A DNA stretch of 64,000 nucleotides from Trichlorobacter ammonificans (GTDB taxonomy: Bacteria; Desulfobacterota; Desulfuromonadia; Geobacterales; Pseudopelobacteraceae). This document shows, in pieces, positions 1 through 64,000 of the stretch. The stretch is taken from assembly GCF_933509905.1 (NCBI RefSeq), contig NZ_OW150024.1, forward strand, positions 248,001 through 312,000, read 5' to 3'. Below the pieces are notes generated by a model, which saw only the letters and a list, made by a program, of their open reading frames with translations, was not told the origin of the DNA and made no database searches. The position numbers and the translations under genes were made by a program. The first letter of the stretch is position 1; every line of letters begins with the position of its first letter.

Positions 1-30
1 GAATCCATCTTTGATCCGGAACTGGTATAA
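1..30 (+). CDS. C-terminal end of an upstream gene (partial)
   Basis: Frame 1 reads nine sense codons (ESIFDPELV) and then TAA, 68 bases before the acyl-CoA ligase start. This fits the tail of a gene lying outside the window. Too little is visible to name it. Confidence 0.35.
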   Translation, partial: ESIFDPELV

Positions 31-98
31 CCCGCTCTCATCAGGACAGTTCCGTTGCAGGTGCAGTTCATTCTACAGACCCCGAGGAGGTCGCCACC

Positions 99-1745
99 GT
101 GTCCGACCAGGCCATGTTCCATCTGCCATCCGCCTATGACTACCCGCTCCTGATCAAGAACCTGCTCTTCTGTCCCGTGGTGGACAACCCCAAACAGGAG
201 ATCGTCTACCGCGATGTTTTCCGCTACACCTACGGCGAGTTGCGGCAGCGGGTGCAGCGGCTGGCCAACGTGCTGACCGATCTGGGGGTCAAGCCGGGGG
301 ATACGGTTGCCGTGATGGACTGGGACTCCCACCGCTACCTGGAATGCTTCTTTGCCGTGCCGATGATCGGCGCCGTGCTGCACACCATCAATGTCCGGCT
401 ATCGCCGGAACAGATTCTCTACACCATCGACCACGCCGAAGACGACGTGCTGCTGGTGAACAGCGAATTTCTGCCGATCCTGGAGCAGATCCGGGGACGG
501 ATCGACACGGTCAGAAGTTACGTGCTGCTGAACGACGAACCGGCCCCGCCGCAGAGCAGTATCCCCTTTGCCGGCGAATATGAAACCCTGCTGGCCGCTG
601 CCCGGCCGGAGTTCGAGTTCCCCGATTTCGACGAGCGGAGCCGCGCCACCACCTTCTACACCACCGGCACCACCGGCATGCCCAAGGGGGTCTACTTCAG
701 TCACCGGCAACTGGTGTTGCACACCCTGGGGGTCATGGGGGTGCTGGGGTCCGCCCTGGAGCATGGCCGCTTCCATTGCCGGGACGTCTACATGCCGATC
801 ACCCCCATGTTTCACGTCCATGCCTGGGGGGTTCCCTACATCGCCACCATGCTGGGGGTCAAGCAGGTCTACCCCGGTCGCTATGTTCCCGATCTGCTGC
901 TGGAGCTGGTGGAGCGGGAAAAGGTCACCTTCTCCCACTGTGTTCCCACCATCCTGCATATGCTGCTCAAGCACCCCCACAGCCAGCGGCTGGACCTGTC
1001 CGGCTGGAAGCTGATCATCGGCGGCGCCGCCATGTCCCGGGCCCTCTGCATTGAGGCGCTGGCCCGGGGTATCGATGTGTTTACCGGCTACGGCATGTCG
1101 GAAACCTGTCCGATCCTGACCATCTCGCACCTGACCCCGGAGATGCTGGAACTCTCGCCGGATGAGCAGGCGCTGATCCGCTGCAAGACCGGCCGCTCCC
1201 TGCCGCTGGTGGACCTGCGGGTCGTGGATGGCTGCCTGCGGGAGCAACCCCGTGACAACGTCACCGCCGGCGAGATCGTGGTGCGGGCCCCCTGGCTGAC
1301 CCAGGGGTACCTCAAGGACACCAAGGCATCGGAGCGGCTCTGGGAAGGGGGCTGGCTGCATACCGGCGACGTGGCGGTGCGGGATGAGCTGGGCTACCTG
1401 CGGATCACCGACCGCAGCAAGGATGTCATCAAGGTGGCCGGCGAATGGGTCTCCTCCCTGGAGCTGGAAGATATCATCGCCCATCAGCCCGGTGTGGCCG
1501 AGGTGGCGGTCATCGGTATCCCCGACGAAAAATGGGGGGAGCGCCCCCTTGTCCTGGTGGTGCCCCGTCCCGACAGCGGGTTGACGGAAAAGGATGTCGC
1601 CCATCATGTCCGGGAGTACGCCGACCGCGGGCTGGTTAACAAGCAGGTGCTGCTGCTCAGGGTCCGCTTTGTGGAGACCATCGACAAGACCAGTGTCGGC
1701 AAGGTCAGCAAGGTAACCCTGCGGGAAAAGTACGCCGTGCGGTAA
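99..1745 (+). CDS. Fatty-acid/acyl-CoA ligase (AMP-binding family)
   Basis: Member of the ANL adenylating family, which activates a carboxylic acid with ATP and transfers it to CoA. The phosphate-binding loop TTGTTGMPKG lies near residue 188, the GYGMSET motif near 330, HTGD near 421, the hinge DRSKDVIK near 438, and a C-terminal lysine motif KTSVGK near 530. The length of 548 aa is normal for medium- or long-chain acyl-CoA synthetases. The start is GTG, chosen because GAGGAGG lies 8-14 bases upstream. Substrate chain length cannot be read from sequence. An acyl-ACP thioesterase (6.1 kb) and the ETF operon (9.3-13.6 kb) nearby fit fatty-acid metabolism. Confidence 0.9.
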   Translation: MSDQAMFHLPSAYDYPLLIKNLLFCPVVDNPKQEIVYRDVFRYTYGELRQRVQRLANVLTDLGVKPGDTVAVMDWDSHRYLECFFAVPMIGAVLHTINVRLSPEQILYTIDHAEDDVLLVNSEFLPILEQIRGRIDTVRSYVLLNDEPAPPQSSIPFAGEYETLLAAARPEFEFPDFDERSRATTFYTTGTTGMPKGVYFSHRQLVLHTLGVMGVLGSALEHGRFHCRDVYMPITPMFHVHAWGVPYIATMLGVKQVYPGRYVPDLLLELVEREKVTFSHCVPTILHMLLKHPHSQRLDLSGWKLIIGGAAMSRALCIEALARGIDVFTGYGMSETCPILTISHLTPEMLELSPDEQALIRCKTGRSLPLVDLRVVDGCLREQPRDNVTAGEIVVRAPWLTQGYLKDTKASERLWEGGWLHTGDVAVRDELGYLRITDRSKDVIKVAGEWVSSLELEDIIAHQPGVAEVAVIGIPDEKWGERPLVLVVPRPDSGLTEKDVAHHVREYADRGLVNKQVLLLRVRFVETIDKTSVGKVSKVTLREKYAVR

Positions 1746-1771
1746 GTGCCGGCGGTTGTGCAGCCATCCGG

Positions 1772-1805
1772 TCCGGCATGGGATACTCCCGTGCCGGATT
1801 TTTTA
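1772..1805 (+). terminator. Rho-independent terminator after acyl-CoA ligase
   Basis: The arms TCCGGCATGGGA and TCCCGTGCCGGA form a near-perfect stem with a very short loop, followed by a T run. Confidence 0.85.
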
Positions 1806-1847
1806 TGCGCCAGAATCCGCTTGCCATGGCCGGTGGCGGGATGATAT

Positions 1848-1863
1848 ATCAAGAAAAATTGAT
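1848..1863. promoter_or_regulatory. Operator-like palindrome upstream of the sahR-ahcY pair
   Basis: ATCAAGAAAAATTGAT is an inverted repeat (ATCAA-N6-TTGAT) 26 bases before the ATG of the ArsR-type regulator. Position and symmetry fit an ArsR-family operator, probably autoregulatory and controlling ahcY. No second copy was noticed upstream of metH at 34.3 kb. Confidence 0.6.
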
Positions 1864-1889
1864 TTATTTATTTCGGAAAAGTTGATGCG

Positions 1890-2852
1890 ATGACCCTTGA
1901 TACCTTCAAAGCCCTGGCCGATCCCTGCCGTCTGCGTCTGGTGGCGATCCTGCTGCATGGTGAATTCACCGTGCAGGAGCTGACCCGCATCCTGGGGATG
2001 GGGCAGTCCCGGATCTCCCGCCACCTGAAGATCCTGAGCGAGGCCGGTATCCTCGGTGTCAAGCGGCAGGGGACCTGGAGCTACTACCGGGTGGGTGACG
2101 ACAACCGCTTCTTTGCCGCCATCCGGCCGGTGCTGGAGCAGGAGCTGGCAACACTGCCGGACCAGGGCCGGGACCTGGCTGCCGTGGCTGCGGTGCTGGA
2201 GGAACGCCGGCAGCGGAGCCGGGAGTTCTTCGACCGCCATGCCCGCCAGTGGGACGACCTGGCCCGCACCCTGCTGCCGGTGCCGGAATATCGTCGTCAC
2301 CTGCTGACCCTGGTGCCGGAAGGGGGAACCCTGGTGGAGATCGGTGTCGGTACCGGCGGTCTGCTGGCAGAGCTGGCCGTGAGGGCCGACAGGGTTATCG
2401 GCGTCGATCATTCCCCGGCCATGCTGGCAGAGGCCCGGCAGCGCCTGACGGACAACGGCATTACCGGCATCGACCTGCGCCTGGGAGAGATGACCCACCT
2501 GCCGCTGCCGGACGGCTCGGCCGGCAGCGTACTGCTCAACATGGTGCTGCATCATGCTGCCGACCCGCCGGCGGTGCTGGCGGAGATCAGGCGGGTGCTC
2601 CAGCCCGGCGGCCTGCTGCTGATCGCCGATCTGGCCCGCCATGAACGGGAGGCGGCCCGGGAGCAGTTGGCCGACCAGTGGCTTGGCTTTGACGAGACGG
2701 AACTGACCGGCTGGCTGAGAGGTGCCGGATTTACCATGTGTGGTGGTGAGAGGATCGAGGGAACAGCAGGAGAGGAATCCGTTGTTCTGGTCGTTGGCTG
2801 CACGAACCATACAAAAACCACTACAAAAACATCACACCGAAAAGGAGCGTAA
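1890..2852 (+). CDS. ArsR-family regulator fused to SAM methyltransferase (SahR-like)
   Basis: The N-terminal ~95 residues are an ArsR winged helix ([14 protein letters not shown], then [14 protein letters not shown] as recognition helix). From about residue 100 a class I methyltransferase fold follows, with the SAM-binding loop [14 protein letters not shown] near 148-161. The gene ends one base before the ahcY ATG, so the two are co-transcribed, and the ahcY Shine-Dalgarno lies inside this gene. ArsR-methyltransferase proteins next to ahcY are known as SahR-type regulators that sense S-adenosylhomocysteine. Assignment to that role here is inference from context. No metal-binding cysteine pair typical of arsenic sensors is seen in the HTH part. 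Confidence 0.85.
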
Positions 2853-2853
2853 C

Positions 2854-4248
<1,395 letters not shown>

Positions 4249-4273
4249 TGCGGTAGCAGGCGTTGTGAGTGTC

Positions 4274-4303
4274 AAGGGGCGGAGTCGGCAGATTCCGCCC
4301 CTT
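4274..4303 (+). terminator. Hairpin after ahcY
   Basis: Ten-base arms AAGGGGCGGA and TCCGCCCCTT enclose a 10-base loop. The T tract behind it is weak (TGGTGGTTTG), so termination may be partial. Confidence 0.55.
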
Positions 4304-4363
4304 GGTGGTTTGTGCAAATACCGATCGTTAGTTAACCCATGTGCATTGCGGGAGATATGACCT

Positions 4364-4696
4364 ATGGTTGCCTCGTGCGTAGAGCATTCATGCCGTCCCG
4401 GCTGCGGAGCCTGCTGTATCGCCCCCTCCATCTCCTCTCCGATTCCCGGCATGCCATCGGGCAAACCGGCCGGTGTGCGCTGTGCGCAGTTGACGGCCGA
4501 CAACCGATGCCGTATCTTCGGACAAGCGGCACGGCCGGCGGTCTGCGCCCGCCTTGCTCCCACGCCGGAAATGTGCGGCGCCGGCGCCGATGAGGCCCTG
4601 GAGCGGCTTTCCCGCTGGGAATTGCTGACCAGGCCGGAAATACCAGAAAGGTGGCACCATGGCAAAAGAACTGTATGTCGGGCACCTGCCCTATGA
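4364..4696 (+). CDS. YkgJ-type cysteine-cluster protein
   Basis: Small 110-aa protein with an N-terminal cluster CRPGCGACC and further cysteines in VRCAQL, NRCRIF and AVCARL. This spacing matches the YkgJ/UPF0153 family, thought to bind zinc or iron. The last ~38 bases overlap the start of the RRM gene in another frame, so the two are probably translationally linked. Function is unknown for the family. Confidence 0.75.
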   Translation: MVASCVEHSCRPGCGACCIAPSISSPIPGMPSGKPAGVRCAQLTADNRCRIFGQAARPAVCARLAPTPEMCGAGADEALERLSRWELLTRPEIPERWHHGKRTVCRAPAL

Positions 4697-4988
4697 AGCA
4701 ACCGCCGACGATCTGCGCCGCCTGTTCAGCGTGGCCGGTACGGTCACCTCGGTCCATATCATCACTGATCCGGCCACCGGCAAGTCCAAGGGGTGCGGCT
4801 ACGTCCGGATGGCGGCGGAGGAGCAGTTGAAGGAAGCAATCGACTGCCTGGACGGAGCACTGATGGGAGACCGGATCATCACGGTCAGCATCGCCAATCC
4901 CCAGAAAACGACAACCAGGCCGGCGGGGCGGCCGTCACCCGGCATGAAGCCCGGGTCCCGCCGCTCCCGGGCCCGCCAGAAATCTTGA
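4659..4988 (+). CDS. RNA-binding protein with one RRM
   Basis: A single RNA-recognition motif fills residues 3-78: RNP2 is LYVGHL near residue 5 and RNP1 is KGCGYVRM near 46. A short Arg/Pro/Ser-rich basic tail follows. Stand-alone RRM proteins of about 100 aa are common in Geobacter-like bacteria and cyanobacteria; targets are unknown. A good AAGG sits upstream of the ATG. Confidence 0.88.
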   Translation: MAKELYVGHLPYEATADDLRRLFSVAGTVTSVHIITDPATGKSKGCGYVRMAAEEQLKEAIDCLDGALMGDRIITVSIANPQKTTTRPAGRPSPGMKPGSRRSRARQKS

Positions 4989-5002
4989 AGGGAGGAAACG
5001 GT

Positions 5003-5767
5003 ATGGAACTGTTCGACCAGTTTCTGAACACGGTGAGAGAAACAGTGAATCCGGCCACCCAGCCGGTGGCGGTCAGCATCGTGCGCGACGGGGCGGTGGC
5101 GGAGGGGAAGAAGATTCGTGTCAGGGGCCAGCGGCTGGCCATCTGCCAGCAGATCGCCTACAGCAGGATGTACGGCTGGTCCACCTGGACCGATCAGGCC
5201 AGTGCCCACTGCGTGCTGGGGGCCGCCTGCGCCGGCCTGATCGCGCCGCCGGCCCGGGTACTGGACGGTTCGGTCAACACCGGCATCTACCAGAAGGATC
5301 AGGCGGCAGCGGCAGCCATGCAGCAGGCCATGCCTCGCCTGCCTGCCGGTACCGCCGGCGTGCTGACCACACCCCTGGCCCGGCCGGTGGAGGGGATTGC
5401 CCCTGACCTGGTGGTGATCTACCTCAACGCGGCCCAGGCAATGCGCTTCGTGCAGGCGTTTCTGTACCGGGAGGGGGGAACGTTCGTCATGAAGAGCTCC
5501 GGCGACGCCGGGGTCTGTTCCCGGGCCGTGGCCCAGGTCTACCTCAGCGGCGAACCGGCGGTGGAGATCCCCTGCCTGGGGGATCGGCGTTTCGCCATGA
5601 CCCAGGACCATGAGCTCTGCGTCGGCATTCCGCTCGGCTGGCTGGAGCGGACCATGGAGGGGCTGGCCGCCACCCACAAGGCCGGCATCCGTTATCCGGT
5701 ACCCTTCCAGATCCCTGCCGGCTGCGACCTGCCGCCGGCTTATATTACCGCCGGGGACGACTGCTGA
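5003..5767 (+). CDS. DUF169 family protein
   Basis: A 254-aa protein resembling the DUF169 family: ICQQIAYSRMYGWSTW, a cysteine-containing AHCVLGAACAGL, and a late GDRRFAMTQDHELCVGIP. The start at 5003 is supported by GGGAGG nine bases upstream. The family is common in anaerobes and has no assigned reaction. The gene runs into the next membrane-protein gene with a 2-base gap. Confidence 0.75.
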   Translation: MELFDQFLNTVRETVNPATQPVAVSIVRDGAVAEGKKIRVRGQRLAICQQIAYSRMYGWSTWTDQASAHCVLGAACAGLIAPPARVLDGSVNTGIYQKDQAAAAAMQQAMPRLPAGTAGVLTTPLARPVEGIAPDLVVIYLNAAQAMRFVQAFLYREGGTFVMKSSGDAGVCSRAVAQVYLSGEPAVEIPCLGDRRFAMTQDHELCVGIPLGWLERTMEGLAATHKAGIRYPVPFQIPAGCDLPPAYITAGDDC

Positions 5768-5769
5768 CT

Positions 5770-6090
5770 ATGTCGCTCGAACCATTGCTGCTGCCGCTTT
5801 TTCTGGTCAATCTGCTGCTGGTGCTGGTGGATGCTTCGGTTGGGTACCACCTGGCGCCCTGTTTCTTCAGCGCAACCGGCGGCGACCCGGAGGAGGCGCA
5901 GCGCGGCATTCGCAGCATCCGGCGTACCCTCACCCTGGTGGTCACCCTCTACATGTTTTTCAACTGCCTGGCCTACTTCCGCCATGACGGCACCCTGTTG
6001 ATGGTCGTGACGGTGCTGGTGATCGTCGATCTGGGAGGGCAACTGTATGTCCGGCACCGGACCCGCCGCCGGGATGGCCGCCATGAGTGA
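5770..6090 (+). CDS. Small membrane protein
   Basis: A 106-aa protein with about three hydrophobic segments (residues 5-22, 51-68 and 76-92) and a basic C-terminus (RHRTRRRDGR). No family is recognised. Its end overlaps the thioesterase start by 8 bases, so it belongs to the same transcript. Confidence 0.7.
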   Translation: MSLEPLLLPLFLVNLLLVLVDASVGYHLAPCFFSATGGDPEEAQRGIRSIRRTLTLVVTLYMFFNCLAYFRHDGTLLMVVTVLVIVDLGGQLYVRHRTRRRDGRHE

Positions 6091-6835
6091 GCCGCTGTTC
6101 AGTCGCACCCTTGAGGTGCGCTACCACGATGCCGATCCCCACGGTGCGGTGCGGTTGACGGCGCTTTTGGCCTACCTGCAGGATGTTGCGGCGGAACATG
6201 CGCTGGCGCTGGGGGTGGCGGTGAAGGATTTGCGCCGGCTGGGACTCACCTGGGTCCTCTCGCGGGTGCATCTGCAACTGGCCCGACTGCCCCGCTGCGG
6301 TGAGCAGGTGACCATCCGCACTTGGCCGGTGAGTCGCGAGGGGATCTTTTCGGTGCGGGATTTTGAGCTGCTGGACGGCCGGGGGGAACGGTTCGGCTGT
6401 GCCACGTCATCCTGGGCGGTGCTTGATCTCAAGAGTCGCCGTCCGGTGCGGATCGACGCCTGCCTGCCAGCCTATCCGCTCCATCCGCTGCGCGCGCTGG
6501 ACGATCCCTTTGCGGCAGTACCGACGGCCGACCGCTGGGAGACGGAACTGCAATTGCCGGTACTGCGCGGTAACCTGGACATCAACGGCCACGTCAACAA
6601 CACCGTCTATGCCGGCTGGGCCCTGGAGGCGGTGCCGTCCCGCATCTTCGACCATGCCGTTCCCCTGGCCGTTGAGATAAACTTCCGGGCCGAGGTCCAT
6701 TACGGCGATCGGATCATTTCCCGCTGCAGCGTGATCGACGAGGGAGCTGACCTCTGGCTGTTGCATCGGATCGACCATGCCGAGGATGGCCGCGAACTGG
6801 CCCGGTTGCGCAGTCGCTGGCAGCCCGGCCGCTGA
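6083..6835 (+). CDS. Acyl-ACP thioesterase (double hotdog, FatA/FatB type)
   Basis: 250 aa with two hotdog halves. The first starts at RTLEVRYHDADPHGAVRL and contains the helix DVAAEHALALG. The second carries NLDINGHVNNTVYAGWALE, the characteristic N-x-H-x-N region with catalytic asparagine and histidine. The family hydrolyses acyl-ACP to free fatty acid in the cytoplasm. The ATG at 6083 is chosen because the protein aligns from MSEPLF; an in-frame upstream ATG at 6047 would add only linker residues inside the previous gene. Confidence 0.8.
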   Translation: MSEPLFSRTLEVRYHDADPHGAVRLTALLAYLQDVAAEHALALGVAVKDLRRLGLTWVLSRVHLQLARLPRCGEQVTIRTWPVSREGIFSVRDFELLDGRGERFGCATSSWAVLDLKSRRPVRIDACLPAYPLHPLRALDDPFAAVPTADRWETELQLPVLRGNLDINGHVNNTVYAGWALEAVPSRIFDHAVPLAVEINFRAEVHYGDRIISRCSVIDEGADLWLLHRIDHAEDGRELARLRSRWQPGR

Positions 6836-6843
6836 GCCCCGGC

Positions 6844-8799
<1,956 letters not shown>

Positions 8800-8808
8800 G
8801 GTGTACCC

Positions 8809-9033
8809 CTAGAAGCGGATTCGGATCCGCTTCCGGTATCCCTTCTCATCACTCACGACGAGCAGGGTCTTGCGCAGCCGCGAACACCAGGCGCGCACAT
8901 CCTTTTCAAAGGTGGGGCCGTCTCCCGTCACCTCCAGCACCTCCCCCGCTTTCATTTCCGCAGCGACCACCGTTATCCGGAGTACCGGCTGGGGGCACTT
9001 CAGGCCGCTGACGTCGAGCTGCCGTACGGGCAT
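8809..9033 (-). CDS. TusA/SirA-family sulfur-carrier-like protein
   Basis: 74 aa with the family fold and the CPxP motif in LDVSGLKCPQPVLR, where the cysteine carries persulfide in TusA. Family roles include sulfur relay for tRNA thiolation, molybdenum cofactor or other anaerobic pathways; which applies is not visible. It follows a 57-codon ORF by two bases and precedes the hybrid kinase by nine. Confidence 0.85.
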   Translation of the reverse strand: MPVRQLDVSGLKCPQPVLRITVVAAEMKAGEVLEVTGDGPTFEKDVRAWCSRLRKTLLVVSDEKGYRKRIRIRF

Positions 9034-9035
9034 TG

Positions 9036-9209
9036 TCAGGGGCCCTCCCGCACCATGAGGGTGCAGCCGGTGCTGTATGTAACGACGTTTGTTGGCATGG
9101 GGCTGCCGGCCGCTGTGCGGCGGGCTTGCGGGGCATGGTTCATTTTGGCGCGGCTGTTGCGGGTGGCGGGCAAGGACAGGGTGATGTGGCGCTGTATCAG
9201 GGTCTGCAT
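9036..9209 (-). CDS. Candidate 57-aa protein upstream of the TusA-like gene
   Basis: An ATG with GGGAGG six bases upstream opens a 57-codon frame starting MQTLIQRHITLSLPATR and ending VREGP-stop two bases before the TusA-like ATG. The tight junction and good Shine-Dalgarno argue for a translated gene or a leader peptide. The protein is basic, has one cysteine and no recognisable domain. The ribosome-binding site lies in one arm of a long inverted repeat. Confidence 0.45.
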   Translation of the reverse strand: MQTLIQRHITLSLPATRNSRAKMNHAPQARRTAAGSPMPTNVVTYSTGCTLMVREGP

Positions 9210-9297
9210 AGCAAAGCCTCCCGAGGAGCCAACGGCAATGGTGATAGGTATACCATTGTTTTATCCGATTGTCTCCGGGGAGGCTTGCTTTTTTTTA
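9206..9297. promoter_or_regulatory. Nested inverted repeats between the FeS oxidoreductase and TusA genes
   Basis: Outer arms (about AGCAAAGCCTCCCGAGGAG and CTCCGGGGAGGCTTGCT) pair over ~16 bp with a bulge. Inside lies CAATGGT-N9-ACCATTG. Read on plus, the outer stem is followed by eight T, like a terminator. Read on minus, it precedes the 57-aa ORF and covers its GGGAGG. Confidence 0.5.
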
Positions 9298-9327
9298 TGG
9301 ACCGGCGGAAACGGCCGGCAGGGATCC

Positions 9328-11316
9328 TCAGGTCGGGGAGGCCGGCCGCAGGGCCGCATCGGCCATGATTTCGGCGATGTCCCTGACCCGTACCCGGTCG
9401 TTCTGGCGCAGGTCCTTCAGGCCGTCCTCGAACATGGTCAGGCAGTAGGGGCAGGCGGTGCAGACGGTGTCCGGCTGCTGTGCCATCGCCTCCTGCACCC
9501 GTACCAGATTGATCCGCTCGCCGGTGAACTCTTCCATCCACATCCGGCCGCCGCCGGCGCCGCAGCAGAAGCCGTTTTCCCGGCTGCGCTCCATCTCCTT
9601 CGGCGCTGCGCCCGTCGCCAGGGCCAGGGCTTCCCGGGGTTCGTCGTAGATGCCGTTGTGGCGTCCCAGGTAGCAGGAATCGTGGTAGAGCGTGGCCCCC
9701 AGTTCCGTCGCCTTCCGGGGCAGCGTGAGCCGGCCGTCCTGTGCCAGGTGCAGCAGCAGTTGGCTGTGATGGATGACGTCCAGCTCAATGCCGTACTGGC
9801 GGTAGTCGTTCTTCAGGGTGGTGAGGCAGTGGGGGCACTGCACGATGACCTTGCTGACGCCCCGTTCCTTGAAGAGCGCCACATTCTGGGTGGCCAGGCG
9901 GTCGAAGACGTATTCGTTGCCCAGGCGGCGCAGGCTGTCGCCGCAGCAGAGCTCCTCCCGCCCCAGGATGCCCCAGCTGACTCCGGCCTTGTCCAGGAGC
10001 TGGGCCAGGGCCAGGGTGACCTGCTTGGCGCGGGAGTCGAAGGAGCCGGCGCAGCCGACGTAGAAGAGGTATTCGGTGCTGCCCGGCACAAAGGGGCGCT
10101 CGCCCAGCAGGGTGGCCCACTTGCCCCGTTCCGACGGCGCGATCCCCCACGGGTTGCTGCGTCCCTCCATGTTTTCGAACAGGTTGAGCAGCTCTTCCGG
10201 GAACTTCGACTCCATCTCCACCAGGTGGCGGCGCAGCGGGATCAGCTTGGGCATCTGTTCGATGAAGACCGGACAGGACTCCAGGCAGGCGCCGCAGGTG
10301 GTGCAGGCCCAGATCGCCTCTTCGCCGATGCTGCCGGCCCCCTCGCCGATCAGCGGCTGGAGGGCGTTGTCTCCCTGCCCCAGGGCCGGACCGTTCTTGA
10401 GCAGGTTCAGCTTCAGGTCATGGATTATTCGCCGGGGATTGAGCGGCTTGCCGGTGGTGTGGGCGGGACAGGCGTTCTGGCAGCGGCCGCACTCGGTGCA
10501 GGAAAAGGCGTCCAGCAGCTCCTTCCAGGTGTAACCGTCCACCCGGTCGACGCCAAAGCGGTTGCCGGCCTCGAACCGTTCCCGCTCCGGCAGCACCGGC
10601 TGCTCGAACCGCCGCAGGAAGATATTGGGGATGGCGGTGATGATGTGGAAGTGCTTGCTCAAGGGGAGCAGGTTCATGAACAGCAGCAGCACCACGGCGT
10701 GGGTCCACCAGGAAAGATCGTGCACCAGCTTGCCCTGATCGGGCGGAATGAAATGTACGAACCAGCCGGATATGGGGAAGGTTTCCTTGGCGATCTGCTG
10801 GGTCGTGGGGGCCATGGCGCTGATCTTGGCGGCGTTGACGCCGAAGTTGGCCAGCATGAGCAGCGCGATCAGGAACAGGATGAAGAAGGCCTCGGCAGTG
10901 CGGGCCTCCGGGTAGGGAGGGGCCACGATGCGCCGGACGGCGGCGGCCGTGACCGCGATCAGGGCCACCAGCGAGACGGCGTCGATGGTCTGCATCACCG
11001 GCACGAAGAGGCCGTCCGGCAGCCTGCTGAAGCTGATGGCCGGGAACAGGCCGTGCAGCAGGAACTCGGCGTTGGCGACCATCAATACCAGGAAGCACCA
11101 GAAGATGGCCAGGTGAATCATGCCGGAGGCTTTTGCCAGCACCCGGCGCTGGGCAAAGGCGTAGCCCAGGGTATCGACCAGGCGTCTGCCGATATCGGCC
11201 AGGCGGTTGTCGGCGCGCCCCACGGCGGTCAGGGAGAGCCGCTTCCAGCAGCTCCAGAGGAACAGCGCGGTTGCGGCAATGAAGAGCGGTGCGAAAATGG
11301 TCGGTGTCGGTGTCAT
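9328..11316 (-). CDS. Membrane Fe-S oxidoreductase, ETF:menaquinone oxidoreductase type
   Basis: 662 aa. The first ~250 residues hold about six membrane helices resembling a nitrate-reductase-gamma-like cytochrome domain. Two 4Fe-4S motifs follow (CTECGRCQNACP near 269, CTTCGACLESCP near 338), then two cysteine-rich CCG modules (CCGDSLRRLG, CPHCLTTLKND; CCGAGGG, CPYCLTMFEDG). This architecture next to etfAB is known as the membrane ETF:menaquinone oxidoreductase, which passes electrons from acyl-CoA dehydrogenases to the quinone pool. The gene ends the etfB-etfA operon, 44 bases after etfA. Confidence 0.9.
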   Translation of the reverse strand: MTPTPTIFAPLFIAATALFLWSCWKRLSLTAVGRADNRLADIGRRLVDTLGYAFAQRRVLAKASGMIHLAIFWCFLVLMVANAEFLLHGLFPAISFSRLPDGLFVPVMQTIDAVSLVALIAVTAAAVRRIVAPPYPEARTAEAFFILFLIALLMLANFGVNAAKISAMAPTTQQIAKETFPISGWFVHFIPPDQGKLVHDLSWWTHAVVLLLFMNLLPLSKHFHIITAIPNIFLRRFEQPVLPERERFEAGNRFGVDRVDGYTWKELLDAFSCTECGRCQNACPAHTTGKPLNPRRIIHDLKLNLLKNGPALGQGDNALQPLIGEGAGSIGEEAIWACTTCGACLESCPVFIEQMPKLIPLRRHLVEMESKFPEELLNLFENMEGRSNPWGIAPSERGKWATLLGERPFVPGSTEYLFYVGCAGSFDSRAKQVTLALAQLLDKAGVSWGILGREELCCGDSLRRLGNEYVFDRLATQNVALFKERGVSKVIVQCPHCLTTLKNDYRQYGIELDVIHHSQLLLHLAQDGRLTLPRKATELGATLYHDSCYLGRHNGIYDEPREALALATGAAPKEMERSRENGFCCGAGGGRMWMEEFTGERINLVRVQEAMAQQPDTVCTACPYCLTMFEDGLKDLRQNDRVRVRDIAEIMADAALRPASPT

Positions 11317-11360
11317 GGCTACCTCAGGGGCGTAAAAGGGTCGTGGCTGCGGGATGCCTG

Positions 11361-12707
11361 TTACGGGGCAACGGTCCCCTGTCCTTTACCCAGGCGTTTC
11401 AGTTCGCGGATCTGTCGCGTCAGTTCCGGCACCACCTGGAACAGGTCGCCGACGATGCCGTAGTGGGCCACCTCGAAGATCGGGGCGTCCTTGTCGCGGT
11501 TGATGGCGATGATCAGGTCGGCATCCTGCATCCCCACCAAGTGCTGGATGGCGCCGGAGATGCCGCAGGCAACGTAGATCTTGGGGCGGACCGTCTTGCC
11601 GGTCTGTCCGACCTGGCGGTCATGGGGCATCCAGCCGGCGTCCACGGCAGAGCGGGAGGCGCCCACCACGGCCCCCAGTTCGGCGGCCAGCTCCTTCAGC
11701 AGGGCGAAGTTCTCCGGTCCCATCATCCCCCTGCCGCCGGAGACGATGAACTCCGCGCCGCCGATGTCGATCTTCTGCGTACCGTCACCGTCCCGCAGTA
11801 CCTCCAGCACCTTCACCGGGATCTGCTCCTCGGCAACGGTGAAGCCGACCCGGACGATCTCGCCGGCGGCCTTGTCCAGCGGTTGGGGCATCTGCATCAC
11901 GTGGGGCCGTACCGTGGCCATCTGGGGACGGTACTTGTCGCACATGATGGTGGCCATGATGTTGCCGCCGAACGCGGGGCGGGTCTGCATCAGGTTGCGC
12001 TTGTCATCGATATCCAGGCCGGTGCAGTCGGCGGTGAGACCGGTTGCGACCCGGGTGGCCACGGCGCCGGCCAGGTCCCGACCCATGCCGGTGGCTCCCA
12101 TCAGGATCACTTCCGGCTTGTACTGTTCGATCAGGTGGCACATCGCCTCCAGGTAGGACTGGGTGCGGTAGGCGGCGTAGACCGGCGCGTCCAGCAGGTA
12201 GGCCCTGGTGGCGCCGTAGCGGAACGCCTCGCTGCAGAGCTGCTCGACCCGGTGGCCGATCACCACCGCCGCCAGCTCCACCCCCAGCTTGTCCGCCAGC
12301 TCGCGGCCCTTGCCCAGCAGTTCCCAGGAGACCTTGGCCACTTCGCCCTCTTCCTGCTCGATAAAGACCCAGACCCCGCGGTAGGCGGCCTGCAGTTTGG
12401 CCAGGGCCGCCGCTTCCGGGTCTTCTTCCTCCGCCGCGGGGGTGCCGGCCCGGTCCAGTTCCGCCAGCAGGGCCAGTTCCTCCGGGGTAAAGGCCATCTC
12501 CAGCGCTTCCGCCGGACAGACCTTGACGCACTTGAGGCAGCCGATGCATTTCTCCGCAACGATAACCGGTTCGCCGGCATCGTTCATGGTGATGCAGTTG
12601 ACCGGGCAGGAGCTTTCGCAGCGGCCGCCGCAGGCGATGCACTTTCCTTCCAGCAGTCGGGCCCGGCCCCGGGGGCGCTTCGGTTTCTTCGGTGTGGTTT
12701 CTGACAT
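11361..12707 (-). CDS. etfA: Electron transfer flavoprotein alpha subunit with N-terminal ferredoxin domain
   Basis: 448 aa. Residues 20-75 carry two 4Fe-4S motifs: CIACGGRCESSCP, where the second gap has one residue more than the canonical CX2CX2CX3C, and the regular CIGCLKCVKVCP. The rest is ETF alpha with the FAD-binding end YVACGISGAIQHLVGM, AINRDKDAPIFEVAHYGIVGD. Ferredoxin-bearing ETF alpha is typical of anaerobes and suggests electron transfer to the adjacent membrane oxidoreductase. It is transcribed after etfB with a 95-base gap rich in hairpins. Confidence 0.93.
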   Translation of the reverse strand: MSETTPKKPKRPRGRARLLEGKCIACGGRCESSCPVNCITMNDAGEPVIVAEKCIGCLKCVKVCPAEALEMAFTPEELALLAELDRAGTPAAEEEDPEAAALAKLQAAYRGVWVFIEQEEGEVAKVSWELLGKGRELADKLGVELAAVVIGHRVEQLCSEAFRYGATRAYLLDAPVYAAYRTQSYLEAMCHLIEQYKPEVILMGATGMGRDLAGAVATRVATGLTADCTGLDIDDKRNLMQTRPAFGGNIMATIMCDKYRPQMATVRPHVMQMPQPLDKAAGEIVRVGFTVAEEQIPVKVLEVLRDGDGTQKIDIGGAEFIVSGGRGMMGPENFALLKELAAELGAVVGASRSAVDAGWMPHDRQVGQTGKTVRPKIYVACGISGAIQHLVGMQDADLIIAINRDKDAPIFEVAHYGIVGDLFQVVPELTRQIRELKRLGKGQGTVAP

Positions 12708-12802
12708 TGGTTTTTATCCCTCGCGGTGGAGGGGCACCGGCACGGGAGCAGGGGAGCCGCACGCATAGCTGCGTGCCGGTCCGGTGCTCCGTGGCATGCC
12801 CC

Positions 12803-13618
12803 TTAGAGTGGCAGCAGGTCCTTTTCCAGCAGTTTGTCCAGCAACAGCTTTACCGCCCCCGCCGGATCGGCAACACCGTCCCCCAGAATTTCCCCTTTGT
12901 CCCGTTCCGGCGAGAAAATCTTGGATACCCAGGTGGGCGAGCCTTTCAGGCCCACGGTCTGGGGGTCAAGCTGCAGCACCTCGTTATTCCAGACTTCCAC
13001 GTCGGCGGTAACCGCCGCCAGGCGCATCGGCACGGTGGGATAGCGGGGGCGGTTGATCTCCCGCACCACGGTGAGCAGGGCCGGCAACGGCGCGGCCACC
13101 CGTTCGTGGCGCCCCTCCAGCTTGCGGCTCACCACCAGCCGTCGGCCGGAGAGGTCCAGTTCTTCCACCCGGTCCACCAGGGTCAGCTGCTGGAAGCCGA
13201 GTCGCACGGCGATGCCGGGTCCCACCTGGGCGGTATCGCCGTCAATGGTCTGCTTGCCGCAGATGACCAGTCCCACCGGCTCCACGGTGTCGTTCAGCCG
13301 ACGGATGGCGGCGGCCAGCACGTTGCTGGTGGCCAGGGTGTCGGCACCGCCGAAGCAGCGGTCCGACAGCAGGATCGCCCGATCAACTCCGGCGGAGAGC
13401 GCCTTGCGCAGCGTGGCCTCGGCGTTGGGAGGGCCCATGGAAAGCACCGCCACCCGGCAGCCGAAGCGATCCTTGAGCTGCAGAGCCGCCTCCAGGGCAT
13501 GGGTGTCGTAGGGGTTCATGATGAACGGGATGCCTTCGCGCACCAAGGTATTGGTGACCGGGTCGATCTTCACCTGGGTGGTGTCGGGAACCTGTTTGAT
13601 GCAGGCGACAATCAGCAT
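12803..13618 (-). CDS. etfB: Electron transfer flavoprotein beta subunit
   Basis: 271 aa, starting MLIVACIKQVPDTTQVKID, the usual ETF beta N-terminus. The family signature region VDRVEELDLSGRRLVVSRKLEGRHERV and PRYPTVPMRL are present. The ATG at 13618 is preceded by GAGAGG; the open frame extends further upstream but that extension shows no homology-like features. It is the first gene of the minus-strand operon etfB-etfA-oxidoreductase. Confidence 0.93.
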   Translation of the reverse strand: MLIVACIKQVPDTTQVKIDPVTNTLVREGIPFIMNPYDTHALEAALQLKDRFGCRVAVLSMGPPNAEATLRKALSAGVDRAILLSDRCFGGADTLATSNVLAAAIRRLNDTVEPVGLVICGKQTIDGDTAQVGPGIAVRLGFQQLTLVDRVEELDLSGRRLVVSRKLEGRHERVAAPLPALLTVVREINRPRYPTVPMRLAAVTADVEVWNNEVLQLDPQTVGLKGSPTWVSKIFSPERDKGEILGDGVADPAGAVKLLLDKLLEKDLLPL

Positions 13619-13939
13619 GGGCAGGGAACCTCTCGATATAAGCTGCCTAAATGTAGGGCAGCTGGTGGTGGCGTTGTTTTTCGGCGGTACGGAACATTTA
13701 TTCATACCGCAACGCCAAAAAAGATGCAATTGCGCAATGCGTTAAAATTGTTTGATTTTTAAAAAATCCGCCAAAACTATGAGTTAAAACATAACACTTT
13801 AAGGAATAAAAATTATGCACTTTGCTCCTGAATTTTATCATGAATAAATTGCCGCAGTGAAAATTTTGCCCGGCTAAAGTGCGCATCAAATGGGCATTTG
13901 CAAGCTTGTTGTGCAAAATGTGGCCGGCCTGAAAAATAT

Positions 13940-13955
13940 TGGCGCGCATGTTGCT
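13940..13955 (+). promoter_or_regulatory. Sigma-54-type promoter of gdhA
   Basis: TGGCGCGCATGTTGCT matches the -24/-12 consensus TGGCACG-N4-TTGCW except for one base, with exact GG-to-GC spacing, about 60 bases before the gdhA ATG. It fits nitrogen control of glutamate dehydrogenase. The AT-rich 397-base gap between etfB and gdhA otherwise holds no gene; the divergent etfB promoter should also lie there. Confidence 0.65.
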
Positions 13956-14000
13956 TAAAAAATAGCCGCCCGTCGGGTCACTCACTTTTTATTCAGGTAA

Positions 14001-15362
<1,362 letters not shown>

Positions 15363-15371
15363 GAAACGGTC

Positions 15372-15473
15372 TTTTTTCGCGATCCCGGCGTCAGGTTTCG
15401 CACCGGCCTGTGCGGCGTGCTCATAAAATACGCCGCCGTGCCGGTGCTCGCCTTCCCTGGTCTCGCGAAAAAA
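15372..15473. repeat. Large nested palindrome downstream of gdhA
   Basis: Three concentric perfect arm pairs: TTTTTTCGCGA (15372-15382) with TCGCGAAAAAA (15463-15473), GCACCGGC (15400-15407) with GCCGGTGC (15440-15447), and GCGGCGT (15412-15418) with ACGCCGC (15430-15436). The unit is symmetric about ~15423. It begins 10 bases after the gdhA stop. Confidence 0.75.
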
Positions 15474-15505
15474 ATCCTCGTTTCCGCTCGTCCTGTCCAT
15501 GCACG

Positions 15506-15532
15506 AAAAGCCCGGCCCTGTGCCGGGCTTTT
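15506..15532. terminator. Bidirectional-type terminator after gdhA
   Basis: Arms AAAAGCCCGGC and GCCGGGCTTTT flank a 5-base loop. It is the strongest simple terminator in the gdhA downstream region. Confidence 0.8.
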
Positions 15533-15607
15533 CTGCGTCCTGAAAAAGCGTTGCTGATAACGAGTGGGAGTTGCGGTTTTGTTGACGGAAACGAGGTCAC
15601 TCATCGC

Positions 15608-15636
15608 TTGACAAGCCGGCTCTGAAAAGGTCTTAT
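15608..15636 (+). promoter_or_regulatory. Sigma-70-like promoter candidate for the SiaC-like operon
   Basis: TTGACA, a 17-base spacer and TCTTAT lie about 70 bases before the ATG of the SiaC-like gene. The -35 is perfect and the -10 is a 4/6 match. Confidence 0.45.
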
Positions 15637-15707
15637 TAGCGGGAAATCCGCAGCCGCAGGACCGGCCGGCACGCAGACGGGGGAAGCCGGCAGTCAGGAG
15701 AGAAGCG

Positions 15708-16085
15708 ATGGCGACGCTTGATATTGCCAAGACAACATCAACACCGCGGGTCTGTTTTGATGCCGCAACCAAAATTCTGCATATTGACGGCGAATCCTAC
15801 CCGGAAAACTCCTTCGAGTTCTACGGCCCGGTGCTGGCCTGGATAAGGGCCTACCTTGCGGAGCGGCATGCTCTCGACCTCGATATCAACGTCAGCTACC
15901 TGAACAGCAGCAGCACCAAATGCCTGCTGGATCTGCTGGACCTGCTGGAGGAAGGTCACGAACAGGGTGATCGGGTCAGCGTGGTCTGGCGCTACGATCG
16001 TGACAATCCCCGTTCGCACAGCCTGGCGACGGAGTTTCAGGAAGAGGTTACGTTTCCGTTCAGCATAGCAGCCTACGAAGACTAA
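15708..16085 (+). CDS. SiaC-family regulatory phosphoprotein (DUF1987)
   Basis: 125 aa with the DUF1987 pattern: LHIDGESYPENSFEFYGPVLAWIRAYL followed by LNSSSTKCLLDLLDLLE. In Pseudomonas, SiaC is phosphorylated on a threonine by SiaB and dephosphorylated by the PP2C phosphatase SiaA, and in one state activates a diguanylate cyclase. The likely phosphorylation site here is in the SSSTKC segment. A SiaA-like phosphatase is the fourth gene of this cluster (18.5 kb), but no SiaB-like kinase or GGDEF protein is in the window. Confidence 0.85.
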   Translation: MATLDIAKTTSTPRVCFDAATKILHIDGESYPENSFEFYGPVLAWIRAYLAERHALDLDINVSYLNSSSTKCLLDLLDLLEEGHEQGDRVSVVWRYDRDNPRSHSLATEFQEEVTFPFSIAAYED

Positions 16086-16103
16086 CGGTTCCGGGGGAGA
16101 ACG

Positions 16104-17486
16104 ATGCGAAGAGGAGTCGGGGTAACCATGCTGCTGGCAATGACCGTCGCCGCGGTTCCGGCATTCGGCAGCGAGCTGGAGGAGTTGAAGGCCGAAATGC
16201 GCCGCCTGCAGCAACGGATCGAGCAGCTTGAGGAGCGGCAGAAGCGGGAGGCGGCCCAGCAGCCGCAACCGGCAGCGCCAACCGCGGCAGCTTCCCCGGC
16301 GGCACCGGCCGGCGGCGAATCCGTGAAGGCGGGGACCCTGCCCGGCTCCATCCTGATCCCCGGCACCGCCACCTCCCTCAGGCCCTATGTATCCGTCCGG
16401 ATCGATGCTACCTACGATACCGCCGGCCGCAACAACGATACCCGCAACAACGACTGGGCAACGGCCGTCTTTGCCCAGCCGCTGCGCATCAACAGCGCCA
16501 ACCGGCAACGGGACGACCAGTTCTACGGCACTGCCCGGGCCAGCCGCCTCGGCCTGGACAGCAGCACCCCCACGCCGCTGGGAACGCTTGAGACCAAGGT
16601 GGAAGCCGATTTCAACGCCCCCAACGACTACATGGGGGAACTGGCCTCCAACGGGGTGATGTTCCGCCTGCGCCATGCCTACGGCAAGCTGGGCAACCTG
16701 CTGGTGGGACAGACCTGGTCCAACTACATCGACCTGCGTTCCTACCCCGAAACCGTGGACTTCAACCCGCCGGGGAACACCACCCTGCTCCGCCAGACCC
16801 AGCTGCGCTACACCATCCCGGTCGGCCCCACCACCCTGTCCCTTGCCGTGGAAAATCCGGAAAGCCTGACCAGTACGCCGCCGGTGCAGACCCTGTCCAA
16901 CAGCGGCCGCAACGATTTCGACCGGATTCCCGACGTCACCGCCAACTGGAGCTGGCACGGCGAGCGGGCCCACCTGTCGCTGCATGCCGCCACCATGGAA
17001 TACCACAACGATTTCCGGACAAAGCGGGGCTATGCCCTGGGGCTGAGCGGCAGCGCTGCCCTGGGAACCGGCACGCTGGTTGCCGGCGTTCAGGGGGGTG
17101 AAGGGGTGGGACGCTACATGTTCAACTCCATCATGCAGGGTGCCGCCGATACCGGCAGGGACCTGCTGCTCTGGAGGGCGGCCGGATTCCACCTGGGCTA
17201 CACCCAGCCCTGGACCGCCACGCTCCGCTCCAACGTCATCCTGAGCCGCACCGTGTTCGGCGCCAACGCCTCGGCCGACGCCTACCAGCGTTCCGCCTGG
17301 GCCGGCAAGGTGGATGAGTTCGTCCCCAACCGCCGGGTCGATCAGGCCTTTGTCAACCTGTTCTGGTCGGTAACGAAGAATATCGAAACCGGCATCGAGT
17401 ACGCCTGGGGCGAGCGGGAGACCTTTGCCGGGGAGCGGGGACGGCAGCAGCGGATCAATGCCATGATTCAGTACAGCCTCCCCTGA
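16104..17486 (+). CDS. DcaP-like outer-membrane porin
   Basis: 460 aa with a signal peptide (MLLAMTVAAVPAFGS), a short coiled coil (ELEELKAEMRRLQQRIEQL, residues ~24-50), an Ala/Pro linker and a beta-rich body from ~75 with SVRIDATYDT and an aromatic end (NAMIQYSLP). This layout matches DcaP-type trimeric porins, which have an N-terminal periplasmic coiled coil. It starts 18 bases after the SiaC-like gene and abuts the substrate-binding-protein gene. Confidence 0.8.
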   Translation: MRRGVGVTMLLAMTVAAVPAFGSELEELKAEMRRLQQRIEQLEERQKREAAQQPQPAAPTAAASPAAPAGGESVKAGTLPGSILIPGTATSLRPYVSVRIDATYDTAGRNNDTRNNDWATAVFAQPLRINSANRQRDDQFYGTARASRLGLDSSTPTPLGTLETKVEADFNAPNDYMGELASNGVMFRLRHAYGKLGNLLVGQTWSNYIDLRSYPETVDFNPPGNTTLLRQTQLRYTIPVGPTTLSLAVENPESLTSTPPVQTLSNSGRNDFDRIPDVTANWSWHGERAHLSLHAATMEYHNDFRTKRGYALGLSGSAALGTGTLVAGVQGGEGVGRYMFNSIMQGAADTGRDLLLWRAAGFHLGYTQPWTATLRSNVILSRTVFGANASADAYQRSAWAGKVDEFVPNRRVDQAFVNLFWSVTKNIETGIEYAWGERETFAGERGRQQRINAMIQYSLP

Positions 17487-17503
17487 TGAAAAGGAGAACA
17501 CCG

Positions 17504-18514
17504 ATGGGTAGAGTGAGAACGCACATGTCCGGCGTCGGTAGTGCTGCGGCAGCCCTTCTGGTCGGTCTGCTGGTGACTCAGACCGCCCCTGCCCGGGCAG
17601 AGAACGGGAAAATGGTGCGGGTCGGGGTAACCCAGATCGCCTCCCACGCCGCCCTGGATGCGGATCGGAAGGGGTTTGAGGCGGCCCTGGCCAATGCCGG
17701 GTTCAAGGAGGGGGTCTCCATCGTCTACGACCGGCAGAACGCCCAGGGGGACATGCAGCAGGCCGCCGCCATTGCCAAAAAGTTCATCGACGCCAAGGTG
17801 GACCTGATCCACGGCATCGCCACCCCCACCACCCAGGCGGTGGTGAAGGGAACCGGCAAGATACCGATCGTCTTCTCATCCATCACCGATCCGGTGAACG
17901 CGGGAATCGTGCCGAAGGACAGCGCACCGGGCAGAAAGACCGGCACCAACGTCACCGGGGTCAGCGACCTCTGGCCGGTGTTCCTGCAGATGGAGACCTA
18001 CAGCAAGTTCGTACCCAAGGCGAAAAAGTGGGGCACCATCTACAATCCGGCCGAGGCCAACTCGGTCATGCATATCAAGGCGATGCGCGAGGCCGCGAAA
18101 AAGCTGGGGCTTGAGCTGGTGGAGGTGACCATCGGCAACAGCCGGGAGGTGGCCAAGGCCGCCGCCTCGCTGGTGGGCAAGGTCCAGGCCATCACCATCA
18201 CCTCCGACAACACCACGGTCACCGACCTGGAGTCCATCGTGGCGGTCTGCAGCAAACACAAGATCCCCCTGTTTGCCGGCGATGTGGACAGTGTTTCCCG
18301 CGGCGCCGTGGCCGCCTACGGTCTGGACTACTACCTGGTGGGCTACTCGGCCGGCAAGAAGGCGGCACTGGTGCTGAAAGGGGTAAAGCCGGGGGATATC
18401 CCCTGGGGGCCGGTGGAGAAGTTCAGTCTGGTCATCAACGAAAAAGCAGCCAGGGCCCAGGGGGTGACCATCGCCCCGGGGCTGCTGAAGAAGGCCGACA
18501 AGGTGCTGCGGTAA
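17504..18514 (+). CDS. ABC transporter substrate-binding protein (TrpX/PF04392 type), orphan
   Basis: 336 aa with a signal peptide ending near TAPARA and a periplasmic binding fold: VRVGVTQIASHAALDADRKGFEAAL, GIATPTTQAVVKGTGKIPIVFSSITDPV, and AITITSDNTTV. Proteins of this family bind aromatic amino acids or similar solutes. No permease or ATPase gene is adjacent, so a sensing role for the phosphatase behind it is possible. The ATG at 17504 is preferred over one at 17486 because AAGGAG lies seven bases before it. Confidence 0.85.
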   Translation: MGRVRTHMSGVGSAAAALLVGLLVTQTAPARAENGKMVRVGVTQIASHAALDADRKGFEAALANAGFKEGVSIVYDRQNAQGDMQQAAAIAKKFIDAKVDLIHGIATPTTQAVVKGTGKIPIVFSSITDPVNAGIVPKDSAPGRKTGTNVTGVSDLWPVFLQMETYSKFVPKAKKWGTIYNPAEANSVMHIKAMREAAKKLGLELVEVTIGNSREVAKAAASLVGKVQAITITSDNTTVTDLESIVAVCSKHKIPLFAGDVDSVSRGAVAAYGLDYYLVGYSAGKKAALVLKGVKPGDIPWGPVEKFSLVINEKAARAQGVTIAPGLLKKADKVLR

Positions 18515-18544
18515 GAACGCGCTTGATCCGGTGAGCGGAGCGTT

Positions 18545-20011
18545 ATGAGATTTCTGGACAGCGTCAAGGCACTCTATGCGGCGGTGATCATCCTCTGCCT
18601 GACCGTGGGGCTCGATTCCTATGTGAACATGCGGAACGAAGCCATGCACGCCCGGCACCTGGAGATCAGCACCGGGCTTGAGCGGATGGTGCGCCTGAAC
18701 CAGGAACTGACCGGCATGCTGGTGATTGCGGCCCTTGAGCAGAGCACCCTGCGTACCGCCAGCTACGACTCCCTCAACAGCGAACTGGAAGCGGTGATCC
18801 AGACGGTTACCGTCCTGACCAGCAAACAGAACCTTTCCCAGGAAATTGCCGCCCTGAGCGAAGGGCGGGCGCATCTCCATGCCATCGAACAGAAGGCCAT
18901 GGAGCTGATGCGGGCCGACAAATGGGAGCAGGCCCGGGCAACCCTCTCCGAGGACACCTACGTCCTGGCCCGCAAGACCTACGAGATCGACAGCGACACC
19001 GCCGTCGGGGCGGTGACCGGCGAACTGGCGGCCACGGCCCAGCGTTTCGGCAGGATCAGGAACGCCACCTTCGGCGTGCGGATCGGGGCCATGGTGCTGC
19101 TGGTCTGGGTGGGGGTGCTCTTTTCCCGCCGTACCCGTGCCGACCTGGCGGAGCAGGTGCGGCTGCGGGACGAACTGGCCGCGGCCAACGAGGAACTGGA
19201 AGAACGGGTGCGGAAGCGGACCGAGGAACTCTCCGCCGCCAACCGGATGCTGGAGGCGACCCAGCACAAGATCGTGCAGAGCATCCACTACGCCCGGATC
19301 ATCCAGACCTCCATGCTGCCGGACCAGGAGCTGCGGGATGCGAACCTGGGGGAGCATCTGGTCATCTACCGCCCCAAGGATATCGTGGGGGGCGATTTCT
19401 ACTACCTGCGGCAGTATCCGGACCATTTCCTGCTGGCGGTCATCGACTGCACCGGCCACGGCATTCCCGGCGCCTTCATGACCATGACCGTCAACTCGGT
19501 GCTGAACCGGGTGGTGGACCTCACCTGCAACAACGACCCGTCCCGCATCCTGTCGGAGCTGAACCGGGTGCTGCAGCAGACCCTGAAGATGCGCGAGGTG
19601 GATGCCGGGCTGGACATCGCCCTCTGCCTGGTGGAGCGGACCAGCGGCCGTCTGGTCTACGCCGGGGCCGGACTGTCGCTCTTCGCCGTTGTGGGAGGAG
19701 AACTGCGCGAGATCAGGGGAGATCGCCAGCGGGTGGGGTACAAGGGGTCGCGGCTCGACTTCAGCTACGTCAACCATGAACTGCGTCTGGCGCCGGGGGA
19801 TGCCTGCTACCTCACCAGCGACGGCATCCTGGACCATGCCGGCGGCGCCAAGGGGTACGGGTTCGGCACCGAGCGGTTCATGGCCATGCTGGCCGCCCAC
19901 GCCGGTCTGCCGATGCCGGAGCAGGCGCAACGGTTCGAGCAGATTCTGTGCGACTACCAGGGGGACTACCCGCAGCGCGATGATGTGACCCTGATCGGCT
20001 TCCGCTTCTGA
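18545..20011 (+). CDS. SiaA-like membrane PP2C/SpoIIE phosphatase
   Basis: 488 aa. A helix at 8-25 and another at ~180-198 enclose a periplasmic helical sensor of about 150 residues. A coiled coil (residues ~205-245) leads to a SpoIIE-type phosphatase with metal-binding aspartates in KDIVGGDFYYL, DCTGHGIPGAFM, TSDGILD and RDDVTLIGF. It probably dephosphorylates the SiaC-like protein encoded three genes upstream. It ends the operon; a minus-strand gene follows 12 bases away. Unlike classical SiaA no obvious HAMP domain is seen. Confidence 0.87.
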   Translation: MRFLDSVKALYAAVIILCLTVGLDSYVNMRNEAMHARHLEISTGLERMVRLNQELTGMLVIAALEQSTLRTASYDSLNSELEAVIQTVTVLTSKQNLSQEIAALSEGRAHLHAIEQKAMELMRADKWEQARATLSEDTYVLARKTYEIDSDTAVGAVTGELAATAQRFGRIRNATFGVRIGAMVLLVWVGVLFSRRTRADLAEQVRLRDELAAANEELEERVRKRTEELSAANRMLEATQHKIVQSIHYARIIQTSMLPDQELRDANLGEHLVIYRPKDIVGGDFYYLRQYPDHFLLAVIDCTGHGIPGAFMTMTVNSVLNRVVDLTCNNDPSRILSELNRVLQQTLKMREVDAGLDIALCLVERTSGRLVYAGAGLSLFAVVGGELREIRGDRQRVGYKGSRLDFSYVNHELRLAPGDACYLTSDGILDHAGGAKGYGFGTERFMAMLAAHAGLPMPEQAQRFEQILCDYQGDYPQRDDVTLIGFRF

Positions 20012-20023
20012 CCTGCCTTATTC

Positions 20024-21961
20024 CTACCAGATATAGTCCTTGGCGATCCCCCGTTTGTCGTGTCCGGCCAGAATATGCAGCACCCGCAGCTTTTTCAGCC
20101 TGACCGGCGAGAGGGAGCCCAGGGGCAGGTAGATGATGGTGCGGCCGATGCGGGCGGCCTGCTGCCGGAAGATGCTGCGGGGGGGCCTGGCCGCCGCGTA
20201 GACCACGTACCGTTCCGGCGAGTAATCCAGGGCCGCCAGTAACAGCACCTCCGCCTTGCTTTCCGCGAACCGGTAGTCCGGGTCCTGCCAGACATCCTGC
20301 ATCCGCCGGGGCGGGTAGGAGAGCATGAAGCCGCCGTACTCGCAGCGGCAGATCCCCGGTCCCACCACGTTCTCCGCCGGGTCGCCGGCGTAGAAGGCCA
20401 TGTCCGACTCCTGGTCGTGCTCCCCCAGCCAGGTCATGCAGTAGGGATGACGGTTGTCCCGATCCTCGTCGAAGATCACCACCACGCTCCCCACCCCGCC
20501 CTTGGCCCGCACCTGCTCCCGCACGTAGATGGCCTGTTCGTGCACGGCCCGCACTGTTTCCCGCAGATCGATGCCGTCCAGAAGCGAGGTGGTGAACTTC
20601 TCGCTGCGGGACAGCTCCTCGGACAGAAGCAGGCTCCCCTTTTTCTTGAGAAAGGAACCAAAGGCCTCGATGGCCAGATCCTCCGGCGGATAGGAGCAGA
20701 TGGCGGGGGTGTCGAACCCTTCCAGCCACTCCCCTGCCCGCTTCTCCCGGCTGCGGCGCAGTCCTCCCAGCCCCTTCCGGCGTTTGTCGCGGGGACGGAA
20801 GCGGATCAGCCGCCGGCCTCCCCACAGCTCCTCCGCCGAGATGCTGCGGGTGGCAAGGTCGCTGCTCTCCTGCTGCCAGGGGTAGCTCATTGCCAGGCGG
20901 CAGAGGGCGTAGGCGAAGTTGTCGTCCACGCAGCCCCGGGCCGCAACCAGCAGCTGGTACAGGTCCGGCTGGAGCATCCCTTCCTGCAGGGCATAGTTGC
21001 GGACAAAGCGGAAAAAGGTCCGCTTCTGCCAGGGCTGGAGCCGGTCGCCGGTTTCCTGGCGGTAGTGGCGGGCCGCCTCGTTGAAGAGGCGGTAGATGAT
21101 CCGCTGGCGGTCCAGCAGGCCGTCCGCCCGGCAGACCTGGTGGGCGGTGCGGCGGATGGCGTTGTCCATGAGCCGCTCTTCCGGCAGCTCCTCCCGGCCG
21201 CCGGCGATCAGCTCCAGGGCGTGAAACCGCGTGCGCAGCCGGTTCCCCTTCTCCTCCGGAACCGGTGGCAGCGGGCCGCGGCAGTACTCGTAGACCGCGG
21301 AGAGAAAGGGGAACTCCCCCAGCACCTCGCCGCAGCAGTCCGGGTGCAGGTTCCAGACCGTGACCCCGTCCCGCTGCCGCCGTCCCAGCGCCGCTGCCTG
21401 GGGGAGGAAGAACTGCTCCCGCACCCGCTGCAGGTGGACCATGCCGCAGACAAAGAGAATCCGCTGATGACGTTGGGCCAACTGCTGCAACTGGTGGGCC
21501 ATGGCCCGTTCCCGGCGCAGGTCCTCGGGGCAGGGGGCATCGTCCGCCGCGGCGTCGCACCAGGCCCGGTAGTAGGCCTGCGGGCCGATGCGGGTGATGC
21601 TGTAGGGGTCCGGCAGCCGGTCCCGGTGCTGCGGGTAGCTGTCCAGGTCCAGGTCGATGCAGTAGAGGGGGAGGTTTGCTTCCAGGGCCAGGCGGCCGGC
21701 TTCAGCCAGCGGGTCGGCCGGTTCCACCAGCAGGTGGGCGGTGCCGCCATCGGTCGGGTGGCTGATCAGGCTGATGCGGGGAAGGCGGGAGAGGGCGCGG
21801 CGGAACGGCTCCCCCAGGGTGGCCGGCAGTTCAAGGGCAATGGCGTCGGGGCGCAGCTCGCGCACCGCCTGCCGCACCAGGCAGGCGAACTCCAGCCGGT
21901 AGTGCAGCACCGGCAGGCCCGCCACCGGGCCGAACCGTTCGAGAAAAAGCGGCGGGGCCAT
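20024..21961 (-). CDS. Protein of unknown function next to a MoxR ATPase
   Basis: 645 aa, no signal peptide or membrane helix. The N-terminal half contains LRPDAIALELPATLGEPFRRAL, then ANLPLYCIDLDLD and RILFVCGMVHLQRVREQF, reminiscent of the acidic motif and late histidine of TraB/ChaN- or DUF5682-like proteins; this is a weak resemblance. The C-terminal half is rich in Arg, Trp and Tyr. It starts 2 bases after the AAA gene, implying a joint operon and probably a functional complex. MoxR ATPases usually have a VWA-domain partner; none is seen here. Confidence 0.7.
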   Translation of the reverse strand: MAPPLFLERFGPVAGLPVLHYRLEFACLVRQAVRELRPDAIALELPATLGEPFRRALSRLPRISLISHPTDGGTAHLLVEPADPLAEAGRLALEANLPLYCIDLDLDSYPQHRDRLPDPYSITRIGPQAYYRAWCDAAADDAPCPEDLRRERAMAHQLQQLAQRHQRILFVCGMVHLQRVREQFFLPQAAALGRRQRDGVTVWNLHPDCCGEVLGEFPFLSAVYEYCRGPLPPVPEEKGNRLRTRFHALELIAGGREELPEERLMDNAIRRTAHQVCRADGLLDRQRIIYRLFNEAARHYRQETGDRLQPWQKRTFFRFVRNYALQEGMLQPDLYQLLVAARGCVDDNFAYALCRLAMSYPWQQESSDLATRSISAEELWGGRRLIRFRPRDKRRKGLGGLRRSREKRAGEWLEGFDTPAICSYPPEDLAIEAFGSFLKKKGSLLLSEELSRSEKFTTSLLDGIDLRETVRAVHEQAIYVREQVRAKGGVGSVVVIFDEDRDNRHPYCMTWLGEHDQESDMAFYAGDPAENVVGPGICRCEYGGFMLSYPPRRMQDVWQDPDYRFAESKAEVLLLAALDYSPERYVVYAAARPPRSIFRQQAARIGRTIIYLPLGSLSPVRLKKLRVLHILAGHDKRGIAKDYIW

Positions 21962-21963
21962 GG

Positions 21964-22782
21964 TCAGGAAAGGTAGCGCAGCGCTTCGTCCCCCAGCACC
22001 CGTTCCACCGCCAGGGGAAGCAGGTCCGCGGGGGAGCTGCCGTTGGCCGTCGCCATCTTCAGGGCGTAGCGGGCGATGTTGATGCCGTCCCGCACCGAGT
22101 ACAGCTCGTCCCGGTCGTGGGCCTTCTGGAGGAACTGCACCACGTAGCGCAGGATCGCGTCGTCGGCAAAGGGGAGGTTTTCCCGCAGGATCAAGAGCTC
22201 CTCGTCCGCCTCGGGAAAGTCGATGAACAGTTGGGGCTGGAGCCGGGAGTGGATGTACTCGGGCAGCTCAAAGGTGGAGGCGTCCTCGTTCATGGTGACC
22301 ACGATCCGGAAATCGCGGTGGGCCGGTATCCGCAGGCCGGTGATCACCGACTCCACGTAGCGGCGGTCGTCCAGAAGCGGCGCCAGGGAGGCCCAGGATT
22401 TCTCGCTCATCCGGTTCCCTTCGTCCAGGATCAGCACCCCGCCGGCCAGCATGGCGGAAACCAGGGAGGAGGCGGCGTACTGGATGGCGCCGCCCGGGCC
22501 GATCACCGGCGTCACGATCAGGTCTTCGGGCCGGGTGTCCATGGTGGCCTGGAACAGGTAGACCGGCCGCCCCAGGCGGCGGGCCGCGGCGTAGGCCAGG
22601 GTGGTCTTGCCCACCCCCGGCTTGCCCACCAGGCGGGGGTTGAAGGGGATATCCCGCTCGTCGATGACCATCCAGGCGGCCAGCAACTGCTGCAGCAACT
22701 CCTCCTGGCCGATCCAGTTCAGGGGAAGCTCCACCGGCCCGGCCAGGGAGAGGGTGATGGTGTCGATGGTTGTCTGGCGCAT
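21964..22782 (-). CDS. MoxR-type AAA+ ATPase
   Basis: 272 aa with Walker A GKPGVGKTT near residue 53, Walker B GGVLILDEGNRM near 113, sensor 1 IVVTMNED near 160 and an arginine finger region HSRLQPQLFIDFPE. Such ATPases act as remodelling chaperones, often inserting cofactors or acting on a VWA partner. The only tightly linked partner is the 645-aa unknown gene directly downstream. Confidence 0.9.
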   Translation of the reverse strand: MRQTTIDTITLSLAGPVELPLNWIGQEELLQQLLAAWMVIDERDIPFNPRLVGKPGVGKTTLAYAAARRLGRPVYLFQATMDTRPEDLIVTPVIGPGGAIQYAASSLVSAMLAGGVLILDEGNRMSEKSWASLAPLLDDRRYVESVITGLRIPAHRDFRIVVTMNEDASTFELPEYIHSRLQPQLFIDFPEADEELLILRENLPFADDAILRYVVQFLQKAHDRDELYSVRDGINIARYALKMATANGSSPADLLPLAVERVLGDEALRYLS

Positions 22783-22799
22783 GGTTTCTGTGCTCCGTT

Positions 22800-22945
22800 C
22801 GGGGTAGCGGTTTTACCGCAGAGGACGCAGGGGAACGTGGCATAGCACGTGGAACAGGCCGGATTCGGGCGGATGAACGCGGGTAAACCAAACCGCAACG
22901 AGTAGAACATCTGCGTACATCCGTTCAATCCGCGTCATCCGCGTG
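22800..22945. repeat. Degenerate interspersed repeats between AAA and radical SAM genes
   Basis: The 209-base gap is gene-free. It contains CCGCAGAGGACGCAGGG, GGATGAACGCGGGTAAACC and ATCCGCGTCATCCGCGT, short tandem and inverted units of the kind found scattered in intergenic regions of many environmental bacteria. Confidence 0.45.
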
Positions 22946-22991
22946 CCCGTGCAGTTCAGATGGTTGATCGTGCTCTGCGTGTGCCGTACCG

Positions 22992-24500
22992 TTATACCAC
23001 GGGGGCGCTGCTGAAAAAAGCCGCATGGTTGGAGGTGAAAAACGGCGGGTCCCGTTGCAGGATCGGGGCGATGGCCGGGTGCCGCTTGAATTCCCGCTCC
23101 AGAAAGCGCCGCACCTTGCCCCGGTCCCAGCCCGTGGGGTGGCAAAAGCCGGTGTACAGGGAGAGATCGCCGTCGTAGAACGGCGCCGTACCGTGTTGAT
23201 CAGCCTCAGGGCCGAACAGCGGCATGTTGAAGATGGCCAGGTTGAGGAAGCCGAAACAGTCGGCATGGCGCACCGTGAAGTCAAGGGTCCGCCGGGCAGC
23301 CGCCTCGTCCTCCGCCGGGGTGCCGAAGAGCAGGTAGCCGTACACGGCAATACCGGCGGCACGCAGGTTTTCCAGCACCCGTGCCGCCTGCTGCAGGTTA
23401 ATCCCCTTGTGCAGCCGCTCCAGCACCCCCTGGTCCCCCGACTCAAGCCCCAGCTTCAGCATGACACAGCCGCCGGCCCGCAGGTCGCGGCAGAACTGCG
23501 GGTCGGCCAACTGCTCGCAGAAGCGGACAAAGCCGTACCAGGGGGCACCGGGCGGGTCCGTTGCCAGCTGCTCCAGCAGGGCCGGGCTCAGGGCGTTGTC
23601 GGTGAGATGCAGCAGGGCCGGGCGGTGGCGTTGCACCAGTTCCTTCACCTGCTCCAGCACCGTGGCCGGGGGGATGGGGCGCCAGGGGTTCCCCTCGGCC
23701 CGCTCCGGGCAGAAGGAGCAGCGGTTCCACCAGCAGCCTGCGGCGCTGCTGTAGGGAAGCACCCTGCCGGGGGAGAGATAGTCGTCAAGGCGAAGGGAAC
23801 CGTACTCCGGCAGGGGCGGCCCGCCGGCGGGCGCCGTGCCGTGCAGGGCCAGCAGTGGCCCTTCGCCGGGGCCGGGCAGCAGTTCAACCAGATCGCCAAA
23901 GGGGCTCTGCCAGCCGGGACGGCTGCACCAGGAACCGACCAGCCCGCCCCCCAGCAGGATGCGCACCCGTGGCGCCAGTTGCCGGATCAGCCCTGCCAGG
24001 GCAAAGGCGCACAGGGCCTGGTTCAGGTAATTGAGTGAAATGCCGACCGTGGCGGTCCCCCCTAGCAACTCCTCCAGCCGTTGCCGGAAAAACGGAAAAA
24101 ACGGGTTCTGCTCCGGTTCGGCGGCAGCCTGCAGCAAGTCGGCGCTGCGCAGGGGGGACAGCCCGGCATGGCGGTAGTCGGCCAGCCCGGCTTCCGCCCC
24201 CAGCGGCTCACCGGCCACGGCCAGGAGCCGGTTCAGGTCCCGCACTGCGGCGGCGTAGCGGGCGGGCGCGGCACAGGTTTTCCTGTCCCGCAGGGCGGCA
24301 AGGTTGGCCGGCAGCCTGCGCCGGGCGCGGCTGGTCCAGGTATCAACGGCGGTTGTCTGGGTCAGCAGCCAGAGCTGCCCTTCCAGGTTGGCGTCCCAGA
24401 GACGACAGGGGAGGCCGTGGGCGGTCAGGGCTCCGGCCAGCCGGGCGATCCCGGCCGGCGGCTCGGTGGCCTTGGCGCAGGGGGGATGGATCAGCAGCAT
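22992..24500 (-). CDS. Radical SAM protein, B12-binding-like N-terminus, CX4CX2C cluster
   Basis: 502 aa from the ATG at 24500 (MLLIHPPCAKATEPPAGIARLAGAL), the usual start of this family; a GTG 33 bases upstream is also open. The N-terminal ~230 residues resemble a cobalamin-binding Rossmann domain (LGGGLVGSW). The radical SAM cluster is AAGCWWNRCSFCPE, i.e. CX4CX2C instead of CX3CX2C. The barrel follows with LKLGLESGDQGVLERLHKG. Substrate is unknown. It precedes the AAA/unknown pair on the same strand. Confidence 0.85.
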   Translation of the reverse strand: MLLIHPPCAKATEPPAGIARLAGALTAHGLPCRLWDANLEGQLWLLTQTTAVDTWTSRARRRLPANLAALRDRKTCAAPARYAAAVRDLNRLLAVAGEPLGAEAGLADYRHAGLSPLRSADLLQAAAEPEQNPFFPFFRQRLEELLGGTATVGISLNYLNQALCAFALAGLIRQLAPRVRILLGGGLVGSWCSRPGWQSPFGDLVELLPGPGEGPLLALHGTAPAGGPPLPEYGSLRLDDYLSPGRVLPYSSAAGCWWNRCSFCPERAEGNPWRPIPPATVLEQVKELVQRHRPALLHLTDNALSPALLEQLATDPPGAPWYGFVRFCEQLADPQFCRDLRAGGCVMLKLGLESGDQGVLERLHKGINLQQAARVLENLRAAGIAVYGYLLFGTPAEDEAAARRTLDFTVRHADCFGFLNLAIFNMPLFGPEADQHGTAPFYDGDLSLYTGFCHPTGWDRGKVRRFLEREFKRHPAIAPILQRDPPFFTSNHAAFFSSAPVV

Positions 24501-25043
24501 GGGCGGGGGAGACTCGTCAAGCAACACCACCACTGGTGGCGGGCCGTGTACACGGTTGGTTCCTTACTGTTCGACACATCAGAGCTGTAACTGCGCATTG
24601 TTGGTACTCATCCGGTGATCTGCTCACGAGTCGGGAGGTTGAGATGTTGCGGGAACTGGGAAACGTGGCTCACGCAATGGCGCTACGTTAATATTGTTTC
24701 GGCGACAAAATATTCAAATTCTGTTTGTAGGGGCGCTGCTTGCCGCGCCCTGATTGTGGGCGGAGCAAGCGCCGCCCCTACGATTCGTATATGTAACCAC
24801 CGGAGCAATACAACAGGCTGTTTTCAGGATGGAATGATGGGTACGGACGGCTGGTTTGTCAAACTGAATCTTTCCGGGGCAGGCATCCGGACGTAGGCTC
24901 CGCGTATCTGCCCCCGCGAGAGGCCGTTGATAAAAAACTCTGGACAGCTTCGGCAAACAGCGCTACATACGCTGAAACGCCACACGCGCACAGAGGCCCC
25001 ATGCGACAGCGACAGCACAAGCAACTATTTGAAATAACACATT
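24501..25043. other. Gene-poor interval after radical SAM start
   Basis: No convincing gene. It contains the 55-bp palindromic repeat at 24727-24781 and about 150 bases of unassigned sequence leading into a strong terminator, which leaves room for a small plus-strand RNA. Short open frames here cross the repeat and look fortuitous. Confidence 0.5.
24727..24781. repeat. Dispersed palindromic repeat, copy 1
   Basis: Begins GTAGGGGCGCTGCTTGCC and ends GCAAGCGCCGCCCCTAC, forming a long imperfect hairpin. A nearly identical unit lies inverted at 50863-50915. This is typical of REP/BIME-like intergenic elements. Confidence 0.8.
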
Positions 25044-25070
25044 AAAAACCCGCCCCAAAGGCGGGTTTTT
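25044..25070. terminator. Strong symmetric terminator
   Basis: Arms AAAAACCCGCC and GGCGGGTTTTT with a 5-base loop. No annotated gene ends here on either strand, so it may end an unrecognised RNA or insulate the AT-rich island that begins behind it. Confidence 0.8.
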
Positions 25071-25083
25071 CGTTTTCCACAGA

Positions 25084-25161
25084 GTGTGAAAAGTTTCTTT
25101 CAATGGTTTTGTAACTAGCTGAAATTAATTTGGAAAAAAGTTGTGTAAAATTTCTTTCAAT
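25084..25161. repeat. Two direct repeats upstream of the cyclase gene
   Basis: GTGTGAAAAGTTTCTTTCAAT (25084-25104) recurs as GTGTAAAATTTCTTTCAAT (25143-25161), start to start 59 bases. They may be regulatory iterons or recombination relics. Confidence 0.4.
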
Positions 25162-25191
25162 TTTAGCTGCCTGTGCTGTGGCGATAAGTTT

Positions 25192-25281
25192 TTTTGCATG
25201 GCAATGCAAAAGGCGCCGAATTGGAAAAGCATATAATACTAGATGCCCAGCACAAAAAGAAAAGCATCTAATGTTAGATAC
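25192..25281 (+). promoter_or_regulatory. Promoter region of the cyclase gene with two inverted repeats; possible attC-like site
   Basis: TTTTGCAT-GGCA-ATGCAAAA (25192-25211) precedes an exact TATAAT (25232-25237). The -10 lies in the left arm of an 18-bp imperfect inverted repeat, GCATATAATACTAGATGC (25229-25246) and GCATCTAATGTTAGATAC (25264-25281; 14 of 18 pair). GTTAGAT in the right arm fits the attC R' consensus GTTRRRY, so this could be the left cassette boundary or simply an operator. Confidence 0.4.
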
Positions 25282-25324
25282 CACCTGGGGAGGGTGATTA
25301 AGTAGTTGGCAGGAGGATTGAAGA

Positions 25325-26017
25325 ATGAGCGCTATTGTTTGTTTTGATATCAGGAATTTCAGTACTCACGTTTCCCATCTTGTAGCGGGAAATCAAGGCA
25401 AAAGCAAAAGAGTATTTGAAGTGGTAAAAGAACTTTTTCAGTCCCTTGACAATGTAATCAGACTGACGCAATCGAAATTCGATTTCCAGGAGAAAACCTA
25501 TGTAGTCCATACCGGGGACGGATTCGTTGCGATATTCTACGGAAAGGGGAAGTGCCTCCAAGCATTATCTGTCGCATGCGTGATAGGTAACGATTTTTCG
25601 AAGATAATCAATATATACAATTCTGACATGAAAAAAGAAGCAAGCTTAAGAAACCTTCCCCCACTAGATTATGGAATAGGTATCCATATTGGAGCCGTTC
25701 AGTATTTTAACTACCAGCCAGTCTATTCTTCTGACAGCCGAACCCAGAGCATTGGCCTGCTCGGACACGCAATCAATCTGGCAAGCCGTGTTCAAGACAC
25801 CACCAAAGAGCATGTATATCGCATTATCTGTACCAGGAGAGTTTTCACGGACTCCATTTCTAGAATAGATGAGGAACATCGGGGCAAGATCGATCGCTAC
25901 TTTATTGACCTTGGTAAACACAAGTTAAGAGGAATGCGAAGACCTGTAACACTATACGGTGTAGATGGTCACCTATATGAGTACATAAAGCGGGAAATAC
26001 CTCCACGTCAGAATTGA
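25325..26017 (+). CDS. Stand-alone class III nucleotidyl cyclase (Pycsar-like candidate)
   Basis: 230 aa. Metal-binding aspartates are D8 (CFDIRNF) and D65 (HTGDGF); transition-state residues N151 and R155 lie in GHAINLASRV. All catalytic positions are therefore intact. There is no membrane or sensor domain. Pycsar cyclases of phage defence are class III enzymes making cCMP or cUMP, normally next to a membrane or TIR effector; none is seen here. The gene is AT-rich, preceded by AGGAGG, and is followed by an attC-like site and the Hachiman genes. A housekeeping adenylate cyclase remnant is the alternative. Confidence 0.75.
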   Translation: MSAIVCFDIRNFSTHVSHLVAGNQGKSKRVFEVVKELFQSLDNVIRLTQSKFDFQEKTYVVHTGDGFVAIFYGKGKCLQALSVACVIGNDFSKIINIYNSDMKKEASLRNLPPLDYGIGIHIGAVQYFNYQPVYSSDSRTQSIGLLGHAINLASRVQDTTKEHVYRIICTRRVFTDSISRIDEEHRGKIDRYFIDLGKHKLRGMRRPVTLYGVDGHLYEYIKREIPPRQN

Positions 26018-26049
26018 AATCACTATCATCGCAGCCTGACAACGGGAGT

Positions 26050-26118
26050 ATACAACTTGCGGCACAACCAGCCCGCCCTGAAAAGACTGGCTGGCTGGTC
26101 AGCCTTATGACGTTAAAC
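26050..26118. mobile_element. attC-like integron recombination site 1
   Basis: R'' ATACAAC (26050-26056) and R' GTTAAAC (26112-26118) enclose an imperfect palindrome with ACCAGCC/GGCTGGT arms. The right end GGTCAGCCTTATGACGTT matches site 2 at 29.2 kb closely. R'' departs from RYYYAAC at one position. Confidence 0.6.
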
Positions 26119-26128
26119 TGAGGTAAAC

Positions 26129-26971
26129 ATGAAACGACCATTCAACAGTGATCTTGTAATAACAGAACAGATTTCCGATCCCTTGTTAAAGGCGTACCAT
26201 GTCGGATTTGATCAGAAAAAATTTCGTCTAACTCCACTTGTGGACGTAATCAGAAATGTGATTCCTGAGTTTTCTCTCGGTTATCATTGTGGAACTATGA
26301 TTGGTTTGACAAGCATGGTTGAAAAGCTGAAAGAGGCCGCAGAAATTGTTTACATGACTGACAAATACCAAAAGCGGGGAGAGTTCGGAGAATTGATTTT
26401 ACATCTCCTGCTTAGAGACTTTCGTAATACTATACCCTTAATTAGTAAGATGTACTTTAAAGATAACCACGATATTCCAGCTCACGGTTTCGACGGAGTT
26501 CAAATTTCAATCGAAGGCTCAATAAAGAAGTTATGGCTTGGAGAGTCAAAGCTTTACAAATCTGGAGAGGCTGGTATTTCTGATCTTCTTAAAGACATAA
26601 AAAAACATGTAAACGAAGATTATATCCGTCGAGAATTTAGTCTAATTTCAAAGAAACTGCCTGAATCAATCCCTGAAATAGAATACTGGCGCAATCTAAT
26701 GGATAAGCATCAGCGGCTGGACATTATATTCGATGGGATTGTCATACCAATGCTATGCACATATGACAGTAGCATATTCACCCGTCATACAGATAATACG
26801 CAACAATACTTCAACGACTTTGAAAATGAATGCAAAGAACTTTTCGAGAAATTTGATAAAAAGCGAACTGCTAGCCAAGTCGAAATAATTCTACTCCTTT
26901 TGCCAGTTCCGTCTAAAGATGAGTTAAATAGTCAAATTCATAAACGACTTAAGGCAATTCAGGAGATATAA
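26129..26971 (+). CDS. hamA: Hachiman anti-phage protein HamA (DUF1837 nuclease)
   Basis: 280 aa of the DUF1837 family. PD-(D/E)XK nuclease residues are visible: GEFGE at 84-88, D122 in HGFDGV, and E139/K141 in WLGESK. In Hachiman, HamA is the effector nuclease held by HamB and released when the helicase senses abnormal DNA. The gene starts 11 bases after the attC-like site, ends with its stop codon directly in front of the hamB ATG, and is AT-rich like hamB. Confidence 0.9.
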   Translation: MKRPFNSDLVITEQISDPLLKAYHVGFDQKKFRLTPLVDVIRNVIPEFSLGYHCGTMIGLTSMVEKLKEAAEIVYMTDKYQKRGEFGELILHLLLRDFRNTIPLISKMYFKDNHDIPAHGFDGVQISIEGSIKKLWLGESKLYKSGEAGISDLLKDIKKHVNEDYIRREFSLISKKLPESIPEIEYWRNLMDKHQRLDIIFDGIVIPMLCTYDSSIFTRHTDNTQQYFNDFENECKELFEKFDKKRTASQVEIILLLLPVPSKDELNSQIHKRLKAIQEI

Positions 26972-29167
26972 ATGACAACTATATTAGATGTTAAGAATCA
27001 AATAGACCTTATCAAACAGCGGTCGAACAACATGACAAATGATGAGAGTTTTCAGTTGGCAAAACTCTGCTCGAAGTTACTTCGAGAAAACCCTGAAATC
27101 GCCCGTGATGCGATAATACGAGTACATGACATCTGGGAAAAGGTCCCTGAGAACACTCGCACAATTTGGAACGATATTACTGAGTCAGCTGGTTTGTATC
27201 CGTATGTCAATCCTAAAAAACTTTCGACAAGTGCACTACTACGATACGAATATCACAGATCAAAGTTTATGCCAAATGTAGTACTACATGAAGAACAAGC
27301 CATAATTTCGCATGAGCTAATCAATAAACGATCAGTTGTTGTTGGCGCTCCAACTAGTTTTGGCAAAAGCCTCTTAATCGAAGAAATTATTGCAAGCCGA
27401 ATCTATAGAAATATAGTGATAATCCAACCAACGCTTGCGCTGATTGATGAAACGCGACGTAAACTCACAAAATATAGAGATCACTACAAAATTGTACTTT
27501 CAACGTCACAAACTCCTTCAGCAAGCCGTTCAAACGTCTTCCTGTTCACAGGAGAACGCGTTGTTGAATATCAGATTTTTCCCAAAATAGATTTCTTTAT
27601 TGTCGACGAATTCTACAAACTAAGCCTTGACAGAGAAGACGACCGGTCTGTAGTTCTGAACCAAGCTTTTTCGAAGTTATTAAGTTTAACTTCGAAATTT
27701 TATATGCTTGGCCCTATGATATCGAGTATCCCGCTAAAATTTACACAGCGATTCGAACTAACTTGGATACCTACCAAATTTTCAACAGTTGCCGTTAACG
27801 AGTATCACATAAACGAAATACTAAAAACCAAAATCTCAGCCAAAAATAAGAATGAAAGCCTAAATACTTTACTGTCACACGTGAGTGGACAAACAATCGT
27901 CTATTGTTCATCTCCCCAAAAAGCAACAGAACGTGCTTTGGAGTATGCATTTAGTTTGTCTACAAAACCAAAGGAAAATCACCTTCAAGACATCAGATCT
28001 TGGATTAAAGAAAACATCAACGAACATTGGTCGCTAGGATTTGCTTTGTCAATGGGCATTGCATTTCATCATGGCGCTTTGCCACGCCATCTTGGCGCGT
28101 CTATCGTTGAGGAATTTAACAAAGGATCAATCAAGTATTTGTTTTGTACCTCAACGCTGATCGAAGGCGTCAATACGTCGGCAAAAAATGTCATATTGTT
28201 TGATCATACACGCGGACGTAATCCCATAGACTTCTTTGATTATAGAAACATTGCAGGACGATCAGGACGAATGAAAGAACATTTCGTTGGGGATGTTATT
28301 AAATTCGAAAAAGAACCGGATCAAATGGAACTCAATGTCGACATCCCAATTTTTGATCAGGAGTATGCACCGCTGGAGATACTAATTTCTATGGGGGATG
28401 ACCAAATCGATGAAAATGGCAGAGAACGTATTCGTGAATTTAAAAAACTGCCAGAGGACCTTCAACATCTGTATAAGCTCAATTCTGGGATTACCGTTGA
28501 CGCACAAGAAAAGATCATTCGAAAAATACAGAGCAACTTAGCTTTCTATCATTCAAATATTTCTTGGTCTCCTGTACCCAAGAAATTTGATGATTTGAGC
28601 ACGATAATTGAACTTGGCTGGGAGTTTTTGCGAGGTCCAGGGGATCAGACATATATTCCAAAGCTTGGAAGACTTAATGCCAGATGGCTAGCTAGCTTTG
28701 CCTTCTCATACATTAGTCTTAAGTCTTTAAAGTCAGTTATTAGCCAATATTCACAAGACAGGTTCTGGATTGGTAAAATACCAGAAACACAAGAAAGAAT
28801 AGACATAGTTAGCTACACAATCCTCCATATAGCTAGACATTGGTTTGATTATAAATTGCCAAAATGGTTAACAGTAATTTCAAACATTCAAGAATATGTA
28901 TTCAAACAAAATGGACTAAAGCCAGGCAATTATCTGTTTTTAGCATCTGAGCTAGAGAATTCTTTTATCCATCCAAACTTTGCAGCACTAATTGAATACG
29001 ATATACCAATGTCAGCAATAAAGAAATTAACAAGAAATATTGATTCTAAGAAAACGGCAGATGAGAACATAATGGTTATTTCTAGAATTCCGGACACTGA
29101 TCTTCTCAAGTTAGGGCTTGGTGAATATGAATTAAAAAAAGTCAGGAACCTAAAAAGAGCGGTCTAA
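26972..29167 (+). CDS. hamB: Hachiman anti-phage helicase HamB
   Basis: 731 aa superfamily 2 helicase. Walker A is GAPTSFGKS at 125-133, Walker B is VDEFY near 212, and motif VI is RNIAGRSGRM near 430. The C-terminal ~280 residues are helical and specific to the family. HamB surveys DNA and controls the HamA nuclease. hamA and hamB are immediately adjacent and lie between two attC-like sites, i.e. one ~3.1-kb cassette. The base composition is far from that of the neighbouring genes. Confidence 0.9.
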   Translation: MTTILDVKNQIDLIKQRSNNMTNDESFQLAKLCSKLLRENPEIARDAIIRVHDIWEKVPENTRTIWNDITESAGLYPYVNPKKLSTSALLRYEYHRSKFMPNVVLHEEQAIISHELINKRSVVVGAPTSFGKSLLIEEIIASRIYRNIVIIQPTLALIDETRRKLTKYRDHYKIVLSTSQTPSASRSNVFLFTGERVVEYQIFPKIDFFIVDEFYKLSLDREDDRSVVLNQAFSKLLSLTSKFYMLGPMISSIPLKFTQRFELTWIPTKFSTVAVNEYHINEILKTKISAKNKNESLNTLLSHVSGQTIVYCSSPQKATERALEYAFSLSTKPKENHLQDIRSWIKENINEHWSLGFALSMGIAFHHGALPRHLGASIVEEFNKGSIKYLFCTSTLIEGVNTSAKNVILFDHTRGRNPIDFFDYRNIAGRSGRMKEHFVGDVIKFEKEPDQMELNVDIPIFDQEYAPLEILISMGDDQIDENGRERIREFKKLPEDLQHLYKLNSGITVDAQEKIIRKIQSNLAFYHSNISWSPVPKKFDDLSTIIELGWEFLRGPGDQTYIPKLGRLNARWLASFAFSYISLKSLKSVISQYSQDRFWIGKIPETQERIDIVSYTILHIARHWFDYKLPKWLTVISNIQEYVFKQNGLKPGNYLFLASELENSFIHPNFAALIEYDIPMSAIKKLTRNIDSKKTADENIMVISRIPDTDLLKLGLGEYELKKVRNLKRAV

Positions 29168-29223
29168 CTCGCGCCAAGACCAGCCTCCACTTCGTTACGC
29201 TGGTCAGGCTTATGGCGTTGGAC
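29162..29223. mobile_element. attC-like integron recombination site 2
   Basis: R'' GTCTAAC (29162-29168) and R' GTTGGAC (29217-29223) pair with one G-T, and inner arms GACCAGC/GCTGGTC pair exactly. The 62-bp length is normal for attC. The left part overlaps the hamB stop, which is usual for cassettes. Confidence 0.75.
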
Positions 29224-29263
29224 GCGAAATTGATTCAAATATCATTACAAAACAGGGGGGGCA

Positions 29264-29968
29264 ATGAAAAAGCTGGCAATATTATTGTTGCTTTTGTTGT
29301 GCAGTGGTTGCGTTTCAGGCATTCGTAATGACATCCAATCATATGAGCGCAGAATATCAAGCAGAAATGGTGATATAAATCGCGCAGAAAAATACTTAAA
29401 TAACAATCCAGATGTCTATGTTGAAAATACATGTGTTACTCCTGCCCGCGGGCCAAAGCCAAAGCCGCTCTGTGAAAGTAAAGAAAAGGCCACTGAATAC
29501 GCACTTGCCAGATGTGCTATTTCGTATAAGGGGTGTGATGCTACTTTAAGTCTTTTAGGGGGCAAGCTTGACACATTCTCCAAGAAGTTTTTGGCAAGTG
29601 AAATCTGCGACAGATTAGTTGAGCATTATCAAGGTAATAGTTATAATTCTTACACAACTGCAAGAAACGCAATGGAAGCGGTAGCAGATAGAGGGATAGA
29701 AAGAGGTGGATTTTGGGGGGTTGTAGGTGGTGTCACTAAACTTGCCATTGAAGCCCAAAAATATGACGATTTTCAACGATGCCGCAACAATGAATCAAGC
29801 CGTTGCTACAATGCTTACGTAGACTGGTGGAACGGGCCATTCAATAAAAAGGAGCAGTGTGAAAACAGTGTAAAAACCATAGCAGCCAGTAAGGATGATA
29901 TTGAAACGTATGAATACCGAATTTATAAATTGAAATCGAAATGGATGTGGAGACTGTTCGGAGACTAA
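29264..29968 (+). CDS. Small lipoprotein/secreted protein in the cassette region
   Basis: 234 aa with an N-terminal signal (MKKLAILLLLLLCSGC), where C16 may be lipidated although the lipobox is imperfect. About ten further cysteines in the mature part suggest disulfides, so an extracytoplasmic location. No family is recognised. It lies 40 bases after attC-like site 2, is AT-rich and has GGGGGG ahead of the ATG. No attC was found behind it, so the cassette is either the last or truncated. Confidence 0.7.
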   Translation: MKKLAILLLLLLCSGCVSGIRNDIQSYERRISSRNGDINRAEKYLNNNPDVYVENTCVTPARGPKPKPLCESKEKATEYALARCAISYKGCDATLSLLGGKLDTFSKKFLASEICDRLVEHYQGNSYNSYTTARNAMEAVADRGIERGGFWGVVGGVTKLAIEAQKYDDFQRCRNNESSRCYNAYVDWWNGPFNKKEQCENSVKTIAASKDDIETYEYRIYKLKSKWMWRLFGD

Positions 29969-30253
29969 GCAAACTTGCGATAGGGGCAGAAACATGGCGT
30001 CAGAGATGAGAGTCCAGCCAGCCGGTTGCACGCCGCCTCGCCCGGAAAACCGACCGGAGGAAGTGGCTGAATCAGGCACCCCGTTGGGTAATTCGGGCCA
30101 GGCTTCCAAGTTGAAGGTCTCCTCTGGGGGTGGGCTAATCCAAGCGGCCGAAATTATTGGACGATATTCCGATAAAGGCCGCTTTTGCGCCTTGTAGTCA
30201 CGTTTTCACCGGTAAAAATGAGCTTCCAAGATGGCACGAGTAAACCCTCGAGG
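29969..30253. other. Gene-free interval at the right edge of the AT-rich island
   Basis: Composition returns to GC-rich. A 67-codon frame from 29994 is open but has no recognisable domain or good ribosome-binding site. No attC-like site was seen. Confidence 0.4.
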
Positions 30254-30655
30254 TTATGCTGCCTGTTTGCGGTGAATATACTGCTCCGCAGCCTGGGCCA
30301 ACAAGCCGGAACGAGTCATGTGGTACTGCTCGGCATAACGGTCGATCTCGTACAGAAGATTTTCCGGCATGGTGATATTAACCCGCTTTGCTTTGACTTT
30401 GAGCTTGGCAAGATCAATGTCCACCAAGAGCCATATCCCTCCTTGATAGTCGGGGTTTGCTGCCAGTTGTTCCAAAGGTGTCGGCGCCGGAACGGGTATA
30501 TCCTCACCTTCAAAATAGACTTCCGCGGCCTCCTGGACCATGTGCGGTAACTCTTCCCACCTGTCGGCGGCAGAGAAGCATCCGGGAAAGTCGGGGATAG
30601 TGACGCCGTGGGCGTGTTGATCGTCTCCAATATGCACATAAGCGGGGTATAGCAT
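30254..30655 (-). CDS. hicB: HicB-family antitoxin
   Basis: 133 aa. The N-terminal HicB fold (MLYPAYVHIGDDQHAHGVTIPDFPG) is followed by a C-terminal DNA-binding part (KRVNITMPENLLYEIDRYAEQYHMTRSGLLAQAA) of the ribbon-helix-helix type. It neutralises HicA and represses the operon. The ATG at 30655 is favoured by GGAG six bases upstream within the hicA end; an ATG at 30661 is also possible. Confidence 0.88.
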   Translation of the reverse strand: MLYPAYVHIGDDQHAHGVTIPDFPGCFSAADRWEELPHMVQEAAEVYFEGEDIPVPAPTPLEQLAANPDYQGGIWLLVDIDLAKLKVKAKRVNITMPENLLYEIDRYAEQYHMTRSGLLAQAAEQYIHRKQAA

Positions 30656-30657
30656 AA

Positions 30658-30846
30658 TCATCTCCATTCCCAGCCCGCTTGCCGGAAAATGTTCCGCAAG
30701 GTCCCGGGGGGTATGTCTTTGCGTGGATGCGGCACGACCACATGACCGGCTTTTGACGGGTGTTTGTATTTCTGGTGGTCGCCTTTGCCTCCGACACAAT
30801 ACCACCCCTCGTTTTCGAGTCGCTTTATAAGCTCCTTGCTGGTCAT
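30658..30846 (-). CDS. hicA: HicA-family mRNA interferase toxin
   Basis: 62 aa: MTSKELIKRLENEGWYCV, the catalytic histidine in GDHQKYKHP, and VVVPHPRKDIPPGTLRNIFRQAGW, all HicA hallmarks. It is the first gene of a type II toxin-antitoxin pair with hicB two bases behind. The frame is open 27 bases further upstream but the family starts at MTSKEL. Confidence 0.9.
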   Translation of the reverse strand: MTSKELIKRLENEGWYCVGGKGDHQKYKHPSKAGHVVVPHPRKDIPPGTLRNIFRQAGWEWR

Positions 30847-31205
30847 GAGTAATTCATACACACCAATACACACTAGGTCAATGCTAAAGTGAAGTAAGGT
30901 CTTAACTGTTTTTTATCCCGAAATTACTCGTTTCCGCCTCGAACCCATACTGTGCTCCCGCTGCTGGCGTTCATTGCCGGCGAGAATCACCCTCCTTTAT
31001 CCCAACCGCAATCAACCCTCGTCCGGCACCATGCACCACATCAACGTCGTGGCCGGTTGTGTCACGCCGGAAACAAGCGTGGCGCTGCCGCTTACGGAGG
31101 GCGAAGGCGGCAGCACAAAGGTATTGATGTGTCGGCGCGGGTGCGTTTGCGTATGCGGAACGAATGGGGTGGGCGAGCTGTTGTGTCTGAGTGAAACCGT
31201 GACTT
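30847..31205. other. Interval upstream of hicA without a clear gene
   Basis: The first ~90 bases are AT-rich and should hold the hicA promoter. The remainder is GC-rich; short frames on both strands (e.g. 30974-31270 plus) lack ATG starts with ribosome sites or known domains. Confidence 0.4.
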
Positions 31206-33104
31206 TCAATTTGTCCGGCTTGATGTCCGGTCGGCTGGTGTCACGATCCCCTCGGCCAGGGCAAAGGTGAGAAAATCAGCGGTGTCGTCGGGATCGAGCC
31301 CCAGGGAGGCGACGATTTCGCCGGCGCTGCGGTGGCCGTCCAGCTGCTCCAGCAGCCGGTAGTACGGCTCGATCAGGGATTCGGTGCAGACTTCGCCGTG
31401 GGCCGGGTAGATGGCGGCCCAGGAGCCGCAACGCGGCAGGTTTTTGGCGATCCAGGGGAGGTCCGGCTCGCCGCTTTCCAGCAGGTCCAGGATTTCGTAA
31501 TTGAAGGTGGTCAGGGAGACCGACGGCGCCAGGGCAAGGGGCAGGGCGGAGAGGTCCAGTCGGTCCAGCTCCTCGTCCGTGGGGGGAACCGGCGGCACCG
31601 CCATGAGGGCCACGCCGTAGTGGTAGTGGTAGGCGGCGCAGTCCAGGGCCGCGGGCAACAGTTTCTGCAGCTTCCGCTCCGTGAAGAGGTCGGTGAGGAA
31701 GTCCCGCTGGAGCCCCAGAATCTGCTCATCGCTGAACTGCGCTTCGTCGTAGTTTGCCCCCTGCCGGGCCGTGAGCCAGTCGGCGAACCGTTCCAGCAGG
31801 GCCACCGGCGCCAGCTTGAGGGCCCGCACCACGCCGTTGTACCAGGCCACCGCCTTGCCCCGGCTGTAGAAGATGTCGCAGGCCGCGCCAATGGCCCGCG
31901 CCCGGGCCATGTCGGCCGCCGGGAAGGTGGCGGATGCCTGCAGGGTGTAGGGAGGCTCCGCCAGGCTGACCAGCCCGGCTTCCCCGGCCCGCTGCGCCAC
32001 TCTGGTGCCGGGCAGCACGGCCAGGGGAAAGATGTCCAGGTGGTTGGGATAGAGGGACAGGGCGAAATCCAGCCCCTCCCGGAAGGTGTCCAGGCGGTCA
32101 CCGGGCAGGCCGTAGATCAGGTCGAAACCGAAGGTGGCGCCGGAGTCGTTGAGCAGCATCACCTTGGCGGCAAAGTCCTTTCGGTCGAACTTCCGCCCCA
32201 CCCCGCCCGCCACCGCCGGGTCGGCGCTTTGCAGGCCGATCTGCAAAGAGCAGGTAAGGGAAGCGAACAGCTCGGCCTGCTCGCGGTCCAGCAGTTCGTG
32301 ACGCACCTCGAAGTGGAAATGCACGTCGGGTGCCCGGTCCCGGATCAGCCGCAGCAGGTCTTTTGCCCGCTTCCGGTCGGTGTTGAAGGTGGAGTCCAGG
32401 GCAAAGATCTGGCAGGCGTTGCGACTGACCAGGTAGTCAAGTTCCTGTTCCAGCCGCTCCAACGGAAACCGCCGCACCCGGCGATCCCCCATGCCGTCGT
32501 AGCAGAAGTCGCAGGCAAAGGAGCAGCCCCGGGAGAGCTGCCAGACCATGCCGTTTGCGATGTGGCGGTCCAGCAGGCCCAGCAGGTAGGGAGACGGAAG
32601 CTCCGCCAGGTCGTCGATGGGGGGGCGGGGGACGGTGACCAAAGTGCCCGCCTCCAGCCGGGCGGTGCCGGCCAGTCCCGTCAGCGGCTCACCGGCGGCC
32701 AGCCGGTCGATCAGTTCCGCCAGGGTCCGTTCCCCCTCGCCGATGGCCAGCAGGTCAAAGGGGGCCTCCCCGAGCAGCCGGGCCGGGTCGGCGGTGGCTT
32801 CCGGGCCGCCGGCCAGAAGCAGCAGGTCCGGCCGCTGCCGCCGCAGGCGCCGGGCCAGCTCAGCGCACTCCCCACGGTTCCAGAGGTAGACCGGAAAAGC
32901 CACCAGATCGGGAGCGGCGGAGAGGATTTCGGCGCAGATCAGCTCCGGGTCGCTGCCGCAGAAATACTCGGCCGAGCTGACCGTCACCGGCGACGGGTCG
33001 GGCCGGCCGGTGAGGTAGGCGGTCAGAAAGGCGGCGGCCAGCGGCACTGCCTGGGCCGACGGCATGGCGTGGAGCGTGACGAAGTGGAGGCGGAGCAGCT
33101 TCAT
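31206..33104 (-). CDS. B12-binding domain radical SAM protein
   Basis: 632 aa. Residues ~1-150 form a cobalamin-binding-type domain (LLLLAGGPEATADPARLLGEAPFDLLAIGEGERTL reads as the typical GG-x-E...GEGE pattern). The radical SAM cluster is RGCSFACDFCYD (CX3CX2C) near residue 192, followed by LQIGLQSADPAV and FGFDLIYGLPGD. A C-terminal DUF4080-like region completes it. The family includes methylases and ring-forming enzymes; no substrate can be assigned. Confidence 0.87.
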   Translation of the reverse strand: MKLLRLHFVTLHAMPSAQAVPLAAAFLTAYLTGRPDPSPVTVSSAEYFCGSDPELICAEILSAAPDLVAFPVYLWNRGECAELARRLRRQRPDLLLLAGGPEATADPARLLGEAPFDLLAIGEGERTLAELIDRLAAGEPLTGLAGTARLEAGTLVTVPRPPIDDLAELPSPYLLGLLDRHIANGMVWQLSRGCSFACDFCYDGMGDRRVRRFPLERLEQELDYLVSRNACQIFALDSTFNTDRKRAKDLLRLIRDRAPDVHFHFEVRHELLDREQAELFASLTCSLQIGLQSADPAVAGGVGRKFDRKDFAAKVMLLNDSGATFGFDLIYGLPGDRLDTFREGLDFALSLYPNHLDIFPLAVLPGTRVAQRAGEAGLVSLAEPPYTLQASATFPAADMARARAIGAACDIFYSRGKAVAWYNGVVRALKLAPVALLERFADWLTARQGANYDEAQFSDEQILGLQRDFLTDLFTERKLQKLLPAALDCAAYHYHYGVALMAVPPVPPTDEELDRLDLSALPLALAPSVSLTTFNYEILDLLESGEPDLPWIAKNLPRCGSWAAIYPAHGEVCTESLIEPYYRLLEQLDGHRSAGEIVASLGLDPDDTADFLTFALAEGIVTPADRTSSRTN

Positions 33105-33111
33105 CCCGGTA

Positions 33112-34209
33112 TCACTGGTACTGGATGTAGATCGGCTTCGGGTTCAGTTTCAGCAGGTCCTGGGGGGTCATCAGCGGGTCCCCCTTCTTGGTGTCGTTGT
33201 GGTAGAACAGCTTGAAGCCGGTGAACTGTACCGGTTCGGCCACGATGTAGTCCCGGTAGGAGTCCCGTTTCAGCCAGGGGGCGCCCCAGCCGTCCATATG
33301 CATGACGATCTGCACCTCCGGCCGCAGGACGATGTTCTTGGCGTTGGTGACCCCGCCCCGGGTGAAGCGGTGGATCACGAACACCTTGGGAGGCAGGTTG
33401 TGTTTCCTGACCAGCTCCTTCAGGTAGCCGGAGGCGTAGTTGATGTCGGCGGCGTCGTAGGTGCCGATCTTGGTGCCGGGCCGCTTGCCGCTGGCGATCA
33501 GGTTGAACTCCGGGTCGATCCCCAGGTGCACGTCGGGATTTTTCAGGAGCCATTCAAAGCGGGGCAGCAGGGTGCGGATATTGTCGTGGCCGGTCTGGAT
33601 GTCGATGAACAGGAGCGCACCGGCCTCCTTGGCCCAGCCGTAGACCTGGTTGACCACGGTGTCCGGCATCACCATCCGGTACTTGCCGCTCTTGCCCGGT
33701 TCCCCCTGGGCCACCACGGCGATCAGGTGCAGGGCCGGCTGCACCGGCAGGGAGGGATCGGCTGCCTGCCATTTGGCAACTTCACCTTTGAGGCGTTGCA
33801 GCATCTCATCCTTGGGATACTCTCCCAGTGCCCCCATCCGTTTGGAGAGCGGATTGCCGTAGTAGGCCACGATCCGTTTACCCGGCAGGATCGAGCCGGG
33901 GAGCGGCTGGGGATACTTGACCGGCCACCCTTTTCTGGCGGCATAGTCCGGGTCCTCGCCGGCGTTGTAGCGGACCTTCGGGGCCTGCTTGGCCGGTGCC
34001 TGGGCGCTGCTGGACCGTTGCTGGACCGGCGGCGTCGGTTGGGTGCGGGCACTGCTGGCGGTGACGAACGGTTCCGGCGCTGCCGGTTGCTGCGGAGCGG
34101 CGGTGATGGTTTTGGGAAGTGGTTTGGCGGGCTGATTGTCCATACAGCCTGCCGCAAACAGAAGACAAAGGGAAAGAACACCGGAAAGTACGGGACGAAA
34201 CTGCGCCAT
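33112..34209 (-). CDS. Conserved lipoprotein of unknown function
   Basis: 365 aa with signal peptide and lipobox FAAGC near residue 22, a Pro/Ala/Thr-rich linker to ~85, and a globular domain starting PQPLPGSILPGKRIVAYYGNPLSKRMGALGEYP. Alternating strands with GALLFIDIQTGHDN, HLGIDPEFNL and IVMHMDGWG suggest a TIM-barrel glycosidase-like fold; this is inference. It is transcribed just ahead of the radical SAM gene (7-base gap). Confidence 0.75.
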   Translation of the reverse strand: MAQFRPVLSGVLSLCLLFAAGCMDNQPAKPLPKTITAAPQQPAAPEPFVTASSARTQPTPPVQQRSSSAQAPAKQAPKVRYNAGEDPDYAARKGWPVKYPQPLPGSILPGKRIVAYYGNPLSKRMGALGEYPKDEMLQRLKGEVAKWQAADPSLPVQPALHLIAVVAQGEPGKSGKYRMVMPDTVVNQVYGWAKEAGALLFIDIQTGHDNIRTLLPRFEWLLKNPDVHLGIDPEFNLIASGKRPGTKIGTYDAADINYASGYLKELVRKHNLPPKVFVIHRFTRGGVTNAKNIVLRPEVQIVMHMDGWGAPWLKRDSYRDYIVAEPVQFTGFKLFYHNDTKKGDPLMTPQDLLKLNPKPIYIQYQ

Positions 34210-34346
34210 TACGAACGAACTCCTTGAAAGATGGACCGGAAAACCATAGAGTGTTCCGTTGCATACTAATATAACCGTACACTTGTTATCATACCTGTTC
34301 GACGGTTCATACTGAAATTTTCATACCGTTCCCGGAGGAATTTCCC

Positions 34347-37300
34347 ATGCCCTTCCCGATTCTTGAGGCGCTCTCCCGCCGTATCCTGGTGCTGGACGGC
34401 GCCATGGGCACCCAGATCCAGAACCGTCACCTGACTGCCGCCGATTTCGGCGGGGCCGAGTACGAGGGGTGCAACGAAATGCTGCTCCTGACCCGGCCCG
34501 ATGTGATCGAGGCGGTGCACCGCGATTACCTGGCAGCCGGAGCCGACATCATCGAGACCAACTCCTTCGGCTCCACCGACATCGTGCTGGCGGAGTACGG
34601 GCTTGAGGCGAAGGTGTTCGAGCTGAACCGTCAGGCGGTGCTGGTGGCCCGGCGGGCCTGCGACGCCTTTGCCACGCAGGACAAACCCCGCTTCGTGGCC
34701 GGTTCCATGGGCCCCACCACCAAGACCCTCGCCGTTACCGGCGGCGTTACCTTCGAGCAGCTGGTACAGGCGTTCCGCGGACAGACCCTGGGGCTGCTGG
34801 CCGGTGGCGTGGATATCCTGCTGCTGGAGACGGCCCAGGATACCCTGAACCTGAAGGCGGCGGCGGAGGGGGTCCGGCTGGCCTTCGAGGAGAGCGGCCA
34901 ACGGGTGCCGCTGATGATTTCCGGCACCATCGAGCCCACCGGCACCATGCTGGCGGGGCAGAACGTGGAGGCGCTCTACGCCAGCGTGGCCCATCTGGAG
35001 GACAGCCTGGGGCTGGTCAGCATCGGGCTCAACTGTGCCACCGGTCCCGAGTTCATGACCGACCACCTGCGGGCGCTCTCCGAGCTGGCCACCTGCCATG
35101 TCTCGGTCTACCCCAACGCCGGTCTGCCGGACGAAAACGGCATCTACGCCGAATCCCCCGATTCCCTGGCTGCGAAGCTCATGCGGTTCGTGGACAACGG
35201 CTGGCTGAACATCATCGGCGGCTGCTGCGGCACCACCCCGGCCCATATCGCCGCAATCGCCCGGATGGTGGACGGCAAGGCCCCCCGCCGTCCCCGGACC
35301 GAGCGCCGCCGGGTGGTGGCCGGCATCGAGCCGCTCTACATCGAGGAGGATGCCCGGCCGGTGCTGGTGGGGGAGCGGACCAACGTGATCGGCTCCCGCA
35401 AGTTCAAGAACATGATCGTGGCGGAAAAGTTCGAGGAAGGGGCGGAAATCGCCCGGGCCCAGGTCAAGGGGGGCGCCCAGGTGATCGACGTCTGTGTGGC
35501 CAACCCGGACCGGGACGAGGCGGCGGACATGACGCGGCTTTTGGAGTTTCTGCCGAAAAAGGTGCGGGCCCCGATCATGATCGACTCCACCGACCCGAAA
35601 ATCATGGAACTGGCCCTGACCAGACTCCAGGGGAAATGCGTGATCAACTCCATCAACCTGGAGGAGGGGGAGGAACGGTTTGCCCAGGTGGCGCCGCTCC
35701 TGCGCCGCTTCGGCGGGGCCGTGGTGGTGGGCTGCATCGACGAGGACCCGCAGCACGGCATGGCGGTGACCCGCAGCCGCAAGCTGGAGGTGGCCCGGCG
35801 CTCCTATGACCTGCTCACCGGAAAATACGGCCTGCGCCCCGAGGACCTGATCTTCGATCCCCTGGTCTTCCCGGTGGGGAGCGGCGACGAGAACTACATC
35901 GGCTCGGCGGTGGAAACCATCGAGGGGGTGCGGCTGATTAGCGAGGCGTTCCCCCGGTGCAGCACCATCCTGGGGATCTCCAACGTCTCCTTCGGCCTGC
36001 CCGCCGCCGGCCGGGAGGTGCTGAACGCGGTCTTTCTCTACCACTGCGTCAGGGCCGGCCTGACCTACGCCATCGTCAACACCGAGAAGCTGGAGCGGTA
36101 CGCCTCCATCCCCGAGGAGGAGCGCCGCTTGGCCGAGGACCTGATCTTCTGGCGCGGCACCGACCCGGTGGCCGCCTTTGCCGCCGCCTTCCGGGACAAG
36201 CAGCCGGTCTCCCACGCTCCCACGGCTGAACTGCCGCTGGACGAGCGGGTGCCCCGCTACGTCATCGAGGGGGTGAAGGACGGCCTGACCGCCGACCTGG
36301 ATGCCCTGCTGGCCCGGGGGGACAAGCCGCTGGATATCATCAACGGACCGCTCATGGCCGGTATGGCCGAGGTGGGAAAACTGTTCAACGCCAACCAGCT
36401 GATCGTGGCCGAGGTGCTGCAGTCCGCCGAGGCGATGAAGGCGGCAGTGGCCCACCTGGAGCCGCACCTGGAGAAGAACGAGAGCGCCGCCAAGGGGCGG
36501 ATGCTCCTGGCCACGGTGAAGGGGGATGTGCATGACATCGGCAAGAACCTGGTGGAGATCATCCTCTCCAACAACGGCTTCCAGGTGATCAACCTGGGGA
36601 TCAAGGTGGGGCCGGAGACCCTGATCGAGGCGGCCCGCCGGGAACAGCCGGATTTCATCGGCCTCTCCGGCCTGCTGGTGAAGAGCGCCCTGCAGATGGC
36701 CATTACCGCCGCCGACCTGAAAAGCGCCGGTATCGATGTTCCCCTGCTGGTGGGGGGGGCGGCCCTGTCCCGCCAGTTCGCCGACAGCCGGATCGCCCCG
36801 GAGTACGGCGCGCCGGTGCTGTATGCCAAGGATGCCATGGCCGGCCTGGAGCTGGCCAACCAGTTGGCGGACCCGGCCCGGCGGGAGGCGCTGCTGCGGG
36901 AGACCGCCGGCCGTCAGCAGGCGGCCGGAACCGCACCGCAGCGGGCCGCTGCTCCCGCGGCATCCGCAACCGCCTCGACCGTTGCCGCGGATGCGCCGAT
37001 CCTGCCGGCTCCCGACTTTGAGTCGCACATCCTGCGGGATATTCCCGTGGCCCAGGTGCTGCCGTACCTAAACCGCCAGATGCTCTACACCAAGCACCTG
37101 GGCCTGACCGGCTCGGTGGAGAAGCTCCTGGCCGCCGGGGACGAAAAGGCGCTCAAGCTGCACGACACCGTGGAGGCGATGCTGGGACGAATCACCCGCG
37201 AGGGGCTGGTCCGGCCCCAGGCGCTCTACCGTTTCTACCCGGCCAACAGCGACGGCAACGACCTGGTCCTCTACGATCCGGCAGCGCCGGAGCGGGAGGT

Positions 37301-37799
37301 GGCCCGCTTCAGCTTCCCCCGCCAGGCCGGGAGCGACCGGCTCTGCGTGGCCGATTTCGTTCGGCCGCTGAACAGCGGTGAGCGGGACACCATGGCGCTG
37401 TTCACCGTCACCTGCGGCCTGGGGATCAGGGAACTGTCCGAGGCGTGGAAGCAGGCCGGCAGCTACCTGGACTCCCATCTGCTGCAGGCCCTGGCCCTGG
37501 AGCTGGCCGAGGCCACGGCGGAGTTCCTGCACAAGCGGATTCGCACCTCGTGGGGGATAATCGATGATCCCTCCCTGACCATGAAGCAGGTTTTCAACGC
37601 GGAGTACCGGGGAATCCGGGTCTCCTTCGGCTACCCGGCCTGCCCCGAGCTGACGGATCAACGGCTCCTGTTCAATCTGCTCAAGCCGGAACAGATCGGC
37701 ATCCACCTGACCGACGGCGACATGATGGACCCGGAGGCCAGTGTGTCCGCCCTGGTTTTCCACCATCCTGAGGGGAGATATTTTGATGTAATACGTTGA
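34347..37799 (+). CDS. metH: Cobalamin-dependent methionine synthase
   Basis: 1150 aa covering all MetH modules. Homocysteine/zinc domain: [12 protein letters not shown] at the start and the zinc cysteines in GGCCGTTP near 292. Pterin domain: [13 protein letters not shown] near 338. Cap and B12 domains: [10 protein letters not shown], the cobalt-ligating histidine, near 726. An Ala/Pro linker then leads to the AdoMet reactivation domain with [13 protein letters not shown] near the end. The reaction methylates homocysteine from methyl-tetrahydrofolate. It completes the methyl cycle with ahcY at 2.9 kb. CGGAGGAA precedes the ATG. Confidence 0.97.
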
Positions 37800-37884
37800 T
37801 TTCGCGGCTTTTAAGTGGGCTTTTTTCTGTTCTTTTTACTGTTGCATATTCTGATGCGCCTGCTACTATCGGAAAGCTTTACCC

Positions 37885-37900
37885 CCGGCACCGGTGCCGG
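37885..37900. repeat. Perfect 16-bp palindrome upstream of the chemoreceptor gene
   Basis: CCGGCACCGGTGCCGG lies 34 bases before the ATG of the soluble chemoreceptor, between a weak promoter-like TTGCAT-N16-TACTAT and the ribosome-binding site. It could be an operator or a 5' mRNA hairpin. Confidence 0.4.
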
Positions 37901-37933
37901 TATCCACCTATCCGACAGCAAAGGGAGACAGTC

Positions 37934-39055
37934 ATGGGACTCTTCGGCGGATCGAGCAAGCAGGAACTGGCGATCAAGGATGCTGAGATCAACAAATTGG
38001 CGCAGATGCTGGACAATGTCGACAACGTGGTCATGCTCTGCGACACCACGCCGGACAACAAGATTTTCTACATGAACCGGCGGGCCAAGGAGTTGATGCA
38101 ACAACACCGTGCCGACCTGAACGTCGGACTGCGCGGCGCCGACGTGGCCAACGCCTTCGGCAACTCCATCCACCAGTACCACAAGGACCCGGGCCGCATC
38201 CGCCGTATCTTCGCCGATCCCCGCGGTGCCATGCCCCACTCCGCCGATATTCCGATCGGCAGCGTGACCCTGCAGACCAAGGCCTATCCGATCTGGGACC
38301 CCAGCGACAGCAGCAAGGTACTCTGTTACATGGCCTGCTGGAGCGATATCACGGCGGAGCGGCAGATCAAGGATCAGCAGTACAAGGACATTGAACGGAA
38401 GAACTACCTGGAGGAGCGGATTCACCAGATCGCCACCGCCATGGAAGAGATGAGCATGACGGTCAACGAGGTGGCCGGCAACACCACCAACGCCGCCGAT
38501 GCCGCCTCCCAGGTTGCGGAGAGCGCGCACCAGGGGCAGAAGGTGGTGAACCAGGCGGTGAAGGGGATGCAGCAGGTGGCGGAAGTAGTCCGCTCCTCGG
38601 CCGCCATCGTGGGCAACCTGGGGGCAACGTCGGAGAAGATCGGCGAGATCGTCAACGTCATCAACGAGATCGCCGACCAGACCAACCTGCTGGCCCTGAA
38701 TGCCGCCATCGAGGCGGCCCGTGCCGGCGAAATGGGACGGGGCTTTGCCGTGGTCGCCGACGAGGTGCGCCGTCTGGCGGAGCGGACCATGGCCTCCACC
38801 AAGCAGATCGGTTCCATGGTATCGGAAATCCAGTCCGGTACCCAGAAGGCGGTCGCCTCCATTGAGGCCGGCAAGGCGGAAGCGGAGCAGGGCGAGCAGC
38901 TTTCCCACCAGGCCGAGGACTCCCTGAGCGCCATCGTCGATTCCATCGAGAACATCAAGCACATGATCGCCCAGATCGCCACCGCTTCCGAGGAGCAGGC
39001 CGCCACCGCCACGGTGATCGCCGGCAACCTGGAGGAGATCTCCCGGGCCAGTTGA
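37934..39055 (+). CDS. Soluble PAS-domain chemoreceptor (MCP)
   Basis: 373 aa with no membrane helix. A PAS domain (residues ~15-135; [27 protein letters not shown]) precedes a methyl-accepting signalling domain whose hairpin tip [24 protein letters not shown] is fully conserved. GGGAGA precedes the ATG at 37934; longer frames overlap metH. The tail is short and lacks a CheR-binding pentapeptide. Ligand or cofactor of the PAS domain is unknown. Confidence 0.9.
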
Positions 39056-39090
39056 TGCGGGGCGTCTTGCCTGCGAAAATCCAGCAACAC

Positions 39091-39117
39091 AAAAGGCGGC
39101 CATCTGGCCGCCTTTTT
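39091..39117 (+). terminator. Terminator after the chemoreceptor gene
   Basis: AAAAGGCGGCCA-TC-TGGCCGCCTTTTT, a perfect stem with T run. Very similar hairpins end other units in the window (54336, 55686). Confidence 0.9.
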
Positions 39118-39175
39118 CAGTGTGTCGCTTCATTTGTCGGAACGCCCCCTGGGGGCCTCTCCGGTCGTCCGCTCT

Positions 39176-40219
39176 CTACTTGACCAGCGCCTCCATCAGG
39201 CCCAGCCCCAGGTGATCGTTCTGCTGCACGTCGCCGTCCCGCTCTTCGTCAACTCCCAGCATCAGGTCCTGGATGTCGAAGGTATCGGGATTGATCTGCT
39301 CGATGCGGCGGGCACCCAGGTAGCGGGACAGGTAGTAGGGGGTGTCCATGGAGGAGATGACCACGCGCCGGTCCTTGGAGGAGGCGTGGATCATCTTGCG
39401 GTTGCCCAGGTAGATGCCGACGTGGGAGGGGAAGGATGCGTAGGTGCGGAAAAAGACCAGGTCGCCCTTGCGCAGGTCGCCGCGGGGTACTTCGCTCCCC
39501 ACCAGGAACTGCTCGCGAGCGGTGCGGGGCAGGCCGACCTTCTGCTCGCGGAACACCTGCTGGGTGAAGCTGGAGCAGTCCAGGGCGGTACGGCTGTTGC
39601 CGCCGAAGCGGTACCGTGCGCCGAGAAAGCTGTAGGCACTCTGCTTCAGGCTGGCAAAGCGGTTACGCTCTTCCAGGTTTTTGGCCAGGTCAACCGGGCT
39701 GTCGGTGTCGATATCGGTCAGTTCCGCCAGGGTGGCGTTGAACTCCTGCTCGTTGAGCATTTCCGTGCTGATCAGCTTCAGGCGCTGGTCGCGGGGCGCC
39801 TGGGCAACGGTCGTGGAACAGGTGGCGGCGTCGCCGAGGGCCAGAACCTGTCCCTCCCTGACTTTGTTCCCTTTCAGTTTGTTCAGGCGCCGCAGTTCGG
39901 TCATGCGGAGGCCGGTCTTGCGGGCGATAGCGGGCAGAGTGTCGCCGCTGGCCACGGTATAGCTGCCGCAGGTGTCGGTGTTGGAGGTTGCGGTTTTCTG
40001 TTCGCGGGTCGGAATGATAATAGTGCTGCCTTTGAGCAGACGGTTGCTGCTCAGGTGGTTCAGCGTCTTGATCTCCTCCGCGGAGACACGGTATTTGCGG
40101 GCAATGGCGGTCAGCGTCTCGTTGGTGCGCACGATGTGGGTTTTGGTGGCAAGCGCGGGGAGGGGGAGATTGAGCAGGAGCAGTGACAGTGCAGCTATCA
40201 GATGCAGGCGATGCTTCAT
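39176..40219 (-). CDS. LysM-NlpC/P60 cell-wall peptidase
   Basis: 347 aa: signal peptide (LIAALSLLLLNLPLPALA), two LysM repeats (THIVRTNETLTAIARKY; GSYTVASGDTLPAIARK) and a C-terminal NlpC/P60 domain with catalytic Cys in ALDCSSFTQQVF, His in FPSHVGIYLG and a third residue in MIHASS. It should cleave peptidoglycan stem peptides in the periplasm. The ATG at 40219 has AAGGAGG nine bases ahead. Confidence 0.92.
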   Translation of the reverse strand: MKHRLHLIAALSLLLLNLPLPALATKTHIVRTNETLTAIARKYRVSAEEIKTLNHLSSNRLLKGSTIIIPTREQKTATSNTDTCGSYTVASGDTLPAIARKTGLRMTELRRLNKLKGNKVREGQVLALGDAATCSTTVAQAPRDQRLKLISTEMLNEQEFNATLAELTDIDTDSPVDLAKNLEERNRFASLKQSAYSFLGARYRFGGNSRTALDCSSFTQQVFREQKVGLPRTAREQFLVGSEVPRGDLRKGDLVFFRTYASFPSHVGIYLGNRKMIHASSKDRRVVISSMDTPYYLSRYLGARRIEQINPDTFDIQDLMLGVDEERDGDVQQNDHLGLGLMEALVK

Positions 40220-40315
40220 GTAACCTCCTTCCTTGCAGGGAATTTGAGAAAAGTGTTTTGCTGTATATAATAGGTTGGCCAACTTTGTCAAGAAATGAGT
40301 GTTTACACGGAGATG

Positions 40316-41482
40316 TCAAGGCCGGTGCGGCTTGCGGGCGGCGGGAATCGCCTTGATGACGACCCGTACGGCAGCCGGTTCAACCCCCACCACCGCCATG
40401 CCGGGGGGGACCCGTACATTGGAGCGGGAGACCGCCAGGGCGTTCACCCCTTCATGGACCCCGGCAAGGTCCAGGTCCGCGGTCAGGTCGAGCTGGCGCG
40501 GGGACGGGGCAAGGCCGGAGGTGGAGCGCAGGCGTACGGTCAGTTCCTCAGGGGCGACACGCGTGAGGCTCATGCCGCCCGGCAGGCCATGGAAGGTGAG
40601 TGGCACCTGAATGATCGCCACCTCTCCCTGGCGCAGGGAAAAGACCAGCCAGACCGCCGAGACCGCCAGGACAATGGCCGCCTTGAGCGGCAGGTTGCGC
40701 AGCACCCGCCGCAGCAGGGGGCTTTCGCTTTTCGGGTCCGGCGGCGCCAGCAGTTCCGTCAGTCGCTCTTCCAGCTGCCGCGCATCGCCCATCGGGGTGA
40801 GCTGCGTTCCTTCCGCCAGGGAGACTTCGCCCCGCTCCTCGGACACGACGACCACCAGGGCGTCGGTCCGTTCGCTGAGTCCCAGGGCTGCCCGGTGGCG
40901 GGTGCCGTACTGCTGGGGCAGCTGGTGGTCGTCGGAGAGCGGGAGGTGGCAGGAGGCCTGGGCAATGCGGCCGTTGCGGATCAGCAGCGCGCCGTCGTGC
41001 AGCGGGGTTTTGTCCATGAAGATGTTGTGGATCAGGGGGGGGGAAATCAGGGCGTCGATGGTGGTGCCGTTGCGGATATGCTCGTCCAGCAGATCCTTGC
41101 GCTCGATGACGATCAGGGCGCCGCAGTGCTCTCCGGCAAGGTCGAAGGCGGTCTGGGCGATGCGGGTTGCCGAGGAGCAGGCCGGTACCGCGTCACCTCC
41201 TCCCGCCAGTTCCCGGACCCGGCTGAAACGATAGAGGGCCTGGCGGATTTCGTTCTGGAATACCACCACCACCAGAATGATCAGGACGGTGCCCAGTTGT
41301 TGCAGGATCCAGCTGGTCATGTGCAGGCCGGCCTGGCGGGTGACGAAATAGATGGCGGCGATGACCGCCAGCCCGGTGAGGGCCTGCAGTGCCCGGCTGG
41401 TGCGGAACCATGAGTAGAGCTGGTAGATCAGGATGCTCATGATCAGTATGTCCAGGAAATCCTGCGGTCTGAACTGGGGCAT
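40316..41482 (-). CDS. cdaA: Diadenylate cyclase CdaA with fused YbbR (CdaR-like) domain
   Basis: 388 aa. Three N-terminal membrane helices are followed by the DAC domain with both catalytic motifs (HDGALLI and GTRHRAALGLSE), so it should make c-di-AMP. After a fourth helix near residue 265, a YbbR-like beta domain follows (VPLTFHGLPGGMSLTRVAPEELTVRLRS). In Firmicutes these are two proteins, CdaA and CdaR; here they are one polypeptide. The ATG at 41482 fits the family start PQFRPQDFLDILIMS. Confidence 0.92.
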   Translation of the reverse strand: MPQFRPQDFLDILIMSILIYQLYSWFRTSRALQALTGLAVIAAIYFVTRQAGLHMTSWILQQLGTVLIILVVVVFQNEIRQALYRFSRVRELAGGGDAVPACSSATRIAQTAFDLAGEHCGALIVIERKDLLDEHIRNGTTIDALISPPLIHNIFMDKTPLHDGALLIRNGRIAQASCHLPLSDDHQLPQQYGTRHRAALGLSERTDALVVVVSEERGEVSLAEGTQLTPMGDARQLEERLTELLAPPDPKSESPLLRRVLRNLPLKAAIVLAVSAVWLVFSLRQGEVAIIQVPLTFHGLPGGMSLTRVAPEELTVRLRSTSGLAPSPRQLDLTADLDLAGVHEGVNALAVSRSNVRVPPGMAVVGVEPAAVRVVIKAIPAARKPHRP

Positions 41483-41607
41483 AGCCGGGGGCCTTCCTGC
41501 CGTGGAAGCGCCGGGCCTGAAACTGCTGGCATGGCGCCGGGATATATGGTACAAAATCAAGCTCGTTTTTATACCACGCGCAGCGCTTGAAGGGTACAGA
41601 AAATACC

Positions 41608-42318
41608 ATGTTCAGACTTTCGGAAAAAGGGGAGCAGATCCAGCAGATGTTCGGCGCCATCGCGCCCCGCTACGACTTTCTTAACCGCCTGCTCAGCCTG
41701 GGAATCGACCGGCGCTGGCGCAAGAGCGCCGTCCGCCTGATCAAGGTGGCGGAGGGGGGGCGCGTGCTGGATGTGGCCACCGGCACCGGTGACGTGCTGC
41801 TGGAGATCGCCCGGATCACGCCGCCGTCGGTGAAAATCGTGGGGGCGGACTTCAGCGCCGAGATGGTACGGCTGGGCAGTGAAAAGATCGCCGCCACCCC
41901 CCACGCCGGTCGGATCGAATTCAAGGTTGCCCCCTGCGAGGATCTTCCCTTCCCGTCCAATTTCTTTGATTCGGTCACCATCGCCTTCGGCATCCGCAAC
42001 GTGGTTGACCGGCGCCTGGGGCTGGCCGAGCTGTGGCGGGTGATCAAGCCCGGCGGGCGTCTGGTGATCCTTGAGTTTTCCACCCCCCGTTCTGCGTTGT
42101 TCCGCTGGTGTTACCACTTCTATTTCCGCAACATTCTGCCGGTGATCGGCGGCATGTTCTCCAAGTACAACGCCTATCGCTACCTGCCGGACTCGGTGCT
42201 GGAGTTCCCCTCCAGCGAGGAGTTCTGCGCCACCATGGCCGACATCGGCTTCCGGCACGTCCGCTGTCAGCCGCTCACCTTCGGTATCGCTTCGGTCTAC
42301 GTGGGGAGCAAGGAGTAG
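41608..42318 (+). CDS. ubiE: Demethylmenaquinone methyltransferase (MenG/UbiE)
   Basis: 236 aa with the UbiE/COQ5 signatures: FGAIAPRYDFLNRLLSLGIDRRWRK, SAM loop VLDVATGTGDVLLEIAR, and the C-terminal NAYRYLPDSVLEFPSSEEF. It performs the last methylation of menaquinone, the quinone used by the ETF oxidoreductase above. ATG at 41608 is preferred over an in-frame TTG at 41587. The HD gene follows with no gap. Confidence 0.94.
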   Translation: MFRLSEKGEQIQQMFGAIAPRYDFLNRLLSLGIDRRWRKSAVRLIKVAEGGRVLDVATGTGDVLLEIARITPPSVKIVGADFSAEMVRLGSEKIAATPHAGRIEFKVAPCEDLPFPSNFFDSVTIAFGIRNVVDRRLGLAELWRVIKPGGRLVILEFSTPRSALFRWCYHFYFRNILPVIGGMFSKYNAYRYLPDSVLEFPSSEEFCATMADIGFRHVRCQPLTFGIASVYVGSKE

Positions 42319-43122
42319 GTGGAAGCGGGGAACCTGGCCCGGCTGCAGGAACGGTTCGACAGCTACGTGGCCCGCTTTCTCGACATGGCGCCGGAGGACG
42401 TCCGCAACATCCGGCTGAAGGAGGAGCATACCCGCCGGGTGGTGGCGGTGATGGAGGAGGTCTGCACCGGGGAGGGTTTGCCGGAGCAGGATCGCCTGAC
42501 CGCCCTGGCCTGCGCCCTCTGTCACGACCTGGGGCGGTTTCCCCAGTACCGGCGCTGGCGCACCTTCCGGGACCGGGATTCCGACAACCACGCCCGGCTC
42601 TCCGTGGAGGTGATCCGGGAGGAACGGCTGCTTGCGGAACTCTCCGCCGGGGAGCAGCAGCTGATCGAGGAGGCGGTCCGCTTTCACAACATGCTCGCGC
42701 TGCCGCCGCAGTACGCCTCGCCGCACGATCGCTTCATCCGGTTGATCCGCGATGCGGACAAGCTGGATATCTGGCGGGTGTTCCTGGAGTACTACCGGCA
42801 GCCGGCGCAGGAGCGGGCGTCCGCGGTGGGCCTCGGTTTCCCCGATCTGCCGGAGGTGACCCCCGCCTGTCTGGAGGCCCTGACGGCGGGACGGATCGTC
42901 CGGCTGGACGATGCCCGGGTGTTGAACGACTTCAAGCTTTTGCAGATATCCTGGGCCTACGACCTGAACTTTGCCACCTCCTATCGCCTGCTGCATCGGC
43001 GACAGTATCTGCAACAGCTGGCCGCAACCCTGCCGGCGCGGCCGGAGATAGCGGCAGCGGTGGCCGTTGCCGACGCCCATGTCCGCCGGATGATGACGGT
43101 CCCCCATCCGCGGGCATGCTGA
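42319..43122 (+). CDS. HD-domain phosphohydrolase
   Basis: 267 aa starting at GTG, immediately after the ubiE stop, with AGGAG in the ubiE end. HD motif: H in EEHTRRV, HD in CALCHDLGRFPQ, and a late D in IRDADKLDIWRV. It is probably a metal-dependent phosphohydrolase acting on a nucleotide; the substrate is unknown. Translational coupling suggests co-expression with ubiE. Confidence 0.82.
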   Translation: MEAGNLARLQERFDSYVARFLDMAPEDVRNIRLKEEHTRRVVAVMEEVCTGEGLPEQDRLTALACALCHDLGRFPQYRRWRTFRDRDSDNHARLSVEVIREERLLAELSAGEQQLIEEAVRFHNMLALPPQYASPHDRFIRLIRDADKLDIWRVFLEYYRQPAQERASAVGLGFPDLPEVTPACLEALTAGRIVRLDDARVLNDFKLLQISWAYDLNFATSYRLLHRRQYLQQLAATLPARPEIAAAVAVADAHVRRMMTVPHPRAC

Positions 43123-43137
43123 CATTCCGGAGGTACC

Positions 43138-45615
43138 ATGTCTGTTATTGATTCCCGAAAGCTGCCGGTTTCCGCACTGCGCTGGACCTGCGATCCGGAG
43201 CAGTTCGACTTCGAGACCACCTCCGACCTGCCGGATCTGCTGGATGCGGTGGGGCAGGAACGGGCATTGCGTTCCATCGAATTCGGCCTGGGGGTGCGGG
43301 AGACCGGCTTCAACCTCTACATCTCCGGCCAGACCGGCACCGGCCGCACCTCCACCATCCGCAACCTGCTGCGCCAGCGGGCCAAGGATGAGCCGGCCCC
43401 CAACGACTGGCTCTACGTCTACAACTTCAAGGATGCCGACAACCCGGTTTCCCTGTCGCTGCCGGCCGGCAAGGGCAAGGAGCTGGCCGCGGACATGAAG
43501 GAGCTGGTGGAAGCCTTCAGGACCGACATCCCCAAGGCTCTGGAAAGCAAGGAGTACGAGTCCCGGCGCAGCGAAATCCTGGAGGAGTACCAGAATCACA
43601 ACAACGCCCTGTTCCAGGAGCTGGAAAAAGAAGCGGAGGAGCGGGGGTTCACCCTGCAGCGTACCGTTTCCGGCCTGGTGATCGTTCCCCAGAAGGACGG
43701 CAACAACTTCACCCAGGAGGATTACGAGGCCCTGTCCGACGAGGAGCGGGAGCAGCTCGAAGAGACCGGCAAGCTGCTGACCGAGCGGTTGAACGACGTG
43801 CTGCGCCAGGTGCGGGATACCGAAAAGGCCACCAAGGAGGCCCTTTCCCAGGCTGACCGCGATCTGGGCATGTCCTGCCTGGGACACCGCCTCGATCCGC
43901 TGCGGGAGAAGTACGCCGGCCTGGACAAGGTGCTGGCCTACCTGGAGGCGGTACAGGAGGACATTCTCAAGAACCTGGAGGATTTCAAGCCGCAACCGGC
44001 CCAGCCCCAGATCCCCGGCCTGAAGCTGCCCCGCCAGGAGCCGACCTTTGAGCGCTACGAAGTAAACCTGCTGGTGGACCACGAGGAGTCCGACGGCGCG
44101 CCGGTGGTCTTCGAGTCCAACCCCACCTACAACAACCTGTTCGGCCGGATCGAGCACGTCATGCAGTACGGCGGCGTGGCGGTCACCGACTTCACCATGA
44201 TCAAGGCCGGCGCCCTGCACCGGGCCAACGGCGGTTACCTGGTGATCGACGCCCGGGAGGTGCTGATCAATCCCTTTGTCTGGGATGCCCTCAAGCGCTG
44301 CATCAGAACTGCCGAAATCAGGATCGAGGACGTGTTGGAGCAGTACCGCTTCATGACCATGGTGTCGCTGAAGCCGGAGCCGGTGCCGCTGTCGGCCAAG
44401 ATCGTTCTGGTGGGCACCCCCTGGATCTACTACCTGCTCTACTACCTGGACCCGGACTACCGCAAGTTCTTCAAGGTGAAGGCGGAGTTCGACAGCCGGG
44501 TGGCCCGCACGCCGGACGTGATGCGGGAATACGCCCTGTTTGTGGCGACGCTGTGCCGGGAGCGGGAACTGCTTCCCTTTGACCGGCGGGCCGTGGCCTG
44601 CCTGCTGGAGTACACCGCACGCATGGTGGACGACCAGTACAAGCTCTCCTCCCGCTTCATGGAGATCGCCGATTTCGTGCGGGAGGCCAGCTTCTGGGCC
44701 CAGCGGGACGGCCGCCAGGTGGTCTCCTGCACCGACGTCCGCCGGGCCGCCGACGAGCAGCTCTACCGGGTGAACCGGATCGAGGAGCGGATGCAGGAGA
44801 TGTTCGAGGACGGCACCATCATGGTGGACACCGACGGCGGTGTGATCGGCCAGATCAACGGCCTGTCGGTCATCTCCGCGGGGGATCATACCTTCGGCCG
44901 TCCCTCGCGGATCACCGCCCGCACCTGGCTGGGGCAGGCCGGCATGGTCAACATCGAGCGGGAGGTGAAGCTGTCCGGTCCGATCCACGATAAAGGGGTG
45001 ATGATCCTCACCGGCTATCTGGGCGGGGTTTTTGCACAACAGTTTCCACTGACCCTCTCCGCCTCCATCTGCTTCGAGCAGAACTACGACGGCGTGGAGG
45101 GGGACAGCGCCTCCTCAACCGAGCTGTACGCGTTGCTGTCCGCCCTGGCCGGGGTGCCGATCCGTCAGGGGATCGCGGTCACCGGCAGTGTGAACCAGCG
45201 GGGGATGATCCAACCCATCGGCGGGGTCAACCACAAGATCGAGGGGTTCTACGCCGTCTGCAAGGCCAAGGGGCTCACCGGCCACCAAGGGGTGCTGATC
45301 CCCAAGGCCAACGAACGACACCTGATGCTCAGGGAAGAGGTGGTGGAGGCGGTGCGCGCCGGTACCTTCCATATCTGGAGCATCGAGACCGTGGCCCAGG
45401 GGATCGAGCTGCTCACCGGCATTCCGGCCGGCGAGCGGGGCAAGACCGGCAGGTTTCCCCGGGGTAGTGTTTTTCACCTGGTGGAGCAGGCGCTCAAGCG
45501 GATGCACGAGCGGTTGCATGCCGCGGACGAGGATGCCGATAAACCTGCCGGGAAGCGCAAAAAGAAGGCACCGACCAAGAAAACTGCCGATAAAAAACGA
45601 AAGGCCGAGGTGTGA
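43138..45615 (+). CDS. Lon-like ATP-dependent protease (LonB/AAA_32 type)
   Basis: 825 aa. N-terminal AAA portion with Walker A GQTGTGRT near 64, a long coiled insertion with VIVPQKDGNNF, then Walker B-like GGYLVIDAREVL near 362. The C-terminal S16 protease domain has catalytic serine in EGDSASSTELYALLSAL near 656 and lysine in GGVNHKIEGFYAVCK. The Lys-rich tail may bind DNA or membranes. Distinct from canonical Lon, which has a LAN domain. Confidence 0.92.
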   Translation: MSVIDSRKLPVSALRWTCDPEQFDFETTSDLPDLLDAVGQERALRSIEFGLGVRETGFNLYISGQTGTGRTSTIRNLLRQRAKDEPAPNDWLYVYNFKDADNPVSLSLPAGKGKELAADMKELVEAFRTDIPKALESKEYESRRSEILEEYQNHNNALFQELEKEAEERGFTLQRTVSGLVIVPQKDGNNFTQEDYEALSDEEREQLEETGKLLTERLNDVLRQVRDTEKATKEALSQADRDLGMSCLGHRLDPLREKYAGLDKVLAYLEAVQEDILKNLEDFKPQPAQPQIPGLKLPRQEPTFERYEVNLLVDHEESDGAPVVFESNPTYNNLFGRIEHVMQYGGVAVTDFTMIKAGALHRANGGYLVIDAREVLINPFVWDALKRCIRTAEIRIEDVLEQYRFMTMVSLKPEPVPLSAKIVLVGTPWIYYLLYYLDPDYRKFFKVKAEFDSRVARTPDVMREYALFVATLCRERELLPFDRRAVACLLEYTARMVDDQYKLSSRFMEIADFVREASFWAQRDGRQVVSCTDVRRAADEQLYRVNRIEERMQEMFEDGTIMVDTDGGVIGQINGLSVISAGDHTFGRPSRITARTWLGQAGMVNIEREVKLSGPIHDKGVMILTGYLGGVFAQQFPLTLSASICFEQNYDGVEGDSASSTELYALLSALAGVPIRQGIAVTGSVNQRGMIQPIGGVNHKIEGFYAVCKAKGLTGHQGVLIPKANERHLMLREEVVEAVRAGTFHIWSIETVAQGIELLTGIPAGERGKTGRFPRGSVFHLVEQALKRMHERLHAADEDADKPAGKRKKKAPTKKTADKKRKAEV

Positions 45616-45616
45616 C

Positions 45617-46024
45617 ATGGGAATCAGTTGGCGCGACGATCTGGCGATCGGGGTTGAGCAGATTGACAATCAGCACAAGGAACTGATGCAGCGCTTCGAC
45701 GTGCTGCTCTCCGCCTGCCGGGACGGCAAGGGGGGGGATGAGCTGCGTCGCCTGGTGACCTTCCTGAACGATTATGTGATCAGCCATTTCCGGGACGAGG
45801 AAGCGCTGCAGCGCACGAGCGGTTTTCCCGACTACGAGGTCCACCGTCAGGAGCACGATGCCTTCCGCGAACGCCTTGCCGACCTGAAGCAGCGGATCGA
45901 CCAGGACGGCGAGGTGCTGGTGGACCATGTGCTGGATACCAACAAGATGCTGCTGGACTGGCTGATCAAGCATATCTCGGTGAAGGACCGGGCCATCGGC
46001 CGCTACCTGAACCGGATGCAGTAA
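45617..46024 (+). CDS. Bacteriohemerythrin
   Basis: 135 aa with the di-iron ligands spread as in hemerythrins: H in IDNQHKELM, H and E in ISHFRDEEAL, H in HRQEHDAF, and H and D in LIKHISVKDR. It binds O2 or NO in the cytoplasm, probably for oxygen protection or sensing in an anaerobe. The gene begins two bases after the Lon-like gene stop, so they are probably co-transcribed. Confidence 0.94.
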   Translation: MGISWRDDLAIGVEQIDNQHKELMQRFDVLLSACRDGKGGDELRRLVTFLNDYVISHFRDEEALQRTSGFPDYEVHRQEHDAFRERLADLKQRIDQDGEVLVDHVLDTNKMLLDWLIKHISVKDRAIGRYLNRMQ

Positions 46025-46055
46025 CGGACGCGCTCCGTAGAGGCTGCCCGAAACG

Positions 46056-46087
46056 AACAGCCCCGATGGTTTCCCATCGGGGCTGTT
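46056..46087. terminator. Bidirectional terminator between hemerythrin and purC
   Basis: AACAGCCCCGATGG pairs perfectly with CCATCGGGGCTGTT across a 4-base loop, between convergent genes. Confidence 0.85.
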
Positions 46088-46115
46088 GTTGTTTGCGCGT
46101 TTCCGGGGGCAGTGG

Positions 46116-47006
46116 TCAGAGGGTGATGCCGGTGAGCCGCTGCAACGCCTCCTTGTACTTTTCGCCGGTCTTGCGCACGATCAGTTCCGGCAGGGCCGGG
46201 GCCGGGGCGGTCTTGTTCCAGTCCAGGGTTTCCAGGTAGTCCCGCAGAAACTGCTTGTCGAAGCTGGGCTGGGGGCCGCCGGGGGCGTACTGGTCCTTGG
46301 GCCAGAACCGGCTGGAGTCGGGGGTGAGACACTCGTCGATGATGATCAGCTTGCCTTCAAAAACGCCGAATTCGAACTTGGTATCGGCGATGATGATCCC
46401 CTTTTGGTCGGCGATCTCCCGGGCACGGCGGTAGATGGCGATGGTGGCGGCCCGGGCCTGTTCGGCCAGGTCGCGGCCGCACAACTCCGCCATCCGCTCA
46501 AAGGTGATGTTCTCGTCGTGCTCCCCCAGCTCCGCCTTGGTGGAGGGGGTGAAGATCGGCTCTTCCAGGCGGTCGGACTCTTTCAGCCCTTCCGGCAGCT
46601 TGATGCCGCAGATGGCGCCGGTTGCCTTGTAATCTTTCCAGCCGGAACCGGAGACGTAGCCGCGTACGATGCACTCCGCGGCCAGGGGCTGGGCCTTCTT
46701 CACCCACATGGAGCGCCCATCCAGCACCTCGGCGTAAGGTTGGCAGACGGCCGGGTAGTCGGCCACCTTGGTGGAGATGATGTGGTTGGGGATGATGTCG
46801 GCGATCTGGCCGAACCAGAACTCCGATATCCTGGTCAGCACCTTGCCCTTGTCCGGGATCGGCTCGTTCATGATCACGTCAAAGGCTGAAATGCGGTCGG
46901 TGGTGACCATCAGCAGGGAGTCGCCCAGATCGTAGATGTCGCGCACCTTTCCGCGGTTGACCAGTTTCAGGTCGGGAAAATCGGTTTGCTTGACCGGTTG
47001 TGACAT
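46116..47006 (-). CDS. purC: Phosphoribosylaminoimidazole-succinocarboxamide synthase
   Basis: 296 aa SAICAR synthase of de novo purine synthesis. Typical blocks: [60 protein letters not shown] and [13 protein letters not shown]. The length corresponds to the long form seen in many proteobacteria and yeast. AAGGAG lies seven bases before the ATG at 47006; an upstream ATG at 47024 lies on the other side of that site. Confidence 0.97.
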
Positions 47007-47045
47007 GATGTGCTCCTTTTGCATGGGGTGGTGATGGTATCCAGT

Positions 47046-48641
47046 TTACGGGGTGGCACTGGTCAGTGCGGGGTTGATCTCGATCTTGGCCTTTGCGCGC
47101 AGCTCCTTCAGCCAGTCCCGCAGGGCGGTCTCCTGGCGGACCGGCAGCAGGCGGGCCTTGATCTCCTCCTTGCGGGAGGCGAAGCCGTCGGCCGGCGCCG
47201 CGATCCGCTGCTTCAGGCGTGCCGCATACCAGCGGTTACCCACCAGAAACGGTTCCGTGGGGGCCGGGACGGCGGTGGTCAGATCGAACACTTTCTCCAG
47301 CATCGGCTTGGAGCTGCCGATGCCGGGTATGGTGCCCTGGCCGTTGTAGCCGAAGGCCGGGGTGCTGCTCAGTTTCAGGCCGCCGTCACCGGAAGCCAGG
47401 GCCTTCTGGGCCTCGGCAGCCTTCTGGCGGGCCAGCTCCTCGGCCTTGGCAAGGCGTACCTGCTGCTCAACCGTCCCGCGTACCTGGGCCAGGGGCGGCA
47501 GTTCGGCCGCCTTCTTCTCGCTCACCTTGAAGATGTAGACCCCCTTGGCGGTTTCCACCGGTCCCCCCAGTTCCCCCTGCTTCAGTTCAAAGGCCTTCTT
47601 GATCAGGGTCGCTTCCCCGGCCAGGGCTGCCGGCGGGGCGGCGGCGGTGAACAGGGCGGTCTGCTCGGTGCGGGCCCCCAGCTTGGAGGCCACCAGGGCG
47701 ATGTCGCCGGACTTGATGTTCTGGAACAGGGTGTCGGCTGCCTTTTCATAGAGCTGCTTGGCCGCCTTCTGGCGCAGGGCGTCGGTTTTCACCCGGTCCC
47801 TGATCTGCTCCAAGGGGATGGCGTTGTTGTCCTTGCCCAGGTAGCGGTCAAGATTCTTGCGGTAGAACGACTCCACCTCGTCGTCGGCAAGGGCGATGCC
47901 CTCGGTGCGGGTGGCGTGGGGGAGCAGCAGCCAGGTGAGGGCGATCTTTTCCGGGGTCTTGAAACGCTCGGCGTTCTTTTTCAGGTGATCTTCCAGGTCG
48001 GCGTCGGTCGGCTTGACGCCGGCCGCCAGCTCGGCGGCGCTAAAGGAAACGTAGGAAAGCTCGATCTTGTCGTTTTCACGGTGGTACTGCTTCAGCAGCT
48101 CGTCGTCGCTGATGGTGGTCTTGTTCATCACGGCGGTGCGGGCCTTGGAGATGAGCAGATCCCGCTTCTGGGACTCCTCGAAGTCGTTGGCGGTGATCCG
48201 GTTGGTGCGCAGGGTCTGCTGATAGAGAGCGTAGTCAAAGGCGCCGTTTTGCTGGAAGGCCGGCATGACGGCAATGGCAGCGGCCACCTCGTCCTTGCTG
48301 ACGGTAACTCCCAGCCCCTTGGCAGCCTTCTGGATCAGCACGTTGTCGATCAGGCGGTCGATGGCCTGCTGACGCAGGTTCAGTTCTTTCTCCACTTCGG
48401 GGGTGAGGCCGGGGCCGAACACCTGCTGGTAGATGTCCCGCAGGCGCTGGTAGGAATTCTGGTAACTCTCGTAGGAGATGACGGTCCGGTCCACCTTGGC
48501 GGCGTAGCCGGAGCTGCGGCTGAACCCTTCCTCGCCTTTGCCCCACACCAGGAAAATGGTGCCGATGAACGACAGCACGATGACGATGAAGATGGCCTTG
48601 ATAAGAAAGGTTTCCTTTTTCTTGCGCATCAGGTCCAGCAT
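47046..48641 (-). CDS. PpiD/SurA-like periplasmic folding factor
   Basis: 531 aa anchored by one N-terminal helix (FLIKAIFIVIVLSFIGTIFLVW). A SurA-N-like domain follows (VDRTVISYESYQNSYQRLRDIYQQVFG, RQQAIDRLIDNVLIQKAA), then a parvulin-type region with GELGGPVETAKGVYIFKVSEKK. It should act at the periplasmic face on secreted proteins. Catalytic parvulin residues are not clear, so isomerase activity is uncertain. The ATG at 48641 has GAAGGAG upstream; the longer frame has no features. Confidence 0.85.
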   Translation of the reverse strand: MLDLMRKKKETFLIKAIFIVIVLSFIGTIFLVWGKGEEGFSRSSGYAAKVDRTVISYESYQNSYQRLRDIYQQVFGPGLTPEVEKELNLRQQAIDRLIDNVLIQKAAKGLGVTVSKDEVAAAIAVMPAFQQNGAFDYALYQQTLRTNRITANDFEESQKRDLLISKARTAVMNKTTISDDELLKQYHRENDKIELSYVSFSAAELAAGVKPTDADLEDHLKKNAERFKTPEKIALTWLLLPHATRTEGIALADDEVESFYRKNLDRYLGKDNNAIPLEQIRDRVKTDALRQKAAKQLYEKAADTLFQNIKSGDIALVASKLGARTEQTALFTAAAPPAALAGEATLIKKAFELKQGELGGPVETAKGVYIFKVSEKKAAELPPLAQVRGTVEQQVRLAKAEELARQKAAEAQKALASGDGGLKLSSTPAFGYNGQGTIPGIGSSKPMLEKVFDLTTAVPAPTEPFLVGNRWYAARLKQRIAAPADGFASRKEEIKARLLPVRQETALRDWLKELRAKAKIEINPALTSATP

Positions 48642-48805
48642 CGGGAAGAACTCCTTCTCTCCGTAAATTTGAAAGGGGTAATAGTACATGAGTAAGTTCC
48701 TGAAATGCAAGTCGTGAATCCGGCGGTCCGGCGGTTTACAGTGCTTTTGAACTGTGCTACGGTGCGCGCCACTGTTTATCAGAGACGACATGCCGGGGAG
48801 GATGC

Positions 48806-49834
48806 ATGGAGCTGAGCTTTTCCCATACCAACGAGGAGGTGGATCGCCTGATCGACCGCCTGATCAATGCCACGGAAGGAATCAAGCGGCCGGAGCTGAT
48901 CCGGGAGCTGATCATCTCATCGCTGAAGATCGGCCAGGAGAACGACTACCTGCCCGACCTGAAGATGATCAACCGCACCTTGCGGGAGATGCGCTACACC
49001 ACGCGGGTCTTCGGCCCCTACCGTAACCGCAAGAAAGTGACCATTTTCGGCTCGGCCCGCACCAAACCCGAGGAACCGATCTACCAGAAATGCATCCGTT
49101 TCAGCCGGCTGCTGGCGGCGCAGGGGTGGATGACCATCACCGGCGGCGGCCCCGGCATCATGCAGGCCGGCAACGAGGGGTCCGGGGCGGAAAACACCTT
49201 TGCCGTGAACATCCGGCTTCCCTTCGAGCAGAAGCCCAACCCGTTCATGGACAAGAACCCCCGGCTGATCACCTACAAGTACTTCTTCAACCGCAAGGTG
49301 GCCTTTGTCAAGGAAGCCGACGCCGTGGCGGTCTTCCCCGGCGGCTTCGGCACCCTGGACGAGGCGATGGAGGTGTTCACGCTGGTACAGACCGGCAAGA
49401 CCTCCCCGAAGCCGTTGGTGCTGGTGGACGACGAGGAGGGGTTCTGGGAGCAGTTTTTCGACTTCGTCAAGGAACAGTTGCTGATCAAGGGGCTGATCTC
49501 CGGCGAGGACTTCTCCATTTTCACCATCACCAAGGACGAACAGGAAGCGGCCGCGGTGATCGAGACGTTTTACAAAAACTATCACTCGGTCCGGTTCCAT
49601 GACGAACTGGCCATTATCCGCCTGAATCGTCCGCTTGCCCCGGAACAGGTGCACACGCTGGAGGAGGAGTTCCCCGAGCTGCTGCAGGAGGGGGGGCATA
49701 TCAGCTGCTGCGGCCCGGTGGAGGTGGAGGCCGACGAACCGGAGCTGGCCCAGCTGCCCCGGCTGGTCTTCCCCTTCAACCGTTTCCATTACGGGCTGCT
49801 GATCGCCTTTATCAACCGGATAAACACGTTTTGA
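48806..49834 (+). CDS. LOG-family protein (lysine decarboxylase-like fold)
   Basis: 342 aa. Central LOG domain: VTIFGSARTKPEE, ITGGGPGIMQAGNEGS, and the PGGFGTLDEAMEVF motif that in cytokinin-forming LOG enzymes binds nucleotide phosphates. An N-terminal helical extension (~75 aa) and a C-terminal ~90-aa extension are larger than in short LOGs. Family members hydrolyse nucleoside monophosphates; the actual substrate is unknown. GGAGG lies ahead of the ATG. Confidence 0.88.
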   Translation: MELSFSHTNEEVDRLIDRLINATEGIKRPELIRELIISSLKIGQENDYLPDLKMINRTLREMRYTTRVFGPYRNRKKVTIFGSARTKPEEPIYQKCIRFSRLLAAQGWMTITGGGPGIMQAGNEGSGAENTFAVNIRLPFEQKPNPFMDKNPRLITYKYFFNRKVAFVKEADAVAVFPGGFGTLDEAMEVFTLVQTGKTSPKPLVLVDDEEGFWEQFFDFVKEQLLIKGLISGEDFSIFTITKDEQEAAAVIETFYKNYHSVRFHDELAIIRLNRPLAPEQVHTLEEEFPELLQEGGHISCCGPVEVEADEPELAQLPRLVFPFNRFHYGLLIAFINRINTF

Positions 49835-49860
49835 CATTTGCCGGGACGCTGTGGTAAAAA
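49831..49860 (+). promoter_or_regulatory. Promoter candidate for dapA-dapB-dapL
   Basis: TTGACA overlaps the stop codon of the LOG gene; TAAAAA follows after 18 bases. The ~115-base leader contains a hairpin with CCGTTTTC/GAAAACGG arms (about 49889-49926). It does not resemble a lysine riboswitch. Confidence 0.45.
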
Positions 49861-49974
49861 ATTCCACTTTTATCATAGGAAATACTCCGTTTTCTCACTA
49901 TCGGTGCCGTGGCCGCGTGAAAACGGGGATTCCCGGGGTAGCGAACCGATTTCACCTCAAGGGAGGGGAACTGT

Positions 49975-50847
49975 ATGTTTAAGGGAAGTATTGTTGCCAT
50001 CGTGACGCCGTTCAACAACGGCGCGGTTGACGTGGAAAAGCTGCGGGAACTGGTGGAGTTCCAGATCAGCGGGGGCACCGACGCCATCGTCCCCTGCGGC
50101 ACCACCGGTGAGGCCTCCACCCTGGATTACGACGAGCATATGCTGGTGGTGAAAACCGTGGTGGAGCAGGTGAAGAAGCGGGTTCCGGTCATTGCCGGCA
50201 CCGGCTCCAACTCCACCGCCGAAGCCATCGAGCTGACCAAGCTGTCCAAGGAGGCCGGCGTCGACGGCTGCCTGCTGGTCACCCCCTACTACAACAAGCC
50301 GACCCAGGAAGGGCTTTACCTGCACTACAAGGCGGTGGCCGAGGCCGTGGCCATTCCGCAGATACTTTACAACGTGCCGGGCCGTACCGGGGTCAACCTG
50401 CTGCCCGAGACCGTGGCCCGTCTGGCCCCCATCAAGAACATCGTGGCCATCAAGGAAGCCACCGGGTCGCTGCAGCAGGCCTCGGAAGTGCTGGCCCTGT
50501 GCGGCGAGCAGATCGATGTGCTGTCCGGTGACGACTTCATCACCTTCCCGATGATGGCCTGCGGCGCCAAAGGGGTAATTTCGGTGCTGGCCAACATCAT
50601 GCCCAAAGCGGTTGGCGACCTGACTGACGCCTATTTCGCCGGTGACCTGGCCAAGGCCCGCCAGCTTCATCTGGATACACTGAAGATCAGCAACGCCATG
50701 TTTATCGAGAGCAACCCGGTGCCGGTCAAGACCGCCTTGGGGCTGATGGGCAAGTGCTCCGACGAGGTGCGCCTGCCGCTGGCGCCGATGTCTGAGGCGA
50801 ACAAAAATAAGCTTGTAGCGATCATGAAAGAGTACAAGCTGATCTAG
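49975..50847 (+). CDS. dapA: 4-hydroxy-tetrahydrodipicolinate synthase
   Basis: 290 aa TIM barrel, condensing pyruvate with aspartate semialdehyde. Conserved: GTDAIVPCGTTGEASTLD, Tyr in ILYNVPGRTGVNL (~131), Schiff-base lysine in IVAIKEATGS (~160), and DDFITFPMMACGAKGVISVLAN. First gene of a three-gene lysine/diaminopimelate operon with dapB and dapL. AGGGAGG precedes the ATG. Confidence 0.97.
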   Translation: MFKGSIVAIVTPFNNGAVDVEKLRELVEFQISGGTDAIVPCGTTGEASTLDYDEHMLVVKTVVEQVKKRVPVIAGTGSNSTAEAIELTKLSKEAGVDGCLLVTPYYNKPTQEGLYLHYKAVAEAVAIPQILYNVPGRTGVNLLPETVARLAPIKNIVAIKEATGSLQQASEVLALCGEQIDVLSGDDFITFPMMACGAKGVISVLANIMPKAVGDLTDAYFAGDLAKARQLHLDTLKISNAMFIESNPVPVKTALGLMGKCSDEVRLPLAPMSEANKNKLVAIMKEYKLI

Positions 50848-50862
50848 ATTCATTTGATTCTG

Positions 50863-50915
50863 GTAGGGGCGGCGCTTGCTCCGCCCAACAGGGGCGCGGC
50901 GAGCAGCGCCCCTAC
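50863..50915. repeat. Dispersed palindromic repeat, copy 2
   Basis: Begins GTAGGGGCGGCGCTTGCTCC and ends GAGCAGCGCCCCTAC. Its reverse complement equals copy 1 (24727-24781) except for one base in the arms and a shorter centre. It fills the dapA-dapB spacer and ends 23 bases before the dapB ATG, so it will form a hairpin in the operon mRNA. Confidence 0.8.
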
Positions 50916-50938
50916 GGTTCCATATGCGAGGGATTGTC

Positions 50939-51739
50939 ATGATAAAGATTGCTGTCTGCGGCGCTGCCGGCCGCATGGGCCAACGGATCATCGTCGCTGC
51001 CGTCGAGGCGGGCTGCACCATATCGGGCGCCCTTGAGCGCCCCGGGCATCCCCAGGTGGGGCAGGATGCCGGCCTGATCGCCGGGGTTGGCTCCCTGGGG
51101 GTTGCCATTTCCGACGACCTGAACAAGGTGGTCGAAGGGTGCGACGTACTGATCGACTTCACCACTCCCAAGGTGTCGCTGAAAAACCTGGAGATCTGCG
51201 GCCTGAAGAAAAAGGCCATCGTCATCGGCTCCACCGGTTTCACCCCCGAGGAGCGCGCCTTGGCCGCCGAGCTGGCCAAGGACATCCCGGCCGTGCTGGC
51301 CCCCAACATGTCCGTTGGGGTCAACGTCTGCTTCAAGGTGCTCAAAGACGTGGCCAAGACCCTGGGTGACGACTTTGATGTCGAGATCGTGGAACTGCAC
51401 CACAACAAGAAGAAGGACTCCCCCAGCGGCACTGCCGTGCGGATGGGCGAGGTGGTGGCCGAGGCCTTGGGCCGCGACTACAACCAGGTGGCCAACTACC
51501 ACCGTGAAGGGATCTGCGGCGAGCGGACCAAGGAAGAGATCGGCATGCAGACCGTGCGGGGCGGCGACATCATCGGCGAGCACACGGTCTACTTCATCGG
51601 CCAGGGTGAGCGGATCGAGATCTCCCACCGGGCCATGACCCGGGACATGTTCTCCCGCGGCTCGGTGCGGGCAGCAAAATGGATTGTCGGTAAGGCGCCC
51701 GGCCTGTACGATATGCAAGATGTCCTTGGCCTGAAATAA
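50939..51739 (+). CDS. dapB: 4-hydroxy-tetrahydrodipicolinate reductase
   Basis: 266 aa with N-terminal Rossmann loop VCGAAGRMGQRI, LIDFTTPKVSL, GSTGFTPEE, the catalytic ELHHNKKKDSPSGTA with conserved His-His and Lys, and HRAMTRDMFSRGSVRAAKW. The ATG at 50939 matches the family start; a longer frame would run through the palindromic repeat. It lies between dapA and dapL. Confidence 0.97.
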   Translation: MIKIAVCGAAGRMGQRIIVAAVEAGCTISGALERPGHPQVGQDAGLIAGVGSLGVAISDDLNKVVEGCDVLIDFTTPKVSLKNLEICGLKKKAIVIGSTGFTPEERALAAELAKDIPAVLAPNMSVGVNVCFKVLKDVAKTLGDDFDVEIVELHHNKKKDSPSGTAVRMGEVVAEALGRDYNQVANYHREGICGERTKEEIGMQTVRGGDIIGEHTVYFIGQGERIEISHRAMTRDMFSRGSVRAAKWIVGKAPGLYDMQDVLGLK

Positions 51740-51745
51740 ATCAAA

Positions 51746-51766
51746 AGGGGCGGCTTTGGCCGCCCT
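51746..51766 (+). terminator. Intra-operon hairpin between dapB and dapL
   Basis: AGGGGCGGC-TTT-GGCCGCCCT without a following T tract. It may be an mRNA-stabilising hairpin or weak pause rather than a true terminator. Confidence 0.45.
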
Positions 51767-51806
51767 AAATGTATAAACTACCACTACACTGAGAAGTGAG
51801 GAAACA

Positions 51807-53039
51807 ATGGCAAAAATCAACGACAACTATTTAAAGCTCAAAGCAGGATATTTGTTCCCCGAGATCGGCCGCCGCGTGCGGGAGTTCACCGCCGCCAACC
51901 CTGATGCCAAGGTCATCCGCCTGGGTATCGGCGACGTGACCCGTCCCCTGGCCCCGGCCGTGCTGAAGGCCTTCCATCAGGCAGTGGACGATCTGGCCAC
52001 CACCGACCAGTTTGCCGGTTACGGCCCGGAGCAGGGCTATGACTGGCTGATCAACGCCATCATTGAGAAATCCTACAAGCCGCTGGGCGTTTCTCTCAAG
52101 ACCGAGGAGATGTTCATCTCCGACGGCTCCAAGTGCGACTGCGCCAATATCCTGGATATCTTTGCCCTGGACAACGTGGTGGCCATCGGCGACCCGGTCT
52201 ATCCGGTCTACAACGACACCAACGTCATGATCGGCCGTACCGGCGAGGCGGACGAGAAGGGCTACTACCAGAACATCGTCTACATGCCCTGCAATGAGGC
52301 CAACAACTTCATCCCGGCCCTGCCCACCGGCAAGGTGGACATCATCTACCTCTGCTTCCCCAACAACCCCACCGGTACCGTGGCCTCCAAGGCTGAACTG
52401 AAGAAGTGGGTGGATTACGCCCTGGCCAACGATGCCGTAATCTTCTTCGACGCCGCCTATGAGGCGTTCATCACCAACCCGGAGATCCCGCACTCCATCT
52501 ACGAGATCGAAGGGGCCAAGAAGTGCGCCATCGAGTTCCGTTCCTTCTCAAAGACCGCCGGCTTCACCGGTGTGCGCTGCGGTCTGGTGGTCGTGCCGGA
52601 AGAGGTCATGGGCACCACCGCGACGGGTGAGCGCTACAGCTTCAACAAGCTCTGGCTGCGCCGCACCACCACCAAGTTCAACGGCGCCTCCTACCCGGTG
52701 CAGCGCGCTGCTGCCGCCGTGTACAGCGACGAAGGGTGGGCTCAGACCAAGGAGATCATCGACTACTACATGGAGAACGCCCGCATCATCCGTGAAGGTC
52801 TGGCCGCCGCCGGTGTCACCTGCTACGGCGGGGTGGATGCCCCCTACATCTGGCTCAAGACCCCCGGCGGCATGAGCAGTTGGGACTTCTTCGACAAGCT
52901 GCTCAAGGAGTGCAACGTGGTCGGCACGCCGGGCAGCGGCTTCGGCCCATCCGGCGAAGGGTTCTTCCGGCTGTCGGCCTTCGGCCATCGCGAGAATGTG
53001 ATTGAGGCGGTGGAGAGGATAAAGAAGAATTTGAAGTAA
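51807..53039 (+). CDS. dapL: LL-diaminopimelate aminotransferase
   Basis: 410 aa fold-type I PLP enzyme converting tetrahydrodipicolinate directly to LL-diaminopimelate with glutamate. Signatures: [38 protein letters not shown], and PLP lysine in [15 protein letters not shown] near 248. The pathway variant avoids succinylated or acetylated intermediates. The last 20 codons are repeated in the same frame at 53.85-53.91 kb, beyond vapBC. Confidence 0.96.
52975..53038 (+). repeat. 64-bp direct repeat, copy A (3' end of dapL)
   Basis: The end of dapL, coding [20 protein letters not shown], matches 53850-53913 at 62 of 64 bases. Confidence 0.9.
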
Positions 53040-53072
53040 TGGAAACGGTTCTTTTCCTTGATGTGATTACAG

Positions 53073-53100
53073 AAGGGCGGCTGATGAGGCCGCCCTTTCT
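53073..53100 (+). terminator. Terminator after dapL
   Basis: AAGGGCGGC and GCCGCCCTT arms with a seven-base loop and a short T/C tail. Confidence 0.7.
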
Positions 53101-53162
53101 CGTTTCTGCAGATTGACGGCAAGTTACATCTGATGTAATGTTTTTCCGGGGAGACACAAGTT

Positions 53163-53408
53163 ATGGAAGCAATCAAGCACCGAACCCAGATATCTCTCGA
53201 AGACTGGCAATACCAGATACTGCTGGATTTGTCGCGCAAGACCAGGAAAAGTCTTTCCGCCCTGATCCGCGAGATGATTACCGAGAAGTTTGCTCCTGCC
53301 GGAGTGGCGGAAAACGATCCGGTCTATTCTATTGTCGGCATTGGCAGCAGTGGTCGTAAGCATACTGCCCGCGATCATGATGCCGTTCTGTACGGGAAAA
53401 AGAAGTGA
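53163..53408 (+). CDS. vapB: VapB-like ribbon-helix-helix antitoxin
   Basis: 81 aa. HRTQISLEDWQYQILLDLSRKTRKSLSALIREMI is a ribbon-helix-helix DNA-binding domain, and the C-terminus (SIVGIGSSGRKHTARDHDAVLYG) is the flexible part that binds the toxin. The end overlaps the vapC start by 4 bases. Type II antitoxin, autorepressor by family analogy. Confidence 0.85.
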   Translation: MEAIKHRTQISLEDWQYQILLDLSRKTRKSLSALIREMITEKFAPAGVAENDPVYSIVGIGSSGRKHTARDHDAVLYGKKK

Positions 53409-53818
53409 ACGGCATTTTTGTGGATACTGCGGCCTGGTATGCGCTGGTGGACAGTGATGACGCAGATCATACGGCCGCAGCGGCATATCTGGCCGCTAAT
53501 TCGCTATCGCTTGTTACCACCAACTTCGTATTTTCCGAAGCCGTCACTCTCATTCGCTATCGGATCGGCCATGAGGCGGCGCGTAGTTTTGGACAGAAGC
53601 TGAAGGAGAGCGGCTTTGTCAGGGTCGTGACGGTTACGGTGGCCGATGAGGAGCGTGCCTGGGAGATTTTTACCAAGTATCGGGATCAGGATTTCAGTTT
53701 CGTGGATTGCACCAGCTTTGCCGTGATGGAGCGGATGAAGCTTGCCGAGGCATTTACCTTTGACCGGCATTTCGCGGTAATGAAGTTTGCGGTGGTGCCA
53801 CAAGAGAAAAACAGGTGA
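53405..53818 (+). CDS. vapC: VapC-like PIN-domain RNase toxin
   Basis: 137 aa PIN domain with acidic residues D7 (FVDTAAW), E46 (FSEAVTL), and D98/D101-type pair in FSFVDCTSFAVM and FTFDRHF. These bind Mg for RNA cleavage. It forms a pair with the RHH antitoxin. The pair sits between two copies of the dapL 3' end. Confidence 0.9.
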   Translation: MNGIFVDTAAWYALVDSDDADHTAAAAYLAANSLSLVTTNFVFSEAVTLIRYRIGHEAARSFGQKLKESGFVRVVTVTVADEERAWEIFTKYRDQDFSFVDCTSFAVMERMKLAEAFTFDRHFAVMKFAVVPQEKNR

Positions 53819-53849
53819 TTTGTGACCACTTGTATGAAAAAGGTAGCTC

Positions 53850-53913
53850 CGGCTTTCGGCCACCGCGAGAATGTGATTGAGGCGGTGGAGAGGATAAAGA
53901 AGAATTTGAAGTA
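53850..53913 (+). repeat. 64-bp direct repeat, copy B (dapL 3' end duplicate)
   Basis: Encodes the same 20 C-terminal residues of DapL and a stop codon, but has no gene body in front of it. It is followed by a perfect terminator. Confidence 0.9.
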
Positions 53914-53924
53914 GGGTGAACGAG

Positions 53925-53953
53925 AGGGGCGCTGATTGCAGCGCCCCTTTTTT
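53925..53953 (+). terminator. Terminator behind the duplicated dapL end
   Basis: AGGGGCGCTG-ATTG-CAGCGCCCCTTTTTT. It may be the original dapL terminator displaced by the vapBC insertion. Confidence 0.85.
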
Positions 53954-54016
53954 GTTCGTAATTTCCAATTGTTGAACCGTTGCAGTTAAGATATGTTTAT
54001 TGCCGGAAGGTGAGCC

Positions 54017-54139
54017 ATGACAACACAGGAACTACAGTCGCGCATTGAAAGCCTGAAACAACAACTGGTTGCCAAATACCATCCGGAGAAGGTCATACTT
54101 TTCGGTTCCGCTGCCCGTGTGACGTTCCCCCATTGTTAG
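54017..54139 (+). pseudogene. Truncated minimal nucleotidyltransferase (MNT-type antitoxin)
   Basis: Forty codons, MTTQELQSRIESLKQQLVAKYHPEKVILFGSAAR, match the start of MNT nucleotidyltransferases whose active-site motif is GSxARG. The frame breaks exactly at that motif, where IS3-type sequence begins. The HEPN partner gene is also absent. Confidence 0.75.
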
Positions 54140-54243
54140 TACCAGCAGTAGCTTAGCTTTTCGGTCTTTTGATTCTGGTTCTGTTTTGCTGCAAATTCTT
54201 CTGGCGTCATTTTGTTTAACGACTTGTGTGGTCTTTCAGAATT
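54118..54243 (-). mobile_element. IS3-family transposase remnant (OrfB C-terminus)
   Basis: On the minus strand an open frame ends ...NSERPHKSLNKMTPEEFAAKQ and then LSYCWY-stop (stop at 54136), the typical C-terminus of IS3-type integrases. Only about 35 codons and one end remain. It interrupts the nucleotidyltransferase gene, and its other end runs into a short repeat at 54256. Confidence 0.8.
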
Positions 54244-54255
54244 GAGGGAACCTCT

Positions 54256-54277
54256 GGGGTCAGGCTTGACTTACTGC
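54256..54277. repeat. Short repeat CAGGCTTGACTT-type, copy 1
   Basis: Contains CAGGCTTGACTTACTGC; the same unit occurs inverted at 57241-57264 with one difference. The two copies bracket the fic-methyltransferase-higBA segment. Confidence 0.5.
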
Positions 54278-54335
54278 TATTCGCTGATGCATTTCCTGGT
54301 GGAAATACAGGGACAACACCATACCTATTTATTTG

Positions 54336-54360
54336 AAAGGCGGCCAATCGGCCGCCTTTT
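54336..54360 (+). terminator. Terminator upstream of fic
   Basis: AAAGGCGGCC and GGCCGCCTTTT arms with a 4-base loop. It insulates the fic unit from upstream transcription. Confidence 0.8.
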
Positions 54361-54381
54361 CTGTTTTATCACCCTTGTCAC

Positions 54382-54443
54382 CTAACGAAAAATTATGGTA
54401 TTGTTTTTGCGTTAGCAGCATGATAGCGAAAAGTTTTTACCTT
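54382..54443. promoter_or_regulatory. Operator-like element upstream of fic, copy 1
   Basis: CTAACGAAAAA...TTTTTGCGTTAG is an inverted repeat, followed by a third half-site TAGCGAAAAGTTTTT. It ends about 10 bases before the fic ATG. A diverged copy lies at the 3' end of fic. Confidence 0.55.
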
Positions 54444-54453
54444 GAGGGTAGCC

Positions 54454-55611
54454 ATGTCAGCCAATACCGGCCGCTACATAACTGCCACGACCGCGGGAGA
54501 GAAGTTTCAGGCCTTTGTCCCTGATCCGCTGCCTGCCATGGCGGCACTGGCGCTGACCGAGCGCCATTTTGAGCTGTTGGAGACGGCCAACCGCGCCCTG
54601 GGGAGGCTGGACGGCATGGCAGCGCTGTTGCCGGACACATCTATGTTCCTGTACTTCTATGTTCGCAAGGAAGCGCTCCTTTCCTCGCAGATCGAGGGGA
54701 CCCAATCATCGTTTGCCGACCTGCTCCTGTTCGAGAGCGCCGAGGCACCGGGAGTACCGCTGGATGATGTGCAGGAAGTGTCGAATTACGTCGCCGCCAT
54801 GGAGCACGGGCTGAAGCGCCTGCGTGAGGGGTTCCCCCTGTCGCTCCGCCTGATCCGGGAGATTCACGAGGTGCTCATGGCAACGGGACGGGGGAGCACC
54901 AAGTCCCCCGGTGAGTTCCGCCGCAGCCAGAACTGGATCGGCGGCCGCCGGCCCGGTAATGCCCGCTTCGTCCCGCCGCCGCCGGAGTTTCTGCCGGATT
55001 GCCTGGGCGAACTGGAGAAATATCTCCATGCCCGACATACCCCGTTACTGGTCAAGGCAGCGCTGGCCCATGTGCAGTTCGAGACGATTCACCCGTTCCT
55101 GGACGGCAACGGCCGGCTCGGACGGTTGCTCATTACGCTGCTGCTCTGCGACCAGGGGGCGCTGAGTCAGCCGCTGCTCTATCTGAGCCTCTATTTCAAG
55201 GCCAATCGTGATCGCTATTACGATCTGCTACAGGCGGTGCGGCAGGAGGGAGGCTGGGAAACCTGGCTGGAATTTTTTCTGGAAGGGGTACTGGAGACCT
55301 CCGGACAGGCGGTTGCCACTGCCCGGCGGCTACAGGAGCTGTTCAACAGCGACCGGCAGCGGGTTGCGGCACTGGGTCGGGCTTCCGGGTCGGTGCTGCG
55401 GCTGCACGAATATCTACAGAATAAACCTATCATCACCATCCAGAAAGCTGCGGATGCTATCGGGTTGACCCGTCCGACGATCGCCACCGCCCTCAAGCTG
55501 TTGGCCGATCTGCACATCGTACGGGAGTTGACCGGCAAGGAACGCCACCGGCTGTTCGTGTACGACGAGTACATCACTATACTGAATGAGGGTGCCACGC
55601 CGATATGCTAA
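54454..55611 (+). CDS. Fic-family protein with self-inhibitory helix and C-terminal HTH
   Basis: 385 aa. The Fic active site is HPFLDGNGRLGR near residue 210, complete for AMP transfer. The inhibitory motif SSQIEGTQSS near residue 75 marks a class II Fic, self-inhibited from the N-terminus. The C-terminal ~80 residues resemble a winged helix (IQKAADAIGLTRPTIATALKLL). The ATG at 54454 is chosen over an in-frame TTG at 54442. Operator-like repeats on both sides suggest autoregulation through the HTH. Confidence 0.9.
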   Translation: MSANTGRYITATTAGEKFQAFVPDPLPAMAALALTERHFELLETANRALGRLDGMAALLPDTSMFLYFYVRKEALLSSQIEGTQSSFADLLLFESAEAPGVPLDDVQEVSNYVAAMEHGLKRLREGFPLSLRLIREIHEVLMATGRGSTKSPGEFRRSQNWIGGRRPGNARFVPPPPEFLPDCLGELEKYLHARHTPLLVKAALAHVQFETIHPFLDGNGRLGRLLITLLLCDQGALSQPLLYLSLYFKANRDRYYDLLQAVRQEGGWETWLEFFLEGVLETSGQAVATARRLQELFNSDRQRVAALGRASGSVLRLHEYLQNKPIITIQKAADAIGLTRPTIATALKLLADLHIVRELTGKERHRLFVYDEYITILNEGATPIC

Positions 55612-55669
55612 CGAAAATATATGGCACAATTTTTCGTTAACATCAGCGTAGCGAAAAGTTTTTTCCTTC
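55608..55669. promoter_or_regulatory. Operator-like element at the end of fic, copy 2
   Basis: CTAACGAAAATA...ATTTTTCGTTA, then TAGCGAAAAGTTTTTT. About three quarters of the positions match copy 1 with the same order of half-sites. It overlaps the fic stop codon and faces no gene start. Confidence 0.5.
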
Positions 55670-55685
55670 GTAATTTATTTTACTC

Positions 55686-55711
55686 AAAAGGCGGCCAATG
55701 GTCGCCTTTTT
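55686..55711. terminator. Terminator between fic and the methyltransferase gene
   Basis: AAAAGGCGGCCA and TGGTCGCCTTTT arms, one mismatch, with T and A tracts on both sides, between convergent genes. Confidence 0.75.
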
Positions 55712-55738
55712 CCATTCGGCAGTACGTCGCCCATCCCC

Positions 55739-56395
55739 TCAGCCCGGCTCCGCCAGCAGCAAGCGGTTTTTCGGCGTAATCTCCGCCGGGATCGTCTGCG
55801 TCACCACCCGGTAGCCGGCCGCCTGCAGGCGGCCGACGCGGGCAACATCCATTGCCAGCGGCCCGTCCAGCCAGCCGCGAAACGCCACACCGCCGCCGGT
55901 CGCCAGATCGTGGCAGCACGGTAGTACCGCCAGCTTGGCGCGCGCCGCGATGGTCAGTTCGATGACCTGGTCGGTGAGGGCGCCGCAGGCGTGGACCGAG
56001 ACCACCAGATCGTCCGCCGTCAATGCCACCTCCTCAAGCTCCCCAAGTCGCAGCTTCACCCGTCCGGCCAGGCGCGGCCAGGCGGCCTCCAGCACGGTCT
56101 GCAGCTTGGCCGCGCTCGGCGGCAGGGCCCGGTCGATACCGATGGCGTGGGGGGAGCTATCGTCGAGGAGCAGCAGGATACCGGAGAGGAGGCCGTGGCC
56201 GCAGGCGAGGTCGACGACACGGCCGCCCCGCAGACGTCGCCGCACCCGCCGCGCCACTTCCCATGCCTCGTAAAGCTCCTTGCGCGGCAGGCAGCCTGCA
56301 TGGCAGACGGCGCGGGCAATGCGGTCGAAGAGGGTCTCACCGGGGAAACGTTCAAGGTGGCGGTCGGTGAGGCGGTTGCGTGAGGCGTGGTCCAT
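55739..56395 (-). CDS. SAM-dependent methyltransferase (Methyltransf_32/METTL25-like)
   Basis: 218 aa class I methyltransferase: SAM loop VVDLACGHGLLSGILLLL near 60, acidic IGIDRAL, and the family-specific VVSVHACGALTDQVIEL and LAVLPCCHDL. These HACG and PCCH motifs are shared with METTL25/RRNAD1-type proteins. Substrate unknown. Single minus-strand gene between two toxin-type loci. Confidence 0.8.
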   Translation of the reverse strand: MDHASRNRLTDRHLERFPGETLFDRIARAVCHAGCLPRKELYEAWEVARRVRRRLRGGRVVDLACGHGLLSGILLLLDDSSPHAIGIDRALPPSAAKLQTVLEAAWPRLAGRVKLRLGELEEVALTADDLVVSVHACGALTDQVIELTIAARAKLAVLPCCHDLATGGGVAFRGWLDGPLAMDVARVGRLQAAGYRVVTQTIPAEITPKNRLLLAEPG

Positions 56396-56455
56396 GGGTG
56401 ACTCCGATCAGCGTGAGGGAAATTCTTGGGACATACTACCTGTTTCTTAATATGG

Positions 56456-56480
56456 AGGCGACCGATTGGTCGCCTTTTTT
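56456..56480 (+). terminator. Hairpin upstream of the HigB-like gene
   Basis: AGGCGACC-GATT-GGTCGCC followed by TTTTTT. It ends 36 bases before the HigB-like ATG, so it insulates that unit or acts as a leader terminator. Confidence 0.7.
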
Positions 56481-56516
56481 GTTGCATCCAAAATAACAAA
56501 TATGTTACCAAGGATT

Positions 56517-56843
56517 ATGCCGTGGAATATTTACTACTACAGCGAGGATGTCAGGCTTGAGATTGCGGCCATGCCGGTCGGCATTCGGGCCGCCTATGTC
56601 CGCCTGACCGAATTGCTTGAAGAATTTGGTCTCGATCTGCGCATGCCCCATTCACGGGCCATGGGAGGCGGGCTGTTCGAGTTGCGGCCGCGCGGCAGGG
56701 AAGGGATTGCACGGGTTTTCTATTGCACGATGGTAGGGCGACGGATTGTCGTGCTGCACTCCTTTATCAAGAAGACCCAGGAAACACCCAAGCGTGAATT
56801 GGACATAGCACGGAAACGACAGAAAGAGGTGTGTGGATCATGA
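56517..56843 (+). CDS. HigB/Gp49-like RelE-superfamily toxin
   Basis: 108 aa: MPWNIYYYSEDVRLEIAAMP, LEEFGLDLRMPHSRAMGGGLFELRPRGREGIARVFYC and VLHSFIKKTQETPKRELDIA are typical of PF05973 toxins, which cleave ribosome-bound mRNA. AAGGA precedes the ATG at 56517. Its stop overlaps the antitoxin start (ATGA), the usual toxin-first order of higBA systems. Confidence 0.87.
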   Translation: MPWNIYYYSEDVRLEIAAMPVGIRAAYVRLTELLEEFGLDLRMPHSRAMGGGLFELRPRGREGIARVFYCTMVGRRIVVLHSFIKKTQETPKRELDIARKRQKEVCGS

Positions 56844-57157
56844 GTAGCAAATCACCGACAAAATCGCATCAGCAGATGGTGGCCGAGTGGAAAAAAGATC
56901 CGGAGTTTGTGGCTGCCTATGACGAGCTGGAAACAGAATTTACCCTGTTGCGCGAATTGTTGCAGGCGCGACAGCGAGCCGGTTTGACCCAGGCCGAGGT
57001 GGCTGAAAAGATGGGAACCAAGGCTCCGGCTGTCACCCGGCTTGAAACGGCACTCTCGGATAACCGGCATTCGCCGAGCATTGCCACCTTGAAGAAGTAC
57101 GCTCAGGCTGTGGGATGCAAGCTGGAAGTTCATCTGGTACCGGCAAAGGCGGTTTGA
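56840..57157 (+). CDS. HigA-like XRE antitoxin
   Basis: 105 aa with a helix-turn-helix of the XRE type (LLQARQRAGLTQAEVAEKMGTKAPAVTRLE, residues ~45-75) and a short C-terminal strand region. Partner of the HigB-like toxin and probable repressor of the pair. ATG at 56840 overlaps the toxin stop codon by 4 bases; a GTG nine bases earlier is less likely. Confidence 0.87.
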   Translation: MSSKSPTKSHQQMVAEWKKDPEFVAAYDELETEFTLLRELLQARQRAGLTQAEVAEKMGTKAPAVTRLETALSDNRHSPSIATLKKYAQAVGCKLEVHLVPAKAV

Positions 57158-57240
57158 AAAAGGCACACAATGAATAAAGACCGATGCGCTGGCGCGGAGA
57201 GAGCTGAACAACCTGGCCGGGGCTGACCAGCCGTTGGCCA

Positions 57241-57264
57241 GGGGCAGAAAGTCAAGCCTGCCCC
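57241..57264. repeat. Short repeat CAGGCTTGACTT-type, copy 2 (inverted)
   Basis: The reverse complement reads GGGGCAGGCTTGACTTTCTGCCCC, a palindromic variant of the unit at 54256. The surrounding 125-base gap holds no gene. Confidence 0.5.
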
Positions 57265-57282
57265 CCACCATGAGTTTCTTCC

Positions 57283-57894
57283 CTAGGTAGCAGCAGGGTT
57301 CCCGATCAGCTTCACGAAATCCTCATAGCCGGTAAAGCCGACCAATCGTCTATCTCCGAAAAGGTGGGCCGGTACTGCGGTGATGCGGAGATCCCTGGAC
57401 CGCTGCCAATCGGCATCCACCGCTGCTGCATAGCTTCGCTCCGCCAGCACCTTCTGCGCCTCATCCGCCGCCAGCCCGGCGCTGACGGCGATCCGCACCA
57501 ACTCGTCACTTTGAGCGATGTTGACCCCGTCCACAAAATAGGCCCGGTAGACGGCCTGATGGAACTGCTCGCCGCGTCCCTGCTTTTCTGCCAATTTTCC
57601 CAGCTCCTGGGCAAGGCGGCTGTTGTAGGTGCGGCTGCGGGTGGTCAGGGGCAGGCCTTCTGCTGCGGCAACCTGCAGCAGCCGGGCCTGCATGTCCCGG
57701 ATCATAGCCTCCCGCCCGGCGAAGAGCTCGGTAAGCTCTGTCCCTTCCGGCGGGGTTTCGGGGTGCAGCGGGAAGCAGCTCCAGCGAATCCGGATTCCGT
57801 AGTTTTTCACGAGGCGGTCGGTACGCACGGTACCGAGGTAGCACCAGGGTCAGACGTAATCGAAAAAGACCTCCAGTACGGGTGCACTGTCCAT
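57283..57894 (-). CDS. DsbA/FrnE-family selenoprotein with UPWC active site (in-frame TGA)
   Basis: Reading from ATG at 57894 gives MDSAPVLEVFFDYV, then TGA (57852-57850), then PWCYLGTVRTDRL and the rest of a DsbA-like fold to the stop at 57283; 203 residues if TGA is read as selenocysteine. DsbA/FrnE relatives have CPWC at this place, so Sec15 replaces the attacking cysteine. The late cis-proline region ITAVPAHLFG is intact. AAGGGGGA precedes the ATG. Standard gene finders would start at a GTG at 57828 and lose the active site. It follows the DJ-1 gene by 23 bases on the same strand. A sequencing-true nonsense mutation is the alternative. Confidence 0.8.
57818..57836 (-). promoter_or_regulatory. 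SECIS-like hairpin behind the UGA codon
   Basis: On the minus strand, UCGGUAC-CGUGC-GUACCGA forms a 7-bp stem with a 5-base loop; the stem begins 13 bases after UGA and the loop 20 bases after, in the range of bacterial SECIS elements. The loop contains G and U but not a clear GGU. Confidence 0.5.
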
Positions 57895-57917
57895 GGTATC
57901 CCCCTTGCTGTGGACTA

Positions 57918-58592
57918 TCACAGCAGTTTCAAGAGCTCCCGGGCAACCGGTTCCGACGAGGCCGGGTTCTGGCCGGTGACCAGGTTGCCGTCCCTGACCA
58001 CATGGGGCTGCCAGTCGGCCGCTTTGGTATAGCTGCCACCGGCCTTGCGCAGTTCATCCTCCACCAGGAACGGCACAACCTCGGTCAGACCGACTGCGGC
58101 CTCTTCACTGTTGGAAAATCCGGTGACCCCTTTCCCCTGCACCAGCGGCGTGCCATCCGTATTCCGGGCATAGCGCAGCACCCCGGGGGCGTGGCAGACC
58201 GCGGCGACCGGTTTCCCTGTGCTATACATGGCCTCGATCAGGGCGATGGAATTCTTGTCTTCGGCGAGGTCCCACAACGGGCCATGGCCGCCGGGGTAAA
58301 AGACCGCATCGTAATCATCCGCGCATACCGTTTTCAGCGGTACGGTCTGCGCCAATGCGGCCTGCGCCGCCGCATCGTTGTTGAATCGTTCGGTGGCCGG
58401 GGTCTGGAAATCTTTCTCCGCGCTCTTGGGGTCCAGCGGTGGTTGTCCCCCGTTGGGTGAGGCCAGGGTGATGTCCGCTCCGGCATCCTTGAAGACGTAA
58501 TAGGGGGCGGCAAACTCCTCCAGCCAGAATCCGGTCTTGTGGCCGGTGGTGCCGAGTTCATCGTGCGATGTAAGAACCATCAGTATCTTCAT
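57918..58592 (-). CDS. DJ-1/PfpI family protein (Hsp31-like)
   Basis: 224 aa: MKILMVLTSHDELG, catalytic glutamate region FAAPYYVFKDAGADITLASPNGG, FYPGGHGPLWDLA, and nucleophilic cysteine in PVAAVCHAPGVLRYA. The order and length match Hsp31-type glyoxalase/deglycase-like proteins. Pairing with the thiol-redox selenoprotein in one operon suggests a role in electrophile or oxidative stress; this is inference. Confidence 0.9.
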   Translation of the reverse strand: MKILMVLTSHDELGTTGHKTGFWLEEFAAPYYVFKDAGADITLASPNGGQPPLDPKSAEKDFQTPATERFNNDAAAQAALAQTVPLKTVCADDYDAVFYPGGHGPLWDLAEDKNSIALIEAMYSTGKPVAAVCHAPGVLRYARNTDGTPLVQGKGVTGFSNSEEAAVGLTEVVPFLVEDELRKAGGSYTKAADWQPHVVRDGNLVTGQNPASSEPVARELLKLL

Positions 58593-58841
58593 GACCGTAC
58601 CTCCTTGTGTCTGCTGTCACCGGCGGCGCCTGTTCCCGCCCAGGCACATATAGTATACCCCTTTCTTTGATTAAAGGGACTATTGTCCAATCCACACGGC
58701 GCTATTCGTCATGCAGCAGGCCGCCAATCGGCAGCTGTTATTTTTCGAAACTAGTGTTGACCCGTCTATCGCTTCACAGTTTAGCGTTGTCCTTGTCATG
58801 GCCATGATATACAGATTTCATACCTGCAAAGGAGAACGAGA

Positions 58842-59027
58842 ATGAGTGCAAAGGTAAGCGTAGATGAGTGGGTGGCTCGCTTTAAGGCCATCGGCCTGGA
58901 TCAGGCGGCGATGGAAACGTGGCATCGGCTGTTCGAACAGGAGAATCCGGCCGGCCACCAGAGCTTCCTGGAGTGGCTGGGGCTGCCGGCCGACAAGATC
59001 AGCGAGATACGGGCGAAATCCGTCTGA
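58842..59027 (+). CDS. 61-aa protein sharing a domain with the adjacent MerR-methyltransferase
   Basis: MSAKVSVDEWVARFKAIGLDQAAMETWHRLF begins a small helical protein. Its core (GLDQAAMETWHRLFEQENPAGHQSFL) aligns with residues ~137-170 of the next gene (GMDDAAMKKLHMEFERQEPTAHHAFL), including W/L-H, F-E-x-x-P and H-x-x-FL positions. GGAGAA precedes the ATG. Probably a stand-alone ligand-binding or dimerisation domain co-expressed with the regulator. Confidence 0.8.
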   Translation: MSAKVSVDEWVARFKAIGLDQAAMETWHRLFEQENPAGHQSFLEWLGLPADKISEIRAKSV

Positions 59028-59078
59028 TACCGCTGCGTCCCCGGCCGCGTGCCGGGGACATTCAGCACCGGAGAGGTT

Positions 59079-60344
59079 ATGTTTCGCATTACACAACTGG
59101 CAGAGCAGTTCGGGCTCTCCCGCAGTACCCTGCTCTACTACGACCGGATCGGCCTGCTCTCCCCCTCGGGACGGAGCGAGGCCGGTTATCGCCAGTACTC
59201 GCCCGCGGACCGTGCCCGGCTGGAGTCGATCTGCTCCCTGCGCCGGGCCGGGATGGACATTGAGGGGATCAGGGCGATCCTGGCCACAAGCGGTGACGAT
59301 TCAACCACGGTGCTGCGGCGGCGGCTGGATGAGATCGGTGTGGAGATCGAGGCGCTGCGCACCAAGCAACGGCTGCTGGCCGGCATGCTGAAGGTGCAGG
59401 GGGCGGGTGGCCCGGGCGCCTCAGTGAACAAGGAGATGTTTGTTGCTATGCTGCGCGCTGCCGGTATGGATGACGCCGCCATGAAAAAGCTGCACATGGA
59501 GTTCGAGCGGCAGGAGCCCACGGCCCACCACGCCTTTCTGCTGTCGCTGGGCATTTCAGAGAAAGAAGCGCTGCTGATCCGTAAATGGTCGGCAGCCATG
59601 GAGAATACGATGACGATGCAGTATTTTTACGAACTGTTTGAGAAACTGCCGAGGCAGGGACCTGGCTGCCGGGAGGCAACCCTGCGTGCGCTGGGACTGC
59701 TGGCCGATCTTCCGGCGAATCCCGCTGTGCTGGATATCGGGTGCGGCTCCGGAATTCAGACCCTTCTGCTTGCCGACGAGTTGCAGACAAAGGTCGTTGC
59801 GGTCGACAATCATCAGCCTCTGCTGAAGATCCTGAGCCAGGCAGCCGGAGAGGCCGGCCTGGCTGTTGAGACCTGTGAAATGTCGATGATGGAGATGCCG
59901 TTTGCCCCGGAACGTTTCGATCTGCTCTGGGCCGAAGGATCAATCTTCATCATAGGCCTGGAGCGGGGCCTGCATGAATTCGCCCGCCACCTGAAACCGG
60001 GCGGCTATCTGGCCTTTACCGAGCTCTGCTGGTTTGTCGAAAATCCACCTGATGAGGTGAAAGACTTTTTTGCCGCAGCCTGCCCGGAGATGAAATCCGC
60101 CGGTGATGTTCGGCAACGGTGTGTTGACTTCGGGTACCGGGTGATCGACAGCTTCAACCTGCCGGACAGCGCCTGGTGGGATGACTACTACACGCCGATG
60201 CTGGCGCGGATGGAGGAGCTGAAACAGCGCAACGTCGGCATTGCTGAAGCGGAAGAGGTGTATGCCAGACTGGAAGCCGAGATAGAGATGTTCCGGAAGT
60301 ATTCGGCCAGCTATGGGTATACCTTCTTTGTGCTGCAGAAATAG
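59079..60344 (+). CDS. MerR regulator - small helical domain - SAM methyltransferase fusion
   Basis: 421 aa. Residues 1-70 are a MerR winged helix (FRITQLAEQFGLSRSTLLYYDRIGLLSPSGR), 70-110 the dimer coiled coil. Residues ~125-175 repeat the domain of the preceding 61-aa protein. From ~190 a class I methyltransferase follows with VLDIGCGSGIQTLLLAD and FARHLKPGGYLAFTELCW. Metal-binding cysteines of classical MerR are absent. ATG at 59079 has GAGAGG upstream. Either a regulator sensing SAM/SAH or a methyltransferase-coupled sensor. Confidence 0.87.
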   Translation: MFRITQLAEQFGLSRSTLLYYDRIGLLSPSGRSEAGYRQYSPADRARLESICSLRRAGMDIEGIRAILATSGDDSTTVLRRRLDEIGVEIEALRTKQRLLAGMLKVQGAGGPGASVNKEMFVAMLRAAGMDDAAMKKLHMEFERQEPTAHHAFLLSLGISEKEALLIRKWSAAMENTMTMQYFYELFEKLPRQGPGCREATLRALGLLADLPANPAVLDIGCGSGIQTLLLADELQTKVVAVDNHQPLLKILSQAAGEAGLAVETCEMSMMEMPFAPERFDLLWAEGSIFIIGLERGLHEFARHLKPGGYLAFTELCWFVENPPDEVKDFFAAACPEMKSAGDVRQRCVDFGYRVIDSFNLPDSAWWDDYYTPMLARMEELKQRNVGIAEAEEVYARLEAEIEMFRKYSASYGYTFFVLQK

Positions 60345-60446
60345 CGGCCCGGATTCCGCTCACAAATTCCTGGGAACCATTCATAACTCAAAAGACGGCC
60401 AACCGGCCGCCCGTGCTGCTTCCTGAGCACGACTGCCAGCTAGTGA

Positions 60447-60521
60447 TTGCCCATTCAGGCCATGATATGCTATAGCTTATAGGCACCTGAGCCGCAGGGA
60501 GACCCCCTGCGGTTCTTTTTT
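60447..60521 (+). promoter_or_regulatory. Promoter and early terminator-like hairpin ahead of the ABC-F gene
   Basis: TTGCCC-N18-TATAGC (60447-60476) would start transcription near 60483. CCGCAGGG-N5-CCCTGCGG with TTCTTTTTT (60492-60521) follows directly. CCGCAG at 60526 could pair with the same CTGCGG arm, an alternative structure. ABC-F genes are often attenuator-controlled, but it may simply end the preceding unit. Confidence 0.45.
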
Positions 60522-60545
60522 GTGACCGCAGAAAGAGAGAACACC

Positions 60546-62183
60546 ATGATCAGTACCAATAACATCAGTCTGGCCTACGGCAAACGGGTCATCTTCAAGG
60601 ATGTGAACATCAAGTTCGTGCCCGGCAACTGCTACGGCCTGATCGGCGCCAACGGCGCCGGCAAGTCCACCTTCCTCAAGATTCTGGCCGGTCTGTCCGA
60701 GCCCGATTCCGGCACGGTCAGCGTCGGTCCCCGGGAGCGGATCGCTTTCCTGAAGCAGGACCAGTTCGCCTTTGACGACTACACCGTGTTCAACACCGTC
60801 ATCATGGGGCATCCCCGGCTGTACGAGGTGATGACCGCCCGGGAGGCGATCTACGCCAAGGGTGAGTTTACCGAGGAGGACGGCATCCGCTCCGCCGAGC
60901 TGGAGGCGGAATTCGCCGAGATGAACGGCTACGAGGCCGAGTCCGAGGCGGCGGTGCTGCTGAACGGCCTGGGGATTCCCGAGGAGCTGCGCCACAAGCA
61001 GATGAAGGAGCTGGAAGGGGGCGAGAAGGTGCGGGTGCTGCTGGCCCAGGCGTTGTTCGGCAACCCGGACGTGCTGCTGTTGGACGAACCGACCAACCAC
61101 CTGGACCTGAAGACCATCGCCTGGCTGGAGGATTTCCTGTCCCGCTTCAACAACACGGTGATCGTGGTCTCCCACGACCGTCACTTCCTCAATCAGGTCT
61201 GTACCCATGTGGCCGATATCGACTTCGGCCGGATTCAGGTCTATGTGGGCAACTACGACTTCTGGTACCAGGCCAGCCAGTTGAACCTCAAGCAGAAGCA
61301 GGACGAAAACCGCAAGGTAGCCGACAAGGCGGCCGAACTGAAGGAGTTCATCCAGCGCTTCAGTTCCAATGCCTCCAAGGCCAAGCAGGCCACTTCCCGC
61401 AAGAAGCTGCTGGAGAAGCTGACCGTGGAGGAGATGCCGGTGTCGTCCCGCAAGTACCCCTTTGTGGTCTTCAAGCCGGAGCGCCCCTGCGGCGACGTGA
61501 TCCTGGAGATCAGCAACCTCTCCAAGGAGATCGACGGGGTCCCGGTGTTCAAGGACCTGAACCTGATCGTGGGCAAAGGGGACAAGATCGCCTTTGTGGG
61601 CGGCAACAGCCTGGCCAAGACCACCCTGTTCCAGATCCTGGCCGGCGAGCTGGAGCCGGACGCCGGCAGCTTCCGCTGGGGGGTGACCATCACCCGCGCC
61701 TACTTCCCCAAGGAAAATGCCGCCTATTTCGACAACGACCTGAACCTGATCGAATGGCTGGGGCAGTATTCACCCCCCACGGAAGGTGAGTCCTTTGCCC
61801 GTGGCTTCCTGGGGCGGATGCTGTTCTCCGGTGACGAGGCCACCAAGAAGGCCTCGGTGCTCTCCGGCGGTGAGCGGGTCCGCTGCATGCTGGCGCGGAT
61901 GATGCTGCTGAACGCCAACGCCCTGGTGCTGGACGAGCCGACCAACCACCTGGACCTGGAGTCGATCACCGCCCTGAACAACGGCCTGATCGCCTTCAGC
62001 GAGGTGCTGCTCTTCAGTTCCCACGACCACGAGTTCGTCAACACCCTGGCCAACCGGATCGTGGAGTTCACCCCCGGCGGGATCATCGACCGGAAGATGA
62101 GCTTCGACGACTACCTGGAGAGCGCCGAGGTGGCGGCCGAGCGGGACCGGCTCTGCCAGGGACACTGCGACCTGTCCCTGTAG
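60546..62183 (+). CDS. ABC-F ATPase (YbiT-like)
   Basis: 545 aa with two ATP-binding cassettes and no membrane helices. Cassette 1: Walker A GANGAGKST, signature region ELEGGEKVRVLLAQAL, Walker B VLLLDEPTNHLDL. The inter-domain linker is rich in Lys/Gln. Cassette 2: GGNSLAKTT replaces the usual GxxGxGKT, i.e. alanine before the lysine; signature LSGGERVRCML and Walker B LVLDEPTNHLDL are normal. ABC-F proteins act on ribosomes, either as translation factors or in antibiotic protection. ATG at 60546; the longer frame overlaps the hairpin. Confidence 0.92.
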   Translation: MISTNNISLAYGKRVIFKDVNIKFVPGNCYGLIGANGAGKSTFLKILAGLSEPDSGTVSVGPRERIAFLKQDQFAFDDYTVFNTVIMGHPRLYEVMTAREAIYAKGEFTEEDGIRSAELEAEFAEMNGYEAESEAAVLLNGLGIPEELRHKQMKELEGGEKVRVLLAQALFGNPDVLLLDEPTNHLDLKTIAWLEDFLSRFNNTVIVVSHDRHFLNQVCTHVADIDFGRIQVYVGNYDFWYQASQLNLKQKQDENRKVADKAAELKEFIQRFSSNASKAKQATSRKKLLEKLTVEEMPVSSRKYPFVVFKPERPCGDVILEISNLSKEIDGVPVFKDLNLIVGKGDKIAFVGGNSLAKTTLFQILAGELEPDAGSFRWGVTITRAYFPKENAAYFDNDLNLIEWLGQYSPPTEGESFARGFLGRMLFSGDEATKKASVLSGGERVRCMLARMMLLNANALVLDEPTNHLDLESITALNNGLIAFSEVLLFSSHDHEFVNTLANRIVEFTPGGIIDRKMSFDDYLESAEVAAERDRLCQGHCDLSL

Positions 62184-62201
62184 CAGGGGGAGGTCGGGAC
62201 G

Positions 62202-62675
62202 GTGCGTGGTATGAAGATCTGGATCGATGCCGATGCCTGCCCGCGGGTGGTGAAGGAGATCCTGTTCCGGGCATCAAGCCGGCTGCAGGTGCCCCTGTGC
62301 CTGGTGGCCAACAAGAGCCTGTCCAGGCACGACGGCCCGCTGGTGGAGACCATTGTGGTGGCCGACGGTTTTGACGTGGCCGACGACTACATCGCCGAGC
62401 AGGCCGCCCCCACCGACCTGGTGGTGACCGCCGATGTGCCGCTGGCGGCCCGGATCGTGGCCAAGGGGGGCATTGCCCTGGACCCGCGCGGCGAACAGTA
62501 CAGCGAGGAGTCCATCGGCGACCGCCTGGCGCTGCGTGACCTGATGTCTGAGCTGCGCGATACCGGCATGATCCGGGGGGGCGGACCGCCGCCCTTCAGC
62601 ATGAGCGACCGCAACCGCTTTGCCTCGGCCCTGGACAGCCTGCTGCACAAGCTGCTGCGGGGAGAGCGGCCATGA
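62202..62675 (+). CDS. DUF188/UPF0178 protein (YaiI/YqxD family)
   Basis: 157 aa: [45 protein letters not shown] and [18 protein letters not shown] are hallmarks of UPF0178, a PIN-like family of unknown function. GTG at 62202 has GGGAGG upstream; ATG at 62211 (MKIWIDADA) is the alternative. The end overlaps the GreA-like gene by 4 bases. Confidence 0.9.
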
Positions 62676-63154
62676 CCAAACAACAGCTCGTTGCCGCCAT
62701 CATCGCCCGGCTTGAGGCCGATCTGGCCCTGTTCACCGCCGCGGCCCTGCATGCCCACCATGCCGCCACCCACGAGGAGTGCCAGCCGGACAACAAGTAC
62801 GACACCACCGCCCTGGAGGCATCTTACCTTGCCCAGGGACAGGCCAACCGGGCCCAGGAGATCCGGCAAGCCCTGGAGGCCTACCGCAGCCTTGAGTTGC
62901 AGACGTTCGACGCCGACACGCCGCTGCGCCTGAGCGCCCTGGTGACCCTGGAGGACGAAGAGGGCAGGGAACGGCGGCTGTTCATCGGCCCCCGGGCCGG
63001 TGGTATGAAGCTGGCCGCTCCCGAGGGGGAGATCGTGGTGATCACCCCGGCCGCGCCATTGGGGAAGCGGCTGCTGGGGCTCACCATGGGCGATGAGCTG
63101 CAAGGGGTGGACGCCGGCACGGGGACGGTCTACACTGTCGTGGCCGTGACCTGA
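62672..63154 (+). CDS. GreA/GreB-type C-terminal domain protein
   Basis: 160 aa. An N-terminal helical part ([42 protein letters not shown]) is followed by a C-terminal beta domain like GreA-C ([39 protein letters not shown]). The acidic coiled-coil tip of true Gre factors is not evident, so it is probably a GreA paralogue that binds RNA polymerase. It overlaps the DUF188 stop. Confidence 0.75.
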
Positions 63155-63187
63155 CGCCGCGGCACACACCACTACGGATGCCCTGCC

Positions 63188-64000
63188 ATGACACCTGCCA
63201 TTAACGCCGAACGCCTGCTGACGACATTTATCGAGTTGTGCGCCATCGACGCCGAGCCGACCCGGGAACGGGCCATGGCCGACCGGCTGACCGCGCTCCT
63301 GCACGACCTGGGGTTCACGGTGACCGAGGACGACGCCGGCACGCGGCTGGGGGGCACCGCCGGCAACCTGTACGCCACGCTGGCGGGCACCGGTCCCGGC
63401 GAGACGCTGCTCTTTTCCTGCCACATGGACCGGGTGGTGCCCGGCGCCGGGGTGAAGCCGCGGCACGAGGGGGAGTACATCGTCAGCGACGGCAGCACCG
63501 TGCTGGGGGCCGACGACGTGGCCGGGCTGGCGGCGGTGCTGGAAGGGATCTCCGCTGTCCGGGAGCAGGGGCTGCCCCATCCGCCGCTGGAACTGGTGTT
63601 CAGCGTGGCCGAGGAGCTGTCGCTTCTGGGGATCGAGCAGTTCGACATGACATCGATTGTTTCCCGCTGCGGGTTCGTGCTGGATGCCGGCGGGCCGGTG
63701 GGGGAGATCGTGGTCAGGGCACCGGAGCAGGTGCGGCTGTCCGCCGTGATTCACGGCCGTGCCGCCCATGCCGGTATCGCGCCGGAGGAGGGGATTTCCG
63801 CCATACGGATTGCAGCCACGGCCATTGCACGGATGCAACTGCTGCGGATCGACGACGAAACCACGGCCAATATCGGCAGTATCCGGGCCGACGGGCCGAC
63901 CAATATTGTCCCCGACCGCTGCGAGCTGAGCGCCGAGGCCCGCTCCACCGACCCAACCCGTCTGGCGGAGCAGGTGGCGCTGATGCGGCAGGCCCTGGAG
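63188..64000 (+). CDS. M20-family peptidase, PepT-like (3' end outside the window)
   Basis: At least 271 residues to the window end. Zinc ligands are recognisable: H and D in FSCHMDRVVPG, D in GADDVAGLAAVL, E-E in SVAEELSLLG, and D in VLDAGGPVGEIV. The dimerisation lid follows (VIHGRAAHAGIAPEEGISAI). This order matches tripeptide aminopeptidase-like enzymes. Start ATG at 63188, 33 bases after the GreA-like stop. Confidence 0.88.
   Translation, partial: MTPAINAERLLTTFIELCAIDAEPTRERAMADRLTALLHDLGFTVTEDDAGTRLGGTAGNLYATLAGTGPGETLLFSCHMDRVVPGAGVKPRHEGEYIVSDGSTVLGADDVAGLAAVLEGISAVREQGLPHPPLELVFSVAEELSLLGIEQFDMTSIVSRCGFVLDAGGPVGEIVVRAPEQVRLSAVIHGRAAHAGIAPEEGISAIRIAATAIARMQLLRIDDETTANIGSIRADGPTNIVPDRCELSAEARSTDPTRLAEQVALMRQALE

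Follow-up and report, generated by a model that had tools for sequence, protein, structure and literature searches.

DsbA-like UxxC selenoproteins were reported in 2005 from the Sargasso Sea, as nine sequences assigned to COG2761 (PMC1088965). As far as the accessible parts of the sources go, DsbA-like selenoproteins are also recorded in complete bacterial genomes (PMC1794560), in GOS data (PMC2398784), in a few chordates (PMC2874816) and in review tables of 2022 (PMC9312934) and 2026 (PMC13188914); a stop-codon survey entered a Desulfovibrio pair as 'Dde_1263 + upstream' (PMC1914089), and in the accessible text of a 2025 prediction paper DsbA does not appear (PMC12013277). According to the available portion of its report, FrnE of Deinococcus radiodurans was active in vitro both as an isomerase and in the reduction of insulin, and cells in which it was disrupted were more sensitive to cadmium and diamide (PMC8945050). 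Lmo1059 of Listeria, a DsbA-family protein of the cytosolic type, is likewise described in the accessible part of its source as reducing GSSG in vitro (PMC10715225).

Here we analysed a candidate selenoprotein gene of this kind in a window, by which we mean the whole stretch of 64,000 nucleotides of Trichlorobacter ammonificans DNA. COG2761 we take to be the FrnE group. Computation gave the TGA codon and its conservation, a covarying hairpin, the machinery genes and a predicted fold, and from these we infer selenocysteine (Sec) insertion itself. That the gene encodes a selenoprotein at all is close to certain, and the whole explanation including function, a Sec15 FrnE-type cytoplasmic thiol-disulfide enzyme, is highly probable. 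The features of the locus are as follows.

57283–57894, minus strand: predicted FrnE/DsbA-like selenoprotein gene, 203 residues, Sec at 15 (frame, PF01323, PDB relatives, alignment, fold model)
57850–57852, minus strand: UGA, proposed selenocysteine codon (U15) opening the UPWC motif (TGA/Cys column in homologues)
57841–57843, minus strand: partner cysteine C18 of UPWC (no variation at this column across the 30 rows of alignment A3)
57370–57372, minus strand: P175, proline after V174 (likewise invariant in A3)
57900–57905, minus strand: ribosome-binding-like AGGGGG, ending 5 bases ahead of the ATG
57826–57828, minus strand: downstream GTG (V23), the start in a mechanical gene call, with loss of the active site
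57818–57836, minus strand: bacterial SECIS-like hairpin with a 7-bp stem and a 5-base loop, CGUGC (comparative evidence)
57825–57829, minus strand: apical loop, with an invariant G as second base throughout the 66 rows of alignment A2 (column 25)
57918–58592, minus strand: DJ-1/PfpI family gene, 23 bases upstream of the selenoprotein gene and on the same strand

Reading frame, predicted fold and likely function

The frame runs on the minus strand from the ATG at 57894 to a TAG ending at 57283, and the TGA at codon 15 is its sole interruption; with this codon read as U, residues 10–19 are FFDYVUPWCY. The initial annotation had placed an in-frame TGA at the first cysteine position of a CPWC motif, between flanks that were in frame and DsbA-like. 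Indeed, TGA 57852–57850 is codon 15 and stands where homologues without a TGA carry Cys, the PF01323 (DSBA) profile scored the protein at 119.6 bits against a curated cut-off of 25.6, and pN/pS is low on both sides of the codon. The ribosome site claimed ahead of the upstream ATG was found as AGGGGG (57905–57900), and the expected mechanical start was found as well: under the standard code, the ORF list contains in this frame only the stretch from GTG 57828 to 57283 (181 amino acids), which misses the active site. Besides Sec15, the only cysteines are Cys18 and Cys40. The U/C-P-x-C columns are invariant across the 30 rows of A3, and P175 is presumably the cis-proline expected of a thioredoxin fold.

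The single NCBIfam match of the window protein was NF041057, which scored 28 bits where the cut-off is 190 and aligned to residues 100–197 only; because its sole match stays so far below the cut-off, the 'unannotated' status given by the initial annotation is plausible. Among the 30 aligned members, 25 matched NF041057 (best E 9.2e-11) and 10 matched TIGR00411 (best E 1.1e-6), with the comparison against cut-offs covering, of these 30, the window protein.

An AlphaFold model, built with Cys at 15, reached a pLDDT of 94.2 and places the first strand at residues 6–11. Its best fold match was Deinococcus FrnE (5cnw; Z 26.9, rmsd 1.9 over 200 residues; TM by query length 0.87–0.90), tied with Streptomyces SCO1869; together the FrnE structures and SCO1869 gave Z scores of 26.2–26.9. 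The best PDB sequence matches were SCO1869 and then Deinococcus FrnE, with CPWC in both aligned to UPWC in the window protein. Judged by its closest solved relatives in both sequence and fold, the protein falls in the FrnE subfamily, which bears out the FrnE-like assignment made earlier. The C-terminal CXXXXC of that subfamily is absent from the window protein (only C18 and C40 are present). According to the accessible part of one report, this motif is common but missing from some of the proteins that bear the FrnE name (PMC8945050), and we do not treat it as a strict criterion.

The next fold matches were the group of 2-hydroxychromene-2-carboxylate (HCCA) isomerase and kappa glutathione transferase (3fz5, Z 21.8; 1yzx, Z 20.9; 2imd, Z 20.6), and DsbM. 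As the isomerase and transferase share the fold group, the selenoprotein might be nearer to them in biochemistry than to a disulfide oxidoreductase; however, the FrnE structures and SCO1869 score higher and the U/C-P-x-C columns do not vary in A3, and we consider this alternative improbable. Our best reading is that the window protein would reduce or isomerize disulfides in the cytoplasm, using Sec15 as its nucleophile. In the thiol-disulfide exchange proposed, Sec15 would attack and Cys18 would resolve. Activity, location and partner are drawn from homology, and the redox direction, too, is one that we infer. The cytoplasmic location is suggested because no hydrophobic leader was seen ahead of residue 15 in the window protein.

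The SECIS-like hairpin and the selenocysteine machinery

The initial annotation had described a 7-bp hairpin starting 13 bases after the UGA. Such a stem is present in the minimum-free-energy fold, where 57836–57830 pair with 57824–57818 at that distance, and covariation supports it. On its own, the window hairpin is not unusual in stability (z −1.04, with 31 of 200 shuffles as good). A scan against Rfam likewise yielded no SECIS match and three sub-threshold hits only.

For the comparison across relatives we used alignment A1, comprising the 35 TGA rows of 37 distinct sites (the two Cys rows were left out), and alignment A2 of 66 rows, which joins 25 of the 35 rows of A1 to 41 of the 44 closer TGA loci of a wider set after near copies were dropped, 13 more distant TGA loci being excluded. 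Stem pairing was 98.7% across 34 distinct rows and 95.5% across the 66 rows of A2, in which five of the seven pairs showed two-sided changes (47 two-sided cells). With the hairpin at the same distance, 46 of these rows keep seven pairs, 19 keep six and one keeps five. The covariation score of A2 was 0.348 compared with 0.169 after shuffling, with 0 of 500 shuffles as extreme, and it was at most 0.176 with the partner slid; among five A2 measures, the number of pairs with two-sided change (7/500) and the number of pair types (38/500) were less extreme. Supporting this stem, RNAalifold recovered its inner six pairs unprompted. Additionally, in 31 of the 37 rows (the two Cys and four distant Sec rows were left out), pairs of rows with the same residue at codons 20–25 used differing codons at frequencies of 0.00–0.13, compared with 0.54–0.62 for those residues elsewhere in the gene. 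Codons 20–25 form the lowest six-codon window of the gene for synonymous change (0 of 100,000 permutations), and since neither shuffles nor permutations keep the relatedness of the rows, this zero and the one for covariation are not probabilities. On this comparative evidence the hairpin appears to be a bacterial SECIS under structural selection.

The genome (3.06 Mb, a single contig, rated 99.99% complete) encodes a tRNA-Sec whose anticodon is TCA and which scores 73.4 bits (cut-off 47), and its proteins include profile matches above the respective cut-offs for SelA (604 bits), SelB (368 bits) and SelD (348 bits). The machinery whose absence the initial annotation had named as refuting its claim is thus all in place. 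The SelD gene of this genome (L020, C1:2341869-2342792) itself has an in-frame TGA, in KAAG-U-AAKLG, and is a selenoprotein candidate in its own right. In the mechanism that we propose, SelB carrying Sec-tRNA would recognise the hairpin beginning 13 bases past the UGA, and Sec would be inserted at codon 15 to yield a full-length FrnE-type protein of the DsbA family with a U-P-W-C active site. The DNA alone would be compatible with read-through of the UGA by a standard amino acid and no selenium, but the Sec machinery in the genome, the retention of at least five of the seven hairpin pairs at a fixed distance in every row of A2, and Cys as the sole alternative at the column all stand against it, making such read-through very improbable.

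SelB presence was also tried as a discriminator between Sec and Cys genomes and failed: at E 1e-70 or better, SelB was found in 42 of 45 closer Sec genomes, all 13 distant Sec genomes and also in 10 of 11 Cys genomes. Three closer Sec genomes lacked it, namely G090 (85% complete) and G193 (76% complete), in both of which SelA is present, and G276. The last, rated 100% complete, showed neither SelB at E 1e-70 nor SelA at E 1e-40; its TGA-form gene with a hairpin (L125) may lie on a stray contig or be an orphan selenoprotein gene.

The TGA codon and its cysteine forms across relatives

Of 37 distinct sites, 35 carry TGA at this codon and the other two carry Cys codons, TGT in L036 and TGC in L047. 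A wider set of 68 loci (L084–L151, in which L085 and the L031 of the first set are one gene) comprises 57 with TGA and 11 with a Cys codon, and 103 distinct related proteins, with duplicates and short pieces removed, divide into 89 TGA and 14 Cys forms. Cys homologues aligning to the TGA column, which the initial annotation had predicted, were thus present in each set, and neither TAA nor TAG occurred at this position among the 37 and 68 sites examined. The loci came from named genomes (32, of which L053 and L055 are without the site) and from family and phylum searches. The phylum search matched 102 of 395 genomes and points to a Sec-dominated branch: exactly one TGA is present in 48 of the 50 matches that are near full length and at least 42% identical, and none in the other two, and in the 46 of these 48 that were inspected (G398 and G198 were not among them) the TGA lies at the codon 15 position. 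This tally omits seven partial matches at or above the same identity, in G216 (two), G309, G420, G432 (two) and G119, of which two have one TGA, three have no stop, one has TAG and one has TAA.

In the same 31 rows, pN/pS ahead of the TGA was 0.065 for codons 8–14 and 0.158 for codons 5–14, compared with 0.31 for codons 27–198, and the short upstream piece therefore evolves as protein. A pseudogene, in which a Cys codon had mutated to a stop and left the gene dead or shortened, would find some support in the fragmentary copies of G011, G021, G022, G034 and G068 and at a second place in G038. Against it stand the recurrence of the same stop, never TAA or TAG, across both sets of sites, its conservation in all 89 distinct TGA proteins, low pN/pS on either side and the covarying hairpin, and we regard a pseudogene as scarcely credible. 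A shorter true product from GTG 57828 with its upstream part untranslated, although it is what the standard code gives in that frame, has a negligible probability, as it would lack the first strand and the active site while codons 8–14 evolve as protein and AGGGGG precedes the ATG. Of the 37 rows, 32 have a residue at that position and 29 of these begin with ATG there; the script sought an ATG 9–14 codons before the site, so this count is no more than consistent. On the grounds given for each, selenium-free read-through, the pseudogene and the GTG start were rejected, and the Sec15 selenoprotein is the reading that we retain.

Farther DsbA-like proteins (L131, L133, L138–L143, L146, L148 and L149) carry TGA first in UPFC or UPYC, with different hairpins; in this mostly UPFC group, the TGA is present and the proteins' own hairpins form in single-sequence folds.

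L036, a Cys form with TGT and 67.7% identity, clusters with four Sec rows (SH-aLRT 99 for the group of five). It retains the loop and six of the seven stem pairs, and SelB is present in its genome; most simply, it would represent a recent Sec-to-Cys change. The TGC form L047 retains two of seven pairs, and in its genome no SelB above the cut-off (best 196 bits against 242) and no SelA at E 1e-40 were found. Three further Cys loci (L081, L120 and L126) retain four, five and four pairs, respectively, with differing loops. The 103-row tree places the window gene in a clade of 38 rows, 36 Sec and two Cys (SH-aLRT 97), and contains at least eight Sec/Cys state changes, which alone cannot tell gain from loss in a quick tree with long branches (L147, L139 and L081).

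Distribution, neighbourhood and comparison with described systems

The nearest named relatives, down to ~65% identity, are titled Geobacter, Geobacteraceae, Desulfuromonadaceae, Desulfuromonadales or Deltaproteobacteria. The gene is accessory in its family, as 24 of 76 genomes matched, of which 19 carry the gene at full length and the other five carry nothing but fragments. Partial copies in other genomes of the family (loci L075/L082, L076, L077, L078, L079 and L083, one of them in two pieces) may be decaying or may be assembly effects. A plasmid search returned 174 records, all below 60% identity; the 12 matches listed were at 31–34%. We lean, by a narrow margin over even, towards a broader picture: a Sec-first cytoplasmic FrnE branch would extend across the phylum, reaching records labelled Planctomycetaceae (L049) and Alphaproteobacteria (L051), with Sec as the resident state and Cys forms as repeated later reversions. 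The L036 hairpin would then be a SECIS fossil, and the branch would probably have no NCBIfam model of its own and be mis-started downstream in many genomes.

A DJ-1/PfpI gene lies directly upstream in the window and in L024, L026, L027 and L034 (four of these loci recur in the set as L056, L058, L060 and L066), and ~2.5 kb downstream in L025; it was seen in no other locus of the set, in which the short stretches L112–L151 could not show it. A generally conserved operon was therefore not found, the DJ-1/PfpI linkage being limited to a few loci. On the opposite strand, a Gp49-family gene (PF05973; 56466–56843) overlaps an HTH_3 gene (56831–57157) that adjoins the selenoprotein gene, a pair presumably arranged like HigB/HigA-type toxin–antitoxin genes. 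Farther along, 59049–60344 on the plus strand encodes one protein with a MerR regulator domain and a methyltransferase domain.

Read in this way, a gene call without an active site very probably becomes a full redox enzyme, and the lineage gains a selenoprotein. The Cys form L036, with its SECIS-like hairpin kept beside close Sec relatives, offers a natural matched pair on what Sec buys in a CXXC-type enzyme. In the literature searched, no record combining selenoprotein with UPWC was found, nor did the combination with FrnE yield any title on a bacterial FrnE selenoprotein. A 2006 table, as far as it was accessible, has no DsbA-like entry under any of the three Geobacter species that it covers (PMC1794560). 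Sec is the dominant state in the branch of the window gene, a point that seems less noted in the accessible literature.

The closest solved relatives differ from the window protein in defined ways. SCO1869 of Streptomyces coelicolor (PDB 3gl5), the top PDB sequence match (E 5.5e-19), has a CPWCY motif, with Cys in place of Sec, and its title goes no further than a probable DsbA oxidoreductase. D. radiodurans FrnE (PDB 5cnw, 5xwh), the best fold and second-best PDB sequence match, has CPWC at the same place. According to the accessible part of its report, it is a predicted cytoplasmic DsbA-family oxidoreductase, in line with our reading of the window protein; unlike that protein, it carries Cys rather than Sec, and its C-terminal CXXXXC is proposed to serve regeneration (PMC8945050). 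NF041057, the Rcas_1661 family thioredoxin-like (seleno)lipoprotein, is the sole NCBIfam match, but it is a named lipoprotein family whereas the window protein shows no visible leader and stays below its cut-off. The published DsbA-like selenoproteins (COG2761/PF01323) share the domain family, a UxxC motif with Sec first and a bacterial SECIS past the UGA, as far as their accessible descriptions go (PMC1088965, PMC2398784, PMC1794560, PMC1914089, PMC13188914); compared by description, the likeness seen is at the level of the family. The kind of protein is thus already known; new are this member, whose one NCBIfam match stays below threshold, and, it seems, the dominance of Sec in its branch.
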